A program made the translations under genes and the position numbers. From an uncultured Lachnospiraceae bacterium (GTDB lineage: Bacteria; Bacillota; Clostridia; Lachnospirales; Lachnospiraceae), in contig CANQRU010000018.1 of the NCBI GenBank assembly GCA_947626395.1, positions 1-62,479 of the forward strand: a DNA stretch of 62,479 nucleotides, read 5' to 3'. Position 1 is the stretch's first letter, and every line of letters begins with the position of its first letter. Shown in pieces: positions 1 through 62,479 of this stretch. The notes under the pieces were generated by a model. The model was given only the letters and a program-made list of their open reading frames with translations, was not told the origin of the DNA and did no database searches.

Positions 1-1662
1 CTGGCCCGCATGGAGCGGGAGGGCCGGGCCGGCGACGACTGGAAGCGGATCACGATCTACCGTCTGGTTCAGATCAGCAAGGAGGTTTCCTCCAAATACA
101 CCCGCTCCAAGGTCCGCAAGAGCATGCCCGCGGATTTCGCCTATGTCATCGACGAGCTGCTCCACGTGGATTATAACGACGACAATAAGAAGGTCTATTA
201 CAGTGAGATCGTCCGCTCTATCATTGACAATGATATCGCCGGCCAGTTCATCTGCGCCCTGTGCGAGCTGATCCAGAAGCTGACCATCGACCGGCTCCAC
301 ATTATCGGCGATATTTTCGACCGCGGCCCCAGGGCCGATCTGATCATGGAGGAGCTGATGCATTTCCACGATGTGGACATCCAGTGGGGCAACCACGATA
401 TCTCCTGGATGGGCGCGGCCACCGGCAATCTGGCCTGTATCTGCAATGTGCTGCGCATCGCGATCAGCTACAACAGCTTCGACGTGCTGGAGGACGGCTA
501 CGGCATTAACCTGCGTCCGCTGTCTATGTTCGCGGCGGCGGTTTACCGGGACGATCCCTGTAAGCGGTTCTCGCCCCACATCCTGGACGAGAATATTTAC
601 GACGCGGTGGATCCCGGCCTGGCGGCCAAGATGCACAAGGCCATCGCCGTCATCCAGTTTAAGGTGGAGGGACAGATCATAAAGCGCCATCCGGAGTATA
701 AGATGGACAGCCGCTGCCTTCTGGAGAAGGTCGATTTTGAAAATGGTACCGTGTGCGTCGACGGAGTTTCCTATCCGATGCTGGACATGCGCTTTCCGAC
801 GATCGATCCGGCGGATCCGCTGGCTCTGTCGCCGGAGGAGGAGGAGCTTCTTCATACGCTGGCCCTTTCCTTCCGCCACAGCGCGCTTTTGCATAAGCAT
901 GTGAAATTCCTTTACACGCACGGTTCCATGTATAAGTGCTACAATAATAATCTGCTCTATCACGGTTGTATCCCCATGCGGGAGGACGGCAGCTTCGAGA
1001 AGATGACGTTCGGCGGCCAGACCTATTCCGGTCGGGCGATGATGGACGCGCTTGATAAGATCGTGCAGAACGCGTATTTCTATCCGGAGAGCCATCCGGC
1101 CAAGGAAGCGTGCCGGGACTTCATGTGGTACCTCTGGTGCGGCGCCAAGTCTCCGGTCTACGGCAAGGACAAGATGACCACGTTCGAGAATTATTTTGTG
1201 GAAGAGAAATCGACGCACAGGGAGACATTTAACATATACTATCAGCTGAGCGTGAAGGAAGAATACTGCGATAAGATATTAAAGGAATTCGGCCTGCCCA
1301 CGAAGGGCAGCCATATCATCAACGGTCATGTGCCGGTGAAGATCAAGGACGGCGAGACGCCGATCAAGGCCGGCGGCAAGCTCTATATCATCGATGGCGG
1401 GCTTTCCAAGGCTTACCAGAGCAAGACCGGCATCGCGGGCTACACGCTGATCTACAATTCCCGTCATCTGGCCCTGGCGGAGCATAAGCCGTTCCATCCG
1501 GGCGAGAAGAGCACGCCGAAGGTAACGATCGTGGAGAAGATGAAGAGCCGCGTCATGGTGGGCGACACGGACCTGGGCGTGGATCTGCGGGAGAAGATCG
1601 GCGATCTGAAGGAACTTCTGGCCGCCTACCGGGAGGGTACGATCAAGGAAAATATCCAGTAG
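1..1662 (+). CDS. fbp: Class III fructose-1,6-bisphosphatase (5'-partial)
   Basis: Hydrolyses fructose-1,6-bisphosphate to fructose-6-phosphate in gluconeogenesis, in the cytosol. The frame is open to the left edge (LARMEREG...), so the true start lies outside the window; about 550 residues are visible of a family usually near 650-670. The metallophosphoesterase signatures are present: GDIFDRGPRAD, then WGNHDISWMGAA, and later NGHVPVKIKDGE and IDGGLSKAY. It ends at TAG 1660-1662. No terminator with a clear U-tract follows; a group of small hairpins separates it from the next gene. The family call is secure; only the N-terminus is missing. Confidence 0.95.
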   Translation: MARMEREGRAGDDWKRITIYRLVQISKEVSSKYTRSKVRKSMPADFAYVIDELLHVDYNDDNKKVYYSEIVRSIIDNDIAGQFICALCELIQKLTIDRLHIIGDIFDRGPRADLIMEELMHFHDVDIQWGNHDISWMGAATGNLACICNVLRIAISYNSFDVLEDGYGINLRPLSMFAAAVYRDDPCKRFSPHILDENIYDAVDPGLAAKMHKAIAVIQFKVEGQIIKRHPEYKMDSRCLLEKVDFENGTVCVDGVSYPMLDMRFPTIDPADPLALSPEEEELLHTLALSFRHSALLHKHVKFLYTHGSMYKCYNNNLLYHGCIPMREDGSFEKMTFGGQTYSGRAMMDALDKIVQNAYFYPESHPAKEACRDFMWYLWCGAKSPVYGKDKMTTFENYFVEEKSTHRETFNIYYQLSVKEEYCDKILKEFGLPTKGSHIINGHVPVKIKDGETPIKAGGKLYIIDGGLSKAYQSKTGIAGYTLIYNSRHLALAEHKPFHPGEKSTPKVTIVEKMKSRVMVGDTDLGVDLREKIGDLKELLAAYREGTIKENIQ

Positions 1663-1777
1663 GCCGCTGCCAGAGCCCCTGCCGGCAGACAGTATCGGAC
1701 GGGGTGTACCTGGACGGAAATGAAGATATGGCGTTTCCGCTTTACGTTCGGGCGGATATATGGTAAAATAACGAGGA

Positions 1778-1914
1778 AAGCGCCGATGACGCTTGCGTCA
1801 ATCGGCGCTTGACGAGTATCGCCATCGAGACGTAAGTCGAGATGGTAAAATGTCCACGTGAGCGAGAAAGCCGAAGGCTTTCGGGCGCAGCCCTGCGGAG
1901 TTTGCCCTGCGGAG
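1778..1914. repeat. Cluster of three small hairpins plus a 10-bp direct repeat
   Basis: This fills most of the ~290-base gap between fbp and the DUF1700 gene. Hairpin 1 spans 1778-1810 (arms AAGCGCCGAT/ATCGGCGCTT with an inner GACGC/GCGTC). Hairpin 2 spans 1822-1845 (CCATC/GATGG, inner GAC/GTC). Hairpin 3 spans 1866-1882 (GAAAGCC-GAA-GGCTTTC). CCCTGCGGAG is then repeated at 1891-1900 and 1905-1914. None has a U-run, so they are not ordinary terminators; a structured leader of the next gene or a dispersed repeat is possible. Confidence 0.5.
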
Positions 1915-1949
1915 CCGCGTTCGCGTAATTTCAGATAAAGGAGTTTTGA

Positions 1950-2471
1950 ATGAACAAAGAAGAATTCATCCAGTCCCTGCGCCGCGATCTGTCCGGCGAT
2001 GTGCCGCAGAACGTACTGGAAGAGAATGTGCAGTATTATCGCGAATATATTGACGGAGAGGTCGCCAAAGGCCGCACGGAGGAGGAAGTCGTTGAAGAAC
2101 TGGGCACGCCCCGTCTGATCGCCAAGAATATCGAAGACACGACGGAACTGGACGAGGAGGAAGCCGGCGGGCAGCGTTATACCGACCGGGGATACGGGGA
2201 TACCTATTCGGGAAGCGCCTATGGCGATTCCGGCAGCGGATATGACAGCCGCGGCTATGGCAATCCGGAGACCCGCGGCAAGGGTTCCTTCCATCTGTTC
2301 GATCTGAGCAAATGGTACGGGAAGCTTCTGGTGTTTCTGGTCGTGTTTGCCGTGCTTTATATGGTATTCATGATCATCGGCGGGATCTTCTCGCTGCTGG
2401 CTCCGTTCCTGGGGCCGATTCTGGTCATCTGGCTGATCGTCACGATCATCCGCGGCTCAGGCCGACGATGA
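1950..2471 (+). CDS. DUF1700 (HAAS-type) membrane protein
   Basis: A 173-residue protein with an N-terminal helical HAAS/DUF1700-type domain (about residues 1-65, with EENVQYYREYID and EEEVVEELGTPR, typical of the family). A Gly/Tyr/Ser/Asp-rich linker (about 70-115) leads to a C-terminal hydrophobic stretch of probably two membrane helices. The start is ATG 1950 behind AAAGGAG. Related proteins often accompany PadR regulators and act in membrane or envelope stress, but no PadR gene is adjacent here, so the role is unknown. A terminator follows at 2520-2549. Confidence 0.75.
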   Translation: MNKEEFIQSLRRDLSGDVPQNVLEENVQYYREYIDGEVAKGRTEEEVVEELGTPRLIAKNIEDTTELDEEEAGGQRYTDRGYGDTYSGSAYGDSGSGYDSRGYGNPETRGKGSFHLFDLSKWYGKLLVFLVVFAVLYMVFMIIGGIFSLLAPFLGPILVIWLIVTIIRGSGRR

Positions 2472-2519
2472 CAGCAGCCGGCTGAAGGCTCTGCCGGCTG
2501 CCTGCGGGTAAGGTAAGTG

Positions 2520-2549
2520 AACCGGGTGGATTTGATCCGCCCGGTTTTT
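2520..2549 (+). terminator. Rho-independent terminator after the DUF1700 gene
   Basis: A 12-bp stem with arms 2520-2531 and 2535-2546 (AACCGGGTGGAT / ATCCGCCCGGTT, one T-G wobble) is followed by TTTTT. A second hairpin (GCAGCCGGC/GCCGGCTGC, about 2473-2501) lies just upstream. Confidence 0.8.
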
Positions 2550-2574
2550 ATATTCCAAATTTTAACTTTCCGTA

Positions 2575-2603
2575 TTGACAAAGTAACAAAAAAGAAATAT
2601 AAT
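2575..2603 (+). promoter_or_regulatory. Sigma-A promoter of the NlpC/P60 pair
   Basis: TTGACA at 2575-2580 and TATAAT at 2598-2603 with a 17-base A-rich spacer, both perfect consensus. It drives the first wall hydrolase and probably the second. Confidence 0.85.
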
Positions 2604-2613
2604 CATTTCTAGA

Positions 2614-2630
2614 TGTAACAAAAATGTAAC
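2614..2630 (+). promoter_or_regulatory. WalR-type box (TGTAAC-N5-TGTAAC)
   Basis: TGTAAC 2614-2619, five A, TGTAAC 2625-2630. This matches the WalR (YycF) consensus TGTWAH-N5-TGTWAH known from Bacillus and Staphylococcus, where WalRK controls peptidoglycan hydrolases. It lies just downstream of the -10 box, a position that would favour repression or belong to a second promoter. The downstream genes are NlpC/P60 hydrolases, the expected kind of target. No walR gene is in the window. Confidence 0.55.
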
Positions 2631-2659
2631 AGATTTGCCTGAGATTGGAAATGATTTTA

Positions 2660-3361
2660 ATGAAACAGAAATTATTTGTAGGAATCCTGTTGTTCGTAGG
2701 GTTGTCCGCGGCCATTCCCAGAAGGATCGGGCAGGCGGAAGCCGCAGGATACACAGGGACTATCGGAGTTGAGACCAGCTTTTCCTACAGACTGAAGATC
2801 GAGGCTCCGGTGGTGAATGTTTACAGTGAATCGAATATTTTTTCCGGGGAAACAGCGAAAGTGTACGGAAGCCAGGTTTACGACGTGAGATCCTATGATG
2901 ACGGATGGGCGGAGATCGCCTCTGATTCCGCGGAAGGCTTTGTGAGGCTTTCGGATGGCGCGGTCCTGATCGAAGTTACGCGGGAGACGGTCAACCCGGA
3001 AGCGGTCCTGCGGGAGAAGGTAGTAAGCTACGCGCTCCAGTTTGTCGGCGGAAGGTATGTATGGGGCGGTACAGATCCCCATACGGGAGCAGATTGTTCC
3101 GGATTTACGGCTTATGTGATGCGCCATGCGGCGGGAGTCAGCCTGTCCCACAGTTCCCGGGCCCAGGCCGGGGAAGGCAGGAAGGTGAAGACACCGAAGC
3201 CCGGGGATCTGATCTTCTACAGTAATGACGGCGAGATCAACCATGTGGCGATCTACATAGGCAACGGACAGATCGTTCATGCGTCTTCCGAGAAGACCGG
3301 TATCAAGGTATCGCCGTGGAATAAACGCACGCCGGTGAAGATCGTGGACGTGCTTTCGTGA
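2660..3361 (+). CDS. Secreted SH3/NlpC-P60 cell-wall endopeptidase
   Basis: A predicted exported gamma-D-Glu-diamino acid endopeptidase acting on peptidoglycan. The N-terminus from ATG 2660 (MKQKLFVGILLFVGL...) is a signal peptide; in-frame TTG 2645 and ATG 2651 are alternative starts. An SH3b-like domain follows (about residues 40-105: VNVYSESN, YDDGWAEI), then the NlpC/P60 domain with nucleophile Cys in DCSGFTAYVM and His in INHVAIYIGNGQIVHAS. The next gene is a paralogue beginning 56 bases downstream. The promoter carries a WalR-type box, consistent with control by wall metabolism. Confidence 0.88.
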   Translation: MKQKLFVGILLFVGLSAAIPRRIGQAEAAGYTGTIGVETSFSYRLKIEAPVVNVYSESNIFSGETAKVYGSQVYDVRSYDDGWAEIASDSAEGFVRLSDGAVLIEVTRETVNPEAVLREKVVSYALQFVGGRYVWGGTDPHTGADCSGFTAYVMRHAAGVSLSHSSRAQAGEGRKVKTPKPGDLIFYSNDGEINHVAIYIGNGQIVHASSEKTGIKVSPWNKRTPVKIVDVLS

Positions 3362-3417
3362 AGCAGACGGAACGGAGAAAAGGCATACAGGCTGGGAGAA
3401 TGGCAGGAGATGGCAGG

Positions 3418-4179
3418 ATGAAGAATAACAAACGATGGTATAGATTCGGTATCGCGGTATGCGGACTGTGCATGGTGTTTTTCAGTCCCCTGCGCGCGGA
3501 GGCGTCTGCCGGCGGACAGGCTATGGGACCGCTTACAGACGACAGCGTCGCATATGTTCCCTCCGGAAGCGCGGATATCTATGTGTCGATGGACTCATGG
3601 GATATCTTAAAGACCGCGTCTGCCGGCGAGAGTTTCGATATAAGCGGGACGGCAGGCGGCGAATGGCTGGAGATCTGCGTCGGCGACGGCGTCGGATATG
3701 TGTCCAGCCAGCAGGTGGAGATCTGCGGCCGGCAGGATCTGGAGACGGTATTGCAGGATCTGGAGGCTGTGCGGCAGGAGGCGGAGGCCCAGGCCAGACT
3801 GGAAGCGGCGGACGCTTTGCGGCAGCATGTCGTTGATTTTGCGCTCCAGTTTGTGGGGTGCCGGTATGTGTACGGCGGCACGGATCCGCACACAGGCGTG
3901 GACTGTTCCGGATTTACCCGCTATGTCATGCAGAACGCCGCCGGGGTTTATCTGGAACGGACTTCCGGTTCCCAGGCCTGCCAGGGAGTGACCGTGGGGG
4001 CGGATCAGGTCCTGCCGGGCGATCTGGTGTTTTACGGCGAGGGCGGCCGCGTGAATCATGTAGCTATTTATATCGGCAACGGACAGGTCGTGCATGCTTC
4101 TACAGAGAAGACCGGCGTTAAGATATCCAACTGGGCTTACCGTCCGCCGCTGCGGATCGCGCGGGTTCTGGGCAACTGA
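3418..4179 (+). CDS. Second secreted SH3/NlpC-P60 endopeptidase with coiled-coil linker
   Basis: A tandem paralogue of the preceding gene (253 residues). ATG 3418 is chosen because AGGAGA sits 7 bases upstream and translation then begins with a signal peptide (MKNNKRWYRFGIAVCGL...). The order is signal peptide, SH3b-like domain (about 40-100), a Glu/Ala/Gln-rich coiled coil (about 105-135, LETVLQDLEAVRQEAEAQ) absent from its neighbour, then NlpC/P60 with DCSGFTRYVM and VNHVAIYIGNGQVVHAS. The C-terminal domains of the two are very similar, suggesting duplication. The coiled coil may give oligomerisation or partner binding (inference). Confidence 0.88.
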   Translation: MKNNKRWYRFGIAVCGLCMVFFSPLRAEASAGGQAMGPLTDDSVAYVPSGSADIYVSMDSWDILKTASAGESFDISGTAGGEWLEICVGDGVGYVSSQQVEICGRQDLETVLQDLEAVRQEAEAQARLEAADALRQHVVDFALQFVGCRYVYGGTDPHTGVDCSGFTRYVMQNAAGVYLERTSGSQACQGVTVGADQVLPGDLVFYGEGGRVNHVAIYIGNGQVVHASTEKTGVKISNWAYRPPLRIARVLGN

Positions 4180-4274
4180 CAGGTTATTTTGGAAAAAATG
4201 TGTATATATTCTGTATTCCGAGCCATACTACCCCTGTAACAAATAATCTTTTCATGTCAGGAGGTACCAGGACT

Positions 4275-4442
4275 ATGGCAAAGAACAGCTACGATATGGA
4301 CGAGACCAGAAGCAGCCAGAACAACAGTCAGAATGACAGCCAGAACGGCACAGGAAGCAATCAGGATAACAGCCAGAGCAAGAGCCAGAACGGCACAGGC
4401 AAGAACAGCAGCAGGAACTGCGGCGGGAAGAGCAGCCGCTGA
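4275..4442 (+). CDS. Small Asn/Ser/Gln-rich hydrophilic protein
   Basis: A 55-residue protein made almost entirely of Asn, Ser, Gln, Gly, Lys and Asp, with near-repeats of SQNDSQNGTGS and SQSKSQNGTGK. It has no signal peptide or membrane segment and ends NCGGKSSR with a single Cys. The start at ATG 4275 is supported by a perfect AGGAGG at 4259-4264. Short Asn/Gln-rich proteins of this look occur in many Lachnospiraceae genomes; I know of no function. The clear ribosome binding site and the terminator at 4574 argue that it is a real gene. It is followed by three hairpin-forming tandem repeats. Confidence 0.65.
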   Translation: MAKNSYDMDETRSSQNNSQNDSQNGTGSNQDNSQSKSQNGTGKNSSRNCGGKSSR

Positions 4443-4454
4443 GTTCGGGAGTAC

Positions 4455-4571
4455 GGGGAGAGCGTCACCGGCGCTCTCCCCGCATGGAAATACGTTGAGA
4501 GCGTCACCGGCGCTCTCCCCGCATGGAAATACAAGCAGGGCGTCACTGGCGCCCTGCTTGCATGGAAACAC
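4455..4571. repeat. Three tandem ~39-bp hairpin-forming repeats
   Basis: Units begin near 4458, 4497 and 4536, each GAGAGCGTCACCGGCGCTCTC-like followed by a conserved GCATGGAAATAC tail. Each forms its own stem; unit 1 pairs 4455-4464 with 4472-4481. Unit 3 has compensatory changes (CAGGGCG...CGCCCTG), so the stem is kept while the sequence drifts. The array lies between the small Asn-rich gene and its terminator, so it would be transcribed. Confidence 0.8.
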
Positions 4572-4573
4572 AG

Positions 4574-4606
4574 GCCGGCCCGCCAGCAAAGCGGGCCGGC
4601 TTTTTT
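4574..4606 (+). terminator. Strong rho-independent terminator
   Basis: A perfect 10-bp stem GCCGGCCCGC (4574-4583) / GCGGGCCGGC (4591-4600) with loop CAGCAAA, followed by TTTTTT. It ends transcription through the Asn-rich gene and the hairpin repeats. Confidence 0.9.
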
Positions 4607-4691
4607 GCGCCAGTATGCAGAAGGGGCGCCGGGGACACGCCCGCCCATTTGTCCGCATATACTTACAGTAAAAAGAGGACAGGAAAATAAG

Positions 4692-5006
4692 ATGCGCTAT
4701 CCGATCATAAGTATGCGTGAACTGGAATACTGGATCGTGACCGGACGGCAGATGTATCTGATCGATCTGCGCGGCCGGGACGCCTATGAGAAGGGCCATC
4801 TTCTGGGAGCGGTGAACATCCCGTTTGATGAACTGGAAGAACATCTGGGCGAACTGCCGGCGGGGATCCCGCTGGTATTTTACTGTGTCAGAGGCAGCCA
4901 GAGCATGCTGGCCTGCAATCATCTGAGCGATATGGGATACCAGGTGATCAACGCGGCGGGAGGGCTGAACGCCTACCGGGGACAGCATCTGGTCGTACAG
5001 AAATAA
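4692..5006 (+). CDS. Single-domain rhodanese-like protein
   Basis: A 104-residue single rhodanese domain that probably carries a persulfide for sulfur transfer or redox chemistry in the cytosol. The family's DLRGRDAYEKGHLLGAVNIP segment is present. The active loop is CVRGSQS, with the catalytic Cys in the CxxGxxS pattern. ATG 4692 is preferred over the upstream in-frame codon because the domain begins immediately and AGGA lies upstream. It stands alone after a strong terminator, with a phosphoesterase gene following. No sulfur-metabolism partner is adjacent, so the specific acceptor is unknown. Confidence 0.88.
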   Translation: MRYPIISMRELEYWIVTGRQMYLIDLRGRDAYEKGHLLGAVNIPFDELEEHLGELPAGIPLVFYCVRGSQSMLACNHLSDMGYQVINAAGGLNAYRGQHLVVQK

Positions 5007-5087
5007 TGCTTTCGCGGATGAATCCCGGTTGACAGAACGGCCGGTCGGCTATAAAATATAGCCAGTTAAGTTCGGAGAGGTAAGGGT

Positions 5088-5633
5088 ATGAAGTACATGT
5101 TTGCGTCCGATATCCACGGTTCCGCGTATTACTGCAGGAAGGTGCTGGATACGTTTGAGACGTCCGGGGCGGAGCGGCTGATCCTTCTGGGGGATCTGCT
5201 GTATCACGGCCCCCGCAATGACCTGCCCCGGGATTATGAACCGAAGCAGGTTTTTGCCATGCTGAATGAATACAGGGATCGTATCTGGGCGGTCCGCGGC
5301 AACTGCGATTCCGAAGTGGATCAGATGGTGCTGCAGTTCCCGATGATGGCGGACTACGCCGTGCTGGTACTGAACGGACGGACGTTCTACGCCACCCACG
5401 GACACATTTACAATGAAGAGAATATGCCGCCCCTGCAGCCGGGGGACGCGCTGATCTTCGGACATATCCATCTGCCTGTGGCGCGGGCCATGGAGGATAA
5501 GTATCTTTTAAATCCCGGCTCGGCGGCGCTGCCGAAGGGCGGTAATCCGCCAAGCTATGCGGTATTGGATGAAAATGAGTTTACGATATATGACTTTGAC
5601 GGCGGGGTTATCGGAAGTATCCGGCTGATCTGA
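5088..5633 (+). CDS. YfcE/MJ0936-family metallophosphoesterase
   Basis: A 181-residue calcineurin-like phosphoesterase. The metal-binding motifs occur in order: D8-x-H10 (SDIHGS), GDLLYHGPRND (D36), RGNCD, ATHGH and FGHIH. Family members hydrolyse phosphodiesters in vitro; the physiological substrate is not known. RBS GGAGAGG precedes ATG 5088. The methyltransferase gene begins 13 bases after the stop, so the two are probably co-transcribed. A second member of the same family lies at 7547-8032. Confidence 0.88.
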   Translation: MKYMFASDIHGSAYYCRKVLDTFETSGAERLILLGDLLYHGPRNDLPRDYEPKQVFAMLNEYRDRIWAVRGNCDSEVDQMVLQFPMMADYAVLVLNGRTFYATHGHIYNEENMPPLQPGDALIFGHIHLPVARAMEDKYLLNPGSAALPKGGNPPSYAVLDENEFTIYDFDGGVIGSIRLI

Positions 5634-5646
5634 GGAGAGGAATATA

Positions 5647-6810
5647 GTGAAGAAACTGTATGAGATCATCACGCCCTGCCATTTCGGGCTGGAGGCGGTG
5701 CTGAAGAGGGAGATCGTCGATCTGGGCTATGAGCCGTCGCTGGTGGAGGACGGCCGCGTCACCTTTGTCGGAGACGAGGAGGCGGTCTGCCGGGCGAATA
5801 TCTTCCTGCGGACAGCGGAGCGGGTGCTTATAAAGGCAGGAAGCTTTCAGGCGGAGACGTTTGACGAACTATTCGAGAATACGAAGGCCATCGCCTGGGA
5901 GGAGTTTATTCCACAGGACGGCCGGTTCTGGGTGGCGAAGGCTTCTTCGATCAAAAGCAGGCTGTTCAGCCCCTCCGATATCCAGCGGATCATGAAAAAG
6001 GCCATGGTGGAACGGATGAAGACCGGTTACGGGGTAAATGTGCTGCCGGAGACCGGGCCGGCTTATCCGATACGCGTCTTTCTCTATAAGGATCAGGTGA
6101 CGGTCGGTATCGATACCACCGGAGATTCCCTGCACAAGCGGGGCTACCGGACGGAAGCCGGCAAGGCGCCGATCTCCGAGACGCTGGCGGCGGCGCTGAT
6201 CCTGCTGACGCCCTGGAAGAGCGGCCGGATCCTGGTGGATCCGTTCTGCGGAAGCGGCACATTTCCGATCGAGGCGGCCATGATGGCGGCGAATATGGCT
6301 CCGGGGAAGAACCGGACGTTTCTGGCGCAGGCGTGGGAGAATCTGGTGCCGGAAAGCTTCTGGAACGATGCCCTGGAGGAAGCGGAGGAACTTCAGGATC
6401 TGTCGGTGGAGACCGATATCCAGGGCTATGATATTGACGGCGAGATCATGAGGGTGGCCAGAGCCAACGCGGCGCGGGCCGGCGTGGAGAAGCTGATCCA
6501 TCTGCAGCAGAGACCGCTCAGCGCCCTGAGCCATCCGAAGAAATACGGTTTCCTGATCACGAATCCGCCCTACGGCGAACGGATCGAGGAGAAGGAAAAT
6601 CTGCCGGCGCTTTATAAGGAACTGGGCGAGAAGATCCGCCAGTTAGACAGCTGGTCCGCCTATGTGATCACGGCCTATGAGGACGCGGAGCGGTATATCG
6701 GGCGGAAGGCGGACAGGAACCGGAAGATCTATAACGGCATGATGAAGACGTATTATTACCAGTATATCGGGCCGAAGCCGCCGGCGAGAAAGCAGACGGC
6801 GGAGGAGTGA
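5647..6810 (+). CDS. THUMP-domain class I SAM-dependent RNA methyltransferase (RlmL/YpsC type)
   Basis: A 387-residue protein with an N-terminal ferredoxin-like/THUMP RNA-binding region (about 1-160) and a C-terminal Rossmann methyltransferase domain. The SAM region DPFCGSGTFPIEAA and catalytic NPPYGER (about residues 306-312) are the signature of N2-methylguanosine rRNA methylases, so 23S rRNA guanine methylation is likely. It lacks the second methyltransferase half of E. coli RlmL, as is usual in Firmicutes. It starts at GTG 5647 behind GAGGAGAGG. The exact target nucleotide cannot be read from sequence. Confidence 0.9.
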   Translation: MKKLYEIITPCHFGLEAVLKREIVDLGYEPSLVEDGRVTFVGDEEAVCRANIFLRTAERVLIKAGSFQAETFDELFENTKAIAWEEFIPQDGRFWVAKASSIKSRLFSPSDIQRIMKKAMVERMKTGYGVNVLPETGPAYPIRVFLYKDQVTVGIDTTGDSLHKRGYRTEAGKAPISETLAAALILLTPWKSGRILVDPFCGSGTFPIEAAMMAANMAPGKNRTFLAQAWENLVPESFWNDALEEAEELQDLSVETDIQGYDIDGEIMRVARANAARAGVEKLIHLQQRPLSALSHPKKYGFLITNPPYGERIEEKENLPALYKELGEKIRQLDSWSAYVITAYEDAERYIGRKADRNRKIYNGMMKTYYYQYIGPKPPARKQTAEE

Positions 6811-6900
6811 CGTGCGAAACGCGGGGCGCCGGTGTCAGCCGGAGCATAGCGGCGGCCGGGGAGCGAAATGGAAGCGGAGCGGCAAGAAAGGAACAGATTC

Positions 6901-7533
6901 ATGACACATAAGATTATCGTGGCGACCGGCAACGCCGGAAAGATGCGGGAATTTCGTATGATCCTGGCAGATCTGGGACTGGAGATTATTTCCATGAAGG
7001 ACGCGGGCGTGAACGCGGATATCGTGGAGGACGGGACGACATTTGCCCAGAACGCGGAGATCAAGGCCAGAGCGGTCTGGGAGCAGACCGGAGATATCGT
7101 TCTGGCAGACGATTCCGGTCTTGTGGTGGATTATCTGGGCGGAGAGCCGGGCATTTATTCAGCCCGCTATCTGGGAGAAGATACTTCCTACGAGGTGAAG
7201 AATCAGGTCATCATCGACCGGCTTGCCGGCGCGAAGGAGGAAGAACGGACGGCACGGTTCGTCTGCGCCATCGCGGCGGTGCTGCCGGACGGGCAGGTGC
7301 TGCATACGGAAGGCGCGGTGGAGGGCGTGATCGCCCATCATCCGGCCGGCGACGGCGGTTTCGGATACGATCCGATCTTTTACCTGCCGGAATACGGCAT
7401 GACGTCGGCGGAGATCCCGGCGGAGAAGAAGAATGAGATCAGCCACCGCGGCAAGGCGCTGCGCGCCATGGAACGGCTTCTTGGCGGCGTTCTTCGTCCC
7501 GACGGCGCGGAACCGGCGGAATGCGGCAGATAA
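6901..7533 (+). CDS. rdgB: XTP/dITP diphosphatase (RdgB/HAM1)
   Basis: Removes non-canonical purine triphosphates (XTP, dITP, ITP) by pyrophosphohydrolysis, keeping them out of nucleic acids. Seen are IIVATGNAGKMREF at the N-terminus, the central ADDSGLVVDYLGG with acidic catalytic residues, and FGYDPIFYLPEYG near the C-terminus. ATG 6901 is chosen over ATG 6868 because AAAGG lies about nine bases upstream and the family begins at this point. It is followed 13 bases later by a YfcE-like gene, the usual Firmicutes rdgB-yfcE/ysnB arrangement. Confidence 0.93.
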   Translation: MTHKIIVATGNAGKMREFRMILADLGLEIISMKDAGVNADIVEDGTTFAQNAEIKARAVWEQTGDIVLADDSGLVVDYLGGEPGIYSARYLGEDTSYEVKNQVIIDRLAGAKEEERTARFVCAIAAVLPDGQVLHTEGAVEGVIAHHPAGDGGFGYDPIFYLPEYGMTSAEIPAEKKNEISHRGKALRAMERLLGGVLRPDGAEPAECGR

Positions 7534-7546
7534 GGGAGGAACAGCA

Positions 7547-8032
7547 ATGAAGATACTGGCTGTCAGCGATACCCACCGCAAGGACGATAATCTGCGTCTG
7601 GTCATCGAGAGGTACAAGCCCCTTGATATGCTGATCCATCTCGGCGACGCGGAGGGCAGCGAGATGTTCATCGCGGACTGGGTAAATCCCGGCTGCCGGA
7701 TGGAGATGGTATTGGGCAATAACGATTTCTTCTCCATGCTGGATAAGGAGAGGGAGATCGTTCTGGGACGCCACCGCGTCCTGCTGACCCACGGGCATTA
7801 TTACGGAGTCTCCATCGGCCCGGAGGGGCTGGCGGACGAGGCGAGGAGCCGCGGCTGCGATATCGCCATGTTTGGCCATACCCATAAGCCCTATCACAAT
7901 GTGATCGGCGGCGTTCTGGTCCTAAATCCCGGCAGTCTGTCCTATCCGCGCCAGGAAGGACGCCTTCCGGCCTATATGCTCATGAATGTGGACGATCAGG
8001 GCGAACTGACGTACAGGCAGATGTTCCTGTGA
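7547..8032 (+). CDS. YfcE/YsnB-type metallophosphoesterase
   Basis: A 161-residue calcineurin-like phosphoesterase placed directly after rdgB, the conserved position of ysnB in Bacillus. Motifs are D8-T-H10, LGDAEG (D34), LGNNDF, LTHGH and FGHTH. The start ATG 7547 is supported by GGGAGGA; the longer upstream frame overlaps rdgB and adds no recognisable domain. It is distinct from the paralogue at 5088. The cellular substrate is unknown. Confidence 0.9.
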   Translation: MKILAVSDTHRKDDNLRLVIERYKPLDMLIHLGDAEGSEMFIADWVNPGCRMEMVLGNNDFFSMLDKEREIVLGRHRVLLTHGHYYGVSIGPEGLADEARSRGCDIAMFGHTHKPYHNVIGGVLVLNPGSLSYPRQEGRLPAYMLMNVDDQGELTYRQMFL

Positions 8033-8114
8033 GATACGGTCACCGGTCGTGCGGACCCGGCTTTAAAGCACCGTTTTCCTGCGGAATTCCCGCCGATTTT
8101 CTGGAAAAAATGGG

Positions 8115-8143
8115 TTGACACGCCCGGAAACGTGTTATATAAT
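8115..8143 (+). promoter_or_regulatory. Sigma-A promoter of rplM-rpsI
   Basis: TTGACA 8115-8120 and TATAAT 8138-8143 with exactly 17 bases between, a strong consensus promoter about 110 bases before rplM. Confidence 0.9.
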
Positions 8144-8149
8144 GTGTAA

Positions 8150-8255
8150 ATGTGACGTTAGACGAAAATGCTTTAGCCAAAGCCCCGGATGAGGCATTTT
8201 GCGTATAGATGTTTGCGAAATCAGGTAAAGTGGAGTTATTACAGGAGGTCAACCG
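8150..8255 (+). promoter_or_regulatory. Candidate L13 (rplM) autoregulatory leader
   Basis: Between the promoter and rplM lies a ~105-base untranslated leader with GCTTT/AAAGC and AAAATGC/GCATTTT arms at about 8166-8202. An L13 leader that binds the ribosomal protein is known in Firmicutes; position and length fit, but I cannot fold it to verify the match. Confidence 0.45.
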
Positions 8256-8690
8256 ATGAAGAGTTTTATGGCTAGTCCGGCGACCATCGAACGGAAGTGG
8301 TATGTCGTCGATGCGACCGGATATACATTAGGACGCCTGGCAGCGGAGGTTGCCAAGGTGCTGCGCGGCAAGAACAAGCCCATTTATACGCCGTTCATGG
8401 ACTGCGGCGACTATGTGATCGTCGTCAACGCCGCGAAAGTGAAGGTCACCGGCCGCAAGCTGGACCAGAAGATCTATTATCATCACTCTGATTATGTAGG
8501 CGGCATGAAAGAGACCACCCTGCGCGAGATGATGGCGAGAAAGCCGGAGCGCGTGGTTGAACTGGCGGTCAAGGGTATGCTTCCCAAGGGATCCTTAGGA
8601 GCTGACATGTACAGGAAGCTGCATGTATACGCGGGCCCGGAGCACGAGCACGCGGCACAGCAGCCGGAAGTACTGGAACTCAAGTTTTAA
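8256..8690 (+). CDS. rplM: 50S ribosomal protein L13
   Basis: Early-assembly protein of the large ribosomal subunit, 144 residues, full length. Family landmarks are [40 protein letters not shown] and the C-terminal [29 protein letters not shown]. It starts at ATG 8256 behind AGGAGG and is followed 22 bases later by rpsI, the universal bacterial pairing. Confidence 0.98.
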
Positions 8691-8712
8691 GGTCTGAAAG
8701 GAGGAGAATAGC

Positions 8713-9105
8713 ATGGCCGTTACAAGATATTACGGAACAGGCAGAAGGAAGAAATCCATCGCAAGAGTATATTTGATGCCGGGTACCGGCAAGATTACGA
8801 TCAACAAGAGAGATATCGACGAGTATCTGGGCCTTGAGACCCTGAAGCTGCTCGTTCGTCAGCCTCTGGTAGCTACGGACAACGTCGACAAGTTCGATGT
8901 TATGGTCAACGTCCGCGGCGGCGGCTTCACCGGCCAGGCCGGCGCGATCCGTCATGGCATCTCCCGCGCTCTGCTCCAGGCAGACGCTGAGTATCGTCCG
9001 ATCCTCAAGCAGGCCGGATACCTCACCAGAGATCCGAGAATGAAAGAGCGTAAGAAGTACGGACTTAAGGCAGCCCGTAGAGCGCCGCAGTTTTCAAAGA
9101 GATAA
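8713..9105 (+). CDS. rpsI: 30S ribosomal protein S9
   Basis: Small-subunit protein of 130 residues whose basic C-terminal tail reaches the P-site tRNA. It begins [20 protein letters not shown] and ends in the conserved [17 protein letters not shown]. It is the second gene of the rplM operon, with AAAGGAGG upstream. Its stop codon (9103-9105) abuts the structured element at 9106-9256, with no spacer. Confidence 0.98.
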
Positions 9106-9256
9106 GGATTATTGCGAATCAGGATATATGGAAAGAGTTCCAGGGATGCTTGCATACCTGGAACTCTTTCCATATATCCTGATTCATAAGAAGACAAGAG
9201 ATGACCGAGATGGAGCGAAGCGGAATCGAGGCCATCTCTTGGATTCGCAATAATCC
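9106..9256. repeat. 151-bp element with terminal inverted repeats and two internal hairpins
   Basis: Terminal arms GGATTATTGCGAATC (9106-9120) and GATTCGCAATAATCC (9242-9256) are perfect 15-bp inverted repeats. Inside is a 29-bp perfect stem (9116-9144 with 9157-9185), extended across one mismatch toward a tiny loop. A second hairpin pairs 9196-9211 with 9225-9240 (AAGAGATG / CATCTCTT). The whole can fold as a three-way junction. It begins at the base after the rpsI stop codon. A MITE-like or REP-like insertion, or an exceptionally structured 3' UTR, are the main readings; no target duplication is obvious. Confidence 0.75.
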
Positions 9257-9279
9257 GCAGCAGCGGGCCGCGAAATGCA

Positions 9280-9315
9280 AAAGCCCGGAAATACGCCATT
9301 TTCCGGGCTTTCTCT
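9280..9315 (+). terminator. Terminator of the rplM-rpsI operon
   Basis: A 12-bp perfect stem AAAGCCCGGAAA (9280-9291) / TTTCCGGGCTTT (9300-9311) with a T-rich tail (TTTCTCTTT). Confidence 0.8.
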
Positions 9316-10563
9316 TTGCCCGTGACCCTGAAACGTCTGGCCGGCGTCATTGCGCGTACAACGAAAAACTCATTTCTGCAGAAAGCGGCATTTTCGGACT
9401 GGCTGGATCTGTTCCAGATGATTGCAGATTATAAACCGGAAGAAAAGAAAGTGCTGGTCATTGACGAGTTTCCGTACATGGTAAAGGCCAATCCGGCTTT
9501 CCCTTCTGTTTTGCAGAATGCCTGGGATGAGATCCTGAAAGACAGCAATGTGATGCTGATCCTGTCTGGTTCTCTGATCAGTATGATGCAGAAACACGCT
9601 CTGTCCTATGACAGTCCCCTGTATGGCCGCAGAACTTCACAGATGCGTCTGGCTCCGCTGTCATTTACGGATATCTATGCCGTTCAGAAAATGCCGTTTG
9701 AACAGGCGGTGGAACAGTACGCAGTGACGGGCGGCGTTCCCAAGTATCTGGAGTTTTTCGAGGATAGCCGGGGATTGGAAGAACAGATCAAAGATGCGGT
9801 TTTGTCCAAAAGCGGATTTTTGTATGAGGAACCAAACTTCCTGCTGAAAAGTGAATCTGTAACGGCAGCGAACTATTTCTCCATCATCAAAGCCATTGCA
9901 GACGGAAACCATAAGCTGGGCAGGATTGCCGGCGTGTTGGGGCAGGAGACTTCCGCTCTGACGCCATATCTGTCTGCACTTATGGATTTGGGCTTCATCG
10001 AAAAGAAAACGCCGATAACGGAAAAGAACCCGGAAAAATCCCGCAAGGGACTGTATTTCATCTCAGACAATTTCATTCGGTTCTGGTTCCGCTATGTTTA
10101 TCCCTATAAGGGTGAACTGGAACTGGACAATATGCAGCTTGTTCTGGATGAAATCAGCAAAGACTTTGCAGAGAAATTCGTGGCATTTGCTTATGAGGAT
10201 ATCTGCAGAAATATATTTGCGGATCTGTGCAGGAATGGGGAGATTTCTTTTGTGCCGTCCCGTATCGGCTCTTACTGGCTGAACGATTTTGATAGAGATA
10301 CAGAAATTGATGTAATGGCCGCAGACCATCAGAATAAGCGGATATTTGCAGGAGAATGTAAATACCATGCACAGCCGGTGGATGTGCCGGTGTATTATGC
10401 TCTGAAAAAAAAGGTTGATGGCGCCGCTGAAATCCGCAGGGCATTTCCTGGGTATGACGTTATCTTCGGAGTGTTCAGTAAAAGCGGCTTTACGCAGCGT
10501 ATGCTTGATACTGCAAAAGAAAGTACCGGGCTGCTCCTGATCCATGAGGATCACTTGGTGTAA
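9316..10563 (+). pseudogene. 5'-truncated DUF234-type P-loop ATPase
   Basis: An open frame of about 415 residues matching the C-terminal four-fifths of the archaeal-type ATPase/DUF234 family. It has a Walker-B-like segment (VLVIDEFPYM, about residues 45-54), LILSGSLISMMQ, an SPLYGRRTSQMRLAPLSF segment, a winged-helix part and a restriction-endonuclease-like C-terminus (TEIDVMAADHQNKRIFAGECKY). The N-terminal domain with the Walker A P-loop is missing: the frame opens in the tail of the rpsI terminator and the only starts (TTG 9316 and similar) lack an RBS. Lower GC than its neighbours suggests acquired DNA. It is probably non-functional, although the nuclease-like part is intact. Confidence 0.7.
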
Positions 10564-10676
10564 GGGGCATGAAACATAAATATATGGTTTTCTTGCAAAA
10601 ATCTATGGCTTGATGTAAAATATATTTTTGCCAATAAAATTTCCATATAAGGATAGAAAACGGAGCCCCTCTCATT

Positions 10677-13580
10677 ATGTCCCACCTCACCATGGGCATC
10701 CTCGCCCACGTCGATGCCGGCAAGACAACTTTATCCGAAGCGATTCTCTATCAGACAGGAACCATCCGCCGCCTGGGCCGTGTCGACACCCGCGACGCCT
10801 TCCTGGATACCAATTCCCTGGAGCGCGCCCGCGGCATCACGATCTTCTCCAAGCAGGCCGTTTTCGATCTGGGCGACATCCATGTCACCCTTCTGGACAC
10901 CCCCGGCCATGTGGACTTTTCTCCGGAAATGGAACGCACCCTTCAAGTCCTTGACTGCGCCATCCTGGTTGTCAGCGGCGCCGACGGCGTCCAGGGACAC
11001 ACAGAGACCCTGTGGCACCTCCTGAAGCGCTATCAGGTTCCCACGTTCATATTCGTCAATAAAATGGATCAGCCCGGCACGGACTGGCAGGCGGTGCTGG
11101 CCGATATGCGGAAACGCCTCGACGGAAACTGCGTTCCGTTCAACGGACTGGCCCTGCCGCACGCCGGGAATGCCGCAGGTGGGGGGCAGAAGAAGCCGGA
11201 TGATGAGGATACGCCGGTGCTGGCCGATATCGCGTCGCATGCGGATGAGGCGATGGAAGCGCTGGCTATGTGCGACGAAGATGTTCTGGAGCGTTATCTG
11301 GAGAGCGAAACGGTAAGTCCGGAAGAGATCCGGCGTCTGAGCGCGGCCCGGAAGGTATTTCCGTGCTATTTCGGTTCTGCGTTAAAGCTTTGGGGCGTGG
11401 AAGAACTGCTGCGCGGTCTGGAAGAGTTCGGCCGGGAAACTGCATGGGAGAACCGGGCGGCGGCAGATGGACGGGCCGGCTGTATTGACAGGAACAGTTT
11501 CGGCGCCCGCGTCTTTAAAATCTCCCGGGATGATTCCGGAAACCGGCTGACCCATATGAAGATAACCGGAGGCGCGCTGAAGGTGAAGGACACGCTCCCT
11601 GCCGCGATTTCTGCAACCGATGGCGGAACAACGGCGCCGGGCCGTTCCTCCGCGGCGGGGGTGTCATCCGGATCTGCTTCCGCCGGAGCGGCGGATCCGG
11701 AGAAGATCAATCAGATCCGGATCTATTCCGGCACAAAGTATGAGCTGGTAAATGAAGCCGGCCCCGGCGTGGTCTGCGCCGTGACAGGCCCCGTTTCCAC
11801 CTATGCCGGGCAGGCCCTGGGTATCGAGGCGGAGTACGGTCAGGAGACGCCGGTTCTGGAACCGGTTCTCACCTATCAGGTCATTCTTCCTCCGGGAAGC
11901 GACGTCCACAGCATGCTTGCGAAGCTGCGCCAGCTGGAAGAGGAAGAACCGATGCTCCGCATTGCGTGGAACGAATCCCTGGGCGAGATCCAGGCCCAGG
12001 TCATGGGGCAGGTGCAGATCGAGATATTAAAGAGCCTGATCAAAGACCGGTTCGGCGCAGACGTGGAATTCGGAACCGGACATATCGTATATAAAGAGAC
12101 GATCACGGCCCCTGTGGAGGGAATAGGCCATTATGAGCCTCTGCGCCACTATGCGGAGGTACATCTGCTGATGGAGCCCGCGCCCCGCGGAAGCGGTCTG
12201 AGTTTCGGTACGGCCTGCAGTACGGATGTGCTGGATCTGAACTGGCAGCGGCTGATCCTGACCCACCTGGAAGAGAAAGCCCATATCGGTGTGCTGACCG
12301 GCGCCCGGATCACGGATATGAAGATCACGCTTCTGACGGGACGTGCCCATTTAAAGCATACAGAAGGCGGAGATTTCCGGCAATCTACATATCGGGCCGT
12401 CCGCCATGGGCTGATGCAGGCCCTGACGGCGGGCAGCTACCAGCTTCTGGAACCGTACTACCGGTTCCGGCTGGAGGTTCCGATGGAATCGGCCGGCCGG
12501 GCCCTGTCGGATCTGGAGCGGATGAACGCCCGGTTCACAGGCCCGGAGATGGAAGGAAATACGGCGGTCATCACCGGCGAAGGGCCGGTATCGGCCATGG
12601 GAAATTACCAGATGGAGGTGACTTCCTATACGAAAGGCCGGGGCAGGTTCAGCTGCAGCCTGAAAGGTTATGAACCGTGCCACAACACGGAGGAAGCAGT
12701 CTCGGCTGCCGGCTACGATCCGGAGCTTGACCTTGAGAATCCCTGCGGTTCCGTGTTCTGCGCCCACGGCGCGGGATTCGTGGTGGACTGGCGGGATGTG
12801 AAGCGGTATATGCATCTGGAAAGTCCGCTGGATCTGGCGGCGCGGAGGAACCGCGCGGCGGCGTCTCCCAGGCCCCAGGCCCCCTGGGGAGCCGAAGACA
12901 AAGAGCTGGAGGCTATTTTCACCAGGACCTACGGCGAACCGAAGCGCCGCCTTCCGTCGGAGGCAGGACCGCGCCATGTCAGTTACGATGGGAAACGCGC
13001 GGCGAAGCCGGAGGATCCGCCGGAAGAGGAATACCTTCTGGTGGACGGCTACAATATCATCTACGCATGGCCGGAACTTCATGAACTGGCGGAAGCCACG
13101 ATCGACGGGGCCCGGCAGCGGCTGATGGATATCATGTGCAATTACCAGGGATATACCGGATGTATTCTGATCCTGGTCTTCGACGCATATAAAGTGGAAG
13201 GGGGCCTGGGACAGGCCATCCGTTACCATAATATCAATGTGGTTTATACGAAAGAGGCGGAAACCGCTGATCAGTATATTGAGAAACTGGCCCATCAGAT
13301 GGGGCGCAGCCACCAGGTGACGGTGGCCACCTCCGACGGGCTGGAACAGCTGATCATCCGCGGCCAGGGCTGCCGGCTGATGTCGGCGCAGGATCTGAGG
13401 GAAGCGGTGGACTATGTAAATGAACAGATCCGGACAGAGCATCTGGATCATCTCGCGAAGCTTCCGGCCCGCGGCAACTATCTTCTGAATCACGCGGACG
13501 GCGGACTTCGGGAATATCTGGAAGAGGTCAGACTGGGAAAAGAGGGAGAGTATCATGGCGGAGAAACTGACAAAAAGTGA
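10677..13580 (+). CDS. TetM/TetO-like ribosomal GTPase fused to a C-terminal YacP/Rae1-type NYN nuclease domain
   Basis: A 967-residue translational GTPase of the ribosomal-protection family. G motifs are GILAHVDAGKTTLS (G1), RARGITIF (G2), DTPGHVDF (G3), VNKMD (G4) and GSALK (G5). EF-G-like domains II-V follow to about residue 700, for example the GRGRFSCSLKGYEP segment. After a charged linker (about 730-785) comes an added NYN/PIN-like domain (about 785-930) with acidic residues in LLVDGYNIIYAW, LVFDAYK, TADQY and VATSDGLEQ. Stand-alone YacP in Bacillus is Rae1, an endonuclease that cleaves mRNA in the ribosomal A site. The fusion could bring such a nuclease to the ribosome (inference). Tetracycline resistance cannot be claimed. 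It overlaps the next gene by 26 bases. Confidence 0.88.
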   Translation: MSHLTMGILAHVDAGKTTLSEAILYQTGTIRRLGRVDTRDAFLDTNSLERARGITIFSKQAVFDLGDIHVTLLDTPGHVDFSPEMERTLQVLDCAILVVSGADGVQGHTETLWHLLKRYQVPTFIFVNKMDQPGTDWQAVLADMRKRLDGNCVPFNGLALPHAGNAAGGGQKKPDDEDTPVLADIASHADEAMEALAMCDEDVLERYLESETVSPEEIRRLSAARKVFPCYFGSALKLWGVEELLRGLEEFGRETAWENRAAADGRAGCIDRNSFGARVFKISRDDSGNRLTHMKITGGALKVKDTLPAAISATDGGTTAPGRSSAAGVSSGSASAGAADPEKINQIRIYSGTKYELVNEAGPGVVCAVTGPVSTYAGQALGIEAEYGQETPVLEPVLTYQVILPPGSDVHSMLAKLRQLEEEEPMLRIAWNESLGEIQAQVMGQVQIEILKSLIKDRFGADVEFGTGHIVYKETITAPVEGIGHYEPLRHYAEVHLLMEPAPRGSGLSFGTACSTDVLDLNWQRLILTHLEEKAHIGVLTGARITDMKITLLTGRAHLKHTEGGDFRQSTYRAVRHGLMQALTAGSYQLLEPYYRFRLEVPMESAGRALSDLERMNARFTGPEMEGNTAVITGEGPVSAMGNYQMEVTSYTKGRGRFSCSLKGYEPCHNTEEAVSAAGYDPELDLENPCGSVFCAHGAGFVVDWRDVKRYMHLESPLDLAARRNRAAASPRPQAPWGAEDKELEAIFTRTYGEPKRRLPSEAGPRHVSYDGKRAAKPEDPPEEEYLLVDGYNIIYAWPELHELAEATIDGARQRLMDIMCNYQGYTGCILILVFDAYKVEGGLGQAIRYHNINVVYTKEAETADQYIEKLAHQMGRSHQVTVATSDGLEQLIIRGQGCRLMSAQDLREAVDYVNEQIRTEHLDHLAKLPARGNYLLNHADGGLREYLEEVRLGKEGEYHGGETDKK

Positions 13581-14058
13581 CGTGGAGAAAATCGAAGCGG
13601 AGATCGAGCACCGGAAGCTGGTCGTCCGGAAGGAAGCGCTGGAAGCGCTGAAAGAGGCGCGTTCCCACGGCGATCTGAGTGAGAATTTCGAGTATTACGC
13701 GGCCAAGAGGGACAAAAACCAGAACGAGAGCCGCATCCGCTATCTGGAGAGGATGCTGAGGACGGCTGAGATCATATCCGACGAGTCGAAGGAAGATGAA
13801 GTGGGCCTTAACAATACGGTAGAGCTCTATATGGAGGACGACGATGAGGTGGAGACGTATCGGCTGGTCACATCGATCCGCGGCAGTTCCCTGCAGGGAC
13901 TGATCAGCACAGAGTCGCCGCTGGGCCGCGCGATCCTGGGGCGGAAATTGGGCGAGCGCGTCTATGTCCGCGTAAATGAGAACACCGGGTATTATGTGGA
14001 GATCCGCTCGATCGATAAGACCACCGACGATAAAAATGATAAGATACGCAGTTATTAA
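13555..14058 (+). CDS. greA: GreA/GreB-family transcript cleavage factor
   Basis: A 167-residue Gre factor: an N-terminal antiparallel coiled coil with the acidic tip in HGDLSENFEYYAAK (family DLSEN motif) and a C-terminal FKBP-like domain (ESPLGRAILGRKLGERVYV). It stimulates intrinsic RNA cleavage by stalled RNA polymerase. ATG 13555 lies inside the 3' end of the TetM-NYN gene with an AAAGAGGGAGAG RBS, indicating translational coupling. It may be a second Gre in the genome, since it diverges from canonical GreA and is not in a lysS context. It ends ahead of the hairpin at 14078. Confidence 0.85.
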   Translation: MAEKLTKSDVEKIEAEIEHRKLVVRKEALEALKEARSHGDLSENFEYYAAKRDKNQNESRIRYLERMLRTAEIISDESKEDEVGLNNTVELYMEDDDEVETYRLVTSIRGSSLQGLISTESPLGRAILGRKLGERVYVRVNENTGYYVEIRSIDKTTDDKNDKIRSY

Positions 14059-14073
14059 AAAGGTCCGGACATC

Positions 14074-14105
14074 AAAAAGCCGCGGTTTCCTGCGAAACCG
14101 CGGCT
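14074..14105 (-). terminator. Convergent terminator between the greA-type gene and the wall-repeat gene
   Basis: A perfect 12-bp stem AGCCGCGGTTTC (14078-14089) / GAAACCGCGGCT (14094-14105) with loop CTGC. The minus strand carries TTTTT after the stem, so it terminates the minus-strand gene at 14155; it may also slow plus-strand readthrough. Confidence 0.7.
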
Positions 14106-14154
14106 GAAACGTACGTTCTCTTTTGCCGCGCTGCGGGCGCGGCCGGGTCTCCTC

Positions 14155-14475
14155 TCACCGGATACCCTTCATCTTGCCTTCTGCATTCACATAGTAGTTA
14201 TCGATCCACTGATCCTTTGCCAGAACTCCATGTTCGTCGAAGTAATACCAGGAACCCTTCAGTTTAAACCAGCCGGTCTTAAGAACTCCGTCCTCATCCA
14301 GATAGTAAGTCTTCTCTCCATCCTCGATCCAGCCGGTAATACTCTCACCGTTATCATCCACATAGGTCCAGGTCTTATCTTCATGCACTGTCCAGGTGCC
14401 GGCGTATACCGGGGTAGACATCGAAAGGAGCATCAGAAAGGAAATCACGACTGCACAGATCCGTATTCTCTTCAT
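14155..14475 (-). CDS. Short secreted choline-binding-type wall-repeat protein
   Basis: A 106-residue exported protein: signal peptide MKRIRICAVVISFLMLLS, then three to four aromatic/Gly cell-wall-binding repeats (ITGWIEDGEKTYYLDEDG, LKTGWFKLKGSWYYFDEHG). Such repeats bind choline or other wall polymers. ATG 14475 is chosen for its AAGGAGG; the longer frame adds 22 residues without an RBS. It has no enzymatic domain, like the much larger repeat protein at 15553-17031, and may be a surface adhesin fragment or decoy (inference). Confidence 0.8.
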   Translation of the reverse strand: MKRIRICAVVISFLMLLSMSTPVYAGTWTVHEDKTWTYVDDNGESITGWIEDGEKTYYLDEDGVLKTGWFKLKGSWYYFDEHGVLAKDQWIDNYYVNAEGKMKGIR

Positions 14476-14819
14476 CGTTACAGCCTCCTTTCCATAGATA
14501 AATCCGCACGCCATCCATTGCTTACGAGCACAGTATAGCACACTGTCTGACGTTTGACTAGGGGGGAAGAACGGGGAAAATCTTACGATTTTTGAACATT
14601 AATCTTACTAAAAATATTTCGACAAAATCAGCGTTTTTTCGCCATGAAGACGGTTCCAGAAATGGTATCCGGAGGGAAATGGAGACGGCATATTTTGTGG
14701 TCGGACGGAAAATAAACCGGAACGCGGACGGATCCATGTCGAATCATGCGCACGAATTTGCTTTTCAAACCTCTGAAAATGTTTTATATTGGAAAGCAGC
14801 CAGGAAGGAGGGGGACCAA

Positions 14820-14963
14820 GTGGCCGACGAAGAAAAGATGACTACTTTGGAGGAGGAGAACCGCAGGTTAAAAGAGGATAATGAAAAACTGATGGACATT
14901 GTAGTGCAGATGAGGGTGACGTTGAATCGCCTGGTTCTCAGATATGTTACAGAAGAGGGATGA
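14820..14963 (+). CDS. Small coiled-coil protein of unknown function
   Basis: A 47-residue protein dominated by one helix with leucine/valine heptads (TTLEEENRRLKEDNEKLMDI). GTG 14820 has AAGGAGG eight bases upstream; the longer frame back to TTG 14592 has no RBS and reads as low-quality sequence. I do not recognise the family. It converges on the zinc-ribbon/coiled-coil gene at 15002, separated by a hairpin. A leucine-zipper-like dimer is plausible; function unknown. Confidence 0.45.
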   Translation: MADEEKMTTLEEENRRLKEDNEKLMDIVVQMRVTLNRLVLRYVTEEG

Positions 14964-14979
14964 TGGGCCATAAGTATAA

Positions 14980-15021
14980 AACAGGGGCGTAGGGAAGAGT
15001 GTTACATTTCCCTACGCTGTT
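14980..15021. terminator. Bidirectional terminator-like hairpin
   Basis: GCGTAGGGAA (14987-14996) / TTCCCTACGC (15008-15017), flanked by AACAG/CTGTT. It lies between two converging genes, and the minus-strand stop codon at 15002-15004 falls in the loop. U-runs are weak. Confidence 0.5.
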
Positions 15022-15406
15022 CCATTTCACGGACTTTAACTTCCAGTTCTTTCATGCGGCGAAGCTGCTCCCAGATGGTCTTATGCATCCAGTCCACCGT
15101 CTGATTTAAGGACTGGTTTTCTGTTTCCAGCTTCGTGTATTCTTCGGTCAGCTGGCCGATCAGCCGGCGCTGGTCGTAAAGCTTGTCAGGAGCGCAGATC
15201 CGCTGCGCGAGCGATGGGGAAGTTTCGATGATGCGGCAGGAAATGTAGCGGTCTCTCTCTTCACAGTCCATATCCATAAATCTCTGATAAGGCATATCGA
15301 TGCGCCGCATGTTTACGCGGCAGCCGTAGCAGACCGCGTTCTTGGGAAGCTGGAAGTAGGCGTAATGACCGCATCTGGGGCAGAAGTATGCTGAAAGCTC
15401 TCTCAT
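15002..15406 (-). CDS. Zinc-ribbon plus coiled-coil protein
   Basis: A 134-residue protein with an N-terminal zinc ribbon (Cys9-x2-Cys12 ... Cys26-x2-Cys29 in FCPRCG and CYGCRVNM). A middle segment (YQRFMDMDCEERDRY) precedes a long C-terminal coiled coil (about 85-134, QLTEEYTKLETENQSLNQ). It has no signal peptide and is presumably cytosolic. I do not recognise a named family. The zinc ribbon plus coiled coil suggests nucleic-acid or protein contact as an oligomer. Confidence 0.6.
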   Translation of the reverse strand: MRELSAYFCPRCGHYAYFQLPKNAVCYGCRVNMRRIDMPYQRFMDMDCEERDRYISCRIIETSPSLAQRICAPDKLYDQRRLIGQLTEEYTKLETENQSLNQTVDWMHKTIWEQLRRMKELEVKVREMEQRREM

Positions 15407-15489
15407 GGTGTCGTCCTATCCTTTGGGTTGTAGTTTATGATACCGCCGGTATACAAAAACCACGGTATTACGACATCTAATTTATGCAA

Positions 15490-15523
15490 AAAAATGCCAG
15501 AATATTCCTATTCCGGCATTTTT
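15490..15523 (-). terminator. Terminator of the large wall-repeat gene
   Basis: AAAAATGCC (15490-15498) pairs with GGCATTTTT (15515-15523), extended by GAA/TTC. The minus strand continues with a T-run, so it ends transcription of the gene at 15553-17031. Confidence 0.75.
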
Positions 15524-15552
15524 CGAACGGGTTTTGTAATTATTTATACATT

Positions 15553-17031
15553 TTACTGCACGATACCGTTTACATCTACGGTCCAGACGGTGTCGTTGGC
15601 GTCTCTTACATCCCTGAAGCCTGCGCCCAGGTCGGGACGCGACGCGGATTTGGAAGAGGAGGAAGCCTTCTGGATCGTGCCGGAGGCGTTGACCAGATAT
15701 TTCCGGCCCTCAAAGGCTACAGGGGCATAGCGCAGATCCTTGTCGGCGTCCAGACGCATGCCGTGGCTGTAGACCGCGTTTCCGTAGATGCCGTGGAAGC
15801 CCTGGCCGCGGGCGGAACCTTCCGTCTGGAAGTACCAGATCTGGTTCATCTCCGTGTCGTCGTTGAAAATAGTCTGCTTGCCTGTCTTCATGGCGCCGTT
15901 TTCGCCGAAGTAGTAGTTGGCGGCCGAACCGTCGTCAAGAGTCACGACCGTAAGGCCGGTCTGCATTTCGCCCTTGTCATTGAAAGCATAGCGGTCGGAA
16001 CCGATGCCGAACACCTGGATGCCGCCGTTCGCCGCGTAATGCGGTACGCCGCTCTTGAAGTAGAAGCGATAGGTCTCGTCTTCCGCGGAGACGCCGGGGA
16101 TCCCCGTGATCGTCAGCCAGCCGGAAGCGCGTTTTCCGCTCTCTTCGTAGTACTGATAGCCGGCAGCCGGGGCGGTCACGGCCGGCTGGGAGTTATCGTT
16201 TTCTTCGGCCACGGGAGTCTCGTCTGCGGCAGTTTCGGTTTCCGCAGGGGCCTCGGTTTCTGCCGCAGCTTCGGTTTCCGTTGCGGTTCCGTCTCCGTTA
16301 TTGGCTTTTGCCTCGGCATTCGCTGCATTCTCGGTTCCTGCTGCAGTCTCAGCATCCTCGTCGTCCGTCTTTTCCGGCAGCTTATACCAGCCGGTGATCA
16401 TGACGCCGTCCTCGAAGGAGTAATAGGAGCCGCTGATCTTTCTGTCAAGCTGGTTTTCGATCCGCCGGCCGTGGCTGTCGAAGTAGGACCAGACGGTCGT
16501 ATCGCCGAATTCGTCATTATCCGCCGGCAGTTCGACCCAGCCCTTCTTCATGGCTCCGCTTCCGGAGAAATAGTAAACGGCGCTGTCAACTTCGGTCAGT
16601 CCCGTGGCCATTCGTCCTTCCTCGTCGAAATAGTAGGACGCGCCGTCGATCTCTTTGAATTTGGAAGAGATCATCTGGCCGTTGCTGCCGTAATAGTACC
16701 AGTACTGCGCGGGAGCCGTCTCGTCCCATTCATCCTCGTTTTTGACGGCGACCCATTTGTCGGTGACGCGCTTGCCTTCGCCATCCACGTAGTATTCGCT
16801 GACCTGACGGTTCGTGGCCATATTGCCGTTCTCGTCCAGATAGTACCAGTCGTCGCCGTACTTTTTCCAGGAATCGGTCAGGGAGTATCCGTCGTTATCG
16901 TAGTATTTCCAGTTCTCGTTCTCCTGTACCCATCCGGCGCCCTGGGCCAGAGCCGCGGAGCTGAAGACAGGAGCCATAGCGCATAATGCTGCCGCAGAGA
17001 TCGCGGCTGTCCATTTGATGGTGTTTCTCAT
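15553..17031 (-). CDS. Secreted cell-wall-binding repeat protein
   Basis: A 492-residue exported protein. The signal peptide (MRNTIKWTAAISAAALCAM...) is followed by about ten choline-binding-type repeats (for example WKYYDNDGYSLTDSWKKYGD, YYFSGSGAMKKGW, YYFGENGAMKTG). An Ala/Glu/Thr-rich acidic spacer (about 222-280, rich in AAAETEAPAETE) splits the repeat array in two. No catalytic domain is evident; the C-terminus (VRDANDTVWTVDVNGIVQ) is a small unknown fold. RBS AAAGGAG precedes ATG 17031. It probably attaches non-covalently to wall polymers made by the adjacent polysaccharide locus (inference). Confidence 0.85.
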   Translation of the reverse strand: MRNTIKWTAAISAAALCAMAPVFSSAALAQGAGWVQENENWKYYDNDGYSLTDSWKKYGDDWYYLDENGNMATNRQVSEYYVDGEGKRVTDKWVAVKNEDEWDETAPAQYWYYYGSNGQMISSKFKEIDGASYYFDEEGRMATGLTEVDSAVYYFSGSGAMKKGWVELPADNDEFGDTTVWSYFDSHGRRIENQLDRKISGSYYSFEDGVMITGWYKLPEKTDDEDAETAAGTENAANAEAKANNGDGTATETEAAAETEAPAETETAADETPVAEENDNSQPAVTAPAAGYQYYEESGKRASGWLTITGIPGVSAEDETYRFYFKSGVPHYAANGGIQVFGIGSDRYAFNDKGEMQTGLTVVTLDDGSAANYYFGENGAMKTGKQTIFNDDTEMNQIWYFQTEGSARGQGFHGIYGNAVYSHGMRLDADKDLRYAPVAFEGRKYLVNASGTIQKASSSSKSASRPDLGAGFRDVRDANDTVWTVDVNGIVQ

Positions 17032-17315
17032 AAAATAGATTCTCCTTTTTTGATTAGCCTCAAATCCGGTTCTGCATTACGGTCAGATTATATACCATCG
17101 GGGCGGCCCCTGAAAAGTGCAGGTTGCTGGAAAAGCGGGCAGGAACGGGCAGAAAAGGATGGATGTAGAAAAATGCTTTTATATTAGGATTTTTTATGGT
17201 ATACTGTCCACGTAGATAAAGATCATTGTTTGTGCAGACAGAACAGGCCCGTGGACGGGAAGGCCGGAACGCCGCAGCTTTAAGGGGCGCCGTCCCGTCT
17301 TCGCCGGAGGAGAAC

Positions 17316-18488
17316 ATGAAGACGATCAGCGTACTGATACCGTGTTATAATGAAGAAGAGAATGTGGAGCCCATCGCCCGGGCGGTGATCGGCACCATTG
17401 AGAAGGATCTGCCGGAATATGATTACGAGCTTATTTTTATAGATAATGATTCGCAGGATCAGACCAGACCGATCCTTCGGCGCATGTGCGCGGAGAATCC
17501 GAAGATCCGGGCCATTTTCAACGCCAGGAACTTCGGCCAGTTCAATTCGCCCTATTATGGGATGCTGCAGGCTGCGGGAGACTGCGTGATCTCCATGGTG
17601 GCGGATTTTCAGGATCCGGTGGAGCTGATCCCCCAGTACGTCCGCGCCTGGGAGGAAGGTTATAAGATCGTCATCGGCATCAAGACCAGCAGCCGGGAGA
17701 ATCCCATTATGTACTGGCTGCGCAGCTGCTATTACAAGCTGATCCACAAGCTGTCGGATGTGGAGCAGATCGAGCATTTCACGGGCTCCGGCCTTTACGA
17801 CCGGGATTTCATCGAGGTGCTTCGGAAGCTGGACGACCCGACGCCGTTTCTGCGGGGCATCGTGGCGGAGCTGGGCTACCGCCGCAAAGAGATCCCCTAC
17901 GAGCAGCCGAAACGCCGGGCGGGCAAGACCAGCAATAATTTCTATAAGCTGTACGACGCGGCCATGCTGAGTTTTACTTCCTATACGAAAGCGGGGCTGC
18001 GCATCGCCACGTTCATCGGCGCGTTCAGCTGTCTGGCGAGCTTTGTGATCGCCATCGTATATCTTGTCATGAAGCTGATCTGGTGGGACCGTTTCATGGC
18101 CGGCATGACGCCCATGCTGCTGGGGATGCTTTTTCTGGGATCGATCCAGATCTTCTTTATCGGCCTGATCGGGGAGTATATCCTCTCCATCAACCAGCGC
18201 GTCATGAAGCGGCCGCTGGTCATTGAGGAGGAGCGGATCAATTTCCCGGAGCCGGAAGCCGGGCCGGAGCCTGAGCCGGCTGAGAAGGAGAAGAAGAAAA
18301 AGAAGAAGGACCGCGGCCGGGAGGACAAGCCCGGCAAGGCGGAGAAGTCCGGCAAGGGCGGCAAGGCCGGTAAAGGGAACAAATTCGCCGCGGATACAGC
18401 GCCGCACAGCGCCGGCGCGGATGTGCCTCCGATAGAATCTGAGGAAGATGAGAATATCAACCTGGACGAGGACGACGGCTGGGACTGA
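17316..18488 (+). CDS. GT2 polyprenyl-phosphate glycosyltransferase with charged C-terminal tail
   Basis: A 390-residue glycosyltransferase of the DPM1/GtrB type that transfers a sugar from a nucleotide donor to undecaprenyl phosphate at the inner membrane face. The GT-A domain spans about 1-220 (SVLIPCYNEEENV; FIDNDSQDQT; VADFQDPVELI). Two membrane helices follow (about 230-305). The last ~80 residues are an unusual disordered tail: Pro/Glu repeats, a KEKKKKKKDRG block, a Gly/Lys block and an acidic end (NLDEDDGWD). ATG 17316 has GGAGGAGA. It opens the polysaccharide gene run that continues to 25472. Confidence 0.88.
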   Translation: MKTISVLIPCYNEEENVEPIARAVIGTIEKDLPEYDYELIFIDNDSQDQTRPILRRMCAENPKIRAIFNARNFGQFNSPYYGMLQAAGDCVISMVADFQDPVELIPQYVRAWEEGYKIVIGIKTSSRENPIMYWLRSCYYKLIHKLSDVEQIEHFTGSGLYDRDFIEVLRKLDDPTPFLRGIVAELGYRRKEIPYEQPKRRAGKTSNNFYKLYDAAMLSFTSYTKAGLRIATFIGAFSCLASFVIAIVYLVMKLIWWDRFMAGMTPMLLGMLFLGSIQIFFIGLIGEYILSINQRVMKRPLVIEEERINFPEPEAGPEPEPAEKEKKKKKKDRGREDKPGKAEKSGKGGKAGKGNKFAADTAPHSAGADVPPIESEEDENINLDEDDGWD

Positions 18489-18567
18489 GAGCGCCTGAAG
18501 CGCCGCGCCCGGGCTGACGGCGGCCGGAGAACAATAGAAAAAGACAGAAAAGGAATCACAGGCAGCA

Positions 18568-20811
18568 ATGAAATACAAGATCGATATCGTCAGAATACGC
18601 GAGAATTCGATCCAGCTTAACGGCTGGGTCATCGGAAAGACGCCGGAATCAAAGCCGGCGTTTGCCGTGCTGGACGAAGATCGTAAGAAGGTGAAGATCA
18701 AATACGTCTCCACCCGCAGAGACGATGTGAGCCAGATCTACTATAAGAAGATCTGCGACCGGGATCTCGGCTTCGACATCCGGTTCCCTTATGAGCGGGG
18801 GCGCAGTTACTGGCTGCTGATCCGCTGCGACGGCCATGTGCGGAGGATAAAATTCAATGAAGAACTGATCTCCAGGCGTTCCAGCGTGGCCTACAAACGG
18901 ATGGAGAAGATCCGCGATCTGATGAATATGGAGACGGTCCGGGTGGCGATGGAGTTCGGGCAGAAGCACGGGCTTAAAGCGTTGTTTCTGAAATCGAAGC
19001 ACAAGCTGCAGGGCATTGATAACGATTATGAATACGCGGAATGGTACGATCTGACGAAGCCTACGGAGGAGGAGCTTGCGCGGCAGCGGGCGGAAACCGG
19101 GGCGGCGATGCGTGAGCGGGCAGCGGACGCGCCCGCCTGGCCGAAGCTTTCGATCGTGATGCCGGTCTACAGGGCGCCGGAAGGATTCCTCCGGGTGATG
19201 CTGGATTCCATTCTGGCCCAGACCTATCCCAACTGGGAGCTGTGTATGGCGGACGGAAGCCCGAAGGGAGAGACCTCCGCGAAGCTTGTGAAGGAATATA
19301 TGGACCGCGATAAGCGGATCCGGTACCAGGTTCTTGAGAAGAACGAAGGCATTTCCGGCAATACCAACGCGGCCATCGCTCTGGCGGCCGGCGATTATAT
19401 CGTGCTGGCGGATCAGGACGACGCCATGCCGGAACACGCTCTTTATGAGATCGCGGGGGCGATCCGCAGGCATCCGGACTGCGATGTGATCTATTCCGAC
19501 GAGGATAAGATGGATATGGACGGCGGGGCGCTGTTCGACCCGCATTTCAAGCCGGATTTCAACCCGGATCTGCTCTGCAGCGTGAACTATATCTGCCACC
19601 AGTTTGTTGTAAAGAGGGAGCTTCTTGAACGTGTGGGCGGTTTCCGGAAGGAATACGACGGGGCCCAGGATTACGACCTGATCTTCCGCTGTACCGAGGC
19701 GGCCCGCGGAATTTATCACATTCCGAAGGTGCTGTACCATTGGCGCTGCCACCAGGGCTCCACAGCCAGCAATCCCCAGAGCAAGCTGTACGCCTTTGAA
19801 GCCGGGTCGCGGGCCATCATGGATCATTACAGACGGATGGGGATCGAGGCTGAGAAAGTGGAGAAAGGCGTGGATTACGGGATCTACCATACCGCGTTCA
19901 GGATACAGGGGGAGCCGCTGGTGTCGGTGATCATACCGAACAAGGATCATACGGCGGATCTGGATCTGTGCGTCCGCATGATCCTTACGAAATGCACTTA
20001 CCGGAACCTCGAGTTTATCGTGGTGGAGAACAACAGCGCGGAGCCGGAGACGTTCGCCTACTATGAGAAGCTTCAGAAGGAGTTCCCGCAGGTGCGCCTG
20101 GCGCGCTGGGAGAAGGAGTTTAATTTCTCGGCCATCAATAATTTCGGCGTACAGTACGCGAAGGGCGAATATCTGCTGTTCATGAACAATGATATCGAGC
20201 CCATCGCGGAGAATTTCATCGAGGAGATGCTGGGCTTTGCCCAGAGGGACGATGTAGGAGCTGTTGGCGCCAGGCTTTTGTACCAGGACGATACGATCCA
20301 GCACGCCGGCGTGGTGGTGGGATTCGGCGGTATCGCCGGGCATACGTTCATCGGGCTTCATGAGGCGGAGAACAGCTATTTCCACCGGGCCATGTGCGCC
20401 CAGGACTACAGCGCGGTGACGGCGGCCTGTATGATGAGCCGGCGGTCCGTGTTCGAAGCGGCCGGCGGTTTCTCGGAGGATCTGGCCGTGGCGTTTAACG
20501 ACATCGATTACTGCATGAAGGTGCGGGCTCTCGGTAAGCTGGTGGTCTACGCGCCGTATGCGAAGCTGTACCATTATGAATCCAAGTCCAGAGGTCTTGA
20601 GGACACGCCGGAGAAGGTGGCGCGCTTTAACCGCGAAGTGGCGAAGTTCGCGAAGAAATGGCCGGACATCCTGCGGGACGGCGACCCGTACTACAATCCG
20701 AACCTGACCCTGCGCAAGTCGAATTTCGCGCTGCGGGATCTCTTAAAAGAGAAGGTCGGAGAGCCGTATCCGATGCCGGAGGAGATCCGGCGGCTGATGG
20801 AGGAAGCGTAA
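18568..20811 (+). CDS. Two-domain GT2 glycosyltransferase
   Basis: A 747-residue cytosolic or membrane-associated enzyme with two GT2 domains. An N-terminal ~180-residue non-catalytic region is followed by GT2-1 (about 190-430: LSIVMPVYRAPEGFL, acidic ADQDDAMPEHALYE, YSDEDKMD) and GT2-2 (about 445-700: VSVIIPNKDHTADLDL, LLFMNNDIEPIAENF). The arrangement is that of bifunctional rhamnan or O-antigen chain transferases that add two sugars. It lies between two other GT2 genes. Sugar specificity cannot be read from sequence. Confidence 0.9.
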   Translation: MKYKIDIVRIRENSIQLNGWVIGKTPESKPAFAVLDEDRKKVKIKYVSTRRDDVSQIYYKKICDRDLGFDIRFPYERGRSYWLLIRCDGHVRRIKFNEELISRRSSVAYKRMEKIRDLMNMETVRVAMEFGQKHGLKALFLKSKHKLQGIDNDYEYAEWYDLTKPTEEELARQRAETGAAMRERAADAPAWPKLSIVMPVYRAPEGFLRVMLDSILAQTYPNWELCMADGSPKGETSAKLVKEYMDRDKRIRYQVLEKNEGISGNTNAAIALAAGDYIVLADQDDAMPEHALYEIAGAIRRHPDCDVIYSDEDKMDMDGGALFDPHFKPDFNPDLLCSVNYICHQFVVKRELLERVGGFRKEYDGAQDYDLIFRCTEAARGIYHIPKVLYHWRCHQGSTASNPQSKLYAFEAGSRAIMDHYRRMGIEAEKVEKGVDYGIYHTAFRIQGEPLVSVIIPNKDHTADLDLCVRMILTKCTYRNLEFIVVENNSAEPETFAYYEKLQKEFPQVRLARWEKEFNFSAINNFGVQYAKGEYLLFMNNDIEPIAENFIEEMLGFAQRDDVGAVGARLLYQDDTIQHAGVVVGFGGIAGHTFIGLHEAENSYFHRAMCAQDYSAVTAACMMSRRSVFEAAGGFSEDLAVAFNDIDYCMKVRALGKLVVYAPYAKLYHYESKSRGLEDTPEKVARFNREVAKFAKKWPDILRDGDPYYNPNLTLRKSNFALRDLLKEKVGEPYPMPEEIRRLMEEA

Positions 20812-20879
20812 GCGGCCGGAGGGAAGAATCGAAAAGCCGCTGTCCGGAAACCGGACGGAAAAGGGAGAGAAGAACCAAT

Positions 20880-21869
20880 ATGTCAGAGAAACAGGTAACG
20901 GTCATCATACCGAATTACAACGGCCTTCAGTTCATGGGCATCTGCCTGGACGCGCTGGAGCGCCAGACCTGCCGGAATTTCGAGGTGCTGGTGGTGGACA
21001 ACGGTTCCACCGACGGAAGCGTGGAATGGCTGAAGCAGCAGGGGATCCCGTCCATATTCCTGAAGGAGAATACCGGGTTTTCCGGGGCGGTCAACGCGGG
21101 GATCCGGGCGGCGAAGACGCCCTATGTGCTGCTTCTTAACAACGACACCGAGGCGGCGCCGGATTTCGTGGGCGGGCTTCTCGCGGAGATCAGCCGCTCG
21201 AAGCGGATCTTCGCGGTCAGCAGCAAGATGGTCCAGATGTATCACCGGGAGCTGATGGACGACGCGGGGGATATGTACAGCCTGATGGGCTGGGCCTATC
21301 AGCGCGGCGTGGGCAGGAGCAGCCGCGGCTATAACCGGCCGATGGAGGTCTTCTCGGCCTGCGCGGGCGCGGCGATCTACCGGAGGTCCGTATTTGATGA
21401 GATCGGACTGTTTGACGAGATGCATTTCGCGTATCTGGAGGATATCGACGTCTGCTGGCGGGCGAAGATCCGCGGCTATCATGTAAGATATTGTCCGAAA
21501 GCGGTGGTATACCATGTGGGCAGCGGCACCAGCGGATCGAAGTACAATCCGTTCAAGGTGCGGCTGGCGGCCCGCAATAACGTTTATCTCAACTATAAGA
21601 ATATGCCCCTGGCCCAGCTTCTCGTGAATCTGCCGGGGATCGTGGCCGGGGCTGCCGTAAAGTACGCGTTTTTCAGGAAGATCGGTTTCGGTCAGGAGTT
21701 CCTGGCGGGGATCCGCGAAGGCATTTCGACAGCCGGGAAATGCAGAAAGGTACCGTATTCTTCCGGGCGGATCTCCAATTATCTGGCGATCCAGTGGGAA
21801 CTGATCGCGGGGACGTTTCTTTATGTCTTTGAGTTTTCCGCGAGACAATTGGCGAAAATGTGCAAATGA
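20880..21869 (+). CDS. GT2 glycosyltransferase (WbbL/rhamnosyltransferase-like)
   Basis: A 329-residue GT-A enzyme starting VTVIIPNYNGLQFMGICL, with VVDNGSTDGSVEW, acceptor-side LLLNNDTEAAPDFV and FAYLEDIDVCWRAKIRGY. The C-terminal hydrophobic segment probably contacts the membrane. ATG 20880 fits the family N-terminus and GGGAGAGA lies upstream; an in-frame extension to 20658 overlaps the previous gene and is not part of the fold. It most likely adds a deoxyhexose to the lipid-linked repeat unit built by the neighbouring enzymes. Confidence 0.87.
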   Translation: MSEKQVTVIIPNYNGLQFMGICLDALERQTCRNFEVLVVDNGSTDGSVEWLKQQGIPSIFLKENTGFSGAVNAGIRAAKTPYVLLLNNDTEAAPDFVGGLLAEISRSKRIFAVSSKMVQMYHRELMDDAGDMYSLMGWAYQRGVGRSSRGYNRPMEVFSACAGAAIYRRSVFDEIGLFDEMHFAYLEDIDVCWRAKIRGYHVRYCPKAVVYHVGSGTSGSKYNPFKVRLAARNNVYLNYKNMPLAQLLVNLPGIVAGAAVKYAFFRKIGFGQEFLAGIREGISTAGKCRKVPYSSGRISNYLAIQWELIAGTFLYVFEFSARQLAKMCK

Positions 21870-21962
21870 TACCAAAAATTTAAGAGATTTTTAATACCAC
21901 ACGATGTATTTTCGTGTATAATGTATGCGTTACGGCACCACATTATTTTAAGGTGAACGCTT

Positions 21963-23381
21963 ATGATAAAGAATAATCAGCAGATGCTCAACCGGCTGCA
22001 TCTCGTTCTGGATGTGCTGGTTCTGGCGTTGGCCTATGCGCTGGCGTGGGGGATCCTGGTGATCCGCACCAGCCTTCTGACGCCTGAGCGGGGGCTGCTT
22101 CCGGCGCAGTATTATTTCCTGGCGCTGGTCGTCATTATACCGCTGTATTTGATCCTGTATACATGTTTCCATCTTTACGAGCCAAAGAGGATCCAGTCGC
22201 GGCGCTTTGAGTTCGCCAATATCTGCAAGGCGAATCTGTTCGGACTGATGATCCTTGCGGTGATTTATTTTCTTTTCAGGAAGAATCCGTATCTGCAGGA
22301 ATTCTCGACGCGGATGGTGTTCTATTTCTTCGCCATCAATATCGTGGCGGAGACGGCGGAACGGACGGCGATCCGGGTCGTTCTGCGCGCCATGCGCGCC
22401 AAAGGCTATAACCAGAAGCATATCCTGCTGATCGGATACAGCCGGACGGCGGAAGGCTTCATTGACCGCGTGAAGGCGAATCCGGAGTGGGGCTATCACA
22501 TCTGGGGCATCCTGGATGACCGCAAGAAGCTGGGCAGCGAGTATAAGGGCGTCCGGGTGATCGGGACCATCGGCGAGCTGAATTCGATCCTGGAGCTGAA
22601 TACGCTGGACGAGATCGCCATCACTCTGGGTATCGGTGAATACGGACGGCTGGAGTCTATCGTGGCCGCCTGTGAGAAATCCGGCGTTCACACCAAGTTT
22701 ATCCCGGATTACAATAATGTGATCCCTACGAGGCCGTATACGGAGGATCTTCAGGGGCTTCCCGTGATCAATATCCGTCATGTGCCGCTGAATTCCACGT
22801 TCAACCGAATGGTCAAACGGACGGTGGATGTGATCGGGTCGCTGGCGGGGATCCTGCTTTTCTCGCCGGTCATGTTGATTACCGCCGTTATCATTAAGGT
22901 CACGTCGCCGGGACCGCTGATCTTTAAGCAGGAGCGGGTGGGGCTTCACAACCGGCCGTTCCAGATGTATAAGTTCCGGTCCATGGAAGTGCAGAAGCCG
23001 ACGGACGAGAAGGACAAGTGGACGACCCCGCACGATCCGCGGGTGACGCCGTTCGGAAGATTTATCCGCAAATTCAGCATTGACGAGATGCCGCAGTTTT
23101 TTAACGTGCTGAAGGGTGAGATGAGCCTGGTGGGGCCCAGGCCGGAGAGGCCGTTCTTCGTGGAGCGGTTCAAGGAACAGATCCCCAGATATATGATCAA
23201 GCACCAGGTCCGCCCGGGTATGACCGGCTGGGCGCAGATCAACGGGTACCGGGGAGATACGTCGATCACGAAGCGGATCGAACACGATCTGTATTACATC
23301 GAAAACTGGACGCTGGGACTGGATTTTAAGATCCTGTTCCTGACGTTTTTTAAGGGTTTTATTAATAAAAATGCGTATTAG
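21963..23381 (+). CDS. Polyprenyl glycosylphosphotransferase (WcaJ/EpsE type)
   Basis: The 472-residue initiating enzyme of surface-polysaccharide synthesis, transferring a sugar-1-phosphate from a UDP-sugar to undecaprenyl phosphate. There are four to five N-terminal membrane helices (about 10-130), a Rossmann-like CoA-binding-type middle (HILLIGYSRTAEGFIDRV) and a C-terminal sugar-transferase domain from about 275. That domain contains KRTVDVIGSLAGI, PLIFKQERVG, MYKFRSM, SIDEMPQFFNVLKG, MSLVGPRPE and VRPGMTGWAQINGYRGD. A possible TATAAT at 21917-21922 lies upstream, without a convincing -35. Confidence 0.93.
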   Translation: MIKNNQQMLNRLHLVLDVLVLALAYALAWGILVIRTSLLTPERGLLPAQYYFLALVVIIPLYLILYTCFHLYEPKRIQSRRFEFANICKANLFGLMILAVIYFLFRKNPYLQEFSTRMVFYFFAINIVAETAERTAIRVVLRAMRAKGYNQKHILLIGYSRTAEGFIDRVKANPEWGYHIWGILDDRKKLGSEYKGVRVIGTIGELNSILELNTLDEIAITLGIGEYGRLESIVAACEKSGVHTKFIPDYNNVIPTRPYTEDLQGLPVINIRHVPLNSTFNRMVKRTVDVIGSLAGILLFSPVMLITAVIIKVTSPGPLIFKQERVGLHNRPFQMYKFRSMEVQKPTDEKDKWTTPHDPRVTPFGRFIRKFSIDEMPQFFNVLKGEMSLVGPRPERPFFVERFKEQIPRYMIKHQVRPGMTGWAQINGYRGDTSITKRIEHDLYYIENWTLGLDFKILFLTFFKGFINKNAY

Positions 23382-23417
23382 TATGCCGGTTCGGCGTATA
23401 AGGATGAGGATTGGAAC

Positions 23418-25472
23418 ATGGGTAACGACTACTTTGAGGATGGACTGGAAGGGACGGCAGGCTCCGGCAGCCGCGCTCAGGGAAGCGCGGGAAGGGCGCC
23501 GCATGAACGGACTGACAATGATGGATCTGACCGTCAGGTGAGAAGAAATCCCGGCGCAGAGACGCAGGGGAACCGGGGGAACAGAGAGAACGATACGAGA
23601 ACGGGCGGCCGTCAGCAGCCGGTCCGGAGGGCGGTTCCGCGGCAGAGGGCGGAAGGAGGCGCCGCATCCTTCAGCGATAAGGTGGCGCAGATCCGGATCG
23701 AACTGGAGCGCAAGAAGAAGCGCAGAAGGCGTATCATTGCCATGATCGTGGCGGAATGCCTTGTCCTGACGGCTATATTTTCCTATGCTTATGTGAGCCG
23801 GCTCTGGAATCTGATGCCCAGGCCCAATGTGAATAAAGAAAACGTAGAGAATCCCAATATCCCTCTGGAATCCATCAATAAGATGCAGGGATACTGGATG
23901 ATCGCCATATTCGGGGTGGATTCGGGAACCGGAACATCCAGCGCCCGCGGGAACTCCTCCGATGTGAATATGATCGCCTGCATCAATCAGGATACGGGCG
24001 AGATCAAACTGGTGTCTCTTTACCGCGATACGTACCTGAAGGTCAGCGACAAAGGCACCTACCGTAAATTTAACTACGCCTATTCGGAAGGCGGTCCGGA
24101 GCAGGCGCTGAAGATGCTCAATGAGAATCTGGACCTGAACATAACGGAATATATCATTTTCAACTGGAAAGCGGTGGCCGACGGCATCAATATCCTGGGC
24201 GGCGTTGATATGGAGATCACCAAGCCGGAGTTCAAGTTTATCAACGCGTTCATTACGGAGACGGTGGAGGAAACCGGCGTCGGGTCTCATCACCTGCAGA
24301 GCGCCGGCATGAATCATCTGGACGGGATCCAGGCCGTAGCCTATGGCCGTCTGCGTCTGATGGACAGCGATTACCAGCGCGTGGAGCGGCAGAAGAAGGT
24401 GATCCAGGCCGCGTTTGACAAGGCGAAGGCGGCGCCGTATTCCGTTCTTAATAATATACTGGTGGTCTGCCTGCAGGAGGTCATGACGAATCTGGATTTC
24501 GCGGATCTGACCAATGTGGCGCTTAATGTGACCAAGTATCATATCGGCGAGACGGGAGGTTTCCCGTTTGAACGGAGCGAGGCGAACATGGGAAAGGCCA
24601 GAGGCGCCTGCATCATCCCGCAGACGCTGGAGTCCAACGTGACCCAGCTTCACCAGTTCCTGTTCGGCGATGAGGAGTATGAGCCGACGGAGGCTGTGAA
24701 GAGGATCAGCGAGAAGATCTCTTCCGATTCCGGTATCTATGCGGTTCAGAGCAAGCCGACTACGGCGGCCGCGGAGACGAAAGAGACCAAGGAGACGCGG
24801 AATGAAACAACGGAAGCGGAGGAGAGCACCGCGGAGACAGACGAGAACGGAGTGATCGTCGCCCCTGTACCCGGTATCGGCGAGACGGACGAGAACGGGG
24901 AACTGATCGATGGTCCGGAACCGGATGACGAAGACCCGATGGTTCCGGGGAATACGCCGGGCGGGACCGGTTATTCCGGAAGCGAAGGATCGAATCCCGG
25001 CACAGGACAGCTTCCGGGAGGTACGGGACCTGTTTCGGGAGGCGTGGCCGGACCGACAACAGGAGACCTGCCTCTGGTACCGGACAGTCCCGGCAGCGGC
25101 GCAGATAATAATGCGAATACAACCGAAGGGTCGGTTCCCGGAGGCGCGGTAACGCCGGGCGGAACGGCGCCCAACGGGCCGACAGCCCAGGGCGGGCTTC
25201 CGGCATCCGGCGGAACGGTAACGCCCGGAGGAGATGAGACGCCCGGCGGCACCGCGGCGCCTGGAGGGAACACAGCGCCGGGCGGCACTTCCGGACCGGA
25301 TGGGAATCCGGTATCCGGCGGCGCGTCCGGTCCGTCCGGCTCGGAGAACAGCGGCGCGGGAAACGCACCGTTAGGCCCGATGAATTCCGGCGGATCCGAT
25401 AACAGCAACGGCGTGATCACCGGTCCCGGCACCGGGATTCAGGAGAATCCGGAGGCCGGCCCGATCGGATAG
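23418..25472 (+). CDS. LytR-CpsA-Psr (LCP) ligase with long Pro/Gly/Thr tail
   Basis: A 684-residue membrane-anchored LCP phosphotransferase that would attach lipid-linked glycopolymer to peptidoglycan. It has a cytoplasmic basic, disordered N-terminus (1-100), one membrane helix (about 104-126) and an extracellular LCP domain (about 155-425: FGVDSGTGTSSARGNSSDVN, SLYRDTYLKV, AYGRLRLMDSDYQRVERQKK). A ~245-residue tail follows, rich in Gly, Pro, Thr, Ser and Glu with PGGTAPGGN-like repeats and no known domain. It is placed directly after the priming transferase, so it probably completes the same pathway. Confidence 0.9.
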   Translation: MGNDYFEDGLEGTAGSGSRAQGSAGRAPHERTDNDGSDRQVRRNPGAETQGNRGNRENDTRTGGRQQPVRRAVPRQRAEGGAASFSDKVAQIRIELERKKKRRRRIIAMIVAECLVLTAIFSYAYVSRLWNLMPRPNVNKENVENPNIPLESINKMQGYWMIAIFGVDSGTGTSSARGNSSDVNMIACINQDTGEIKLVSLYRDTYLKVSDKGTYRKFNYAYSEGGPEQALKMLNENLDLNITEYIIFNWKAVADGINILGGVDMEITKPEFKFINAFITETVEETGVGSHHLQSAGMNHLDGIQAVAYGRLRLMDSDYQRVERQKKVIQAAFDKAKAAPYSVLNNILVVCLQEVMTNLDFADLTNVALNVTKYHIGETGGFPFERSEANMGKARGACIIPQTLESNVTQLHQFLFGDEEYEPTEAVKRISEKISSDSGIYAVQSKPTTAAAETKETKETRNETTEAEESTAETDENGVIVAPVPGIGETDENGELIDGPEPDDEDPMVPGNTPGGTGYSGSEGSNPGTGQLPGGTGPVSGGVAGPTTGDLPLVPDSPGSGADNNANTTEGSVPGGAVTPGGTAPNGPTAQGGLPASGGTVTPGGDETPGGTAAPGGNTAPGGTSGPDGNPVSGGASGPSGSENSGAGNAPLGPMNSGGSDNSNGVITGPGTGIQENPEAGPIG

Positions 25473-25595
25473 GAACAGAACCCCTTATTTCACAGTTTTA
25501 TTGTTTTTCTTTCACAAATTGGTCACAAAATACTGTTATATTTAGACCATCGAAAGAAATAAAACACAGTTTCATCTGGAAAGGGGTTGTAATTT

Positions 25596-27206
25596 GTGTA
25601 CGACGAGGAAAACAGAAATATAGAGCAGGAAAACGATAATACCGCCAGGGAGAATACAAACTCCCCGGAAGTGAATTTTGTAATGGGAGATGCGCCGCAG
25701 GCTCAGACGCCGGAAAGTGAGGCGCCGCAGCCGCAGTCTCAGACGTCTTCCTATTACGGAGGGCAGCAGGCGTGGAACGCCCAGGCGGAGACAGCGGCTT
25801 CGGAAAGCCGGCAGTCTTCCCGGCAGACCGATCAGAACCAGCCGGCCGACGGTTACGGTTATCAGAGCCAGAACGGTTCCGGCTATCAGGGATACTATTC
25901 CCAGACGAACGGGCAGACCTATCAGCAGTACCAGTCTCAGACGCCGCAGCAGGCGCCGAAGAAGAAAAAGGACGGCAGGCCCGGCCTGTTCAGGAAGACA
26001 GCCGGCATCGTCGCAGCGGCTCTGCTGTTCGGCTTTGTATCCGGCGGGACTATGGTAGGCGTGAACATGCTGGCGGATTCCATGGAGAAGGAGACGGAGC
26101 CGCCGCAGACGGTAAGCGAGTCCACGGAGTATCCGACGCTCTCGGAAGAGGAGATGGATCGGATCGTCAGCCGGATCAACAGGAATGGAACCGGAAGCCA
26201 GCCGGTCGCCATGGATGTATCAGATATCGTGGAAGAGGCGATGCCTTCCGTGGTAGCCATCAACAATACGATGCTTTACCAGAGCGTGACCCCCTGGTTC
26301 GGAAGAACCCAGACCTATGAGGTGCCCAGCGCCGGGTCCGGTATCATCGTGGGACAGAACGATACGGAACTGCTGATCGCGACGAATAATCACGTCGTAG
26401 AGAACGCGAACGAGCTTTCCGTCGTATTTATCGATGAGACAGAACTGGAAGCGTCGATCAAGGGAACCGATTCGGAGAGCGATCTGGCGATCGTGGCGGT
26501 TCCGCTGGACACGATCCCGGCGGACACGATGAATAAGATCTCGGTCGCCGAGCTGGGCGATTCCGAAGAGCTTAAGATCGGTCAGGGCGTGATCGCGATC
26601 GGCAACGCTCTGGGGTATGGGCAGGCCGTGACCGTGGGTTACGTAAGCGCCCTGAACCGGGAGGTGCAGACGGACGGCAGCACCAAGCATCTGATCCAGA
26701 CCGACGCGGCGATCAATCCGGGCAACAGCGGCGGCGCGCTGCTGAATATGGAAGGACAGGTCATCGGTATCAATGAAGCCAAATATTCTGATACGGATGT
26801 AGAGGGCATGGGCTTCGCGATCCCCATTTCCCAGGCGGAAGAGATCCTGGATTCGCTGATGGTCCGCCGCAGCGGCGAGAAGGTGAGCGAGGACGAGGCC
26901 GGTTATCTGGGAATCCAGGGAGTGACCGTGGACGACACCATGCAGCAGCAGCTTGACATGCCGGCCGGCGTCTATGTCTACCGGATCGTGGAAGGCGGCG
27001 CCGCGGAGAAAACGGATCTTCATGAAAAGGATGTTATTACGAAATTTGACGGCCAGCGCGTGATGACGATGGCCAGCCTGCAGGATCTGCTGAAGTATTA
27101 TAAGAAAGGCGAGACGGTAGAACTGGTTGTGGAGTCGCTGACAGACGGCGAGTATGTGGAGCGAACGATCACGATCACGCTGGGCGCCCAGGTAAACGCG
27201 GATTAA
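25596..27206 (+). CDS. Membrane-anchored HtrA/DegP-type serine protease
   Basis: A 536-residue S1C protease. It has a Gln/Ser-rich cytoplasmic N-terminus (about 1-125), one transmembrane helix (about 133-155), an extracytoplasmic trypsin-like domain and one PDZ domain (about 430-525). The catalytic triad is complete: His about 267 (TNNHVVENA), Asp about 296 (SESDLAIV) and Ser about 377 (NPGNSGGALL). It degrades or refolds misfolded envelope proteins. The start is GTG 25596 behind AAAGGGG. It is followed 22 bases later by a clpX paralogue, so envelope and cytoplasmic quality control may be co-expressed. Confidence 0.92.
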   Translation: MYDEENRNIEQENDNTARENTNSPEVNFVMGDAPQAQTPESEAPQPQSQTSSYYGGQQAWNAQAETAASESRQSSRQTDQNQPADGYGYQSQNGSGYQGYYSQTNGQTYQQYQSQTPQQAPKKKKDGRPGLFRKTAGIVAAALLFGFVSGGTMVGVNMLADSMEKETEPPQTVSESTEYPTLSEEEMDRIVSRINRNGTGSQPVAMDVSDIVEEAMPSVVAINNTMLYQSVTPWFGRTQTYEVPSAGSGIIVGQNDTELLIATNNHVVENANELSVVFIDETELEASIKGTDSESDLAIVAVPLDTIPADTMNKISVAELGDSEELKIGQGVIAIGNALGYGQAVTVGYVSALNREVQTDGSTKHLIQTDAAINPGNSGGALLNMEGQVIGINEAKYSDTDVEGMGFAIPISQAEEILDSLMVRRSGEKVSEDEAGYLGIQGVTVDDTMQQQLDMPAGVYVYRIVEGGAAEKTDLHEKDVITKFDGQRVMTMASLQDLLKYYKKGETVELVVESLTDGEYVERTITITLGAQVNAD

Positions 27207-27228
27207 ATGTCCGGACAGGAGAACACAT

Positions 27229-28671
27229 TTGAACGAAAAAGATGAGAATCTGACAGAAGACACAAAACCCGGAAACGGGACAAATGACGGGGATAGCAGT
27301 GACGATCAGTATGAGAAGATCTGCTATTCCTGTCGTCGTACAGAGAGCAAGGCCGGGCCTATGATCAATATGCCCGGCGGTATGTGTCTCTGTCACGACT
27401 GTATGCAGAAGGCCTTCGATACGGTGCTTCAGAATGGCTTTGATATCTCAAAGATCCAGAATATGCCGTTTCTGAACATGAATTTAAGCGATATTTCCAA
27501 GCTGAACATTCCTCAGCCGGAGATCCCGCAGAAGCAGAGGATAAAGAAAAAGGCTTCGAAATCGAAAGAGCAGCCCGCATTCGATATCCGGGATATTCCC
27601 GCGCCCCATAAGATCAAGGCCAGTCTGGATCAGTACGTGATCGGGCAGGAGCAGGCCAAGAAAGTGATCTCCGTGGCTGTCTATAACCATTATAAGCGGG
27701 TGTTTGCGGAGCAGTCCCGGCAGGCGGAGGAGAATGCGTCTGCCGCCGCGGGCGACGTAATTATCGAGAAGTCCAATATCCTGATGATCGGGCCTACGGG
27801 AAGCGGCAAGACCTATCTGGTGAAGACGCTGGCAAGGCTTCTGGATGTGCCGCTGGCGATCGCCGACGCGACCTCGCTTACGGAGGCCGGATACATCGGC
27901 GACGATATCGAGAGTGTGATCTCCAAGCTGCTGGCAGCGGCGGATAACGACGTGGAGCGGGCGGAGCATGGAATCGTCTTTATCGACGAGATCGACAAGA
28001 TCGCCAAGAAAAAGGATACGAACAGCCGGGATGTCAGCGGCGAGTCGGTTCAGCAGGAGCTTCTGAAGCTCCTGGAGGGCAGTATGGTGGAAGTGCCTGT
28101 GGGGACGAACCAGAAGAACGCCCTTTCGCCCATGGCTACAGTGAACACGGATCAGATCCTGTTCATCTGCGGCGGCGCGTTTCCGGATCTGGAGAGGATT
28201 GTGAAGGAACGGCTGAATAAGTCTTCGTCCATCGGCTACCGGGCGGAACTGAAGGACCGGTATGACGATGATCCGGATATCTTAAGTTATGTTACCAATG
28301 CGGATCTGCGCGCATTCGGCATGATCCCGGAGTTTCTGGGCCGTCTGCCGATCCAGGTGACGCTTCGGAAACTGACGGAACCGATGCTGGTGAAGATATT
28401 GAAGGAGCCGAAGAACGCGATCCTGAAGCAGTACATAAAGCTTCTGGAGCTGGACGAGGTGAAGCTCGTCTTCGAGGACGAGGCGCTGGAGTGGATCGCG
28501 GCCGAGGCCATGAAGCGGGAGACCGGGGCCAGGGCGCTGCGGGCCATCATGGAGGAATTCATGCTGGATATCATGTTCGAGGTTCCGAAGGATCCGAACA
28601 TCGGCACTGTGGTCATCACCAGGAGCTATCTGGAGAAGAACGGCGGTCCGCGGATCGAGATGCGCGGATGA
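27229..28671 (+). CDS. clpX: ClpX-like AAA+ unfoldase
   Basis: A 480-residue ClpX-family ATPase. The N-terminal C4 zinc finger uses Cys32/Cys35 and Cys55/Cys58. AAA+ motifs are GPTGSGKT (Walker A, about 187-194), VFIDEIDKI (Walker B) and pore loop GYIGDD (canonical GYVG). The ClpP-docking IGF loop is read as SSIGYRAELKDR, that is IGY. The spacer between zinc finger and AAA+ is longer and more basic than usual (KKKASKSKE). TTG 27229 with GGAGAA upstream is the only good start. There is no clpP or tig neighbour, suggesting a second ClpX rather than the housekeeping copy (inference). Confidence 0.85.
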   Translation: MNEKDENLTEDTKPGNGTNDGDSSDDQYEKICYSCRRTESKAGPMINMPGGMCLCHDCMQKAFDTVLQNGFDISKIQNMPFLNMNLSDISKLNIPQPEIPQKQRIKKKASKSKEQPAFDIRDIPAPHKIKASLDQYVIGQEQAKKVISVAVYNHYKRVFAEQSRQAEENASAAAGDVIIEKSNILMIGPTGSGKTYLVKTLARLLDVPLAIADATSLTEAGYIGDDIESVISKLLAAADNDVERAEHGIVFIDEIDKIAKKKDTNSRDVSGESVQQELLKLLEGSMVEVPVGTNQKNALSPMATVNTDQILFICGGAFPDLERIVKERLNKSSSIGYRAELKDRYDDDPDILSYVTNADLRAFGMIPEFLGRLPIQVTLRKLTEPMLVKILKEPKNAILKQYIKLLELDEVKLVFEDEALEWIAAEAMKRETGARALRAIMEEFMLDIMFEVPKDPNIGTVVITRSYLEKNGGPRIEMRG

Positions 28672-28674
28672 GCT

Positions 28675-30411
28675 TCAGTTTCTCAGCGACAATAAAGACT
28701 GATACAGATCCAGGGTACCGTACCCCCATTCGCGGCTGGGGTATGCGTAGCTTGGATTTCTTTTTGCGCCGCGGGTCAGATAGGCTTTCACGACATTGTT
28801 GGTGATGTAGGGATCGTTGCCGCGCACATAGCCCCAGGAGTACAGATCTGCCACGGCGCCGGCTGTCAGGGCGGCGGACGCGGAGGTGCCGGTCATGCGG
28901 ATCATGGGATATACGCCGTCGGCGGGAGACCTTCCCGGACCGTAGACAGACACGCCCGGGGCGGCCAGATCCGGCTTGACCATGCCGTCGCGGGTATAGC
29001 CGCGGCTGGAATGGATATAAAGACTGCTGTTTAAGTGGTTGTAAGCGCCGGCCGTGATCGCGAACGGCGAATTTCCGGGAGAAGTGATCGTGGTGAACGG
29101 ATCCGACCGCAGGAACACGGTGTCATCCCGGATAAAGCCGTGTACCGGCAGCCACATATGGAACGTCCCGGTGATCGCGACCGTGGGATAGACCCGGATG
29201 CGCCAGATGCCCGGGGAAGGGGTCGTGAAATGGAGCAGAGCCAGATAACTTCGCTGTCCGCCGGATATGGTTTCATAAGAGACGGTCACTTTCGTCTGGT
29301 CGATGGGAAACCGCACGGTTTCCACATGTCCGTCCCGTAGGGGGATCCGATCGATGGATTCGCCGGTGGGCGAGACGAGTCCGACGGTATATACTTCCGG
29401 CGGGCTGGCCCACAGCTCCACATCGAAGCCGGATTCATTTTCCGCAACGCGCAGTTCCGCCTCGTCGTAGACGGTGTTTATGGACACCTGACCGACATAA
29501 TGGTGCTGCCGTCCGGTCTCGTTGCCGGCGGCGCAGACGGCGGAGACGCCGAGAAAGATCTGCAGGCGGTTGAGAACCTGGGCCAGCGGGGAAGATCCGT
29601 CGTGGCCGCCCTGATTGCTTCCAAGGCTCAGGCAGATCACAAGGGGCATGTTGTAGCGGTACGCGAGGGTCGTAAGCCAGGTGACGCCCAGCATGATGTC
29701 GCTGCTCTGGTAAGCCGCCGCGTCCTGCGGGATATGATAGAAATCCCGCAGATACTGTTTGGCCGGCTTCAGCTTGACCATGCCCAGCCAGCAGGCCGGC
29801 GCCGCGCCGATGAACTCCATATCCGCGACCTCGCTTCCGCCGGCGGCTCCGGCCAGAAAGGTGCCGTGGCCTTCCTCGTCCACCGAGGGGACGACGGACA
29901 GCGGGTCCTCGGAACGGAGGGCTTCGTCGATCGCGGGCCGCAGGAATTCACGGCCGTAGAGGAACCGGAATGGAAATTCATTGGGGCCGGTGACGGTAAA
30001 GCCCTCGCCGGGAAGCGTCTGGTCCCAGATGCCAAGGACGCGCGTATTGCCGTCGTTATCCATGAACAGGGGGTTTCGGTAATCGATGCCGGTGTCGATG
30101 AAACCGATGATAACGCCTTCTCCGCGGGTATTGAGAGACGGCAGGCGGAAGGACGGCAGGATCCCCGCGGCCTCGACGCTCGTATTGTCCAGAAGCGCAT
30201 AGAGCTTGGGGATCGCCGAGTACGGATAATTCTCCAGGGAAATGGGAGCGATCCCGCTTAAAGGGACGTGGAAGACGGCAAATTCCTGATTAACGTAGCT
30301 GAAGCATCCGTTTTCCACATAATTTTCCAGCCGGGTCAGGCTGCTGTTGCCGTGACGGTAGATGAAATCAGCATAATCCTCGCGGGCGGGATCTCCTCCG
30401 CAGTTGGCCAT
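28675..30411 (-). CDS. S8 subtilisin-family peptidase (Csp-like)
   Basis: A 578-residue subtilase with the complete triad: Asp106 (FIDTGIDYRNP), His182 (EEGHGTFLAG) and Ser about 511 (GTSASAALTAGAVAD). An inserted domain of roughly 130 residues lies between the His and Ser segments (around 330-450), as in clostridial CspB/CspC germination proteases. There is no signal peptide. Csp proteins activate the cortex lytic enzyme SleC in Clostridium spores; that role is possible here but no sleC or ger gene is adjacent. It converges on the clpX-like gene with 3 bases between the stops. Confidence 0.85.
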   Translation of the reverse strand: MANCGGDPAREDYADFIYRHGNSSLTRLENYVENGCFSYVNQEFAVFHVPLSGIAPISLENYPYSAIPKLYALLDNTSVEAAGILPSFRLPSLNTRGEGVIIGFIDTGIDYRNPLFMDNDGNTRVLGIWDQTLPGEGFTVTGPNEFPFRFLYGREFLRPAIDEALRSEDPLSVVPSVDEEGHGTFLAGAAGGSEVADMEFIGAAPACWLGMVKLKPAKQYLRDFYHIPQDAAAYQSSDIMLGVTWLTTLAYRYNMPLVICLSLGSNQGGHDGSSPLAQVLNRLQIFLGVSAVCAAGNETGRQHHYVGQVSINTVYDEAELRVAENESGFDVELWASPPEVYTVGLVSPTGESIDRIPLRDGHVETVRFPIDQTKVTVSYETISGGQRSYLALLHFTTPSPGIWRIRVYPTVAITGTFHMWLPVHGFIRDDTVFLRSDPFTTITSPGNSPFAITAGAYNHLNSSLYIHSSRGYTRDGMVKPDLAAPGVSVYGPGRSPADGVYPMIRMTGTSASAALTAGAVADLYSWGYVRGNDPYITNNVVKAYLTRGAKRNPSYAYPSREWGYGTLDLYQSLLSLRN

Positions 30412-30516
30412 AACAGGTTCTCCCGGAGACAGTTTCCGTATATCATATGCGGCGCGGCCGGCGGCGGTTCGGCTTTCTGCAGCTTCTTAATTTTCTCTTA
30501 ATGTATGAATCCCGAC

Positions 30517-30545
30517 TGGACGGAAAAAGATATTTAGTGTATGAT
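30517..30545 (+). promoter_or_regulatory. Promoter of the lspA-like gene
   Basis: TGGACG 30517-30522, a 17-base spacer and TATGAT 30540-30545, located between the divergent S8 protease and the lspA-like gene. Confidence 0.5.
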
Positions 30546-30590
30546 GATACACGGGTTTTGAACTTTAAACCCGGAAAGGAGGATCTGACT

Positions 30591-31058
30591 GTGCTGTTAA
30601 TCATTCTGATCGCCGCGGTGATCGCGGTCGATCTGGGACTTAAGGACATAATCGAACATACGCAGGACGATGCGTTTCCGAGAGAACTTGAAGGATGCGG
30701 CGGATTGGTCACGATCTTTAAGAGCCATAATCCGGGTCTGCCCTTCGGACGGCTGGCGCAGTTTCCGCAGCTTGTGCGCGAGATCCCGCTGGCAGTGGCA
30801 GGCGGGGCGGCCGGGATCTTCTTATGGCTGTTTCCGCGGAAGGGGAACCGCCTGCAGAAACTGGGGCTCGCGCTGACCATCGGCGGAGCGGCGAGCAATC
30901 TGTACGACCGGTTCGTCCGCGGGTATGTGGTGGATTATCTCAATGTCCGCCTGGCCCGGCTTAAGAAGGTGATCTTTAATATCGGCGACGTCTGCATTCT
31001 GCTGGGCGCGGTAATTTTCTTTATCGGAGAGATGATCTCGGCGGCGCGGGAGCAGTGA
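30591..31058 (+). CDS. lspA: Divergent signal peptidase II (LspA-like)
   Basis: A 155-residue membrane aspartyl protease of the prolipoprotein signal peptidase fold with about four hydrophobic segments. Motifs: NPGLPFG (canonical NxGxxFG), NLYDRFVRGYVVDY (canonical NxxDRxxxGxVxD) and FNIGD (canonical FNxAD), which hold the two catalytic aspartates. GTG 30591 has AAAGGAGG about seven bases upstream. The FNIGD change and the poorly conserved N-terminus suggest a second, specialised LspA. The last codons lie in a 19-bp sequence repeated downstream. Confidence 0.75.
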   Translation: MLLIILIAAVIAVDLGLKDIIEHTQDDAFPRELEGCGGLVTIFKSHNPGLPFGRLAQFPQLVREIPLAVAGGAAGIFLWLFPRKGNRLQKLGLALTIGGAASNLYDRFVRGYVVDYLNVRLARLKKVIFNIGDVCILLGAVIFFIGEMISAAREQ

Positions 31059-31094
31059 GGCGGTGCGGGAGGCATCGCGGGAGCAGTGAGGCGG
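31045..31094. repeat. 19-bp direct repeat across the lspA-like stop codon
   Basis: CGCGGGAGCAGTGAGGCGG occurs at 31045-31063 (containing the stop) and again at 31076-31094, 31 bases apart: a small local duplication. A short GCCCC/GGGGC hairpin (31190-31204) follows before glmM. Confidence 0.7.
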
Positions 31095-31242
31095 CGTGTT
31101 CCGCGCGCCGGAGGCAGCTCCCGCCGGCCATGACCGGATCAGGAAAGAGAAAGGGATACGGCCGGAAGAAGACTGTGATATACGCAAGAGCCCCCAAAAG
31201 GGGCATATGTTAAAATAAGAAGTAAGAGTGGAGGATGAAAAC

Positions 31243-32598
31243 ATGGCAAAATATTTTGGCACGGACGGCTTTCGGGGGGAGGCCAATGTGGGGCTGAACG
31301 TGGAGCACGCCTATAAGATCGGGCGGTTCCTTGGCTGGTATTACGGGCAGAAGAGGGCGAACGGACCGGCGAAGGTGGTCATCGGCAAGGATACCCGCCG
31401 GTCTTCGTATATGTTTGAGTACGCTCTGGCGGCCGGCCTTACGGCTTCCGGTGCGGACGCCTATCTTCTGCATGTAACGACGACGCCCAGCGTCTCCTAC
31501 GTGGTGCGTACCGAGGATTTCGACGGAGGCATCATGATCTCCGCCAGCCATAATCCGTTTTATGATAACGGGATCAAGCTGATCAACTACTACGGCGAGA
31601 AGATGGATGAGGAGACCATCATGAAGGTGGAAGCCTATCTGGACGGTTATTCCGGCGAGATCCCTTACGCCACCCGCGAGAAGATCGGCCAGACCGTAGA
31701 TTACGCCATCGGACGGAACCGCTATATCGGTTATCTGATCTCCCTGGCGACCCGCTCCTATTCGGGAAAGCGTGTGGGGCTGGACTGCGCCAACGGCAGC
31801 GCCTGGATGATCGCCAAGAGCGTGTTCGACGCGCTGGGAGCCAAGACCTATGTGATCGGCAATAAGCCGGACGGCCAGAATATCAACGCGGACTGCGGTT
31901 CCACCCATATCGCGAACCTGCAGAAATTTGTGAAGGAGAATAACCTGGACGTGGGCTTCGCCTTTGACGGCGACGCGGATCGCTGCCTGTGCGTGGATGA
32001 GAACGGCGAAGTGGTGGACGGCGACAAGATCCTCTACATTTACGGCTGTTATATGAAGGAGCAGGGCGAGCTTCTGGGCAATAAGATCGTTACCACGGTC
32101 ATGTCCAATTTCGGCCTGTACAAAGCCCTGGACGCGGTGGGCATCGAGTACGAGAAGACCGCCGTGGGCGATAAGTACGTCTATGAAAATATGGTCTCCA
32201 ACAACTACCGGATCGGCGGCGAGCAGTCGGGCCATATCATTTTCCGCAAATACGCCACGACCGGCGATGGGATCCTGACGGCGATCAAGATGATGGAGGT
32301 CATGCTGGAGAAGAAGCAGACACTGAGCGAACTTGGTGCGCCCATGACCGCCTATCCCCAGGTTCTTAAGAATGTCCGCGTAAAGGATAAGAAGGCGGCC
32401 AGAGAGGATGCGGCGGTGCAGGCGGCGGTCGACCGTGTGGCTGCGGCCCTGGGCGACGACGGGCGGATCCTGGTGCGTGAGAGCGGAACGGAGCCGGTGG
32501 TCCGGGTCATGGTCGAGGCTGATAGTCTGGAGAAATGCCAGGAGTATGTGGACAGCGTGGTGAACACGATCATTGAAAGAGGTCATCAGGAGGCGTAG
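31243..32598 (+). CDS. glmM: Phosphoglucosamine mutase
   Basis: Interconverts glucosamine-6-phosphate and glucosamine-1-phosphate on the route to UDP-GlcNAc. At 451 residues it is full length: KYFGTDGFRGEAN at the N-terminus, active-site phospho-Ser102 in ISASHNPFYDNG, metal-binding DGDADRC and C-terminal phosphate-binding RESGTEPVVRVM. ATG 31243 has GGAGGATGA upstream. glmS begins 3 bases after its stop, giving a two-gene amino-sugar operon. Confidence 0.95.
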   Translation: MAKYFGTDGFRGEANVGLNVEHAYKIGRFLGWYYGQKRANGPAKVVIGKDTRRSSYMFEYALAAGLTASGADAYLLHVTTTPSVSYVVRTEDFDGGIMISASHNPFYDNGIKLINYYGEKMDEETIMKVEAYLDGYSGEIPYATREKIGQTVDYAIGRNRYIGYLISLATRSYSGKRVGLDCANGSAWMIAKSVFDALGAKTYVIGNKPDGQNINADCGSTHIANLQKFVKENNLDVGFAFDGDADRCLCVDENGEVVDGDKILYIYGCYMKEQGELLGNKIVTTVMSNFGLYKALDAVGIEYEKTAVGDKYVYENMVSNNYRIGGEQSGHIIFRKYATTGDGILTAIKMMEVMLEKKQTLSELGAPMTAYPQVLKNVRVKDKKAAREDAAVQAAVDRVAAALGDDGRILVRESGTEPVVRVMVEADSLEKCQEYVDSVVNTIIERGHQEA

Positions 32599-32601
32599 CG
32601 C

Positions 32602-34617
32602 ATGTGCGGAATCGTAGGATTCACAGGCAGGCAGCAGGCGGCGCCGATACTGCTTGACGGACTGGAGAAGCTGGAATACCGCGGCTATGATTCGGCGGGG
32701 ATCGCGGTGGCGCAGAGCGGCGTAGCGGTGCACGGCGGTGTGGAGGGTGCTGGACTGACAAAGGCATACAGCGCGCAGAGCGGCAGTCGGCAGACCGTCG
32801 GCGCGGCGCGGCCGGATGCACAGGAAGACTGGCAGGAAGGAACCGGCGCGGCATCGGCACGCAGTGTGCAGGACGGCAGCCGGATGACCGGCGCGGGCAG
32901 CGCCGAGCCGTCCATCGAGATCGTCAAGGCGAAGGGCCGCTTAAAGGTTCTGCGCGAGATGACGGACGACGGCCGGTCGGTGCCCGGCACCTGCGGCATC
33001 GGCCACACCCGCTGGGCGACCCACGGGGAGCCGTCCGTGGTCAATTCCCATCCTCACTACGCGAAGAACAAGCGGGTGGCGGTGGTGCATAACGGTATCA
33101 TCGAGAATTATCAGGAGATCCGCGACAGGCTTACGAAGGAAGGATTTTCCTTTATATCGGCGACGGATACGGAGACCGTGGCCCATCTTCTTGACAAATA
33201 CTACGCCGGCAACCCGATAGAGGCTATCAGCAGGGTGATGTTCCGCGTCCGCGGTTCCTATGCGCTGGGTATCCTTTTCGCGGACCGGCCGGGCGAGATC
33301 TACGCGGTGCGCAAGGACAGCCCGCTGATCGTGGGACGGTCGGATCAGGGGAATTTCATCGCGTCGGATGTGCCGGCGATCCTCAGATACACCAGAGATG
33401 TGTGCTTCATTCCGAATCTGGAGATCGTGAAGCTGACGGACCGGGAGATTCATTTCTATAATGTGGATCAGGAAGAGGTCGAGGAGACATTTTCCCAGGT
33501 CAACTGGGACACGGAGGCGGCGGAAAAGGGCGGATTCGCCCATTTCATGCTGAAGGAGATCTACGAGCAGCCCAAGGCGGTGCGGGACACGGTGAGCCCG
33601 AGGATCAGCGAGGGCCATGTGAATCTGGAAGAGCTGGGAATGAGTCAGGAGGATCTGGCGAAGGTTTCCCGGATCCAGATGGTGGCCTGCGGTTCGGCCT
33701 ACCATGTGTGCATGACCGCCAAATACATGGTGGAGCAGACGGCCAGAGTGCCGGTGGACGTGGATCTGGCCAGCGAGTTCCGCTACCGGAACCCGGTGAT
33801 GGAGAAGGATACGCTTGTGATCGTGGTCAGCCAGTCGGGCGAGACGGCGGATTCCCTGGCGGCCCTTCGGGAGGCGAAGAAGCTGGGCTACCGGGTGCTT
33901 GGTATCGTCAACGTGGTGGGGAGTTCCATCGCCCGGGAAGCGGACAGCGTGTTCTATACCTGGGCCGGGCCGGAGATCTCGGTGGCGACGACGAAGGCTT
34001 ACAGCACCCAGCTGGCGGCGGTATATCTGCTGGCGATTGGATTGGGCCGCGCGCGCGGCGTGATCGATGAAACGGCTGAACAGGAGATGACAAGGGAACT
34101 GCTGCGGCTGCCGGAGAAGATCGAGCGGATCCTGGAGGAAAAGGAACGGATCCAGTGGTTCGCCAATAAATTCTCCCACAGCAAGGACATTTTCTTCATC
34201 GGACGTGGACTGGATTACGCGTCCTCGCTGGAAGGATCGCTGAAGCTGAAAGAGATCTCGTATATCCATTCGGAGGCGTATGCGGCGGGAGAACTGAAGC
34301 ACGGGACGATTTCGCTGATCGAGGACGGGATCCTGGTGGTCGGCGTGGCGACGCAGAAGAGTCTCTTTGAGAAATTGATCAGCAATATGGTGGAAGTCAA
34401 GAGCCGCGGGGCCTATGTGCTGGGAGTAACCAGCTACGGGAATTACAGCATGGAAGACGTGGCTAATTACACGATCTACGTGCCGAAGACGATGGAGTGC
34501 TTCGCAGCTAGTCTTACGGTGGTGCCACTGCAGCTTCTGGCTTACTATGTAGCGCTGGGCAAGGGCCTGGATGTGGATAAGCCGCGGAATCTGGCGAAAT
34601 CGGTGACGGTGGAATAA
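32602..34617 (+). CDS. glmS: Glutamine-fructose-6-phosphate aminotransferase with an insertion
   Basis: Makes glucosamine-6-phosphate from fructose-6-phosphate and glutamine. It has an N-terminal class II glutaminase domain (catalytic Cys2 in MCGIVGFTG; GHTRWATHG) and two SIS isomerase domains (VACGSAYHV, VVSQSGETADSL, ELKHGTISLIEDG). Length is 671 residues against about 608 for the family: some 62 extra residues, about 39-103, lie between GIAV and IEIVKAKGRLKVL. They are rich in Gly, Ala, Ser, Gln and Thr. The frame is intact through the insertion. The downstream hairpin at 34637-34674 acts as terminator. Confidence 0.95.
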   Translation: MCGIVGFTGRQQAAPILLDGLEKLEYRGYDSAGIAVAQSGVAVHGGVEGAGLTKAYSAQSGSRQTVGAARPDAQEDWQEGTGAASARSVQDGSRMTGAGSAEPSIEIVKAKGRLKVLREMTDDGRSVPGTCGIGHTRWATHGEPSVVNSHPHYAKNKRVAVVHNGIIENYQEIRDRLTKEGFSFISATDTETVAHLLDKYYAGNPIEAISRVMFRVRGSYALGILFADRPGEIYAVRKDSPLIVGRSDQGNFIASDVPAILRYTRDVCFIPNLEIVKLTDREIHFYNVDQEEVEETFSQVNWDTEAAEKGGFAHFMLKEIYEQPKAVRDTVSPRISEGHVNLEELGMSQEDLAKVSRIQMVACGSAYHVCMTAKYMVEQTARVPVDVDLASEFRYRNPVMEKDTLVIVVSQSGETADSLAALREAKKLGYRVLGIVNVVGSSIAREADSVFYTWAGPEISVATTKAYSTQLAAVYLLAIGLGRARGVIDETAEQEMTRELLRLPEKIERILEEKERIQWFANKFSHSKDIFFIGRGLDYASSLEGSLKLKEISYIHSEAYAAGELKHGTISLIEDGILVVGVATQKSLFEKLISNMVEVKSRGAYVLGVTSYGNYSMEDVANYTIYVPKTMECFAASLTVVPLQLLAYYVALGKGLDVDKPRNLAKSVTVE

Positions 34618-34636
34618 GCAGAAGAATACAAAATGC

Positions 34637-34674
34637 GCGGCCTGACCGGAGAATTTGCGTTTCCGGCAGGCCGC
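34637..34674. terminator. Bidirectional terminator between glmS and the PLC-like gene
   Basis: GCGGCCTG-a-CCGGA (34637-34650) pairs with TCCGG-CAGGCCGC (34662-34674). T-rich sequence follows on both strands, fitting the converging genes. Confidence 0.7.
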
Positions 34675-34703
34675 GATTGTATTTCAGGGGATTATTATGA
34701 GAA

Positions 34704-35507
34704 TCAGTTTTCCCCAAACGTATGGTCCAGCCGCGCGTCCAGCGGCGTCGTTCCTTCCGTGTACGCCTGGAAATTCCGGATCAGCTCTACGGCGAAGGGA
34801 ACGGCGGTCTCGTAGAGACGCAGCATCTCCGCGCAGATCGGCGTGCTTCCGGGCAGCGGCTGAGGCGTGATAACCATGTCGTGGATGCTTCTCGGACAGT
34901 GAACCAGCCGCATGAGGAACATGAGGATCCGCCGCTTCAGCGCTCCCTTCGGGGCCAGCAGCTTCAGGTCGGTCCGCTGGGAGCGGATCGCGTGAAGGAT
35001 CTGACGCCTGGAGATCTCCGGGAAGAACGCGGCGATGATCCGGGCGTTAAAACGGGTGGCCTTCAGATGCCTGATCGGACGGAAGCGCAGCGGATCGTAG
35101 CCGTCCGCTTCCATCAGGATCCGGTCGAATTCGGATTCAATGGCGTTGTGGGTGAGAGGAACTTCGCGCGCCGTCTGTTCCACGTAGGGATGACAGGTGC
35201 TGTCCAGGGCGAAATGACACAGAAAGCCATAGAGATACGCCATGGACGGAGCGATGTCCACCGACGGGACCGCGCGAAGAATATCTTCCGCTCGCTCGAA
35301 AAATTCGAATCCGGGACGTGCGTGCATAGCGAATCCGGTCTCACTGACGGAATTCTTCTTCAGGGCCTTGTAGTAGAAAAGAACATCCGGACCATGGAGT
35401 CCGATACAGTAAAGCCCTATGTAGGGACGGATGCTCTCCCGCAGATCGCGGGGGAGACTTTTGTAAACTTCGGTTCCGAAACGGTAGTGCGCATATGTTG
35501 TGGGCAT
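34704..35507 (-). CDS. Zinc-dependent phospholipase C-like protein
   Basis: A 267-residue mostly helical protein of the zinc-dependent phospholipase C family. Likely metal ligands lie in the His/Asp-rich segments TTYAHYRFG, HGPDVLFYY, CHFALDSTCHPYVE and THNAIESEFD. No signal peptide is visible, so a cytosolic place is likely and a toxin role is not supported. ATG 35507 has GGAGG upstream and overlaps the stop of the SDR gene as TGATG, showing translational coupling. The substrate is unknown. Confidence 0.8.
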   Translation of the reverse strand: MPTTYAHYRFGTEVYKSLPRDLRESIRPYIGLYCIGLHGPDVLFYYKALKKNSVSETGFAMHARPGFEFFERAEDILRAVPSVDIAPSMAYLYGFLCHFALDSTCHPYVEQTAREVPLTHNAIESEFDRILMEADGYDPLRFRPIRHLKATRFNARIIAAFFPEISRRQILHAIRSQRTDLKLLAPKGALKRRILMFLMRLVHCPRSIHDMVITPQPLPGSTPICAEMLRLYETAVPFAVELIRNFQAYTEGTTPLDARLDHTFGEN

Positions 35508-36238
35508 CAGATCCAACCTCCATCCAGACCTATGACCTGCCCGGTCAGATAGGCATTCGACTGTGTCAGCTGCCAGACCAGGTCAGCAACTTCCTCCGGC
35601 GTCCCCAGACGTCCGGCGGGAATCTGATCGGTCAGCGCAGCGAGTTCTTCCGGTGTCAGAAAATGATTCATCTCCGTGTCGATGGCGCCGCAGGCGACGG
35701 CGTTGACCTGAACATGGCTGGGGGCCAGTTCCTTGGCCAGGGCCCGGGTAAAGGCGTTCAGCGCGCCTTTCGTCGCGGAGTAGGCGGCCTCGCAGGACGC
35801 GCCGATATTGCCCCACACGGAGGATATGTTAATGATATGTCCGGCCTGGCGCGCGACCATGCCGGGAATGACCAGCCTGCTTAAGTTGAACGCGGCGGTC
35901 AGATTGGTCCTCATGATCCGGTCCCAGTCCTCGCAGCTCATATCCTGCAGCAGGCCGATATAGGAAATACCCGCGTTATTAACCAGGATATCGATATGGC
36001 CGAAGCGCCGTTCGGCGAGGGAGAAGAACTCCCGGCAGCAGTCCATGTCGCCCATGTCGCCGGTGTAGGCGAGGCAGGCGCTCTGCAGATTCTCAGCCTC
36101 CTCTTTCGTCTCCGCCAGCCGCTCGGTATTCTTCAGACAGCTGATCGCCAGATTGTTATGCTCTTTTGCGAATCGCAGGGCGACGGCCTTCCCGATCCCC
36201 CGGGAAGCGCCGGTCACCAGAACGGTTTTTCCGCTCAT
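35507..36238 (-). CDS. Short-chain dehydrogenase/reductase (FabG-like)
   Basis: A 243-residue NAD(P)-dependent SDR. TGASRGIGKAVALRF is the cofactor-binding Gly motif, LVNNAGIS the NNAG motif, SSVWG carries the catalytic Ser and YSATKGAL the Tyr-x3-Lys pair. ATG 36238 has AAGGAGA; the longer frame adds 29 residues before the Rossmann fold. It is the first gene of a two-gene operon with the PLC-like protein. Classical 3-oxoacyl-ACP reductase activity is possible, but without fab neighbours the substrate stays open. Confidence 0.88.
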   Translation of the reverse strand: MSGKTVLVTGASRGIGKAVALRFAKEHNNLAISCLKNTERLAETKEEAENLQSACLAYTGDMGDMDCCREFFSLAERRFGHIDILVNNAGISYIGLLQDMSCEDWDRIMRTNLTAAFNLSRLVIPGMVARQAGHIINISSVWGNIGASCEAAYSATKGALNAFTRALAKELAPSHVQVNAVACGAIDTEMNHFLTPEELAALTDQIPAGRLGTPEEVADLVWQLTQSNAYLTGQVIGLDGGWI

Positions 36239-36400
36239 ACGGGATCTCCTTGCAGCCTGGTCATTTGCATCATTACGGTTAGAATGGTACTTTACTATGA
36301 TACCATGCCGGGGTGTGAAATGCAAGGTGCAGGGCGCTGTAAAATTCGTTTCCAGAATTCGCCGGAATAAATGCAGGATGAAGGGTACAGAAAAATATGT

Positions 36401-36438
36401 TTGGATAATATGGGGATAGTATGGTATACTAAGTATAC
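36401..36438 (+). promoter_or_regulatory. trxB promoter with GTATAC palindrome
   Basis: TTGGAT 36401-36406, an 18-base spacer and TATACT 36425-36430. The -10 lies within GTATAC-TAA-GTATAC (36424-36438), two self-complementary hexamers 9 bases apart, a likely operator overlapping the RNA polymerase site. Confidence 0.6.
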
Positions 36439-36507
36439 TATTCGCATAAGCAAAGACATTGAGAAAAACGGTATGCGGACGTAATTCAAAACAAAAGGAG
36501 AATACAT

Positions 36508-37458
36508 ATGGATAAAATCTACGATCTTCTGATCCTCGGTTCCGGCCCCGCCGGCCTGGCGGCCGGCATCTACGCGGAGCGGGCCCGCCTGGACGCGCTT
36601 GTGATCGAGAAGGAATATGTCAGCGGCGGTCAGGTCGTGAACACCTACGAGGTGGACAACTATCCGGGGCTTCCGGGCATCAACGGCTTCGATATGGGTA
36701 TGAAATTCCGGGAACACGCCGATGGTCTGGGCGTGAAGTTTGTCACGGACAGGGCTGAACGTGTGGAATGCCTGCGCGAAGGAGCGGATCCGGCCGCGGA
36801 TGAAGCCGGCCGGACCATTTATCAGGTCGTCTGCGAGAATGAGACCTACGCGGCGCGGAGCCTGATCATTGCCACCGGCGCGGTCCACCGCAAGCTGGGC
36901 GTGCCGGGCGAAGAGGAATTGGCGGGTATGGGCGTGTCCTACTGCGCTACCTGCGACGGCGCCTTCTTCCGCAATAAGGACGTGGCCGTGGTGGGCGGCG
37001 GCGATGTGGCCATCGAGGACGCCATTTTCCTGGCGAGAGGCTGCCGGAAGGTCTATGTGATCCACCGCCGCGACGAGCTGCGGGGGGCGAAGAGCCTGCA
37101 GGAGAAGCTTTTAAGCCTTCCGAATGTGGAGATGCTGTGGAGTACGGTCGTGGAGAAGATCGAGGGCGACGGCCAGGTGAGCGGCTTGACGGTTAAGAAT
37201 GTGAAGACCGGCGAGGTCTCGGCGCTTCCGCTGCAGGGCGTATTTATTGCCGTGGGCATTACGCCGAACAGCGAGATCTTTGAGGGCCTGGTAGAGATGG
37301 ACCACGGATATATCGCGGCGGATGAGACCGGGAAGACCTCTGCGCAGGGCGTCTTCGCCGCGGGCGACGTGCGCACGAAAGCGCTCCGGCAGATCGTGAC
37401 TGCCGTAGCCGACGGAGCCAACGCGGTGGCGTCGGCGGAGAGGTATCTGGCGGGGTAA
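36508..37458 (+). CDS. trxB: Thioredoxin-disulfide reductase
   Basis: A 316-residue FAD/NADPH flavoenzyme that reduces thioredoxin. It has an N-terminal FAD Rossmann motif (LGSGPAGLAAGIYAERA), redox CATC (Cys146 and Cys149) in a typical CATCDGAFF context, an NADPH-binding VVGGGDVAIEDA and a C-terminal FAD contact (GVFAAGDVRTKALRQIVTAVADGANAV). ATG 36508 has AAAGGAG. It is a single-gene unit with its own promoter; no trxA is adjacent. Confidence 0.94.
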   Translation: MDKIYDLLILGSGPAGLAAGIYAERARLDALVIEKEYVSGGQVVNTYEVDNYPGLPGINGFDMGMKFREHADGLGVKFVTDRAERVECLREGADPAADEAGRTIYQVVCENETYAARSLIIATGAVHRKLGVPGEEELAGMGVSYCATCDGAFFRNKDVAVVGGGDVAIEDAIFLARGCRKVYVIHRRDELRGAKSLQEKLLSLPNVEMLWSTVVEKIEGDGQVSGLTVKNVKTGEVSALPLQGVFIAVGITPNSEIFEGLVEMDHGYIAADETGKTSAQGVFAAGDVRTKALRQIVTAVADGANAVASAERYLAG

Positions 37459-37534
37459 AACGGCCGCGGCATAGCTGCTTTCATCATTACTGGTGTGGTG
37501 AAAGAAACTGCTGTGAAAGAATGAGTCAGACTCC

Positions 37535-37563
37535 TTGACTTTATATCGCTGTAGAGATATAAT
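37535..37563 (+). promoter_or_regulatory. Promoter and operator of the DUF3990/HTH pair
   Basis: TTGACT 37535-37540, a 17-base spacer and TATAAT 37558-37563. An inverted repeat TATATC (37542-37547) / GATATA (37556-37561) fills the spacer and enters the -10, as expected for autorepression by the HTH partner. Confidence 0.7.
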
Positions 37564-37586
37564 GAAGCAGAAAGGAGCTGAAAACG

Positions 37587-38258
37587 ATGCTTGTTTATCA
37601 TGGCTCGGACCACATCATCGAGGTACCGGTGTATCAGGGCAGTAAACGGACAAATGACTATGGACACGGTTTTTATACGACGGAAAGCATCGAACTGGCA
37701 AAGGAGTGGGCCTGTGCCGACCGGAGGAATGGCTTTGCCAATACCTATGAACTGGATCTGGACGGTCTTAAGATACTCCGGCTCAATTCCTCCGACTATC
37801 ACATTTTGAACTGGCTGGCAATACTGGCGAGATACCGCAGCTATTGGCAGAACGGGAGCATTGCGGAAGAGGCAAAGAACTACATTCAGCAGCATTTCTT
37901 TGTTGATCCGTCACCGTATGACGTTATCATTGGCTATCGCGCCGATGATTCTTATTTTACGTTTGCCCAGGATTTCGTCGCCGGTACGATTTCTCTTAAA
38001 ACATTGTCTCAGGCAATGCGGCTGGGCCGGCTGGGCGAACAGATCGTTCTGAAAAGCCGGCGCTCGTTTGAGCACATTCATTTTGTGGATGCAGTGCCTG
38101 CAGCTGCTGATGTTTACTACGAGAAGAAAGTCCTTCGCGACCGGGAAGCGCGGCGGGCATACCGCAGGACCCGGCAGTCTTCCGACGGGGTCAATGAACT
38201 ATATATGATCGATATTATGAGGGAGGGCATTGAAAATGACGATCCGCGCCTACGATGA
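37587..38258 (+). CDS. DUF3990 protein, ADP-ribosyltransferase-like candidate toxin
   Basis: A 223-residue DUF3990 protein. The fold resembles ADP-ribosyltransferases, and candidate H-Y-E catalytic residues are visible: His5 in LVYHGS, Tyr30 in GHGFYTT and Glu151 in LGEQIVLKS. DVIIGYRADDSYF is also typical of the family. There is no secretion signal, so the target is probably inside the cell. It overlaps the HTH partner by 23 bases and both share an autoregulated-looking promoter, the layout of a type II toxin-antitoxin. Toxicity and ADP-ribosylation are inference. GC is lower than in the flanking genes. Confidence 0.72.
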   Translation: MLVYHGSDHIIEVPVYQGSKRTNDYGHGFYTTESIELAKEWACADRRNGFANTYELDLDGLKILRLNSSDYHILNWLAILARYRSYWQNGSIAEEAKNYIQQHFFVDPSPYDVIIGYRADDSYFTFAQDFVAGTISLKTLSQAMRLGRLGEQIVLKSRRSFEHIHFVDAVPAAADVYYEKKVLRDREARRAYRRTRQSSDGVNELYMIDIMREGIENDDPRLR

Positions 38259-38877
38259 AGAATACCTTGCCGGGGCGCAGCGCATTCTTGGAGACGCCGT
38301 GGATTTTGCTGTCATGACCCTCGGGGTGGAGCCGGATGTTTTCGGAAGGGCCTTTGCTGTGTCAGATACCGCCAGACAGTTCGGCGGCGGCAATCCGCGT
38401 TACGTCGCGGGAATCAATGGCTGTGAACTGGCGCGGAAGGTACTGACGGAAACAAATACGCCGTTCGCGGATGCGGAAGATGCCATGTACATCGATAAAG
38501 GGCCGGAGTATTGGGCCGGGTGGGCGTTGGCGTTCTACCAGTGGTACAGCGGGTATTCATTTATGGAAATATTAAACATCGTGTCCATGGAAGAGATCAT
38601 TGCCATGTATCCTGTCTTTCATGAGATGGATATCCTGCAGTTCGCGGATAGGATGCAGAGGAAAATGAAGGAGGCGTATCCCAGAACGAGGCTGCGCCTG
38701 CGGAGGGAGATCTGCGGGTTCTCCCAATCGGAACTGGCTGCGGATTCCGGGGTCCCGCTGCGCCAGATCCAGCTCTTCGAGCAGCGACAGCGCGATATTA
38801 ATAAGACGGCTGCGGAAACGCTTCTGAGCCTGAGCAGGACGCTGTGCTGCAGAATGGAGGATCTGATAGAACGGTAA
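38236..38877 (+). CDS. XRE-type HTH protein, candidate antitoxin for DUF3990
   Basis: A 213-residue protein. A helical N-terminal region of about 140 residues (ARQFGGGNPRYVAGINGCEL, ALAFYQWYSGYSFMEIL) is followed by a C-terminal XRE-like helix-turn-helix (about 150-213, LRREICGFSQSELAADSGV...RQIQLFEQ). ATG 38236 is preferred (GGAGG nine bases upstream); TTG 38230 is an alternative. The N-terminal part presumably neutralises the DUF3990 protein, and the HTH could bind the inverted repeat at 37542-37561. Pairs of this make-up recur in Firmicutes genomes, to my recollection without a defined mechanism. Confidence 0.7.
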   Translation: MTIRAYDEEYLAGAQRILGDAVDFAVMTLGVEPDVFGRAFAVSDTARQFGGGNPRYVAGINGCELARKVLTETNTPFADAEDAMYIDKGPEYWAGWALAFYQWYSGYSFMEILNIVSMEEIIAMYPVFHEMDILQFADRMQRKMKEAYPRTRLRLRREICGFSQSELAADSGVPLRQIQLFEQRQRDINKTAAETLLSLSRTLCCRMEDLIER

Positions 38878-38899
38878 TATAAAGAGTGTGAAAGATAAT

Positions 38900-38921
38900 G
38901 GGGGCGCCTGACGGCGCCCCC
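38900..38921. terminator. GC-rich terminator hairpin, bidirectional
   Basis: GGGGGCGCC (38900-38908), loop TGAC, GGCGCCCCC (38913-38921): a perfect 9-bp stem between converging genes. U-runs are weak. Confidence 0.65.
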
Positions 38922-38954
38922 AAATTCTCCCTTCCGTGCTCCCGCACAGATATC

Positions 38955-40517
38955 TCAGTGCTGTACTTTATCTTTATTCTCCTCGAATTTCTTCATAAAC
39001 GCCGGTCCGGCTTCCGTCGCCATCACCGGGATCAGCTCCCGGTCATGATTGCAGACGACGCGGGTGTTGGCGTCAAAGAGGATCGTCCATTCCTCTTCCG
39101 GCGTGCTGGGCTTCCACTGGGGGATGCCGGCGTGGTTCGGATCGCCGGTGCGGGCAAACGCCGCCACAGCGCCGAAGATCTCGCCTTCCAGCTTCTCGGT
39201 CAGGCCGCCTTCCATCTGGGTGTAGGGGGCCAGCTCCGTGTTGTGGAAGAAGAACGGCACGTCGGAGCAGTGCCACGGCGTCCGTCCGCCGTCGATGGGC
39301 ATATCCTGATTGAACAGGTAGGCGTAGGTGCAGGAATTCATTGCGCTTCTGATCTTGATGTACTGCTGCTCCGGCGCGCGGAAAATGAAATCCAGCGTCA
39401 TCAGGTTGGCCGGATGGCGCTCCGGATAGGCTTTCTCGAACATGGGCAGGATCTTCGCCGCCAGTTCCTTTCCAAGCAGGGCGCGTACCGCCTCGCGGCC
39501 TTCCTCCGGGGTCGCCGTATGGATATCGATGGAGCTGGGTGCGAAGGAGGTGAACTCGCCGAACACGGAACCGACCATGAGCGGCACCTGAGACGACTCC
39601 TTGCGGAAGCCGTTGATGATCGGCTCGCCCACGTAGTACTTGTTGGGGGTCGGAGAACCGCCGACATACTTGCCCGCCGCGCGGAGCGCCGGCGTTACCT
39701 TCGAATAGGCTGCCGCCAGGGCCGCGTAGGGAACGGTCTCCAGTTCCTTGACGCTGTCGATCTTCAGCTCCTTCATCATCGCGCGGACCAGTTCCTCGCC
39801 GCTGCCCTTGCTGTCCGCCAGCACCGGGCCGATAACGCCGCTCATGTTGATGCCCTTGGCGAACAGGCCGTCGGCCGCCGGCATCTGCAGAAGCGTCGTG
39901 ATCTTGGCGCCGCCGCCGGACTGGCCGAACAGGGTCACATTGGCCGGATCGCCGCCGAATTTGGCGATATTGTCATGGATCCACTGAAGGGCCGCAATGA
40001 TGTCGTCCATGCCGGCGTTGCCGGAATTGGCGTATTCTTCACCGAAAGCGGACAGATCGCAGAATCCCAGCACGTTCAGACGGTGGTTGATCGTGACGAC
40101 TACCATATCGCCGTAAAGTGCCATATTCTCGCCTTCGTAGGCGATGTGCTCAATAGCGGAGCCGGCCGCAAAGCCGCCGCCGTGGAGCCACACCATGACC
40201 GGACGGGCCTTGTCGTCGCAGCCGGGTGTCCAGATGTTTAAATTCTGACAGTTCTCGTCCATGATCCAATAGCGGTGGGGCACGAGAAGTTCGCCGTTAG
40301 GCTTGGGCATATCGATCAGGGGACATACATAGCCGAAGCTGGTGGTCTCCAGAACACCTTCCCAGGGCGTGACCGGCTCCGGTGCGTGGAAACGCTTCGC
40401 CTGCGCGTAGGGAACGCCCTTGAAAACGGACAGGTTCCGGTACTCATAGCCGCGGATCTTACCCTGCGTGGTCTCGACCACGGCCGTCTGCGGGTTGTAG
40501 GAGAATTGATAGCTCAT
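38955..40517 (-). CDS. Type-B carboxylesterase (para-nitrobenzyl esterase family)
   Basis: A 520-residue alpha/beta-hydrolase. The N-terminus TTQGKIRGYEY...VFKGVPYAQ is typical. The oxyanion region GGGFAAGS, nucleophile elbow FGQSGGGAK (Ser about 198), an acidic FGEFTSF segment and His in WHCSDVPFFF complete the expected triad. There is no signal peptide, so it is cytosolic. RBS AAGGAG precedes ATG 40517. It stands alone, with a perfect 15-base palindrome about 50 bases upstream as possible operator. The natural ester substrate is unknown. Confidence 0.92.
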   Translation of the reverse strand: MSYQFSYNPQTAVVETTQGKIRGYEYRNLSVFKGVPYAQAKRFHAPEPVTPWEGVLETTSFGYVCPLIDMPKPNGELLVPHRYWIMDENCQNLNIWTPGCDDKARPVMVWLHGGGFAAGSAIEHIAYEGENMALYGDMVVVTINHRLNVLGFCDLSAFGEEYANSGNAGMDDIIAALQWIHDNIAKFGGDPANVTLFGQSGGGAKITTLLQMPAADGLFAKGINMSGVIGPVLADSKGSGEELVRAMMKELKIDSVKELETVPYAALAAAYSKVTPALRAAGKYVGGSPTPNKYYVGEPIINGFRKESSQVPLMVGSVFGEFTSFAPSSIDIHTATPEEGREAVRALLGKELAAKILPMFEKAYPERHPANLMTLDFIFRAPEQQYIKIRSAMNSCTYAYLFNQDMPIDGGRTPWHCSDVPFFFHNTELAPYTQMEGGLTEKLEGEIFGAVAAFARTGDPNHAGIPQWKPSTPEEEWTILFDANTRVVCNHDRELIPVMATEAGPAFMKKFEENKDKVQH

Positions 40518-40566
40518 AACAGTCGCTCCTTGTCATTTTTTAATATCAACAGTATAGCATTAGAAA

Positions 40567-40581
40567 TATTGCACTGCAATA
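40567..40581. promoter_or_regulatory. Perfect palindrome upstream of the esterase gene
   Basis: TATTGCA-C-TGCAATA, seven-base arms around one centre base, in an AT-rich stretch about 50 bases before the esterase start. A regulator binding site is likely; the regulator is not adjacent. Confidence 0.5.
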
Positions 40582-40641
40582 GTCAAAATATCTTATCCGT
40601 GACTGGCATATTTTCACATAGGAGTATGATGCCGCAAAAAA

Positions 40642-40669
40642 CGGAGGACTGTCTTTCGACAATCCTCCG
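40642..40669 (-). terminator. Terminator of hpf
   Basis: CGGAGGACTGTC (40642-40653) / GACAATCCTCCG (40658-40669), loop TTTC, one mismatch. The minus strand runs on into TTTTTT. Confidence 0.85.
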
Positions 40670-40767
40670 CTGAGAATTCATTTCATATTGATCTCTCCGC
40701 AAAAAGCTTCTTCGTCCTGAAAAGCCTGTCCGGTCTCGTCCCGGAACCGGATACATTTCATTTATGT

Positions 40768-41304
40768 TCAGAACTCCGGCTCGATCAGCCCGTAGGTATT
40801 CCCTCTGCGCTTGTACACCACGTTCACCTGGTCGGTCTCCGCGTTCAGGAACATGTAGAAATTATGTCCCAGAAGCTCCATCTCCACGCAGGCGTCCTCC
40901 GGGAACATGGGCTTCATGCCGAAGCGCTTGGTCTTGACGATATTGATATCCTCGTCCTCGGCCGGCTCGTCCGATTCCAGGAACAGCTGGGAGAAGGACT
41001 GGGCCGACTGCTTCTTGTCAATGATCTTCTTCTTATATCTGCGTACCTGCCGTTCGATGACTTCCTCCACCAGATCGATGGATACGTACATATCGCTTGA
41101 GGACTCTTCAGCCCGGATGATCCCTCCTTTGATCGGTATGGTTACCTCAATCTTCTGTTCGCCGCGCTGGATGCTTAAGGTGACGATCACCTCCGTAGTA
41201 GGGGAAAAATAGTGCTCCAGCTTCCCAAGCTTCGTCTCAATGGCCTCTCTCAGACCAGAGGACACTTCCATGTTTCTTCCGGTAATCGTAAAACGCATGC
41301 TCAT
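40768..41304 (-). CDS. hpf: Long-form ribosome hibernation promoting factor
   Basis: Binds 30S subunits and dimerises 70S ribosomes into inactive 100S particles in stationary phase. The 178 residues comprise an N-terminal RaiA-like domain (about 1-100, MRFTITGRNMEVSSGLREAI) and the C-terminal dimerisation domain of long HPF (VKTKRFGMKPMFPEDACVEM ... RRGNTYGLIEP). ATG 41298 is an equally good start. In many Firmicutes hpf precedes secA-prfB; here those genes lie about 10 kb away on the other strand. Confidence 0.95.
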   Translation of the reverse strand: MSMRFTITGRNMEVSSGLREAIETKLGKLEHYFSPTTEVIVTLSIQRGEQKIEVTIPIKGGIIRAEESSSDMYVSIDLVEEVIERQVRRYKKKIIDKKQSAQSFSQLFLESDEPAEDEDINIVKTKRFGMKPMFPEDACVEMELLGHNFYMFLNAETDQVNVVYKRRGNTYGLIEPEF

Positions 41305-41329
41305 CAGCTCCTTCTATTGGGATATCTAA

Positions 41330-41358
41330 AGTATACCATACGTATTCTAAACATTCAA
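41330..41358 (-). promoter_or_regulatory. hpf promoter
   Basis: On the minus strand: TTGAAT (41358-41353), a 17-base spacer and TATACT (41335-41330), about 26 bases before the start codon. Confidence 0.7.
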
Positions 41359-41512
41359 CCAGATTCTTTGAAATTTTCTGAAATCTAAAAAGGCGGTTCG
41401 GACGACGGAAAGGCAAAAAATTTTGTCGAAATCGCAAAGTTTATGAGATGTGAACAAAAATTTGTTTTTTCGACGGAAAAGCGGATTCGAACATACTTTT
41501 CTGCTGAAAAAC

Positions 41513-41583
41513 GGTGGATAATGTGGATAACTCTGTGTATAACTGGTATTTCCCGAAAAATCGACACTTTTTTCTGTGGAAAA
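41513..41583. other. Cluster of four DnaA-box-like 9-mers
   Basis: GGTGGATAA (41513-41521) directly abuts TGTGGATAA (41522-41530), the exact complement of the consensus TTATCCACA. TGTGTATAA (41534-41542) and TGTGGAAAA (41575-41583) follow, all in one orientation, in a ~300-base AT-rich gene-free stretch. oriC is unlikely because no dnaA/dnaN is near and gene polarity does not switch here. A DnaA-titration or regulatory site is possible. Nothing else was recognised in 41360-41670. Confidence 0.5.
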
Positions 41584-41674
41584 ATGGACCCGCCGACCGG
41601 AGCGCCTGATCGCCTGCCCGGCCATTCGAACATAATTTTTGTGCAATCTGTCTAAGTTACCATAATCAAAAATA

Positions 41675-43867
41675 TTATGTTATCTTCCGCGTGCCGGAGC
41701 GGCCGTACATGACCTGGGCCATATTGACCGCTTCTTCCGGAGACATGTTGCCGGCGATCATATTTTTGACCGCGGTGCCGATGGAAAATTCGTAATCCCA
41801 GATGGAGCAGCCATCCGGCGTCGGCTGGGAACTGACGCCGCGGCTTCCCAGGGCGAAGCTTTCCTGAGTGGCCGGCAGCCACGGGAAGATCACAAAGTTT
41901 TTGAAATTATTGTAGGTATCTGCCAGAGGGGAGGTGCCTCCCAGCCGCACGATCATCGTGGAGATGTCCGGCGTGAAATACCAGCGGAGGAATTCCCGGC
42001 AAGCTTCCACGTTCTTGGAATAGCGGCAGATGCCGACCACGCCGCCTCCCAGAAGAGGCCGGCGGCCGGGTACTACGGCAGCGCCGATCTTGCCGATCAT
42101 ATGGGACCGGCCGGAGCTGATGATATTGGCGGCGTAATTGGAGTAGACGACGGTCATAGCCACGGATCCCTCCGTCAGCAACCGAACGCAGCCCCGCCAT
42201 GACTGAGGCCGGCCGGCAAAATCCAGCATTCGGAGATACTGGCGCATGGCCTCGGCCATTTCCTCGGTCCGGATAGCGGGGCCGGAAGCTTTCTGTGGGT
42301 CGTCCGGGACATTCGCCAGGTAATAAGGCATGAAATCACTGGCAGTGGCAAAAGAGGTCTGGTTCATGATGGTGGTTCCGTACCGGGTGGGCGAATTAGG
42401 ACTGCAGGCGGCGGTGAAAAACTCCGCGGTCTGCAGGTACTGCTCAATGGTAACAGGCACGGACAGAGTCTCATGATACCGCTCAAAATAAGCGCGGCGC
42501 AGCAGCGTGTCGTCGAACAGGTCGCTCCGATACAGCAGAAGCTGGACGCTGGGATCGAAGGGCAGGGTGTACATGGCGCCGCCGGAAAGGGAATAATTGT
42601 CATAATTCCCCCGGATCAGCGTCTGCGGAAGAGTCTCGGGCGTGATGCCGGCCTCGCTTAAAGGCATATAGGTCTTCCTGCCCATAACGTCCATGCGGGC
42701 CACATCCATCCGGATCAGGTCATAGCAGAAGTCGTCGCTCAGCATGTCGGTGGTAGCGGCCAGATCCTCCGCGGAGGTGCGTATCAGTTTTAAATGGATC
42801 CCGCTTTCCGCCTCAAACATGGGCAGAAGCTTATCCAGCGCGTTGGTCGTAGGAGTGTCAAGCGTGAGCATGGTCAGCGTGCGGACAGCTTTCTTCGGGA
42901 TCTGAGGCAGAGCCTGCGGGAAACCGCCGTCTTCCATGGTGATGACCGGCGGCATGGATTCTTTTTGGCGCGACCAGCGGATGATCTGATCCGCGATCCG
43001 CACGCCCATCTGGCTGAAATCCAGCCGGCAGGCAAGAAAATCCGCCGGCGCCAGACCGCCGGAATTGGAGAGCGTGATAATCTCCGGGCGTTCTTTCGCG
43101 TAGGAGATCCGCAGAGCGCTCAGAACGGCTTCGGCCCGGGAAAGGCTGCTGGTCACGATGGCGTCGAAACGGACGCCGGCCTGGACGATGTCGAAGGCGG
43201 TGTTGATGGCCAGGTTAAAGGTCGAGGTGAAATGTCGGATGGAGACAGCGCTGCCGTTTACGGCGTCTTCCAGACCTTTTATCAGCAGCTGATCGCGGGA
43301 AAAGGAGGGCGGCGTGGAGAACACGGCTACCTCCCTGCGGCCGCTGTCCAGGATATGGCGTCCGATGGCCGCGCCGATCTTCTCATAGTCAAAGCGGATG
43401 AACATATCGTTGGGCCGGACGGGTTCTCCGTCCCGGTCGATGTATATGACAGGGCATGGAAGATCCCTGTAGAGTTCTTCGCCGGAATTTCCGAGGCAGG
43501 AAACCGTCACTACGGCTGTCAGTCCCGACTGGGGAATGCGTTTCAGGATCGCTTCCTCGATACTGGCGATATCGTTGGTCGGATAGACGTTCACATCATA
43601 ATCCGCCTTGAAAAGCGTGGTCTGAACCGCGTTGTACAGATCCAGATAGATATCCTCGCAGAGAGAGGGAAGGATCAGGGCGACCGTCCGCGTGATCCCC
43701 TGCTTCAGCAGCTGGGCCTGAATATTGGGCACATAACCCAGCTTTTTGGCGGCGTTCTCCACCAGACGGATCTTCTCAATACTGACTTTGCCGGTTTTGT
43801 TCAGAACGTTGGATACGGTGCCGTGGGAAACGCCCGCTTCCCTGGCGATGTCTTTGATCGTAGGCAT
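41675..43867 (-). CDS. LacI-type regulator fused to an ABC solute-binding domain
   Basis: A 730-residue cytosolic protein. Residues 1-55 are a LacI helix-turn-helix (TIKDIAREAGVSHGTVSNVLN). Residues about 60-310 are a type I periplasmic-binding-like sensor (VALILPSLCEDIYLDLYNAV, PVIYIDRDGEPV). From about 325 to the end is a family 1 extracellular solute-binding-protein fold (LTMLTLDTPTTNALDKLLPM, FDPSVQLLLYRSDLFDD, LLTEGSVAMTVVYSN, ACREFLRWYFTPD). No signal peptide or lipobox is present. ATG 43867 has CAGGAGG. It is divergent from the ABC transporter at 44236 and so probably its regulator, possibly reading the sugar through two sensors (inference). Confidence 0.88.
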   Translation of the reverse strand: MPTIKDIAREAGVSHGTVSNVLNKTGKVSIEKIRLVENAAKKLGYVPNIQAQLLKQGITRTVALILPSLCEDIYLDLYNAVQTTLFKADYDVNVYPTNDIASIEEAILKRIPQSGLTAVVTVSCLGNSGEELYRDLPCPVIYIDRDGEPVRPNDMFIRFDYEKIGAAIGRHILDSGRREVAVFSTPPSFSRDQLLIKGLEDAVNGSAVSIRHFTSTFNLAINTAFDIVQAGVRFDAIVTSSLSRAEAVLSALRISYAKERPEIITLSNSGGLAPADFLACRLDFSQMGVRIADQIIRWSRQKESMPPVITMEDGGFPQALPQIPKKAVRTLTMLTLDTPTTNALDKLLPMFEAESGIHLKLIRTSAEDLAATTDMLSDDFCYDLIRMDVARMDVMGRKTYMPLSEAGITPETLPQTLIRGNYDNYSLSGGAMYTLPFDPSVQLLLYRSDLFDDTLLRRAYFERYHETLSVPVTIEQYLQTAEFFTAACSPNSPTRYGTTIMNQTSFATASDFMPYYLANVPDDPQKASGPAIRTEEMAEAMRQYLRMLDFAGRPQSWRGCVRLLTEGSVAMTVVYSNYAANIISSGRSHMIGKIGAAVVPGRRPLLGGGVVGICRYSKNVEACREFLRWYFTPDISTMIVRLGGTSPLADTYNNFKNFVIFPWLPATQESFALGSRGVSSQPTPDGCSIWDYEFSIGTAVKNMIAGNMSPEEAVNMAQVMYGRSGTRKIT

Positions 43868-43919
43868 AAAATACCTCCTGACTGATGCCCTGTCTTGTGG
43901 AAATCTGTCTATTATTAAT

Positions 43920-43974
43920 AAGATAGCAGAAATCGGAAGGATTCGCAAGAGAAATTGGACAAATATTGGACAAA
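43920..43974 (-). promoter_or_regulatory. Promoter of the fusion regulator with direct repeats upstream
   Basis: Minus strand TTGCGA (43948-43943), a 17-base spacer and TATCTT (43925-43920). Just upstream, ATTGGACAAA occurs twice on the plus strand (43954-43963 and 43965-43974), 11 bases apart. Confidence 0.5.
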
Positions 43975-44110
43975 AAATCAAACAAAGATTTATACGATGA
44001 AATTTTCCAATATAATTAGAACGAACCAATTTCAAAAATAAGCACGGCTTTCGCGGATCACCGCAAATATTTGGAAATAAATACGGAACCAAACGGATAT
44101 ACATAAAATA

Positions 44111-44200
44111 ATTCGAAAATTAAGTCATAAAATTCGAAAATTTATATTGACACGTACCAATCAATAGTATATAATCATGATCATAGGATATCCTGATCAT
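44111..44200 (+). promoter_or_regulatory. ABC-operon promoter with operator-like repeats
   Basis: TTGACA 44147-44152, a 17-base spacer and TATAAT 44170-44175. Upstream, ATTCGAAAATT is repeated at 44111-44121 and 44132-44142, 21 bases (two helical turns) apart. Immediately after the -10, CATGATCA...TGATCATG (about 44176-44201) forms an inverted repeat across the expected start site, a likely operator for the divergent LacI-type protein. Confidence 0.75.
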
Positions 44201-44235
44201 GTAACTGAAGACAATGGGGAGGACGGCCGGCGCAC

Positions 44236-45213
44236 ATGCGGAACGGCCGAAGGGGAAGGAGAGTGAAAAGCTTTGTGAATCAACAGGCAGCTCAAAAAAT
44301 CCGGAAGCGCGCGAAAACCTGGAAGCTGATGAAGAAAAACTGGCTTCTGTATATGTTTCTGCTTCCGGCGGCACTTTATATCGCCATATTTCATTACGGG
44401 CCCATGTACGGGCTGCAGATCGCGTTTCGCGACTATAAGGCGGTCAACGGAATATGGGGAAGCAAATGGGTAGGACTGAAGTGGATCACCACCTTCATGA
44501 ATACGCCGCGGTTCTGGATGATCTTTAAGAATACGCTGAAGATCAGCCTGTATTCCCTGATCAGCTTTCCGTTCCCGATCATTCTGGCAGTGTTTTTGAA
44601 CAATGTGCGGAATGTGCGCAGGAAGAAATTCGTCCAGACCGTTACTTACATGCCCCACTTTATCTCCACGGTGGTGCTGGTGGGCATGCTCTCGCTGTTT
44701 TTTTCACCGCGCAACGGCATTGTGAATATGCTTGTTGGACTGTTCGGTGGGCCGACCGACACGTATTTTATGGGACGGGCGGATTACTTTTCCCACATCT
44801 ATGTCTGGTCCGGGATCTGGCAGAGCATGGGATGGGGTTCCATCATCTACGTGGCGGCGCTGACCGGCGTGGATCAGGAGCTGCATGACGCGGCCCAGGT
44901 GGACGGAGCCAATAAGCTCCAGCGGATCTGGCACATCGACATTCCGTCGATCCTGCCGACGATCATCATTATGCTGATCTTAAGGCTCGGACATATCATG
45001 GGCGTGGGCTATGAGAAGGTGTACCTGATGCAGAACTCGCTGAACATCACCTCATCGGAGGTGATCTCCACCTACGTCTACAAGATGGGTCTGCAGAACC
45101 AGAAGTTCAGCTACTCGGCGGCCATCGGCCTGTTCAACAACGTGATCAATTTTATCGTGCTCATCATCGCCAATAAGACGGCGGACAAGGTGAGCGGTTC
45201 CAGTCTGTGGTAA
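44236..45213 (+). CDS. Carbohydrate ABC transporter permease, LplB type
   Basis: A 325-residue inner-membrane permease with six predicted helices, one half of the translocation pore of a CUT1 polysaccharide importer. FHYGPMYGLQIAFRDYKAVNGIWGS is typical of the LplB group. The ATPase-contacting EAA-like loop reads DQELHDAAQVDGANKLQRIW. Candidate starts are ATG 44236 (GGGGAGG upstream, long spacing) and GTG 44275 (AAGGAG upstream); the choice is uncertain. It is first in an operon with the second permease and the binding protein; the ATPase is not encoded here, as is usual for this group. Confidence 0.92.
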   Translation: MRNGRRGRRVKSFVNQQAAQKIRKRAKTWKLMKKNWLLYMFLLPAALYIAIFHYGPMYGLQIAFRDYKAVNGIWGSKWVGLKWITTFMNTPRFWMIFKNTLKISLYSLISFPFPIILAVFLNNVRNVRRKKFVQTVTYMPHFISTVVLVGMLSLFFSPRNGIVNMLVGLFGGPTDTYFMGRADYFSHIYVWSGIWQSMGWGSIIYVAALTGVDQELHDAAQVDGANKLQRIWHIDIPSILPTIIIMLILRLGHIMGVGYEKVYLMQNSLNITSSEVISTYVYKMGLQNQKFSYSAAIGLFNNVINFIVLIIANKTADKVSGSSLW

Positions 45214-45226
45214 GGAGGGCTGATCT

Positions 45227-46150
45227 ATGCAGAGAATGATCCGAACCCGGGGACGATCGGCGAACAGAATCCGGCAGTCCTGGGACAACAGGCTGTTCGA
45301 CGCGCTGGCAAACACATTTCTGATCCTGCTTACCATCGTTACGATCTATCCGCTGTGGTTTATCCTTGTGGCGTCGTTTACCGATTATAAGCTGATCAAC
45401 GCCGGAACCCTGCTGCTGTACCCGAAGGGATTCCATTTGATGGGCTATGAGAAGGTATTTGCCGACTGGCGGATATGGTCGGGCTATATGAATACGCTGA
45501 TCTATACGGTGGGAGGTACAGCTTTCGGAGCGATAGTGACGATCCTGGCCGGGTATGCTTTCTCGCGGAAGGATCTGCCGGGCAGCGGGATATTGATGAA
45601 GCTGTTCATCTTTACGATGTATTTCGGAGGCGGTCTGGTTCCGACCTATCTTATGGTCAAGAATCTGGGGCTTCTGGACACGCGGCTTCTGATGATCCTG
45701 CAGAGCAGCATTTCGGTACATAACATCATCGTGGTGCGGTCATTTATGAAAACCAATATACCCGATGAACTTCTGGACGCGGCGACCATCGACGGCTGCG
45801 GGAACGGAACGTTTTTCGTGTCGATCGTGATGCCGCTGTCGAAGGCGATCTTCGCGGTGATGATACTGTATATCGCGGTGAGCCACTGGAATTCATATTT
45901 CAATGCGCTGATCTATCTGACGGACAGGAATAAATACCCGCTGCAGGTATTTTTAAGAGAGATCCTGCTGCAGACGGCGCAGAACCATGAGATCGCTGAG
46001 GATGCTGAGGCTGTGCTGGAGATGCAGCAGATGGTGGCGACGATCCGGTACAGCGTAATTGTGGTATCGACGGCTCCGATCCTTTGCGTATATCCGTTTA
46101 TTCAGAAGTATTTTGTGAAGGGAGTTATGATCGGCTCGGTAAAGGGCTGA
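45227..46150 (+). CDS. Carbohydrate ABC transporter permease, YtcP/LplC type
   Basis: A 307-residue partner permease with six helices. The C-terminal half carries the EAA loop IPDELLDAATIDGCGNGTFF and VMPLSKAIFAVMILY. It ends LCVYPFIQKYFVKGVMIGSVKG, the conserved family terminus. ATG 45227 has TAAGGAGGG and follows the first permease after 13 bases. It pairs with LplB to import oligosaccharides delivered by the lipoprotein encoded next. Confidence 0.93.
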   Translation: MQRMIRTRGRSANRIRQSWDNRLFDALANTFLILLTIVTIYPLWFILVASFTDYKLINAGTLLLYPKGFHLMGYEKVFADWRIWSGYMNTLIYTVGGTAFGAIVTILAGYAFSRKDLPGSGILMKLFIFTMYFGGGLVPTYLMVKNLGLLDTRLLMILQSSISVHNIIVVRSFMKTNIPDELLDAATIDGCGNGTFFVSIVMPLSKAIFAVMILYIAVSHWNSYFNALIYLTDRNKYPLQVFLREILLQTAQNHEIAEDAEAVLEMQQMVATIRYSVIVVSTAPILCVYPFIQKYFVKGVMIGSVKG

Positions 46151-46238
46151 ACAGGGCGGCAGGTATTTCAGCGCGGAAGGCGCGTCACAGACGGCCTTTT
46201 ACGCGTGTAAACGTAATTCAGAGAATAGGAGGGTTTAT

Positions 46239-47993
46239 ATGAGAAAACAGATATTGGCGGCTGCGCTGGCCGCGGGAATGACCGTATCATTGCTGGCGGG
46301 CTGCGGAGGCGGAAACCAGACACAGACGCAGACCACGACGGCTGCGACGACGGCCGCGACGACGGCCGCACAAACGACAGCGGCTCCCGCGCAGCAGGCG
46401 GCGGGCGAGGAGACGACCGCCGCGCAGGAGACAACGGATGGGATCCCTGTGGATTATTTCGCGGGGACTGTGCTGGAAATTTATACCAAACCGGCGGCAA
46501 GTAATGATATCGTGACGGATCCCAACCAGAAGGAGATCTATAAACTGGCGGAAGAAGCGACGGGAATCCATGTCAACTGGACGATGCTGACGTCGGAGGC
46601 ATGGTCGGAGCAGGTGAATCTGAAACTGGCCAGCGGAGATATGCCGGACGCGTTCCTGTCGAGTATCGGCGATAGTAAGATCAGCGACAACATTGAACTG
46701 TTCTATGACCTCAGCGAGGAAGGGCTTCTGGAAACCTACGCCCCCAATTTCCTGACGACAGTCGAGGAGGTATATCCGGAGGGGCTGGAGTCGCTTCGGT
46801 GGCCGGACGGTTCCATCCGCGCGCTTCCTACGGGGCGGCCGGAGACGGAGTATTCGGAGAACACCTGGTTCCCGATGATCAACAAGCGGTGGCTTGAGAA
46901 TGTAAACATGGAGATGCCTACCACGGCGGACGAGCTTTATGAGGTTCTCTGCGCGTTCCGCGATCAGGACGCCAACGGCAACGGAGACCCCAATGATGAG
47001 ATTCCCTTCGGCTTCGCCAATAAGCACGGCCTCGCGCATATCCATAATTCCGCCAACTACTTCGGGATCGCCAACGCGAAGGACGGCGACTCCGGACATT
47101 ACAAGATGGTGAAGAACGGCGTCGTGACGCCGACGGCGGACACAGAGGAGTGGCGCGCGTGGCTGGAATATATGCACAAGCTGATGGCGGACGGCCTTCT
47201 GGATGTGGAGGGCTTCTCCCAGTCCGGCGATGAGTGGACCGCGAAGGTGAACCAGGATCTTTACGGCGTGACCTATATGTTCAGCCCGACTCATCTGGGA
47301 CTGGATTTCAATGAGTGGGAATTCTTGTGGATCCAGGGAATGGAAGGCGTAGAGCCGGTTCTGGACGGCAACAAATACTATGATACCACCGTGAAGACCG
47401 GTCTGACGATTTCCGCTGACAGCAAGAACGTGCCGGCGCTGCTTCACTGGTACAACTGGATGGCGAGTACCCGCCAGCTGAAGATGACCGCGTTCTTAGG
47501 TGAAAAGGGAATCCTCTGGGATGAGTACGAGGGCGAGATCTATCTGAGTGACGACTGGAAGAACAAGCCGGAGTTCGCCAATGAGACGGCCAGCACCCTG
47601 ACCAATAACAGAGGCGCGGGCGGCACGAGCGTACTGCTCTCGCTGGATGATTATGCGTATGACGACAGAAATACACATCTGGTCAACGGCGTGCCGATGG
47701 TGCTGGAATTTAACCCGAAAGACTCGACGCAGAGCCGCTCAAAGCTGGTGAAGCAGACGCTGGATCTTCTGCAGGATGAGTACATTTTCCCGAGATTCCA
47801 GGATCCGGATGCCGTGAGCGAGAGAACGTTTATCGAGACGGACCTGATGCCGATGATCGACAATTACATTTCTACCAGCATTATGGACGGCATTACCGAC
47901 GAGTCCTGGAACGCGTATCTGAAGGATCTGGAGACCTACGGCTACTATGACTGGATCGAGTGGTATCAGAAGAGTCTTGACGGAGAACTTTAA
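46239..47993 (+). CDS. Extracellular solute-binding lipoprotein of the ABC importer
   Basis: A 584-residue lipoprotein that captures the sugar outside the cell. Signal peptide MRKQILAAALAAGMTVSLLAGC with lipobox LAGC at Cys22 is followed by a Thr/Ala/Gln-rich flexible linker (about 27-70), then a large family 1 binding fold as in LipO/YtcQ (DPNQKEIYKLAEEATGIHV, DANGNGDPNDEIPFGFAN). RBS AGGAGGG precedes ATG 46239. Together with the GH88 gene downstream it probably handles uronic-acid-containing oligosaccharides (inference). Confidence 0.93.
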   Translation: MRKQILAAALAAGMTVSLLAGCGGGNQTQTQTTTAATTAATTAAQTTAAPAQQAAGEETTAAQETTDGIPVDYFAGTVLEIYTKPAASNDIVTDPNQKEIYKLAEEATGIHVNWTMLTSEAWSEQVNLKLASGDMPDAFLSSIGDSKISDNIELFYDLSEEGLLETYAPNFLTTVEEVYPEGLESLRWPDGSIRALPTGRPETEYSENTWFPMINKRWLENVNMEMPTTADELYEVLCAFRDQDANGNGDPNDEIPFGFANKHGLAHIHNSANYFGIANAKDGDSGHYKMVKNGVVTPTADTEEWRAWLEYMHKLMADGLLDVEGFSQSGDEWTAKVNQDLYGVTYMFSPTHLGLDFNEWEFLWIQGMEGVEPVLDGNKYYDTTVKTGLTISADSKNVPALLHWYNWMASTRQLKMTAFLGEKGILWDEYEGEIYLSDDWKNKPEFANETASTLTNNRGAGGTSVLLSLDDYAYDDRNTHLVNGVPMVLEFNPKDSTQSRSKLVKQTLDLLQDEYIFPRFQDPDAVSERTFIETDLMPMIDNYISTSIMDGITDESWNAYLKDLETYGYYDWIEWYQKSLDGEL

Positions 47994-48005
47994 GCAGGTG
48001 TGAAT

Positions 48006-48836
48006 ATGAACGAGCTGAACGAATTATGCAGAAGTAAAGGCGTCCTGGTGGCGGCGCACATGGGACTTGGCGGGGCGAATATCCCGGCCAATACGATCCC
48101 TGCGTTTGAGCTGGCCGTCAGAAACGGCGCGTCAGTTCTGGAGATGGATCTGTTTAAGACGGCGGACGGGGAGCTGTTCATTTTCCATACGGGCAAGGAA
48201 CGGCTCCGGCTCCGGCTGGAGGCCGATGTCAGGACTATGACCGCGCGGCAGGTGCGGGAGCTCCGGTTTATCAACGCGGACGGCGCGGCGACCCATTACG
48301 GCCTGGATGCCTTCGACGACGTGCTGGAGCATTTCCGGGGGCGATGCCTGATGAATCTGGACCGCTGCGGCGGCTTTCTGGAGGATGTGGCGCGCTGCGT
48401 AGATCGCCACGGGATGCGGGAGCAGATCCTTCTCAAGACGGATCCGTCGGAGGAACGGCTGGCGGAGGTGGAGGCGTTCGCGCCGGAATACATGTATCTG
48501 CCGGTCTATAAGGAGACGGATACGGCTACTGCGCGGATCCGCGGGAGGAATATCCATATGGTCGGGGCGGAACTGGTATTCGCGCGGGAGGATTCGCCGA
48601 TCGCCCAACAGGAGTATATCGATTCGATGCGCCGGATGGGAATGGTGTTGTGGGTGAATACGCTGATCTACAATGAGAATGTGCCTCTGAGCGCCGGCCA
48701 CAATGATGATGTCTCGCTCCTTAAGGACCCGGATGACGGATGGGGCTGGGCGGCCCGGAAGGGCTTCGGCATCATTCAGACCGACTGGACGGCCCAGTGC
48801 GCTGAGTGGCTTAAGCATCACGGGTTCAGCTATTAG
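48006..48836 (+). CDS. Glycerophosphodiester phosphodiesterase-like TIM-barrel protein
   Basis: A 276-residue GDPD-family protein: VAAHMGLGGANIPANTIPAF, then VLEMDLFKTADGELFIFHTG carrying the family's metal-binding Glu/Asp and second His positions. The first motif reads AHMG rather than the usual AHRG. There is no signal peptide. Inside a sugar-uptake island such members are thought to cleave glycerophospho- or other phosphodiester-sugar adducts, but that is inference. The start ATG 48006 is preferred over GTG 48000. It follows the lipoprotein gene after 12 bases. Confidence 0.8.
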   Translation: MNELNELCRSKGVLVAAHMGLGGANIPANTIPAFELAVRNGASVLEMDLFKTADGELFIFHTGKERLRLRLEADVRTMTARQVRELRFINADGAATHYGLDAFDDVLEHFRGRCLMNLDRCGGFLEDVARCVDRHGMREQILLKTDPSEERLAEVEAFAPEYMYLPVYKETDTATARIRGRNIHMVGAELVFAREDSPIAQQEYIDSMRRMGMVLWVNTLIYNENVPLSAGHNDDVSLLKDPDDGWGWAARKGFGIIQTDWTAQCAEWLKHHGFSY

Positions 48837-48852
48837 GATGGGAGAGGCTTAT

Positions 48853-49548
48853 ATGAGGATGAGTTTTTCGGGTGTCGGCGCGGCGTACAGGCCTTCCTGG
48901 GGCAGCAACAGTGCGTTTTTCATGGCGGAGGACCAGCTTTACCTGATGGACTGCGGAGAAACGGTGTTCGGCCGTATGGCGGACCGGCCGGAACTTGCGC
49001 GGTGCGCGGCGGTGAATATATTGGTTACCCACCGCCACCCGGATCATATCGGCAGTCTGGGCTCGCTGGCTTCTTACTGCAGGTACGTGTTGGGCAAGCC
49101 GGTACTGGTGGCTTCGCCCGACGCGGGACTGCCGGTGATACTGGAGCTTATGGGGATCTGCAGGGAGGCGTATCAGTTTCGGACAGATTTTTCGGAGCCG
49201 TTTCCCGGCGGGATCAGGGTGACGCCGCTTAAGGTATGCCACGCTCCCGGGATGGACTGTTACGGCTATTATCTTTCCGACGGAAAGGAAACCGTTTTTT
49301 ACAGCGGCGATTCCAATAAGATGCCGGAACAGGTGATCGAGGGGCTGAAGGCGGGTACATTGGCCCATGTCTATCAGGAGACCACCTATGAGAAGAAGGA
49401 AAATCCCGAGCACTGTTCTTTGAAACAGCTGTGCGAGTGTATTCCCGGCGGACTGCGCGGCCGCATCACCTGCATGCATTTTGGAGAGGAATTCCGGGAG
49501 GCGGTGGAGAAGAATGGTTTCTGCGCGGCCCGGGTATGCGAACTGTGA
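48853..49548 (+). CDS. Metallo-beta-lactamase-fold hydrolase
   Basis: A 231-residue cytosolic MBL-fold enzyme. The zinc motif THRHPDHIGS (HxHxDH), a downstream His in KVCHAPGMDCYGYY, Asp in YSGDSNK and His in CMHFGEEF complete a binuclear site, as in RNase Z-like or phosphodiesterase members. ATG 48853 has GGAGAGG; it starts 16 bases after the GDPD gene. Substrate unknown; adjacency to the GDPD-like and GH88 genes suggests a phosphodiester or lactone in carbohydrate breakdown. A terminator follows. Confidence 0.82.
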   Translation: MRMSFSGVGAAYRPSWGSNSAFFMAEDQLYLMDCGETVFGRMADRPELARCAAVNILVTHRHPDHIGSLGSLASYCRYVLGKPVLVASPDAGLPVILELMGICREAYQFRTDFSEPFPGGIRVTPLKVCHAPGMDCYGYYLSDGKETVFYSGDSNKMPEQVIEGLKAGTLAHVYQETTYEKKENPEHCSLKQLCECIPGGLRGRITCMHFGEEFREAVEKNGFCAARVCEL

Positions 49549-49612
49549 ACATTGCGAAGATCTGTAAAGAAACCGGGTGAATAAACAAAACTTCGGCTGC
49601 CGGTATTTGTCG

Positions 49613-49650
49613 AAAGCTGCGAATCGATGGAGGTGATTCGCAGCTTTTTT
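49613..49650 (+). terminator. Terminator of the ABC-GDPD-MBL operon
   Basis: A perfect 13-bp stem AAAGCTGCGAATC (49613-49625) / GATTCGCAGCTTT (49635-49647), loop GATGGAGGT, then TTTTTT in all. Confidence 0.92.
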
Positions 49651-49804
49651 GGTGTAAAAAAGTTTGAATACGCGGCGGAGGAAGAATGAGGCTCCCTTAT
49701 TTTTGGGGACTGGAAAAATCCGGCGGTAAGCGCTATGATAGAATCATCACCGGATGCCGGATTGGTATTTGACCGGCAGGGCGGAAGAAAGGAAGAAGAA
49801 AGCG

Positions 49805-50950
49805 ATGCATGAAGAATATAAGATCTGGGCGCGGGACGTTCTGGCGCGCATTGAGAAAAAGATGGAGAAGGTGAGCGTCCGCTCGGCGGACAAGATCCCC
49901 TACACGACGAAGGACGGCGTTCACGACGACTGGTCGGGGGACGACAGGATTGGCTGGTGGACCAACGGCTTCTGGGGCGGCATGATGTGGCAGATGTACG
50001 AGCTGACCGGGCAGGAGCATTATAAAGCGGTGGCGGAAAGCGTGGAGCGGAAGCTGGACCGGGTGCTGATGGATGCGCAGTCCATGGATCATGACAGCGG
50101 ATTTAAATGGCTGCCCACGTCGGTGAACAACTACCGGCTGACCGGGAACCCGGCGTCGAGGAACCGGGCGCTTCTGGCGGCCAATAACCTGGCGGGGCGT
50201 TTTAACCACGCGGGGCAGTTTATCCGGGCGTGGAACGACTGGGGCGACAATGGCCCGGACCGCCGCGGCTGGGCGATCATCGACTGTATGATGAACCTGC
50301 CGCTTCTGTATTGGGCAAGCGAAGAGACGAAGGATCCGCGGTTCGCCCAGACGGCCATGCGGCACGCGGACACAGCGGCGCGGTGCTTCGTGCGGGAGGA
50401 CGGCTCCGTGAACCATATCGTGGAATTTGATGTGGACAGCGGTGAAATGGTGCGAAGCTACGGCGGCCAGGGATACGGGGACGGTTCGTCCTGGACCCGC
50501 GGGCAGGCATGGGGGCTTTACGGATTCGCGCAGAGCTTCCGGCATACGGGGAAGCGGGAGTATCTGGATACGGCCGTGCGGATTGCGGATTATTTCATCG
50601 CGCATATTCCGGAAAGCGGCCTGATCCCGGTGGACTTCTGCCAGCCGGAGGAGCCGGCGTGGGAGGATTCGACGGCGGCGGCGATCGCGGCGAGCGGACT
50701 TCTGGAGATCTGGCAGCTGCTTGAGGAGAAGAGAGCGCATGGAGCCGGCAGTATGGAATCCGGCCGGAAGTATCTGGAAGCCGCGGTCGGCCTCCTGCGC
50801 ACTCTGGCTGACAGGCGGGTGAACTGGGACGATGCGGCGGACAACCTGCTGGAGAAATGCACTGCGGCCTACCACGATAGAGACCACGAATTCTCCATCA
50901 TTTACGGGGATTATTATCTGATCGAGGCGCTGATGAAGCTGGCGCTGTGA
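49805..50950 (+). CDS. GH88 unsaturated glucuronyl hydrolase
   Basis: A 381-residue (alpha/alpha)6-barrel enzyme that removes the 4,5-unsaturated uronic acid from lyase-generated oligosaccharides. Family segments include GVHDDWSGDDRIGWWTNGFW, ESMDHDSGFKWLPT-like DHDSGF with a likely catalytic Asp, DGSSWTRGQAWGLYGFA and IPVDFCQPEEP. There is no signal peptide, so oligomers must be imported first, fitting the ABC transporter upstream. It is separated from that operon by a strong terminator and has its own possible -10 (TATGAT near 49736). Glycosaminoglycan, pectin or xanthan fragments are candidates. Confidence 0.9.
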   Translation: MHEEYKIWARDVLARIEKKMEKVSVRSADKIPYTTKDGVHDDWSGDDRIGWWTNGFWGGMMWQMYELTGQEHYKAVAESVERKLDRVLMDAQSMDHDSGFKWLPTSVNNYRLTGNPASRNRALLAANNLAGRFNHAGQFIRAWNDWGDNGPDRRGWAIIDCMMNLPLLYWASEETKDPRFAQTAMRHADTAARCFVREDGSVNHIVEFDVDSGEMVRSYGGQGYGDGSSWTRGQAWGLYGFAQSFRHTGKREYLDTAVRIADYFIAHIPESGLIPVDFCQPEEPAWEDSTAAAIAASGLLEIWQLLEEKRAHGAGSMESGRKYLEAAVGLLRTLADRRVNWDDAADNLLEKCTAAYHDRDHEFSIIYGDYYLIEALMKLAL

Positions 50951-51037
50951 AATATTTCAGTTCGCTGGGATAGCGCCTGGCTGCGGCCGGAACCGTTACC
51001 ATTTCGTTAATTTTTTGTGAACAACCTTCTTATTCAG

Positions 51038-51099
51038 TTGAATAAAACTGCGGTTGGTGGTAGAATATCTAAGATTATACCTAAACACGCAGTTTTATT
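51038..51099 (+). promoter_or_regulatory. secA promoter overlapped by a 12-bp inverted repeat
   Basis: TTGAAT 51038-51043, a 17-base spacer and TAGAAT 51061-51066. Arms AATAAAACTGCG (51041-51052) and CGCAGTTTTATT (51088-51099) are perfect inverted repeats enclosing the -10 and expected start site. The following leader (51100-51292) holds further hairpins: AAGCGGC/GCCGCTT at 51114-51141 and TGACGGCT/AGCCGTCA at 51185-51212. Confidence 0.6.
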
Positions 51100-51292
51100 A
51101 CGTTAACAGACAGAAGCGGCGGCCGCCCTGAGAGGCCGCTTTCTGACGCGGCGGATGCCGTCTCAGGAAGACGTTTCGCCTCGATGACGGCTGACCGGGC
51201 GATAAGCCGTCAGGGAGTCGGAGCAGGCAGGGCAGATGGTCTGATGCGGCGAAAGCAATTGCTTCTGTAAAAATCTAGCAGGAGAGTGACAG

Positions 51293-53869
51293 ATGAATCT
51301 TGTAGAGAAGATTTTCGGTACCCACAGCGAGCGGGAACTGAAGCTGATATATCCCATCGTGGACAAGATCGTGGCTATGCGGCCGGAGATGATGGCCCTT
51401 AGCGATGAGGAACTGAGAGGCAAGACGAAGATATTCAAGGAGCGTCTGGCGGCGGGGGAGACCCTGGATCAGATCCTGCCGGAAGCCTTCGCAGCTGTGC
51501 GCGAGGCGGCCCGCAGGACCCTTAACATGGAACATTTCCCGGTACAGCTGATCGGTGGCATCGTACTTCATCAGGGGCGTATCGCGGAGATGAAGACCGG
51601 TGAAGGAAAGACCCTGGTGTCTACCTGCCCGGCGTATCTGAACGCGCTGGCGGGTAAGGGCGTCCATATCGTGACGGTCAACGACTATCTGGCCAAGCGT
51701 GACGCCGAGTGGATGGGCCGCATTCATGAATTCCTGGGCCTGAGCGTGGGCGTGGTGCTTAACTCCATGACCCCGGAGGAGAGGAAGAAGGCCTATAACT
51801 GTGACATCACCTATGTGACGAACAATGAGCTGGGCTTCGATTATCTTCGTGACAATATGGTCGTTTACAAAGAGCAGATGGTGCTGCGGGAGCTCGACTA
51901 CGCGATCATCGACGAGGTGGACTCGGTGCTGATCGACGAGGCCCGGACGCCGCTTATCATTTCCGGACAGAGCGGCAAGTCCACGAAGCTCTATGAGGTC
52001 TGCGATATCCTGGCCAGACAGCTGCAGCGCGGCGAGGCGTCCGGCGAGTTCACGAAGATGAACGCGATCATGGGCGAGGACATTGAGGAGACCGGCGATT
52101 TCGTGGTCAATGAGAAGGATAAGGTGGTGAACCTGACCGAGGAAGGCGTGAAGAAGGTGGAGGAATTCTTCCACATCGAGAACCTGGCCGACCCGGAGAA
52201 TCTGGAGATCCAGCACAATATCATCCTGGCGCTGCGCGCCAACAACCTGATGCACCGCGACAAGGACTATGTGGTCAAGGACGACGAGGTTCTGATCGTG
52301 GATGAATTTACGGGCCGTATCATGCCGGGCCGCCGTTATTCCGACGGTCTCCATCAGGCGATCGAGGCCAAGGAGCATGTGAATGTGCGCCGCGAGAGCA
52401 AGACCCTGGCGACGATCACGTTCCAGAATTTCTTTAATAAATTCCGCAAGAAGGCCGGCATGACCGGTACGGCGCTGACGGAGGAGAAGGAGTTCCGCAA
52501 TACTTACGGCATGGACGCTATCGAGATCCCGACCAACAAGCCGGTGATCCGCGTGGACCACAACGACGCGGTCTATAAGACGAAGAAAGAGAAATTTAAG
52601 GCCGTCGTGGACGAGGTGGAGGAGGCCCACTCCAAGGGGCAGCCGGTGCTGGTAGGCACCATCACCATCGAGACGTCGGAGATGCTGAGCAAGATGCTGA
52701 ACCGCAGGGGCATTCCGCATAAAGTTCTGAACGCCAAGTTCCATGAACTGGAGGCGGAGATCGTGGCCGACGCCGGACTTCACGGCGCGGTGACCATCGC
52801 CACCAACATGGCCGGCCGTGGTACGGATATTAAGCTGGACGAGGAATCCAGGGCGGCGGGCGGTCTGCGGGTCATCGGAACGGAGCGTCACGAGGCGCGG
52901 CGTATCGATAACCAGCTGCGCGGCCGTTCCGGACGTCAGGGAGACCCGGGCGAATCCAGGTTCTACATTTCCCTGGAGGACGATCTGATGCGGCTGTTCG
53001 GTTCCGAACGGCTTATGGATATGTTTAACGCCATGGGCGTGCCGGAGGGCGAGCAGATCGAGCATAAGATGCTGTCCAGCGCCATCGAGAAGGCCCAGAA
53101 GAAGATCGAGAACAACAACTACGGCATCCGTGAGAACCTGCTCAAGTACGACGAGGTCATGAATGAGCAGCGCGAGGTCATTTACGCGGAGCGCCGCCGG
53201 GTGCTGGACGGCGACAATATGCGCGACGTGATCCTGAAGATGATCACGGATATCGTGGAGCATGTGGCGGATATGACGATGTCCGACGACGCGGCGCCGG
53301 AGAACTGGGATCTGAATGAACTGAATTCCCTGCTGCTGCCGATCATTCCGCTGCCGCCTGTGGTGCTGAGCGATGAGCAGAAGGAGCGGATAAAGAAGAA
53401 GGAACTGGTGCATCAGCTAAAGGAAGCGGCCATCAAGCTGTATGAGGCGAAGGAGGCTGAGTTCCCGGACGCGGAGCAGATCCGTGAGATCGAGCGCGTG
53501 ATCCTTCTGAAGGTCATTGATAATAAATGGATGTCCCATATCGACGATATGGATCAGCTGCGGCAGGGCATTGGACTGCAGGCTTACGGGCAGAAGGATC
53601 CGCTTGTCGAGTATAAGATGAGCGCTTATGAGATGTTCGACGGCATGACGGCGGCGGTGAAGGAGGATACGGTTCGGATCCTGTTCCATATCCGGGTTGA
53701 GCAGAAGGTGGAGAGAGAGCCGGCGGCGAAGGTGACGGGAACCAACCGCGACGACTCGGTGGCGAAGGCGCCGGTGCGCAAGGAAGTGAAGAAGATCTAT
53801 CCGAACGATCCTTGTCCGTGCGGGAGCGGGAAGAAGTTTAAGCAGTGTCATGGGCGGAAGCCGGTTTGA
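51293..53869 (+). CDS. secA: Preprotein translocase ATPase SecA
   Basis: The motor that drives unfolded preproteins through SecYEG. 858 residues, full length: Walker [10 protein letters not shown], helicase-like motifs [31 protein letters not shown] and [13 protein letters not shown]. The zinc-binding SecB/ribosome-contact tail [18 protein letters not shown] closes the protein. ATG 51293 has AGGAGAG. The ~190-base structured leader with its own promoter suggests regulation of initiation. prfB follows in the usual order, separated by a large palindrome. Confidence 0.98.
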
Positions 53870-53890
53870 GAATAAAGTTGCGGGAGGTCC

Positions 53891-54110
53891 GCGCAGAAAC
53901 CTGCTCCTTCTCAGGTTCAGGTTTGCTCGCGGGAAAATCCTAAGTTCACAGGAATTTGCTAAGGACAGGTGCGAAAAATGGAACCAGCCTGGGTGCATCT
54001 GAGAGGGTACTTTACTGGTCCTTCCATTTTTCGCACCAACGCAAATTCCGGTTCACTAAGGATTTTCGGCCGCTCACAAAATTCACCTGATAAGGAGCAG
54101 GTTTCTGCGC
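53891..54110. repeat. 220-bp near-perfect palindrome between secA and prfB
   Basis: Three nested arm pairs share one centre near 54000: GCGCAGAAACCTGCTCCTT (53891-53909) with AAGGAGCAGGTTTCTGCGC (54092-54110), perfect; 53934-53959 with 54041-54066, 26 bp with a few mismatches; and GGTGCGAAAAATGGAA (53968-53983) with TTCCATTTTTCGCACC (54022-54037), perfect. The transcript would form one long hairpin. No ORF or U-tract is attached. It could be a MITE or REP-like element, a structured RNA or a processing site; which cannot be told from sequence alone. Confidence 0.8.
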
Positions 54111-54211
54111 TGGGTTTTCGCGGGGCTGTGATATATGTTTTAGGGGCTTTCTCCCATGGGAGGATTTAGGTAACTATAGGGTTTGGCACAGTATAGAAAG
54201 AAGGTGACACA

Positions 54212-55331
54212 ATGGTTGAGCTTGACCAGTTCAAGTATACTTTATCGACGTTTCAGAAACCATTAGTGGAAGTGAGGGATTCACTTTGACCTGGATAACA
54301 AGGTCAGACGAATCGCGGAATTAGACCGTTCGATGGAGGAACCGGGGTTCTGGGACGATCCGGAGCGGTCCACGAAATTGATGAAGGAAGCCAAGAACCT
54401 GAAGGATACGGTGGAGGGTTTCCATAAGCTGGAGCAGCAGTATGAGGATATCGAAGTCCTGATCGAGATGGGGAACGAGGAGAATGATCCGGATGTGATC
54501 CCGGAGATCCGGCAGATGCTTGACGAGTTTACGGCGGAGCTGGAGGATCTGCGGATCAGCACCCTGCTGTCGGGACAGTATGACAATAATAACGCGATCC
54601 TGCGGCTGAACGCGGGGGCGGGCGGGACGGAGTCCTGCGACTGGTGCAGCATGCTGTATCGGATGTACTGCCGGTGGGCGGACAAGAAGGGCTTTACGAC
54701 GGAGCTTCTGGACTATCTGGACGGCGAGGAAGCGGGCATCAAGTCGGTGACGATCCAGATCAACGGCGTGAACGCCTACGGGTATCTGAAATCGGAGCAC
54801 GGCGTGCACCGGCTGGTGCGCATTTCTCCGTTCAACGCGGCGGGCAAGCGGCAGACTTCCTTTGTGTCCTGCGACGTGATGCCGGATATCGAGGAGGATC
54901 TGGATGTGGATATCAATCCGGACGACCTGCGGATCGACACCTACCGGTCCAGCGGCGCCGGCGGCCAGCATATCAATAAGACTTCTTCGGCGGTGCGTAT
55001 CACCCACATCCCCACGGGCGTGGTGGTGCAGTGCCAGAACGAGCGGTCCCAGTTCCAGAACAAGGATAAGGCCATGCAGATGCTGAAGGCCAAGCTGTTT
55101 ATTTTAAAGCAGCAGGAGAATGCGGCGAACCTCTCCGACATCCGCGGCGATGTGGCGGATATCGCGTGGGGCAGCCAGATCCGCTCCTATGTGCTGCAGC
55201 CGTACACGATGGTGAAGGACCATCGGACCAACGAGGAGAGCGGCAATGTGAACGCGGTTCTGGACGGCGGCCTGGATCCGTTCATCAGCGCTTATCTGCG
55301 GTGGATCCGGCTGGGCGGCGAGAAGAAATAA
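54212..55331 (+). CDS. prfB: Peptide chain release factor 2 with programmed +1 frameshift
   Basis: Terminates translation at UGA and UAA. Translation begins at ATG 54212, runs 25 codons to CTT-TGA (54284-54289) and must shift +1 at CTTTGAC to continue from GAC 54288; the product is 372 residues. An internal SD-like GAGGG (54274-54278) lies 5 bases before CTT, as in the classic autoregulatory site. RF2 landmarks are the codon-recognition loop SPF (RISPFNAAGKRQTSF) and GGQ (SSGAGGQHINKTSSAVR). The in-frame TGA is thus regulatory, not a mutation. Confidence 0.96.
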
Positions 55332-55478
55332 AACGATCCGGCGGCGGGAAAGCGGCGAGAGGAATATCGCGCAGCTTGCCTGCCGCCGATTTTGGCAGTT
55401 ATTGTAAATGCAGTGTATGAACAAAAATGAATCGGAAACAGAAAAAGAGACGGAGGATCAGAAAGGCAGGAGATCACT

Positions 55479-57986
55479 ATGGGCAAATGGCAGAGGCATT
55501 TATATCAGCCGGTACTCCCTCTGGGAGAGGACGGCCGGCGGGTAACCGGAAGCGAGGCGCATATCGCGCTTTCCCGGAAGGCGGCCGGGGAAGGAATGGT
55601 ACTTTTGAAAAATGAGAAGGACTGCCTCCCGCTTGCCGCGGGCGCGAGGGTGGCGCTGTTCGGCAAAGGGACGATCGATTATGTGAAAGGCGGGGGCGGA
55701 AGCGGCGATGTGACGGTCGCCTATGTGCGCAATCTGTACGAAGGCATGAAGCAGATGGAAAGCCGGGGAAAGGTGGAACTGTTCCACGAGCTTCCGCTGT
55801 TCTATGAAAAGGAGATCGCCGCCCAGTATGCGGCGGGGGCGGTTCCCGGCATGACGAAGGAACCGGTTCTGCCGGAGGAACTGCTTGAGCGGGCGAAAGA
55901 GGCGGCGGATGTCGCGGTCGTGACCTTCTGCCGGTTCTCGGGAGAAGGTTGGGACCGGGTCAGCGCTGACGGGGCCGCGCAGGGACAGAAGACGGAGGAG
56001 AACCAGGTTCTGCGTATGGGAAAGGATATCTTCGAGCGGGGCGATTTCTACCTGACGAAGGCGGAGGAAGCGCTGCTTAAGGCGGTCTGCGGCCGCTTCG
56101 CCCGGGTGATCGTGGTGATGAACGTGGGCGGAATGGTGGACAGCAGCTGGTTTAAGGACAACGACCGGATCGGCGCGGTGCTGATGGCGTGGCAGGGCGG
56201 TATGGAAGGCGGCCTGGCCGCCGCGGAGATTCTGTGCGGGGATGTGAATCCGTCCGGACGGCTGGCGGATACATTTGCGGCGTCGCTGGAAGACTATCCG
56301 TCGACTGCAGGCTTCCATGAATCGGATGACTATGTGGATTATACCGAGGATATTTATGTGGGATATCGGTATTTTGAAACGATTCCGGGGGCTGCGGGGA
56401 AGGTCAATTATCCGTTCGGGTTCGGACTTTCGTATACTGATTTTGATATCAGCGTTAAGAGCGGAGCGAAGCAGGGAGACGAGATCGTCTTCGACGTGCA
56501 GGTGAAAAATACGGGCGGCCGCGCGGGAAAGGAAGTCGTGCAGGTCTATTTCGGCGCGCCGCAGGGGAAGCTGGGGAAACCGGCCAGGGTTCTTGCGGCG
56601 TTCCGGAAGACGAAGCTGCTGGAACCGGGGGAGACAGTGAGCCTCCGGCTGGCATTTCCGGTCGCGTCCATGGCTTCTTACGATGACACGGGGAAGGTGT
56701 GCGCCAGCGCGTATGTCCTGGAGCCGGGAGAATATGCCTTCTATATCGGCGGAAATGTGCGCGACGCGGTGAGGGCGGAGTTCGTGTACCGGCAGGAAAA
56801 TGTCCAGGTGACGGAGCAGCTGACTTCGCAGGCGGCGCCTCACAGGCTTTCCAGACGGCTTCTGGCCAGCGGGGAGTATGAGAATCTGGCGGTGGACGAG
56901 GCGGGAACAGGAATGGCTGAGGCCGCCAGCGGGGAAAATACTGAAGCAGCCGGACAGGCGGCAGGACAGCCGTGCTGCGGGAACGCGGAGCCGGAGAAAA
57001 CGGCGCCGACGGCCCTTCCGCCCCAGGATCCGGCGGAACTGGAAGGCGTGCGGCCCGCTGTAAGGGGAATCGAGCGGACCCGCCGTGACCGGATCGGGGA
57101 CAGGCCCCAGCTTCTGGATGTGGCGGAAAACCGGATGACGCTGGATGATTTTGTGGAGCAGCTAAGCGACGACGACCGGATCCATCTTCTGGGCGGTCAG
57201 CCCAATACCGGTGTGGCCAATACCTTCGGCATGGGCAATCTTCCGGAGTACGGCGTGCCGAATGTGATGACGGCGGACGGGCCTGCGGGTCTGCGCATCT
57301 GGAAGACCTGCGGGATTTTCACGACCGCATTTCCGTGCGCGACTTTGCTGGCGTGCACCTGGGACCCGGAGCTGGCGGAGCAGGTGGGAGCCGCGGCGGC
57401 GGACGAGCTGAAGGAGAACAACCTGGGACTCTGGCTGGCGCCGGCGGTGAATATCCACCGCAGTCCTCTGTGCGGCCGGAATTTCGAGTACTATTCCGAG
57501 GATCCGCTGCTGGCCGGAAAGGTAGCCGCGGCGATGGTGCGGGGCATCCAGTCGAAGAAGATCGGCGCCTGCGCGAAGCATTTCGCCTGCAATAACAAAG
57601 AGACGAACCGCAAGGACAGCGATTCCCGCGTATCCGAGCGGGCGCTGCGGGAGATCTACCTGAAGGCGTTCGAGATCATTGTGAAGGAATCGCAGCCATA
57701 CATGATCATGACCTCCTATAATCTGATCAACGGCGTGCAGGCGTCCGAGAATAAGGACCTGCTGACCGGCGTCCTGCGGGGCGAGTGGGGCTATACCGGT
57801 CTTGTGACCACGGACTGGTGGACCCACGGCGAACATTACCGGGAGATCAAGGCCGGCAACGACGTGAAAATGGGAACCGGCTACCCGGAGAGAGTGAAGG
57901 AAGCCCTGGAGAAGGGACTGATCAGCCGGGAAGAGATCACGGCCTGCGCCCGGCGCGTGCTGGAGATGATCCTCAAGATGGAATAA
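55479..57986 (+). CDS. Glycoside hydrolase family 3 with permuted domain order
   Basis: An 835-residue cytosolic GH3 beta-glycosidase whose parts run in reverse order. The GH3 C-terminal-type sandwich comes first (about 30-280: LSRKAAGEGMVLLKNEKDCLPL). A fibronectin III-like domain follows (about 320-425: VQVKNTGGRAGKEVVQVYFG), then an Ala/Glu/Gly-rich linker (about 460-530) and last the catalytic barrel (about 550-835) with LAPAVNIHRSPLCGRNFEYY, GACAKHFACNNKE and nucleophile Asp779 in VTTDWWTHG. This permuted layout is known from Ruminococcus and Butyrivibrio beta-glucosidases. ATG 55479 follows prfB after ~150 bases. Confidence 0.92.
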   Translation: MGKWQRHLYQPVLPLGEDGRRVTGSEAHIALSRKAAGEGMVLLKNEKDCLPLAAGARVALFGKGTIDYVKGGGGSGDVTVAYVRNLYEGMKQMESRGKVELFHELPLFYEKEIAAQYAAGAVPGMTKEPVLPEELLERAKEAADVAVVTFCRFSGEGWDRVSADGAAQGQKTEENQVLRMGKDIFERGDFYLTKAEEALLKAVCGRFARVIVVMNVGGMVDSSWFKDNDRIGAVLMAWQGGMEGGLAAAEILCGDVNPSGRLADTFAASLEDYPSTAGFHESDDYVDYTEDIYVGYRYFETIPGAAGKVNYPFGFGLSYTDFDISVKSGAKQGDEIVFDVQVKNTGGRAGKEVVQVYFGAPQGKLGKPARVLAAFRKTKLLEPGETVSLRLAFPVASMASYDDTGKVCASAYVLEPGEYAFYIGGNVRDAVRAEFVYRQENVQVTEQLTSQAAPHRLSRRLLASGEYENLAVDEAGTGMAEAASGENTEAAGQAAGQPCCGNAEPEKTAPTALPPQDPAELEGVRPAVRGIERTRRDRIGDRPQLLDVAENRMTLDDFVEQLSDDDRIHLLGGQPNTGVANTFGMGNLPEYGVPNVMTADGPAGLRIWKTCGIFTTAFPCATLLACTWDPELAEQVGAAAADELKENNLGLWLAPAVNIHRSPLCGRNFEYYSEDPLLAGKVAAAMVRGIQSKKIGACAKHFACNNKETNRKDSDSRVSERALREIYLKAFEIIVKESQPYMIMTSYNLINGVQASENKDLLTGVLRGEWGYTGLVTTDWWTHGEHYREIKAGNDVKMGTGYPERVKEALEKGLISREEITACARRVLEMILKME

Positions 57987-58034
57987 TCCCGGCAGAGATC
58001 GTTCCCGCCGCCGGTTCGCGCCCGAAAAAAACAG

Positions 58035-58063
58035 TTGCATATCCCGGACAAATATGCTACTAT
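58035..58063 (+). promoter_or_regulatory. Promoter of the ACT-domain gene and hom
   Basis: TTGCAT 58035-58040, a 17-base spacer and TACTAT 58058-58063, about 50 bases before ATG 58114. Confidence 0.5.
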
Positions 58064-58113
58064 CTTTCCCATGGACACAAATGTGCTTGCCAGACGAACA
58101 GAGGGAGGACTGC

Positions 58114-58557
58114 ATGGGAGAGAGCAACAAGTACTATGTGGTGACGAAGAAGGCGGTGCCGGAGGTTCTTCTGAAAGTGGTGGAGGCCAAGCGGCTTCTG
58201 GAATCCCAGAAGGTGCTGACGGTGCAGGAAGCCACGGACGCCGTGGGCATCAGCCGCAGTTCATTTTACAAGTACAAAGACGACATTTTGCCGTTCTATG
58301 ATAATGCGAAAGGGAAGACAGTGACCTTTGTGACCATCATGGATGACGAGCGGGGGCTGCTGTCTGATCTTTTGCGCATCGTGGCGGTCTATAAGGCCAA
58401 TATCCTGACGATTCACCAGAGTATTCCGGTGAACGGCGTGGCGACGCTGACGCTGAGCGTGGAGGTGCGGTCCGATACCGGCGACATTTCCGCTATGGTG
58501 GAGGAGATGGAGGCTATGGCGGGCATTCATTCGGTGAAAATAATCGCGCGGGAATGA
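58114..58557 (+). CDS. ACT-domain protein of the PheB/UPF0735 family
   Basis: A 147-residue protein: an N-terminal winged or HTH-like helical region (VQEATDAVGISRSSFYKYKDDI, about 35-65) and a C-terminal ACT domain (about 70-147, VTFVTIMDDERGLLSDLLRIV) that typically binds an amino acid. The family is annotated as PheB/UPF0735 and often sits before hom, as here, so it probably senses an aspartate-family amino acid. Whether it regulates transcription is unknown. ATG 58114 has GAGGGAGG. Confidence 0.85.
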   Translation: MGESNKYYVVTKKAVPEVLLKVVEAKRLLESQKVLTVQEATDAVGISRSSFYKYKDDILPFYDNAKGKTVTFVTIMDDERGLLSDLLRIVAVYKANILTIHQSIPVNGVATLTLSVEVRSDTGDISAMVEEMEAMAGIHSVKIIARE

Positions 58558-58758
58558 GGCAGAATCCGGTTCAGCGTGGATGAGTGCTGAGTCTGCAGGG
58601 AAATAATCTGAAAATCCGAGAAATCATTTTGATCGGCAGAGAGATGTATCCGAGAAGTTGAATACGGTGCAGAATATCTGTCCACAGGTGTGGGCGGGAG
58701 AACGCCGCAGATGTGAGCAGGAAAGACGAAGAAAATATACAGCCAGGGAGTGAATGAT

Positions 58759-60003
58759 ATGGTATATGCAGCGATCATGGGATACGGAACCATCGGTTCC
58801 GGCGTATTTGAGGTTCTGACGGCTAACCGGGCGCAGGTGGCGGCCGCGGCCGGACAGGAGATCGAGGTGAAATATGTGCTGGATCTGCGGGATTTCCCGG
58901 GGAGTCCGGCTGAGGATAAGATCGTCCACGACTTCTCGGTGATCGTAAATGACCCCGAAGTGAAGCTGGTGGTGGAGACCATGGGCGGCTTAAAGCCGGC
59001 CTATCCGTTCGTGAAGGCGTGCCTGGAGGCGGGCAAGCATGTGGCTACCTCCAATAAGGCGCTGGTGGCAGCATACGGCACCGAGCTTCTGGAGATCGCC
59101 CGGGAAAAACATGTGAATTTCCAGTTCGAGGGAAGCGCGGGCGGCGGGATCCCGATCATCCGCACACTGTACCGCTGCCTGGGCGGCGAGAAGATCTCGG
59201 AGATCACCGGGATCTTAAACGGCACGACCAATTACATTTTGACGAAAATGGACCGGGAGGGCATGTCTTTCGAGCAGGCCCTTAGGCAGGCCCAGGAGCT
59301 GGGATACGCGGAGAAGGATCCGACGGCGGATGTGGAAGGCCACGATACCTGCCGCAAAATTGCGATCCTGACGGCCATGGCCTCCGGCAAAGAAGTGGAT
59401 TACGAGGATATTTACACGGAAGGCATCACGAAGATCCACGCGGCGGATCTGAAATACGCCGCGGCCATGGAGAAGTCTATCCGTCTGCTGGGTTCCGCCC
59501 AGATGGCCGGGGACGCGGTCTCCGCCTGGGTGGCCCCGGTGATGGTGGGGTGGGAGAATCCGCTTTCCGGCGTGAACGATGTATTTAACGGTATTCTGGT
59601 CCGCAGCAATATGCTGGGCGTCAGCATGTATTACGGCAGCGGCGCCGGGAAACTGCAGACGGCCAGCGCCGTGGTGGCGGACCTGATCGAGGAGACGGTC
59701 CATCTGAATGAAAATGTGCCGATGGGCTGGAGCAGCGAGAAACTCTCCATCATGCCGGTGTCCGACGTGCGCTGGGCGTATTTCCTGCGGATCGGCGGGA
59801 CCTACGACGCGGTGAAGGATCTGCTGGCGGAGCATCTGGGCGAGTGCCGCGTGGTGAAGCTGGCGGAGCTCGGCGGAGAGGAATTCGGGCTAATGACCGG
59901 CGTCATGAGCGACGGGCTGATGGACGCCTCCCTGGCGGCGCTGGTTCCGGCGCTTGAGACGGCCGGGAGCGGACTCAGACAGAAGATCCGGGTGGAGGCG
60001 TAG
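58759..60003 (+). CDS. hom: Homoserine dehydrogenase
   Basis: Reduces aspartate semialdehyde to homoserine, the branch point to threonine and methionine. 414 residues: N-terminal Rossmann motif (AAIMGYGTIGSGVFEVL), VATSNKALVAAYG, the catalytic-domain EGSAGGGIPIIRTL, GILNGTTNYILTKM with YAEKDPTADVEGHD, and a C-terminal ACT domain (about 345-414) for feedback control. ATG 58759 is preferred over GTG 58750, since GGAG lies eight bases upstream. Preceded by the ACT-domain regulator; no thrB or thrC is in the window. Confidence 0.95.
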   Translation: MVYAAIMGYGTIGSGVFEVLTANRAQVAAAAGQEIEVKYVLDLRDFPGSPAEDKIVHDFSVIVNDPEVKLVVETMGGLKPAYPFVKACLEAGKHVATSNKALVAAYGTELLEIAREKHVNFQFEGSAGGGIPIIRTLYRCLGGEKISEITGILNGTTNYILTKMDREGMSFEQALRQAQELGYAEKDPTADVEGHDTCRKIAILTAMASGKEVDYEDIYTEGITKIHAADLKYAAAMEKSIRLLGSAQMAGDAVSAWVAPVMVGWENPLSGVNDVFNGILVRSNMLGVSMYYGSGAGKLQTASAVVADLIEETVHLNENVPMGWSSEKLSIMPVSDVRWAYFLRIGGTYDAVKDLLAEHLGECRVVKLAELGGEEFGLMTGVMSDGLMDASLAALVPALETAGSGLRQKIRVEA

Positions 60004-60019
60004 ATAGAGCAGAAGCTGC

Positions 60020-60136
60020 AGGCGAAGCGGCGCAGACGGCGGGACGGCTGTTCGTAAGGCGGCCCAGACAGCTTAGGTGGCCGTTCGAACGGTGACGCAG
60101 ACAGCCTGGGGGCGTCCAAACAGTGACGCAGACTTT
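60020..60136. repeat. Degenerate ~32-bp repeats after hom
   Basis: CAGAC-centred units recur at about 60032, 60065, 60098 and 60129, the last two sharing GTGACGCAGAC. They lie in the ~330-base gap between hom and the DUF2752 gene. Open frames here lack ribosome binding sites and I see no gene; nothing else was recognised. Confidence 0.35.
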
Positions 60137-60336
60137 GCGGAGACGCCTGAGCGGCGGCCCGGAAGCCCGGAGAGCGGAAGTTGTCCGTGTGGCCGGACAG
60201 GCGGACGAGCGTTTGTACGGAGATACTGGGACAGAAAGCAGTCTATGGCGTGTGGTGATGTGCGGATCAGATCGCACAAGTGTACATGCGCTGCGGCAGA
60301 GAGGCTCTGAGTTATGAGACGGTACGGGAGAATCAT

Positions 60337-60702
60337 GTGAAAATGATCGAGACGATTAAGATTTTGTGGCAGATGCTGATCGGGCAGGGAATTCCCTGCC
60401 CTTTTAAGTTCCTGACGGGGCTTTACTGTCCCGGGTGCGGCGGAACCCGTGCGGTCTGGCTTCTGCTGACCGGGCATATTCTCCTGAGCATCCAGTATCA
60501 TCCGCTGGTATTTTACACGGCGTTTATGACGGCGGTGGAACTGATCGGATACTGGCTTGCGAAAAAACTGAGGCGGCCCGGACTTTACCTGGGGCGCTAC
60601 GGCCTTGTGGTGTCTGTCGGAGTCGCCATCGTACTGGTCAACTGGATCTTTAAAAATTATATGCTGGTGGCGTGGGGCGTGGATCTGCTGCCGCCGCTGT
60701 GA
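60337..60702 (+). CDS. DUF2752 membrane protein
   Basis: A 121-residue membrane protein with three predicted helices and the DUF2752 hallmark IPCPFKFLTGLYCPGCGGTRA, whose Cys residues could bind metal or form disulfides. GTG 60337 is chosen for GGGAG six bases upstream; ATG 60343 is the alternative. Function of the family is unknown. It converges on the DUF4190 gene with only eight bases between the stops. Confidence 0.8.
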   Translation: MKMIETIKILWQMLIGQGIPCPFKFLTGLYCPGCGGTRAVWLLLTGHILLSIQYHPLVFYTAFMTAVELIGYWLAKKLRRPGLYLGRYGLVVSVGVAIVLVNWIFKNYMLVAWGVDLLPPL

Positions 60703-60710
60703 AACAGGTC

Positions 60711-61589
60711 TTACCGGTAATCGTCGTAGATCGATTCATAAATGGAATCAAGATCTTCTCCGCCGTAGATCGATTCGTAGAGCGACTCGTACTCATCGAA
60801 AATATCCTGAAACTCCGGGCTGTTAAAGAACTCCTGATACTGCGGGCTGCGGACAAGGCCGATCATGATCGTCATCAGGATGCTTAACAGGATGGCGAAG
60901 ATCGACATGATCAGTCCCGCGATCGCATAACCCTGAAGAGGTTTGCCGCGCTTGGACAGGATCATCAGTACGATGGAAGTCACAGCCAGCGGAAACTGGA
61001 TCAATGGGCTGCAGCAGCAGGTGATCAGGGCCAGAAGGCCGGTGATCATGGACGCCAGAGCCAGAGGATTGTTCTCCTTCGGGGGAGCCTGCTGGTATGG
61101 CGGCTGCTGATATGGATTCTGCTGGTATGGGCCCTGCTGTGGATTGTTTTGCTGCCAGTAATTCTGCGGCTGTCCGTTCTGTTGCTGGCTGCCGGGCTGA
61201 TTCCAGTAATTCTGCGGCTGCCCGTTCGGAGTCGGCTGCGGGCCGTTTTGCGGCTGGCTGCTGCTTTGCGGATACAGGCTGCCGGGCTGCTGTCCGCCGT
61301 TCTGCGGGGCCGGTTTACCGCACTCGCTGCAGAATTTGCCGGTATTCACAGTGCCGCAGGAACAGATCCAGCTTCCGGACGGCGGCGTAATGCCGCCCTG
61401 CTGCCAGCCGGTATTCTGCGGATACGGATTGTCTGTCTGTTGTCCGTTGTTCTGCGGATAAGGATTGGTATTCTGCTGCCAGCCGCCCTGCGGCTGTGCT
61501 CCGGCAGTCTCGTCATTTGGTTTATGCCAGCCGTCCCCGGTGGGAACCGGAATTTCTTCATAATCATTTTTCTCTTTATATTCGTCCAT
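60711..61589 (-). CDS. Zinc-ribbon, Gln/Asn/Pro-rich DUF4190 membrane protein
   Basis: A 292-residue protein in four parts. An acidic N-terminus is followed by a Gln/Asn/Pro/Tyr-rich region interrupted by a zinc ribbon (WICSCGTVNTGKFCSECGKPA, four Cys). More low-complexity sequence (YQQPPYQQAPPKENNP) precedes a DUF4190-type membrane domain of two to three helices (ALASMITGLLALITCC, AIAGLIMSIFAILLSIL). An acidic tail rich in Tyr and Glu ends it. GGAGGA precedes ATG 61589. Function unknown; the disordered and zinc-ribbon parts would lie in the cytosol. Confidence 0.8.
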   Translation of the reverse strand: MDEYKEKNDYEEIPVPTGDGWHKPNDETAGAQPQGGWQQNTNPYPQNNGQQTDNPYPQNTGWQQGGITPPSGSWICSCGTVNTGKFCSECGKPAPQNGGQQPGSLYPQSSSQPQNGPQPTPNGQPQNYWNQPGSQQQNGQPQNYWQQNNPQQGPYQQNPYQQPPYQQAPPKENNPLALASMITGLLALITCCCSPLIQFPLAVTSIVLMILSKRGKPLQGYAIAGLIMSIFAILLSILMTIMIGLVRSPQYQEFFNSPEFQDIFDEYESLYESIYGGEDLDSIYESIYDDYR

Positions 61590-61666
61590 TTTTAATCCTC
61601 CGATTGCAAGTTCATCCTATCACAAAACTCCACCTATGTCCAGACGGAGCGGATAATATTGGTTTT

Positions 61667-61694
61667 ATTATACTCTTTTTGATTGGTTTTTCAA
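61667..61694 (-). promoter_or_regulatory. Promoter of the DUF4190 gene
   Basis: Minus strand TTGAAA (61694-61689), a 16-base spacer and TATAAT (61672-61667), about 78 bases before the start. Confidence 0.65.
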
Positions 61695-61715
61695 CTGTGC
61701 TGAATCGAATAAAGT

Positions 61716-61771
61716 TAAAAACGTCCCTTCACCCAGCGCGGAATCTGTCTGCATACTGGCTGAAGGGACGT
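61716..61771 (-). terminator. Terminator of the coiled-coil repeat gene
   Basis: ACGTCCCTTCA (61721-61731) pairs with TGAAGGGACGT (61761-61771), an 11-bp perfect stem with a long loop; the minus strand continues with TTTTT. Confidence 0.75.
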
Positions 61772-61786
61772 CGGAGCCTTAGCGTA

Positions 61787-62479
61787 TTAACCCAGGGCCA
61801 TGGCCTTTTTGATTTGTCTCACATCATATTCTAAAGTAGTGACTCTGAGTTGCAGCTGTTCTTTTTCATTATTGATCTTAATAGCCTCATCCAGTTTCCG
61901 TGACAGATCCAGATGGCCTTCGGCGATAATACGGATATTCTTATTAAGTACATTCTCCATATAAAACTGAGTTTCGTGTGTAGTAGTCTTGAGCTGAACA
62001 ATGTCAGCCTTGACTTCGACCATGTCGGACTTGAGCTCTGCGACATCAGTCTTAAGGCCTGCGACGTCAGCCTTGACTTCGACCATGTCGGACTTGAGCT
62101 CTGCGACGTCAGTCTTAAGCTCTGCGACATCAGCCTTAAGGCCTGCGACGTCAGCCTTGACTTCGACCATGTCGGACTTGAGCTCTGCGACGTCAGTCTT
62201 AAGCTGGGTGACGTCAGTCTTAAGCTCTGCGACGTCGGCTTTGACTTCGACCATGTCGGACTTGAGCTCTGCGACGTCAGCCTTGACTTCGACCATGTCG
62301 GACTTGAGCTCTGCGACGTCAGTCTTAAGCTGGGCGACATCAGTCTTAAGGCCTGCGACGTCAGCCTTGACTTCGACCATGTCGGACTTGAGCTCTGCGA
62401 CATCAGTCTTAAGCTGGGCGACATCAGTCTTAAGGCCTGCGACGTCAGCCTTGACTTCGACCATGTCGGACTTGAGCCC
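61787..62479 (-). CDS. Heptad-repeat coiled-coil protein (5'-partial)
   Basis: The frame is open to the right edge, so the start lies outside. About the first 150 visible residues are tandem 7-residue units VAELKSD / MVEVKAD / VAGLKTD / VAQLKTD with hydrophobic a/d positions, an ideal coiled coil. The C-terminal ~75 residues are non-repetitive (TTTHETQFYMENVLNKNIRI, HLDLSRKLDEAIKINNEKEQ, TLEYDVRQIKKAM) and also helical. Similar proteins in Clostridia vary in unit number. Role unknown; a structural or scaffold role is a guess. Confidence 0.8.
   Translation of the reverse strand, partial: GLKSDMVEVKADVAGLKTDVAQLKTDVAELKSDMVEVKADVAGLKTDVAQLKTDVAELKSDMVEVKADVAELKSDMVEVKADVAELKTDVTQLKTDVAELKSDMVEVKADVAGLKADVAELKTDVAELKSDMVEVKADVAGLKTDVAELKSDMVEVKADIVQLKTTTHETQFYMENVLNKNIRIIAEGHLDLSRKLDEAIKINNEKEQLQLRVTTLEYDVRQIKKAMALG
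62010..62479. repeat. 21-bp tandem repeats inside the coiled-coil gene
   Basis: Near-identical 21-base units (and 42-base pairs such as GACTTCGACCATGTCGGACT plus AGAGCTCTGCGACGTCAG) run to the window edge, each encoding one heptad. High nucleotide identity between units suggests recent expansion and a length-variable locus. Confidence 0.85.

Follow-up and report, generated by a model that had tools for sequence, protein, structure and literature searches.

A translational GTPase fused to a YacP/Rae1-type NYN nuclease is the usual form of Rae1 in sampled Lachnospiraceae

The window analysed here, a stretch of 62,479 nucleotides from an uncultured Lachnospiraceae bacterium (contig CANQRU010000018.1), contains a single reading frame at 10677-13580 on the + strand whose product joins an EF-G/TetM-like translational GTPase to a C-terminal YacP/Rae1 NYN nuclease domain. 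The fusion is the usual form of Rae1 in the family, present in 123 of 150 genomes, and from gene content it appears to be the sole Rae1 gene of the genomes that carry it. The most probable reading is that it is the resident Rae1 with a ribosome-docking GTPase attached, and that it cuts mRNA on stalled ribosomes.

The fused gene and its distribution

The frame begins with ATG and comprises 967 codons without internal stops, giving a protein of 967 aa in which the Pfam domains follow one another from the G domain to NYN_YacP. An earlier note, made from the DNA letters, had read a GTPase and an NYN nuclease in one continuous frame, and this was borne out. The features are placed as follows.

10677..13580, + strand: fusion gene, translational GTPase plus NYN/Rae1 nuclease, 967 aa (ORF, Pfam, family-wide occurrence)
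10680..11423, + strand: G domain, residues 2-249, five G motifs (Pfam GTP_EFTU, 177 bits)
11505..11813, + strand: domain II-like region, residues 277-379 (EF-G_D2, 20.8 bits, under the Pfam cut-off of 27)
11859..12689, + strand: domains III, IV and V, residues 395-671 (Pfam: EFG_III 395-466, EFG_IV 469-582, EFG_C 589-671)
12354..12377, + strand: domain IV tip loop III, KHTEGGDF, residues 560-567 (alignment)
12690..12815, + strand: conserved C-terminal extension of the GTPase, residues 672-713, SVFC..G...V.W.....YMH (alignment)
12816..13031, + strand: linker, residues 714-785 (alignment)
12900-12935, + strand: linker motif KELEAIFTRTYG (conserved among fusions)
13032..13517, + strand: NYN_YacP (Rae1) nuclease domain with D790, N793, D836, D865 and D887 (Pfam, PDB match)
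13392..13577, + strand: C-terminal tail, residues 906-967 (tail charge comparison)
13555..14058, + strand: greA-family gene (ORF, Pfam)

All five G motifs claimed in the earlier note can be read in the sequence (AHVDAGKTT, RGIT, DTPGH, NKMD and GSAL), and they are kept in a 30-row alignment in which only A14, R52, M130, S234 and A235 vary. Together with domains II-V this is the composition of an EF2-type translational GTPase, domain II falling under the Pfam cut-off. The nuclease domain matches NYN_YacP (PF05991) at residues 787-947 with 165.9 bits, against a cut-off of 24.6. The joining of the two parts is not a chance event, since it recurs in so large a share of the family genomes; in addition, one gene was split (L025), and some copies were frameshifted or lay at a contig edge.

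A stand-alone NYN gene was found in 9 of the 150 family genomes. In a class sample of 245 genomes the fusion occurs in 90 and the stand-alone gene in 70, and no genome has both over the cut-off. Among the fusion genomes of the 150-genome sample no extra stand-alone gene was confirmed; the second piece in G039 sits at a contig edge. The co-occurrence check that the earlier note proposed thus gave mutual exclusion in both samples, which implies that the fusion is the resident Rae1. Neither part was found in 15 of the 150 family genomes (best 8 and best 5 candidates per genome scored), and the function is therefore dispensable.

In B. subtilis the gene order is cysS-mrnC-rlmB-rae1-sigH. A six-frame scan around rlmB in 17 fusion genomes showed no NYN domain beside rlmB in any of them; the only one nearby belonged to the fusion, which in L235 lies about 5 kb off, and in 10 of the 17 rlmB is directly followed by the sigH homologue. 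A stand-alone Rae1 of ~170 aa in the rlmB-sigH interval, a feature which defines the locus and not the domain family, is thus not what these genomes have. Seven of the nine stand-alone NYN genes of the family adjoin rlmB (L015, L016, L017, L019, L020, L021 and L024), so most of them look like retained originals, and fission of fusions was rejected as their source. L014 lies away from rlmB, as does L022 from the class sample, and the neighbours of L018 are unclustered.

The greA-family frame overlaps the fusion by 26 nt, as the earlier note had seen. A greA-family gene is adjacent to the fusion in the window, in its clade relatives L050 and L142, and in L146. Of the 130 distinct fusion loci, 7 have such a gene in the sequence fetched, as does the frameshifted copy L029; in the sequence fetched for the other 123 none was found. 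The overlap stands, but the shared response to stalled expression that the note drew from it is weak, and as a general feature it finds no support in these counts. An anti-phage defence role was not retained either, PADLOC having no model for the fusion. NYN matches occur in 23 plasmid records, and among the 15 listed two are fusions, on records of 252 and 518 kb called non-mobilizable, while the other 13 are annotated as NYN proteins or rae1; a mobile-element reading was set aside.

The two parts and their origin

The nearest solved NYN structure is that of B. subtilis YacP (5mq8/5mq9, E ~2e-27). In the alignment register D790, N793, D836, D865 and D887 correspond to D7, N10, D53, D81 and D104 of B. 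subtilis Rae1, and none of the five is lost in any of the 131 fused rows, which represent 130 distinct fusions. D7 and D81 were reportedly the catalytic pair in the Rae1 paper of 2017. The acidic residues named in the earlier note are D790, D836, D865 and D887, and their loss relative to Rae1, which the note held would speak against its reading, was looked for and is absent from every fused row. The domain belongs to the same NYN_YacP family as the B. subtilis protein, the position of Q108 being conserved as well, and it appears to be an intact Rae1. The difference is that B. subtilis Rae1 is a free protein of 170 aa, whereas here the domain lies at the C-terminus of a 967-aa GTPase encoded at a different locus. 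The nuclease is also the most constrained part of the fusion: with the two nearest relatives found, omega was 0.019 and 0.033 for the nuclease as compared to 0.108 and 0.125 for the GTPase, and purifying selection is strongest there. Stand-alone Rae1 has a more basic tail than the fusions, the median net charge being -2 in the fusions, 0 in stand-alone proteins of the family and +3 in those outside it. As proof that the GTPase has replaced the tail this is only suggestive, because the stand-alone tails of the same family are already neutral.

The GTPase shares with TetM and TetO the order of domains G and II-V and the G motifs, and probably the ribosomal site; Tet-type ribosomal protection proteins are described as occupying a site that overlaps that of EF-G and as reaching into the A site (PMC8161019). 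The best NCBIfam match is tet_protect. The score to NF012153 is 418.6 bits, well under the curated cut-off of 775, which four control tet genes from kin genomes exceed (819-1001 bits), and the EF-G model TIGR00484 gives 273.8 bits against a cut-off of 659.4. Domain IV departs from Tet in loops I and III, the tip loops not being shortened in the alignment. In loop III, KHTEGGDF aligns with SPVSTPADF of Tet, and the SPV motif around Pro509, a Tet contact residue (PMC8161019), is missing; KHTEGGDF is exact in 118 of the 130 distinct fusions. The C-terminal extension is longer than in TetM and TetO, and in the tree the family lies apart from the Tet proteins in a clade of its own (support 100/100). 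In three genomes (G047, G104 and G005) the fusion coexists with a tet gene that scores over the cut-off. By these comparisons the GTPase forms a separate subfamily, distinct from the Tet resistance proteins, and the sequence supports the earlier note in its claim that this is not one of them.

The fusion GTPases form one clade (support 99/98), and a single clade of the fused NYN domains was not rejected (p-AU 0.49), which suggests one origin of the fusion. In the genus g181 the fusion is present in four sampled genomes, and G208 has only a stand-alone gene, its NYN placed outside the fused-NYN clade; the genus thus appears to carry a foreign-type fusion where a sister genome keeps the native rae1. 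The unfused relatives of the GTPase end near the extension at residues 672-713. Those of other Clostridia (for example L096 and L102) share the loop III consensus and the C-terminal extension with the fusion, but they lack the NYN domain and adjoin the fusion clade from outside, and some of their genomes have no NYN_YacP at all.

Mechanism and alternatives

It is likely that the TetM/EF-G-like part binds the factor site of stalled or paused ribosomes with an empty A site, and that the tethered NYN domain would cut the mRNA in or beside this site. Decay of the message would then begin, and a non-stop ribosome would be left for rescue. Published work presents B. subtilis Rae1 as an endonuclease of A-site mRNA (PMC12320835, PMC6613710), able to attack messages positioned there (PMC12320835) and dependent on translation (PMC10100781); the ribosome dependence of the fused domain would be carried over from Bacillus by analogy. 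Both domain IV and free Rae1 are placed in the A site and should therefore not sit there together, and since the tip loops of domain IV are unshortened, simultaneous occupancy looks impossible. The likeliest order may be that the GTPase docks first, that GTP is hydrolysed and domain IV leaves, and that the NYN domain then swings into the A site on its linker of ~70 residues. We infer this handover, and likewise the ribosome binding, the mRNA substrate, the order of events and the physiological role.

A more far-reaching version, which we put forward tentatively as a possibility, is that of a GTP-gated surveillance nuclease. The GTPase would test for an empty A site and only after hydrolysis hand the decoding site to the tethered nuclease. 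A single fusion, with later spread between families, would have taken over from free Rae1 in much of Clostridia, and the unfused sisters would be a class of stall-release factor with a KHTEGGDF decoding-centre loop unlike that of EF-G or Tet.

Among the alternatives, the one that survives best is that the GTPase and the NYN domain each keep their old job, joined for dosage or co-expression and mechanically uncoupled, and even this seems unlikely. The unfused GTPase relatives occur in genomes with and without a stand-alone NYN gene, and one GTPase without NYN (L222) lies inside the fusion clade. Across the class the unfused GTPase accompanies a stand-alone NYN in 7 of 70 NYN genomes, as compared to a GTPase alone in 6 of the 84 genomes that lack NYN (p 0.57, a contig-edge GTPase in G280 left out). 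Functional coupling could thus not be argued from co-occurrence of the unfused parts; the GTPase therefore exists independently of NYN, and it is the fusion alone that ties the two together. Within the family the separate pair is enriched, 5/9 versus 0/15 (p 0.003), but the genomes concerned are kin. Linker lengths vary widely, which also fits uncoupled parts. Against this, the linker motif is present in 89 of the 130 distinct fusions and in none of 38 stand-alone NYN genes, and is thus fusion-specific; it turned up in 1 of 2620 shuffled linkers. Moreover, the fusion has been kept across many families. The motif is helix-like by eye, and no relative of the linker was found among solved structures in the PDB.

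Less probable still is a factor in rRNA or tRNA maturation, or in ribosome assembly or decay, where the GTPase would bring the nuclease to rRNA and not to mRNA. A role of NYN domains in maturing rRNA and tRNA has been proposed (cited in PMC4342817), and LepA, a relative of EF-G, has been connected with 30S assembly (PMC12787274), but the better studied B. subtilis Rae1 is described as acting on mRNA, as cited above, the fusion replaces the rae1 gene, and the family genomes lacking both parts also speak against such a role. Ribosomal protection against tetracycline, in which the RNase would serve as an extra weapon (Atkinson 2015 and some current annotation), was rejected as very improbable, as the TetM-like domain order, the tet_protect match and the NCBI name of the Agathobacter rectalis fusion (TetM/TetW/TetO/TetS family resistance protein) are outweighed by the score, the domain IV loops, the separate clade and the coexisting tet genes, and conserved neighbours around the fusions were not found.

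Earlier descriptions and significance

The architecture is already in print. Atkinson 2015 reported a Tet plus YacP-like NYN arrangement from ten species of clostridia and considered that it might be a resistance variant (PMC4342817), and in what that source describes it is apparently the same as here. The proteins were classed there as Tet, whereas we find a separate, widespread GTPase subfamily that carries the resident Rae1. This was the one description found in our literature search, and Condon 2018, on the distribution of Rae1, may well mention the fusion. What is added here is its standing, as the usual form in the family, as the apparent sole Rae1 and as part of a separate GTPase subfamily, together with the foreign-type fusion of g181 and the conservation of the nuclease and its catalytic residues.

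Public annotation names one such fusion as a tetracycline-resistance protein, and resistome counts may therefore include a housekeeping nuclease. The unfused GTPases represent a further factor, for which we found no known job. That Rae1 occurs naturally fused to a ribosome-type GTPase suggests that a translational GTPase can serve to recruit it, and such a protein offers a system in which both GTP state and cutting are open to test on a single chain. If the GTP-gated reading is true, stall sensing and mRNA cutting would be joined in one polypeptide, in what is the usual form of Rae1 in a major gut family.

Architecture and conservation of the fusion

The fusion joins a translational GTPase and an NYN nuclease of the YacP/Rae1 type in a single gene:

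10677-13580, + strand: fusion frame, 967 codons open from ATG
Residues 672-713: conserved C-terminal extension of the GTPase
Residues 714-785: linker between this extension and the NYN domain
Residues 787-947: NYN_YacP domain, 165.9 bits (Pfam)

The GTPase part is of the EF-G type, with a G domain of 177 bits (Pfam), domains III, IV and V above the Pfam cut-off, and domain II, at 20.8 bits, under its cut-off of 27. Its closest solved structures are EF-G, followed by TetO and TetM, and that of the NYN part is B. subtilis YacP. The final 26 nt of the frame are shared with a greA-family ORF; at three other loci (L162, L183, L034) one or two same-strand genes lie between the two, as if part of the family had kept an older linkage. 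Upstream in the window, rplM and rpsI (8256-9105, by eye) are separated from the fusion by an ATPase-like ORF (9316-10563). Downstream of the greA-family gene, 14155-14541 and 15553-17031 (-) encode two secreted proteins, both with aromatic repeats resembling cell-wall-binding ones (W..YY.., by eye).

The earlier note had pointed to acidic residues in the nuclease, whose loss would have counted against its reading. D790, N793, D836, D865 and D887 align with D7, N10, D53, D81 and D104 in the Rae1 of B. subtilis. None of them varies among the 131 fused rows taken from the fetched loci (130 distinct sequences, L050 being identical to L143; repeat loci L001-L013 and L094 excluded), and the loss that was looked for was therefore not found. 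In another 45 NYN rows, of which 38 are stand-alone genes and 7 are fragments of fusions that are broken or cut, each of the five is present in 44 or 45, and the one exception is an alignment gap. Comparing the window with its two nearest relatives found, omega (Nei-Gojobori; dS above 1 in parts of one comparison) was 0.019 and 0.033 for the nuclease core, 0.108 and 0.125 for the GTPase, 0.141 and 0.247 for the linker, and 0.147 and 0.080 for the tail.

A motif, E[LIVM]xx[ILV][FMLY]xxT[FY], was present in 89 of the 130 distinct linkers, four of which are empty because the domain boundary was placed too late. It was found in 0/38 N-termini of stand-alone NYN genes and 1/2620 shuffled linkers, and the only other NYN row carrying it is a cut piece (L023); no PDB match to the linker was found. 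The segment after the conserved SA has a median net charge of -2 in fusions (n=132) as compared to +2.5 in stand-alone genes (n=38, counting the split L025; p 1e-11, kinship ignored). Since stand-alone tails of the same family have a net charge of 0, this shift is partly due to lineage and not to fusion. Passages of PMC6613710 list R166P, in the tail of B. subtilis Rae1, among the mutations classed by the authors as loss of function.

A GTPase subfamily distinct from Tet and EF-G

By sequence, the fusion GTPases are one subfamily, and not tetracycline-resistance ribosomal protection proteins (Tet, RPP). With a profile built from 30 members and applied to each genome's top 8 or 5 candidates, full-length members reached 708-1122 bits and matched through the profile end; broken or truncated members scored lower. 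Among the matches listed, Tet-type genes had 417-435 bits (one 474), EF-G about 410-430, and a few other RPP-like genes 463-540, and the Tet-type and EF-G matches stopped near position 590-608. In a tree of 67 chosen rows the subfamily is a single clade (100/100), and the fusions form one with two derived unfused rows (99/98).

At the level of sequence, the claim that the fusion is no tetracycline-resistance protein is supported: the Tet model (NF012153) gives the window protein 418.6 bits and three further members 408-439, against a curated cut-off of 775, whereas four tet genes of kin genomes reach 819-1001; the tip loops also differ, in addition to the separate clade. Loop I of domain IV is GHFEPLRHYAEV in the subfamily and HIEVPPNPFWASV in Tet. 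At the loop III position Tet has SPVSTPADF, EF-G VDSSEMAF and the fusion subfamily KHTEGGDF, the latter in 118/130 distinct fusions and 15/22 unfused rows, with deviations mostly at E. In TetM, Pro509 contacts the drug site, according to passages of PMC8161019. Three genomes (G047, G104, G005) carry a fusion together with a tet gene above the cut-off. In public annotation the Agathobacter rectalis fusion is still named a tetracycline-resistance protein, and that of Monoglobus a 'translation factor GTPase family protein'. Five more RPP-like GTPases (L114-L117, L119; 629-673 aa, 453-606 bits) are all below the curated cut-off; four of them, not L117, have a loop III of the form H-S/T-x-x-x-D-F or similar (HTHPLDF, HSNPGDF).

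Distribution, resident Rae1 and origin

Counting the window's own genome, NYN_YacP was present in 135/150 genomes of the family: 123 fused (by subtraction, including a few frameshifted or truncated frames), 9 stand-alone, 1 split and 2 at contig edges; it was not found in 15/150. In the split gene (L025 of G042) the frame of a 711-aa GTPase overlaps that of a 190-aa NYN ORF; the split is either real or a sequencing error. The class sample, counted likewise, had NYN_YacP in 161/245 genomes (90 fused, 70 stand-alone, 1 at an edge, G372; 12 weak matches were assigned by their GTPase frame) and none found in 84/245. In the phylum sample 134/249 had a match, 15 of them fused and 11 of these outside the class. 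Among the best 80 of 596 matches, the closest named relatives belong to uncultured Lachnospiraceae and are MAGs carrying isolate names of the form Lapin-; named species with the fusion include Anaerostipes butyraticus, Mediterraneibacter massiliensis, [Clostridium] polysaccharolyticum, Pseudoflavonifractor phocaeensis and Anaerovorax odorimutans.

The fusion is the Rae1 of the genomes that bear it. A co-occurring stand-alone yacP, the check proposed earlier, was not confirmed in any sampled fusion genome. Second NYN matches were 21 bits and under the cut-off (G285, G350, G390), a second fusion (G282), the same gene (G130), a contig-edge fragment under the cut-off (G076), or a 139-aa contig-edge piece (G039). 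The B. subtilis record has the order cysS-mrnC-rlmB-rae1-sigH, and, repeats removed, 32/38 stand-alone NYN genes directly adjoin rlmB as compared to 0/130 fusions; one fusion locus, L200, has an rlmB-cluster gene within its stretch. A six-frame search around rlmB in 17 fusion genomes found no NYN except L235's own fusion, and in 10 of the 17 a sigH homologue directly follows rlmB. In family f54 (L235 of G370; L081) rlmB-sigH, where yacP used to lie, is followed by the fusion some 5 kb further downstream; this could be a trace of its birthplace or chance.

All fused NYNs of the tree form a clade with the stand-alone NYNs of the family and one of the same order (100/99), which makes a rae1 of this kind the source of the nuclease part. 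A single fusion event is compatible with the NYN data (p-AU 0.494), and the GTPase tree agrees. Most of the family's stand-alone NYNs still adjoin rlmB, which makes retention of the original gene a better reading for them than the splitting of a fusion. In genus g181 (family f28) four genomes are fused (G174, G285, G350, G390) and G208 has a stand-alone gene only; as its NYN (L069) falls outside the clade holding the fused NYNs, the fusion there looks like a foreign replacement of rae1. Families f23 and f24 likewise contain both types.

Unfused GTPases and a possible mechanism

Unfused members (L095-L101, L102-L113) come from other Clostridia as well as from certain genomes within the family. 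Apart from one of 724 aa and one cut at 525, their ORFs measure about 640-655 aa, and they end roughly after the YMH extension; some of the genomes have no NYN_YacP at all, and these GTPases may be a separate factor. In the class, with G280 (contig-edge GTPase) left out, the unfused GTPase was not associated with stand-alone NYN (7/70 vs 6/84 without NYN, p 0.57), and 78 genomes had neither. In the family it accompanied 5/9 stand-alone NYNs vs 0/15 without (p 0.003; the genomes are kin), and both parts were absent from 15/150. These results indicate that the GTPase can act without a Rae1-type nuclease, and that it is the fusion which links the two.

A fusion-family GTPase without NYN also lies at the extreme edge of two viral contigs (L222:1-2178 and L223:1-2178; IMG/VR 2869655816_000001, 2850414005_000002), with phage tail-like and LysM-like ORFs beyond (by eye), as either host flank or cargo. 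Two faecal 'Bacteriophage sp.' records that lack annotation (MT835514.1, MT835563.1) encode an NYN 56-58% identical to the window's, from either a prophage with host flank or cargo.

According to published passages, B. subtilis Rae1 is able to attack A-site mRNA (PMC12320835) and needs translation (PMC10100781), and RPPs of the Tet type share part of the EF-G site and extend into the A site (PMC8161019). Taken together, these suggest that Rae1 is brought by the GTPase to ribosomes whose A site is empty. Domain IV and NYN should not share the A site at one time, and we therefore propose an order in which the GTPase part would dock on the ribosome, GTP would be hydrolysed, domain IV would be withdrawn from the A site, and NYN would then cleave. 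The architecture itself is already in print: passages of PMC4342817 describe Tet proteins with a YacP-like NYN domain in ten clostridial species and suggest a resistance mechanism. No paper treating the fusion as Rae1 was found in the literature searched, and Condon 2018, on Rae1 distribution, may do so. Judging from sequence, we rate the fusion as a Rae1, probably delivered by its own GTPase.
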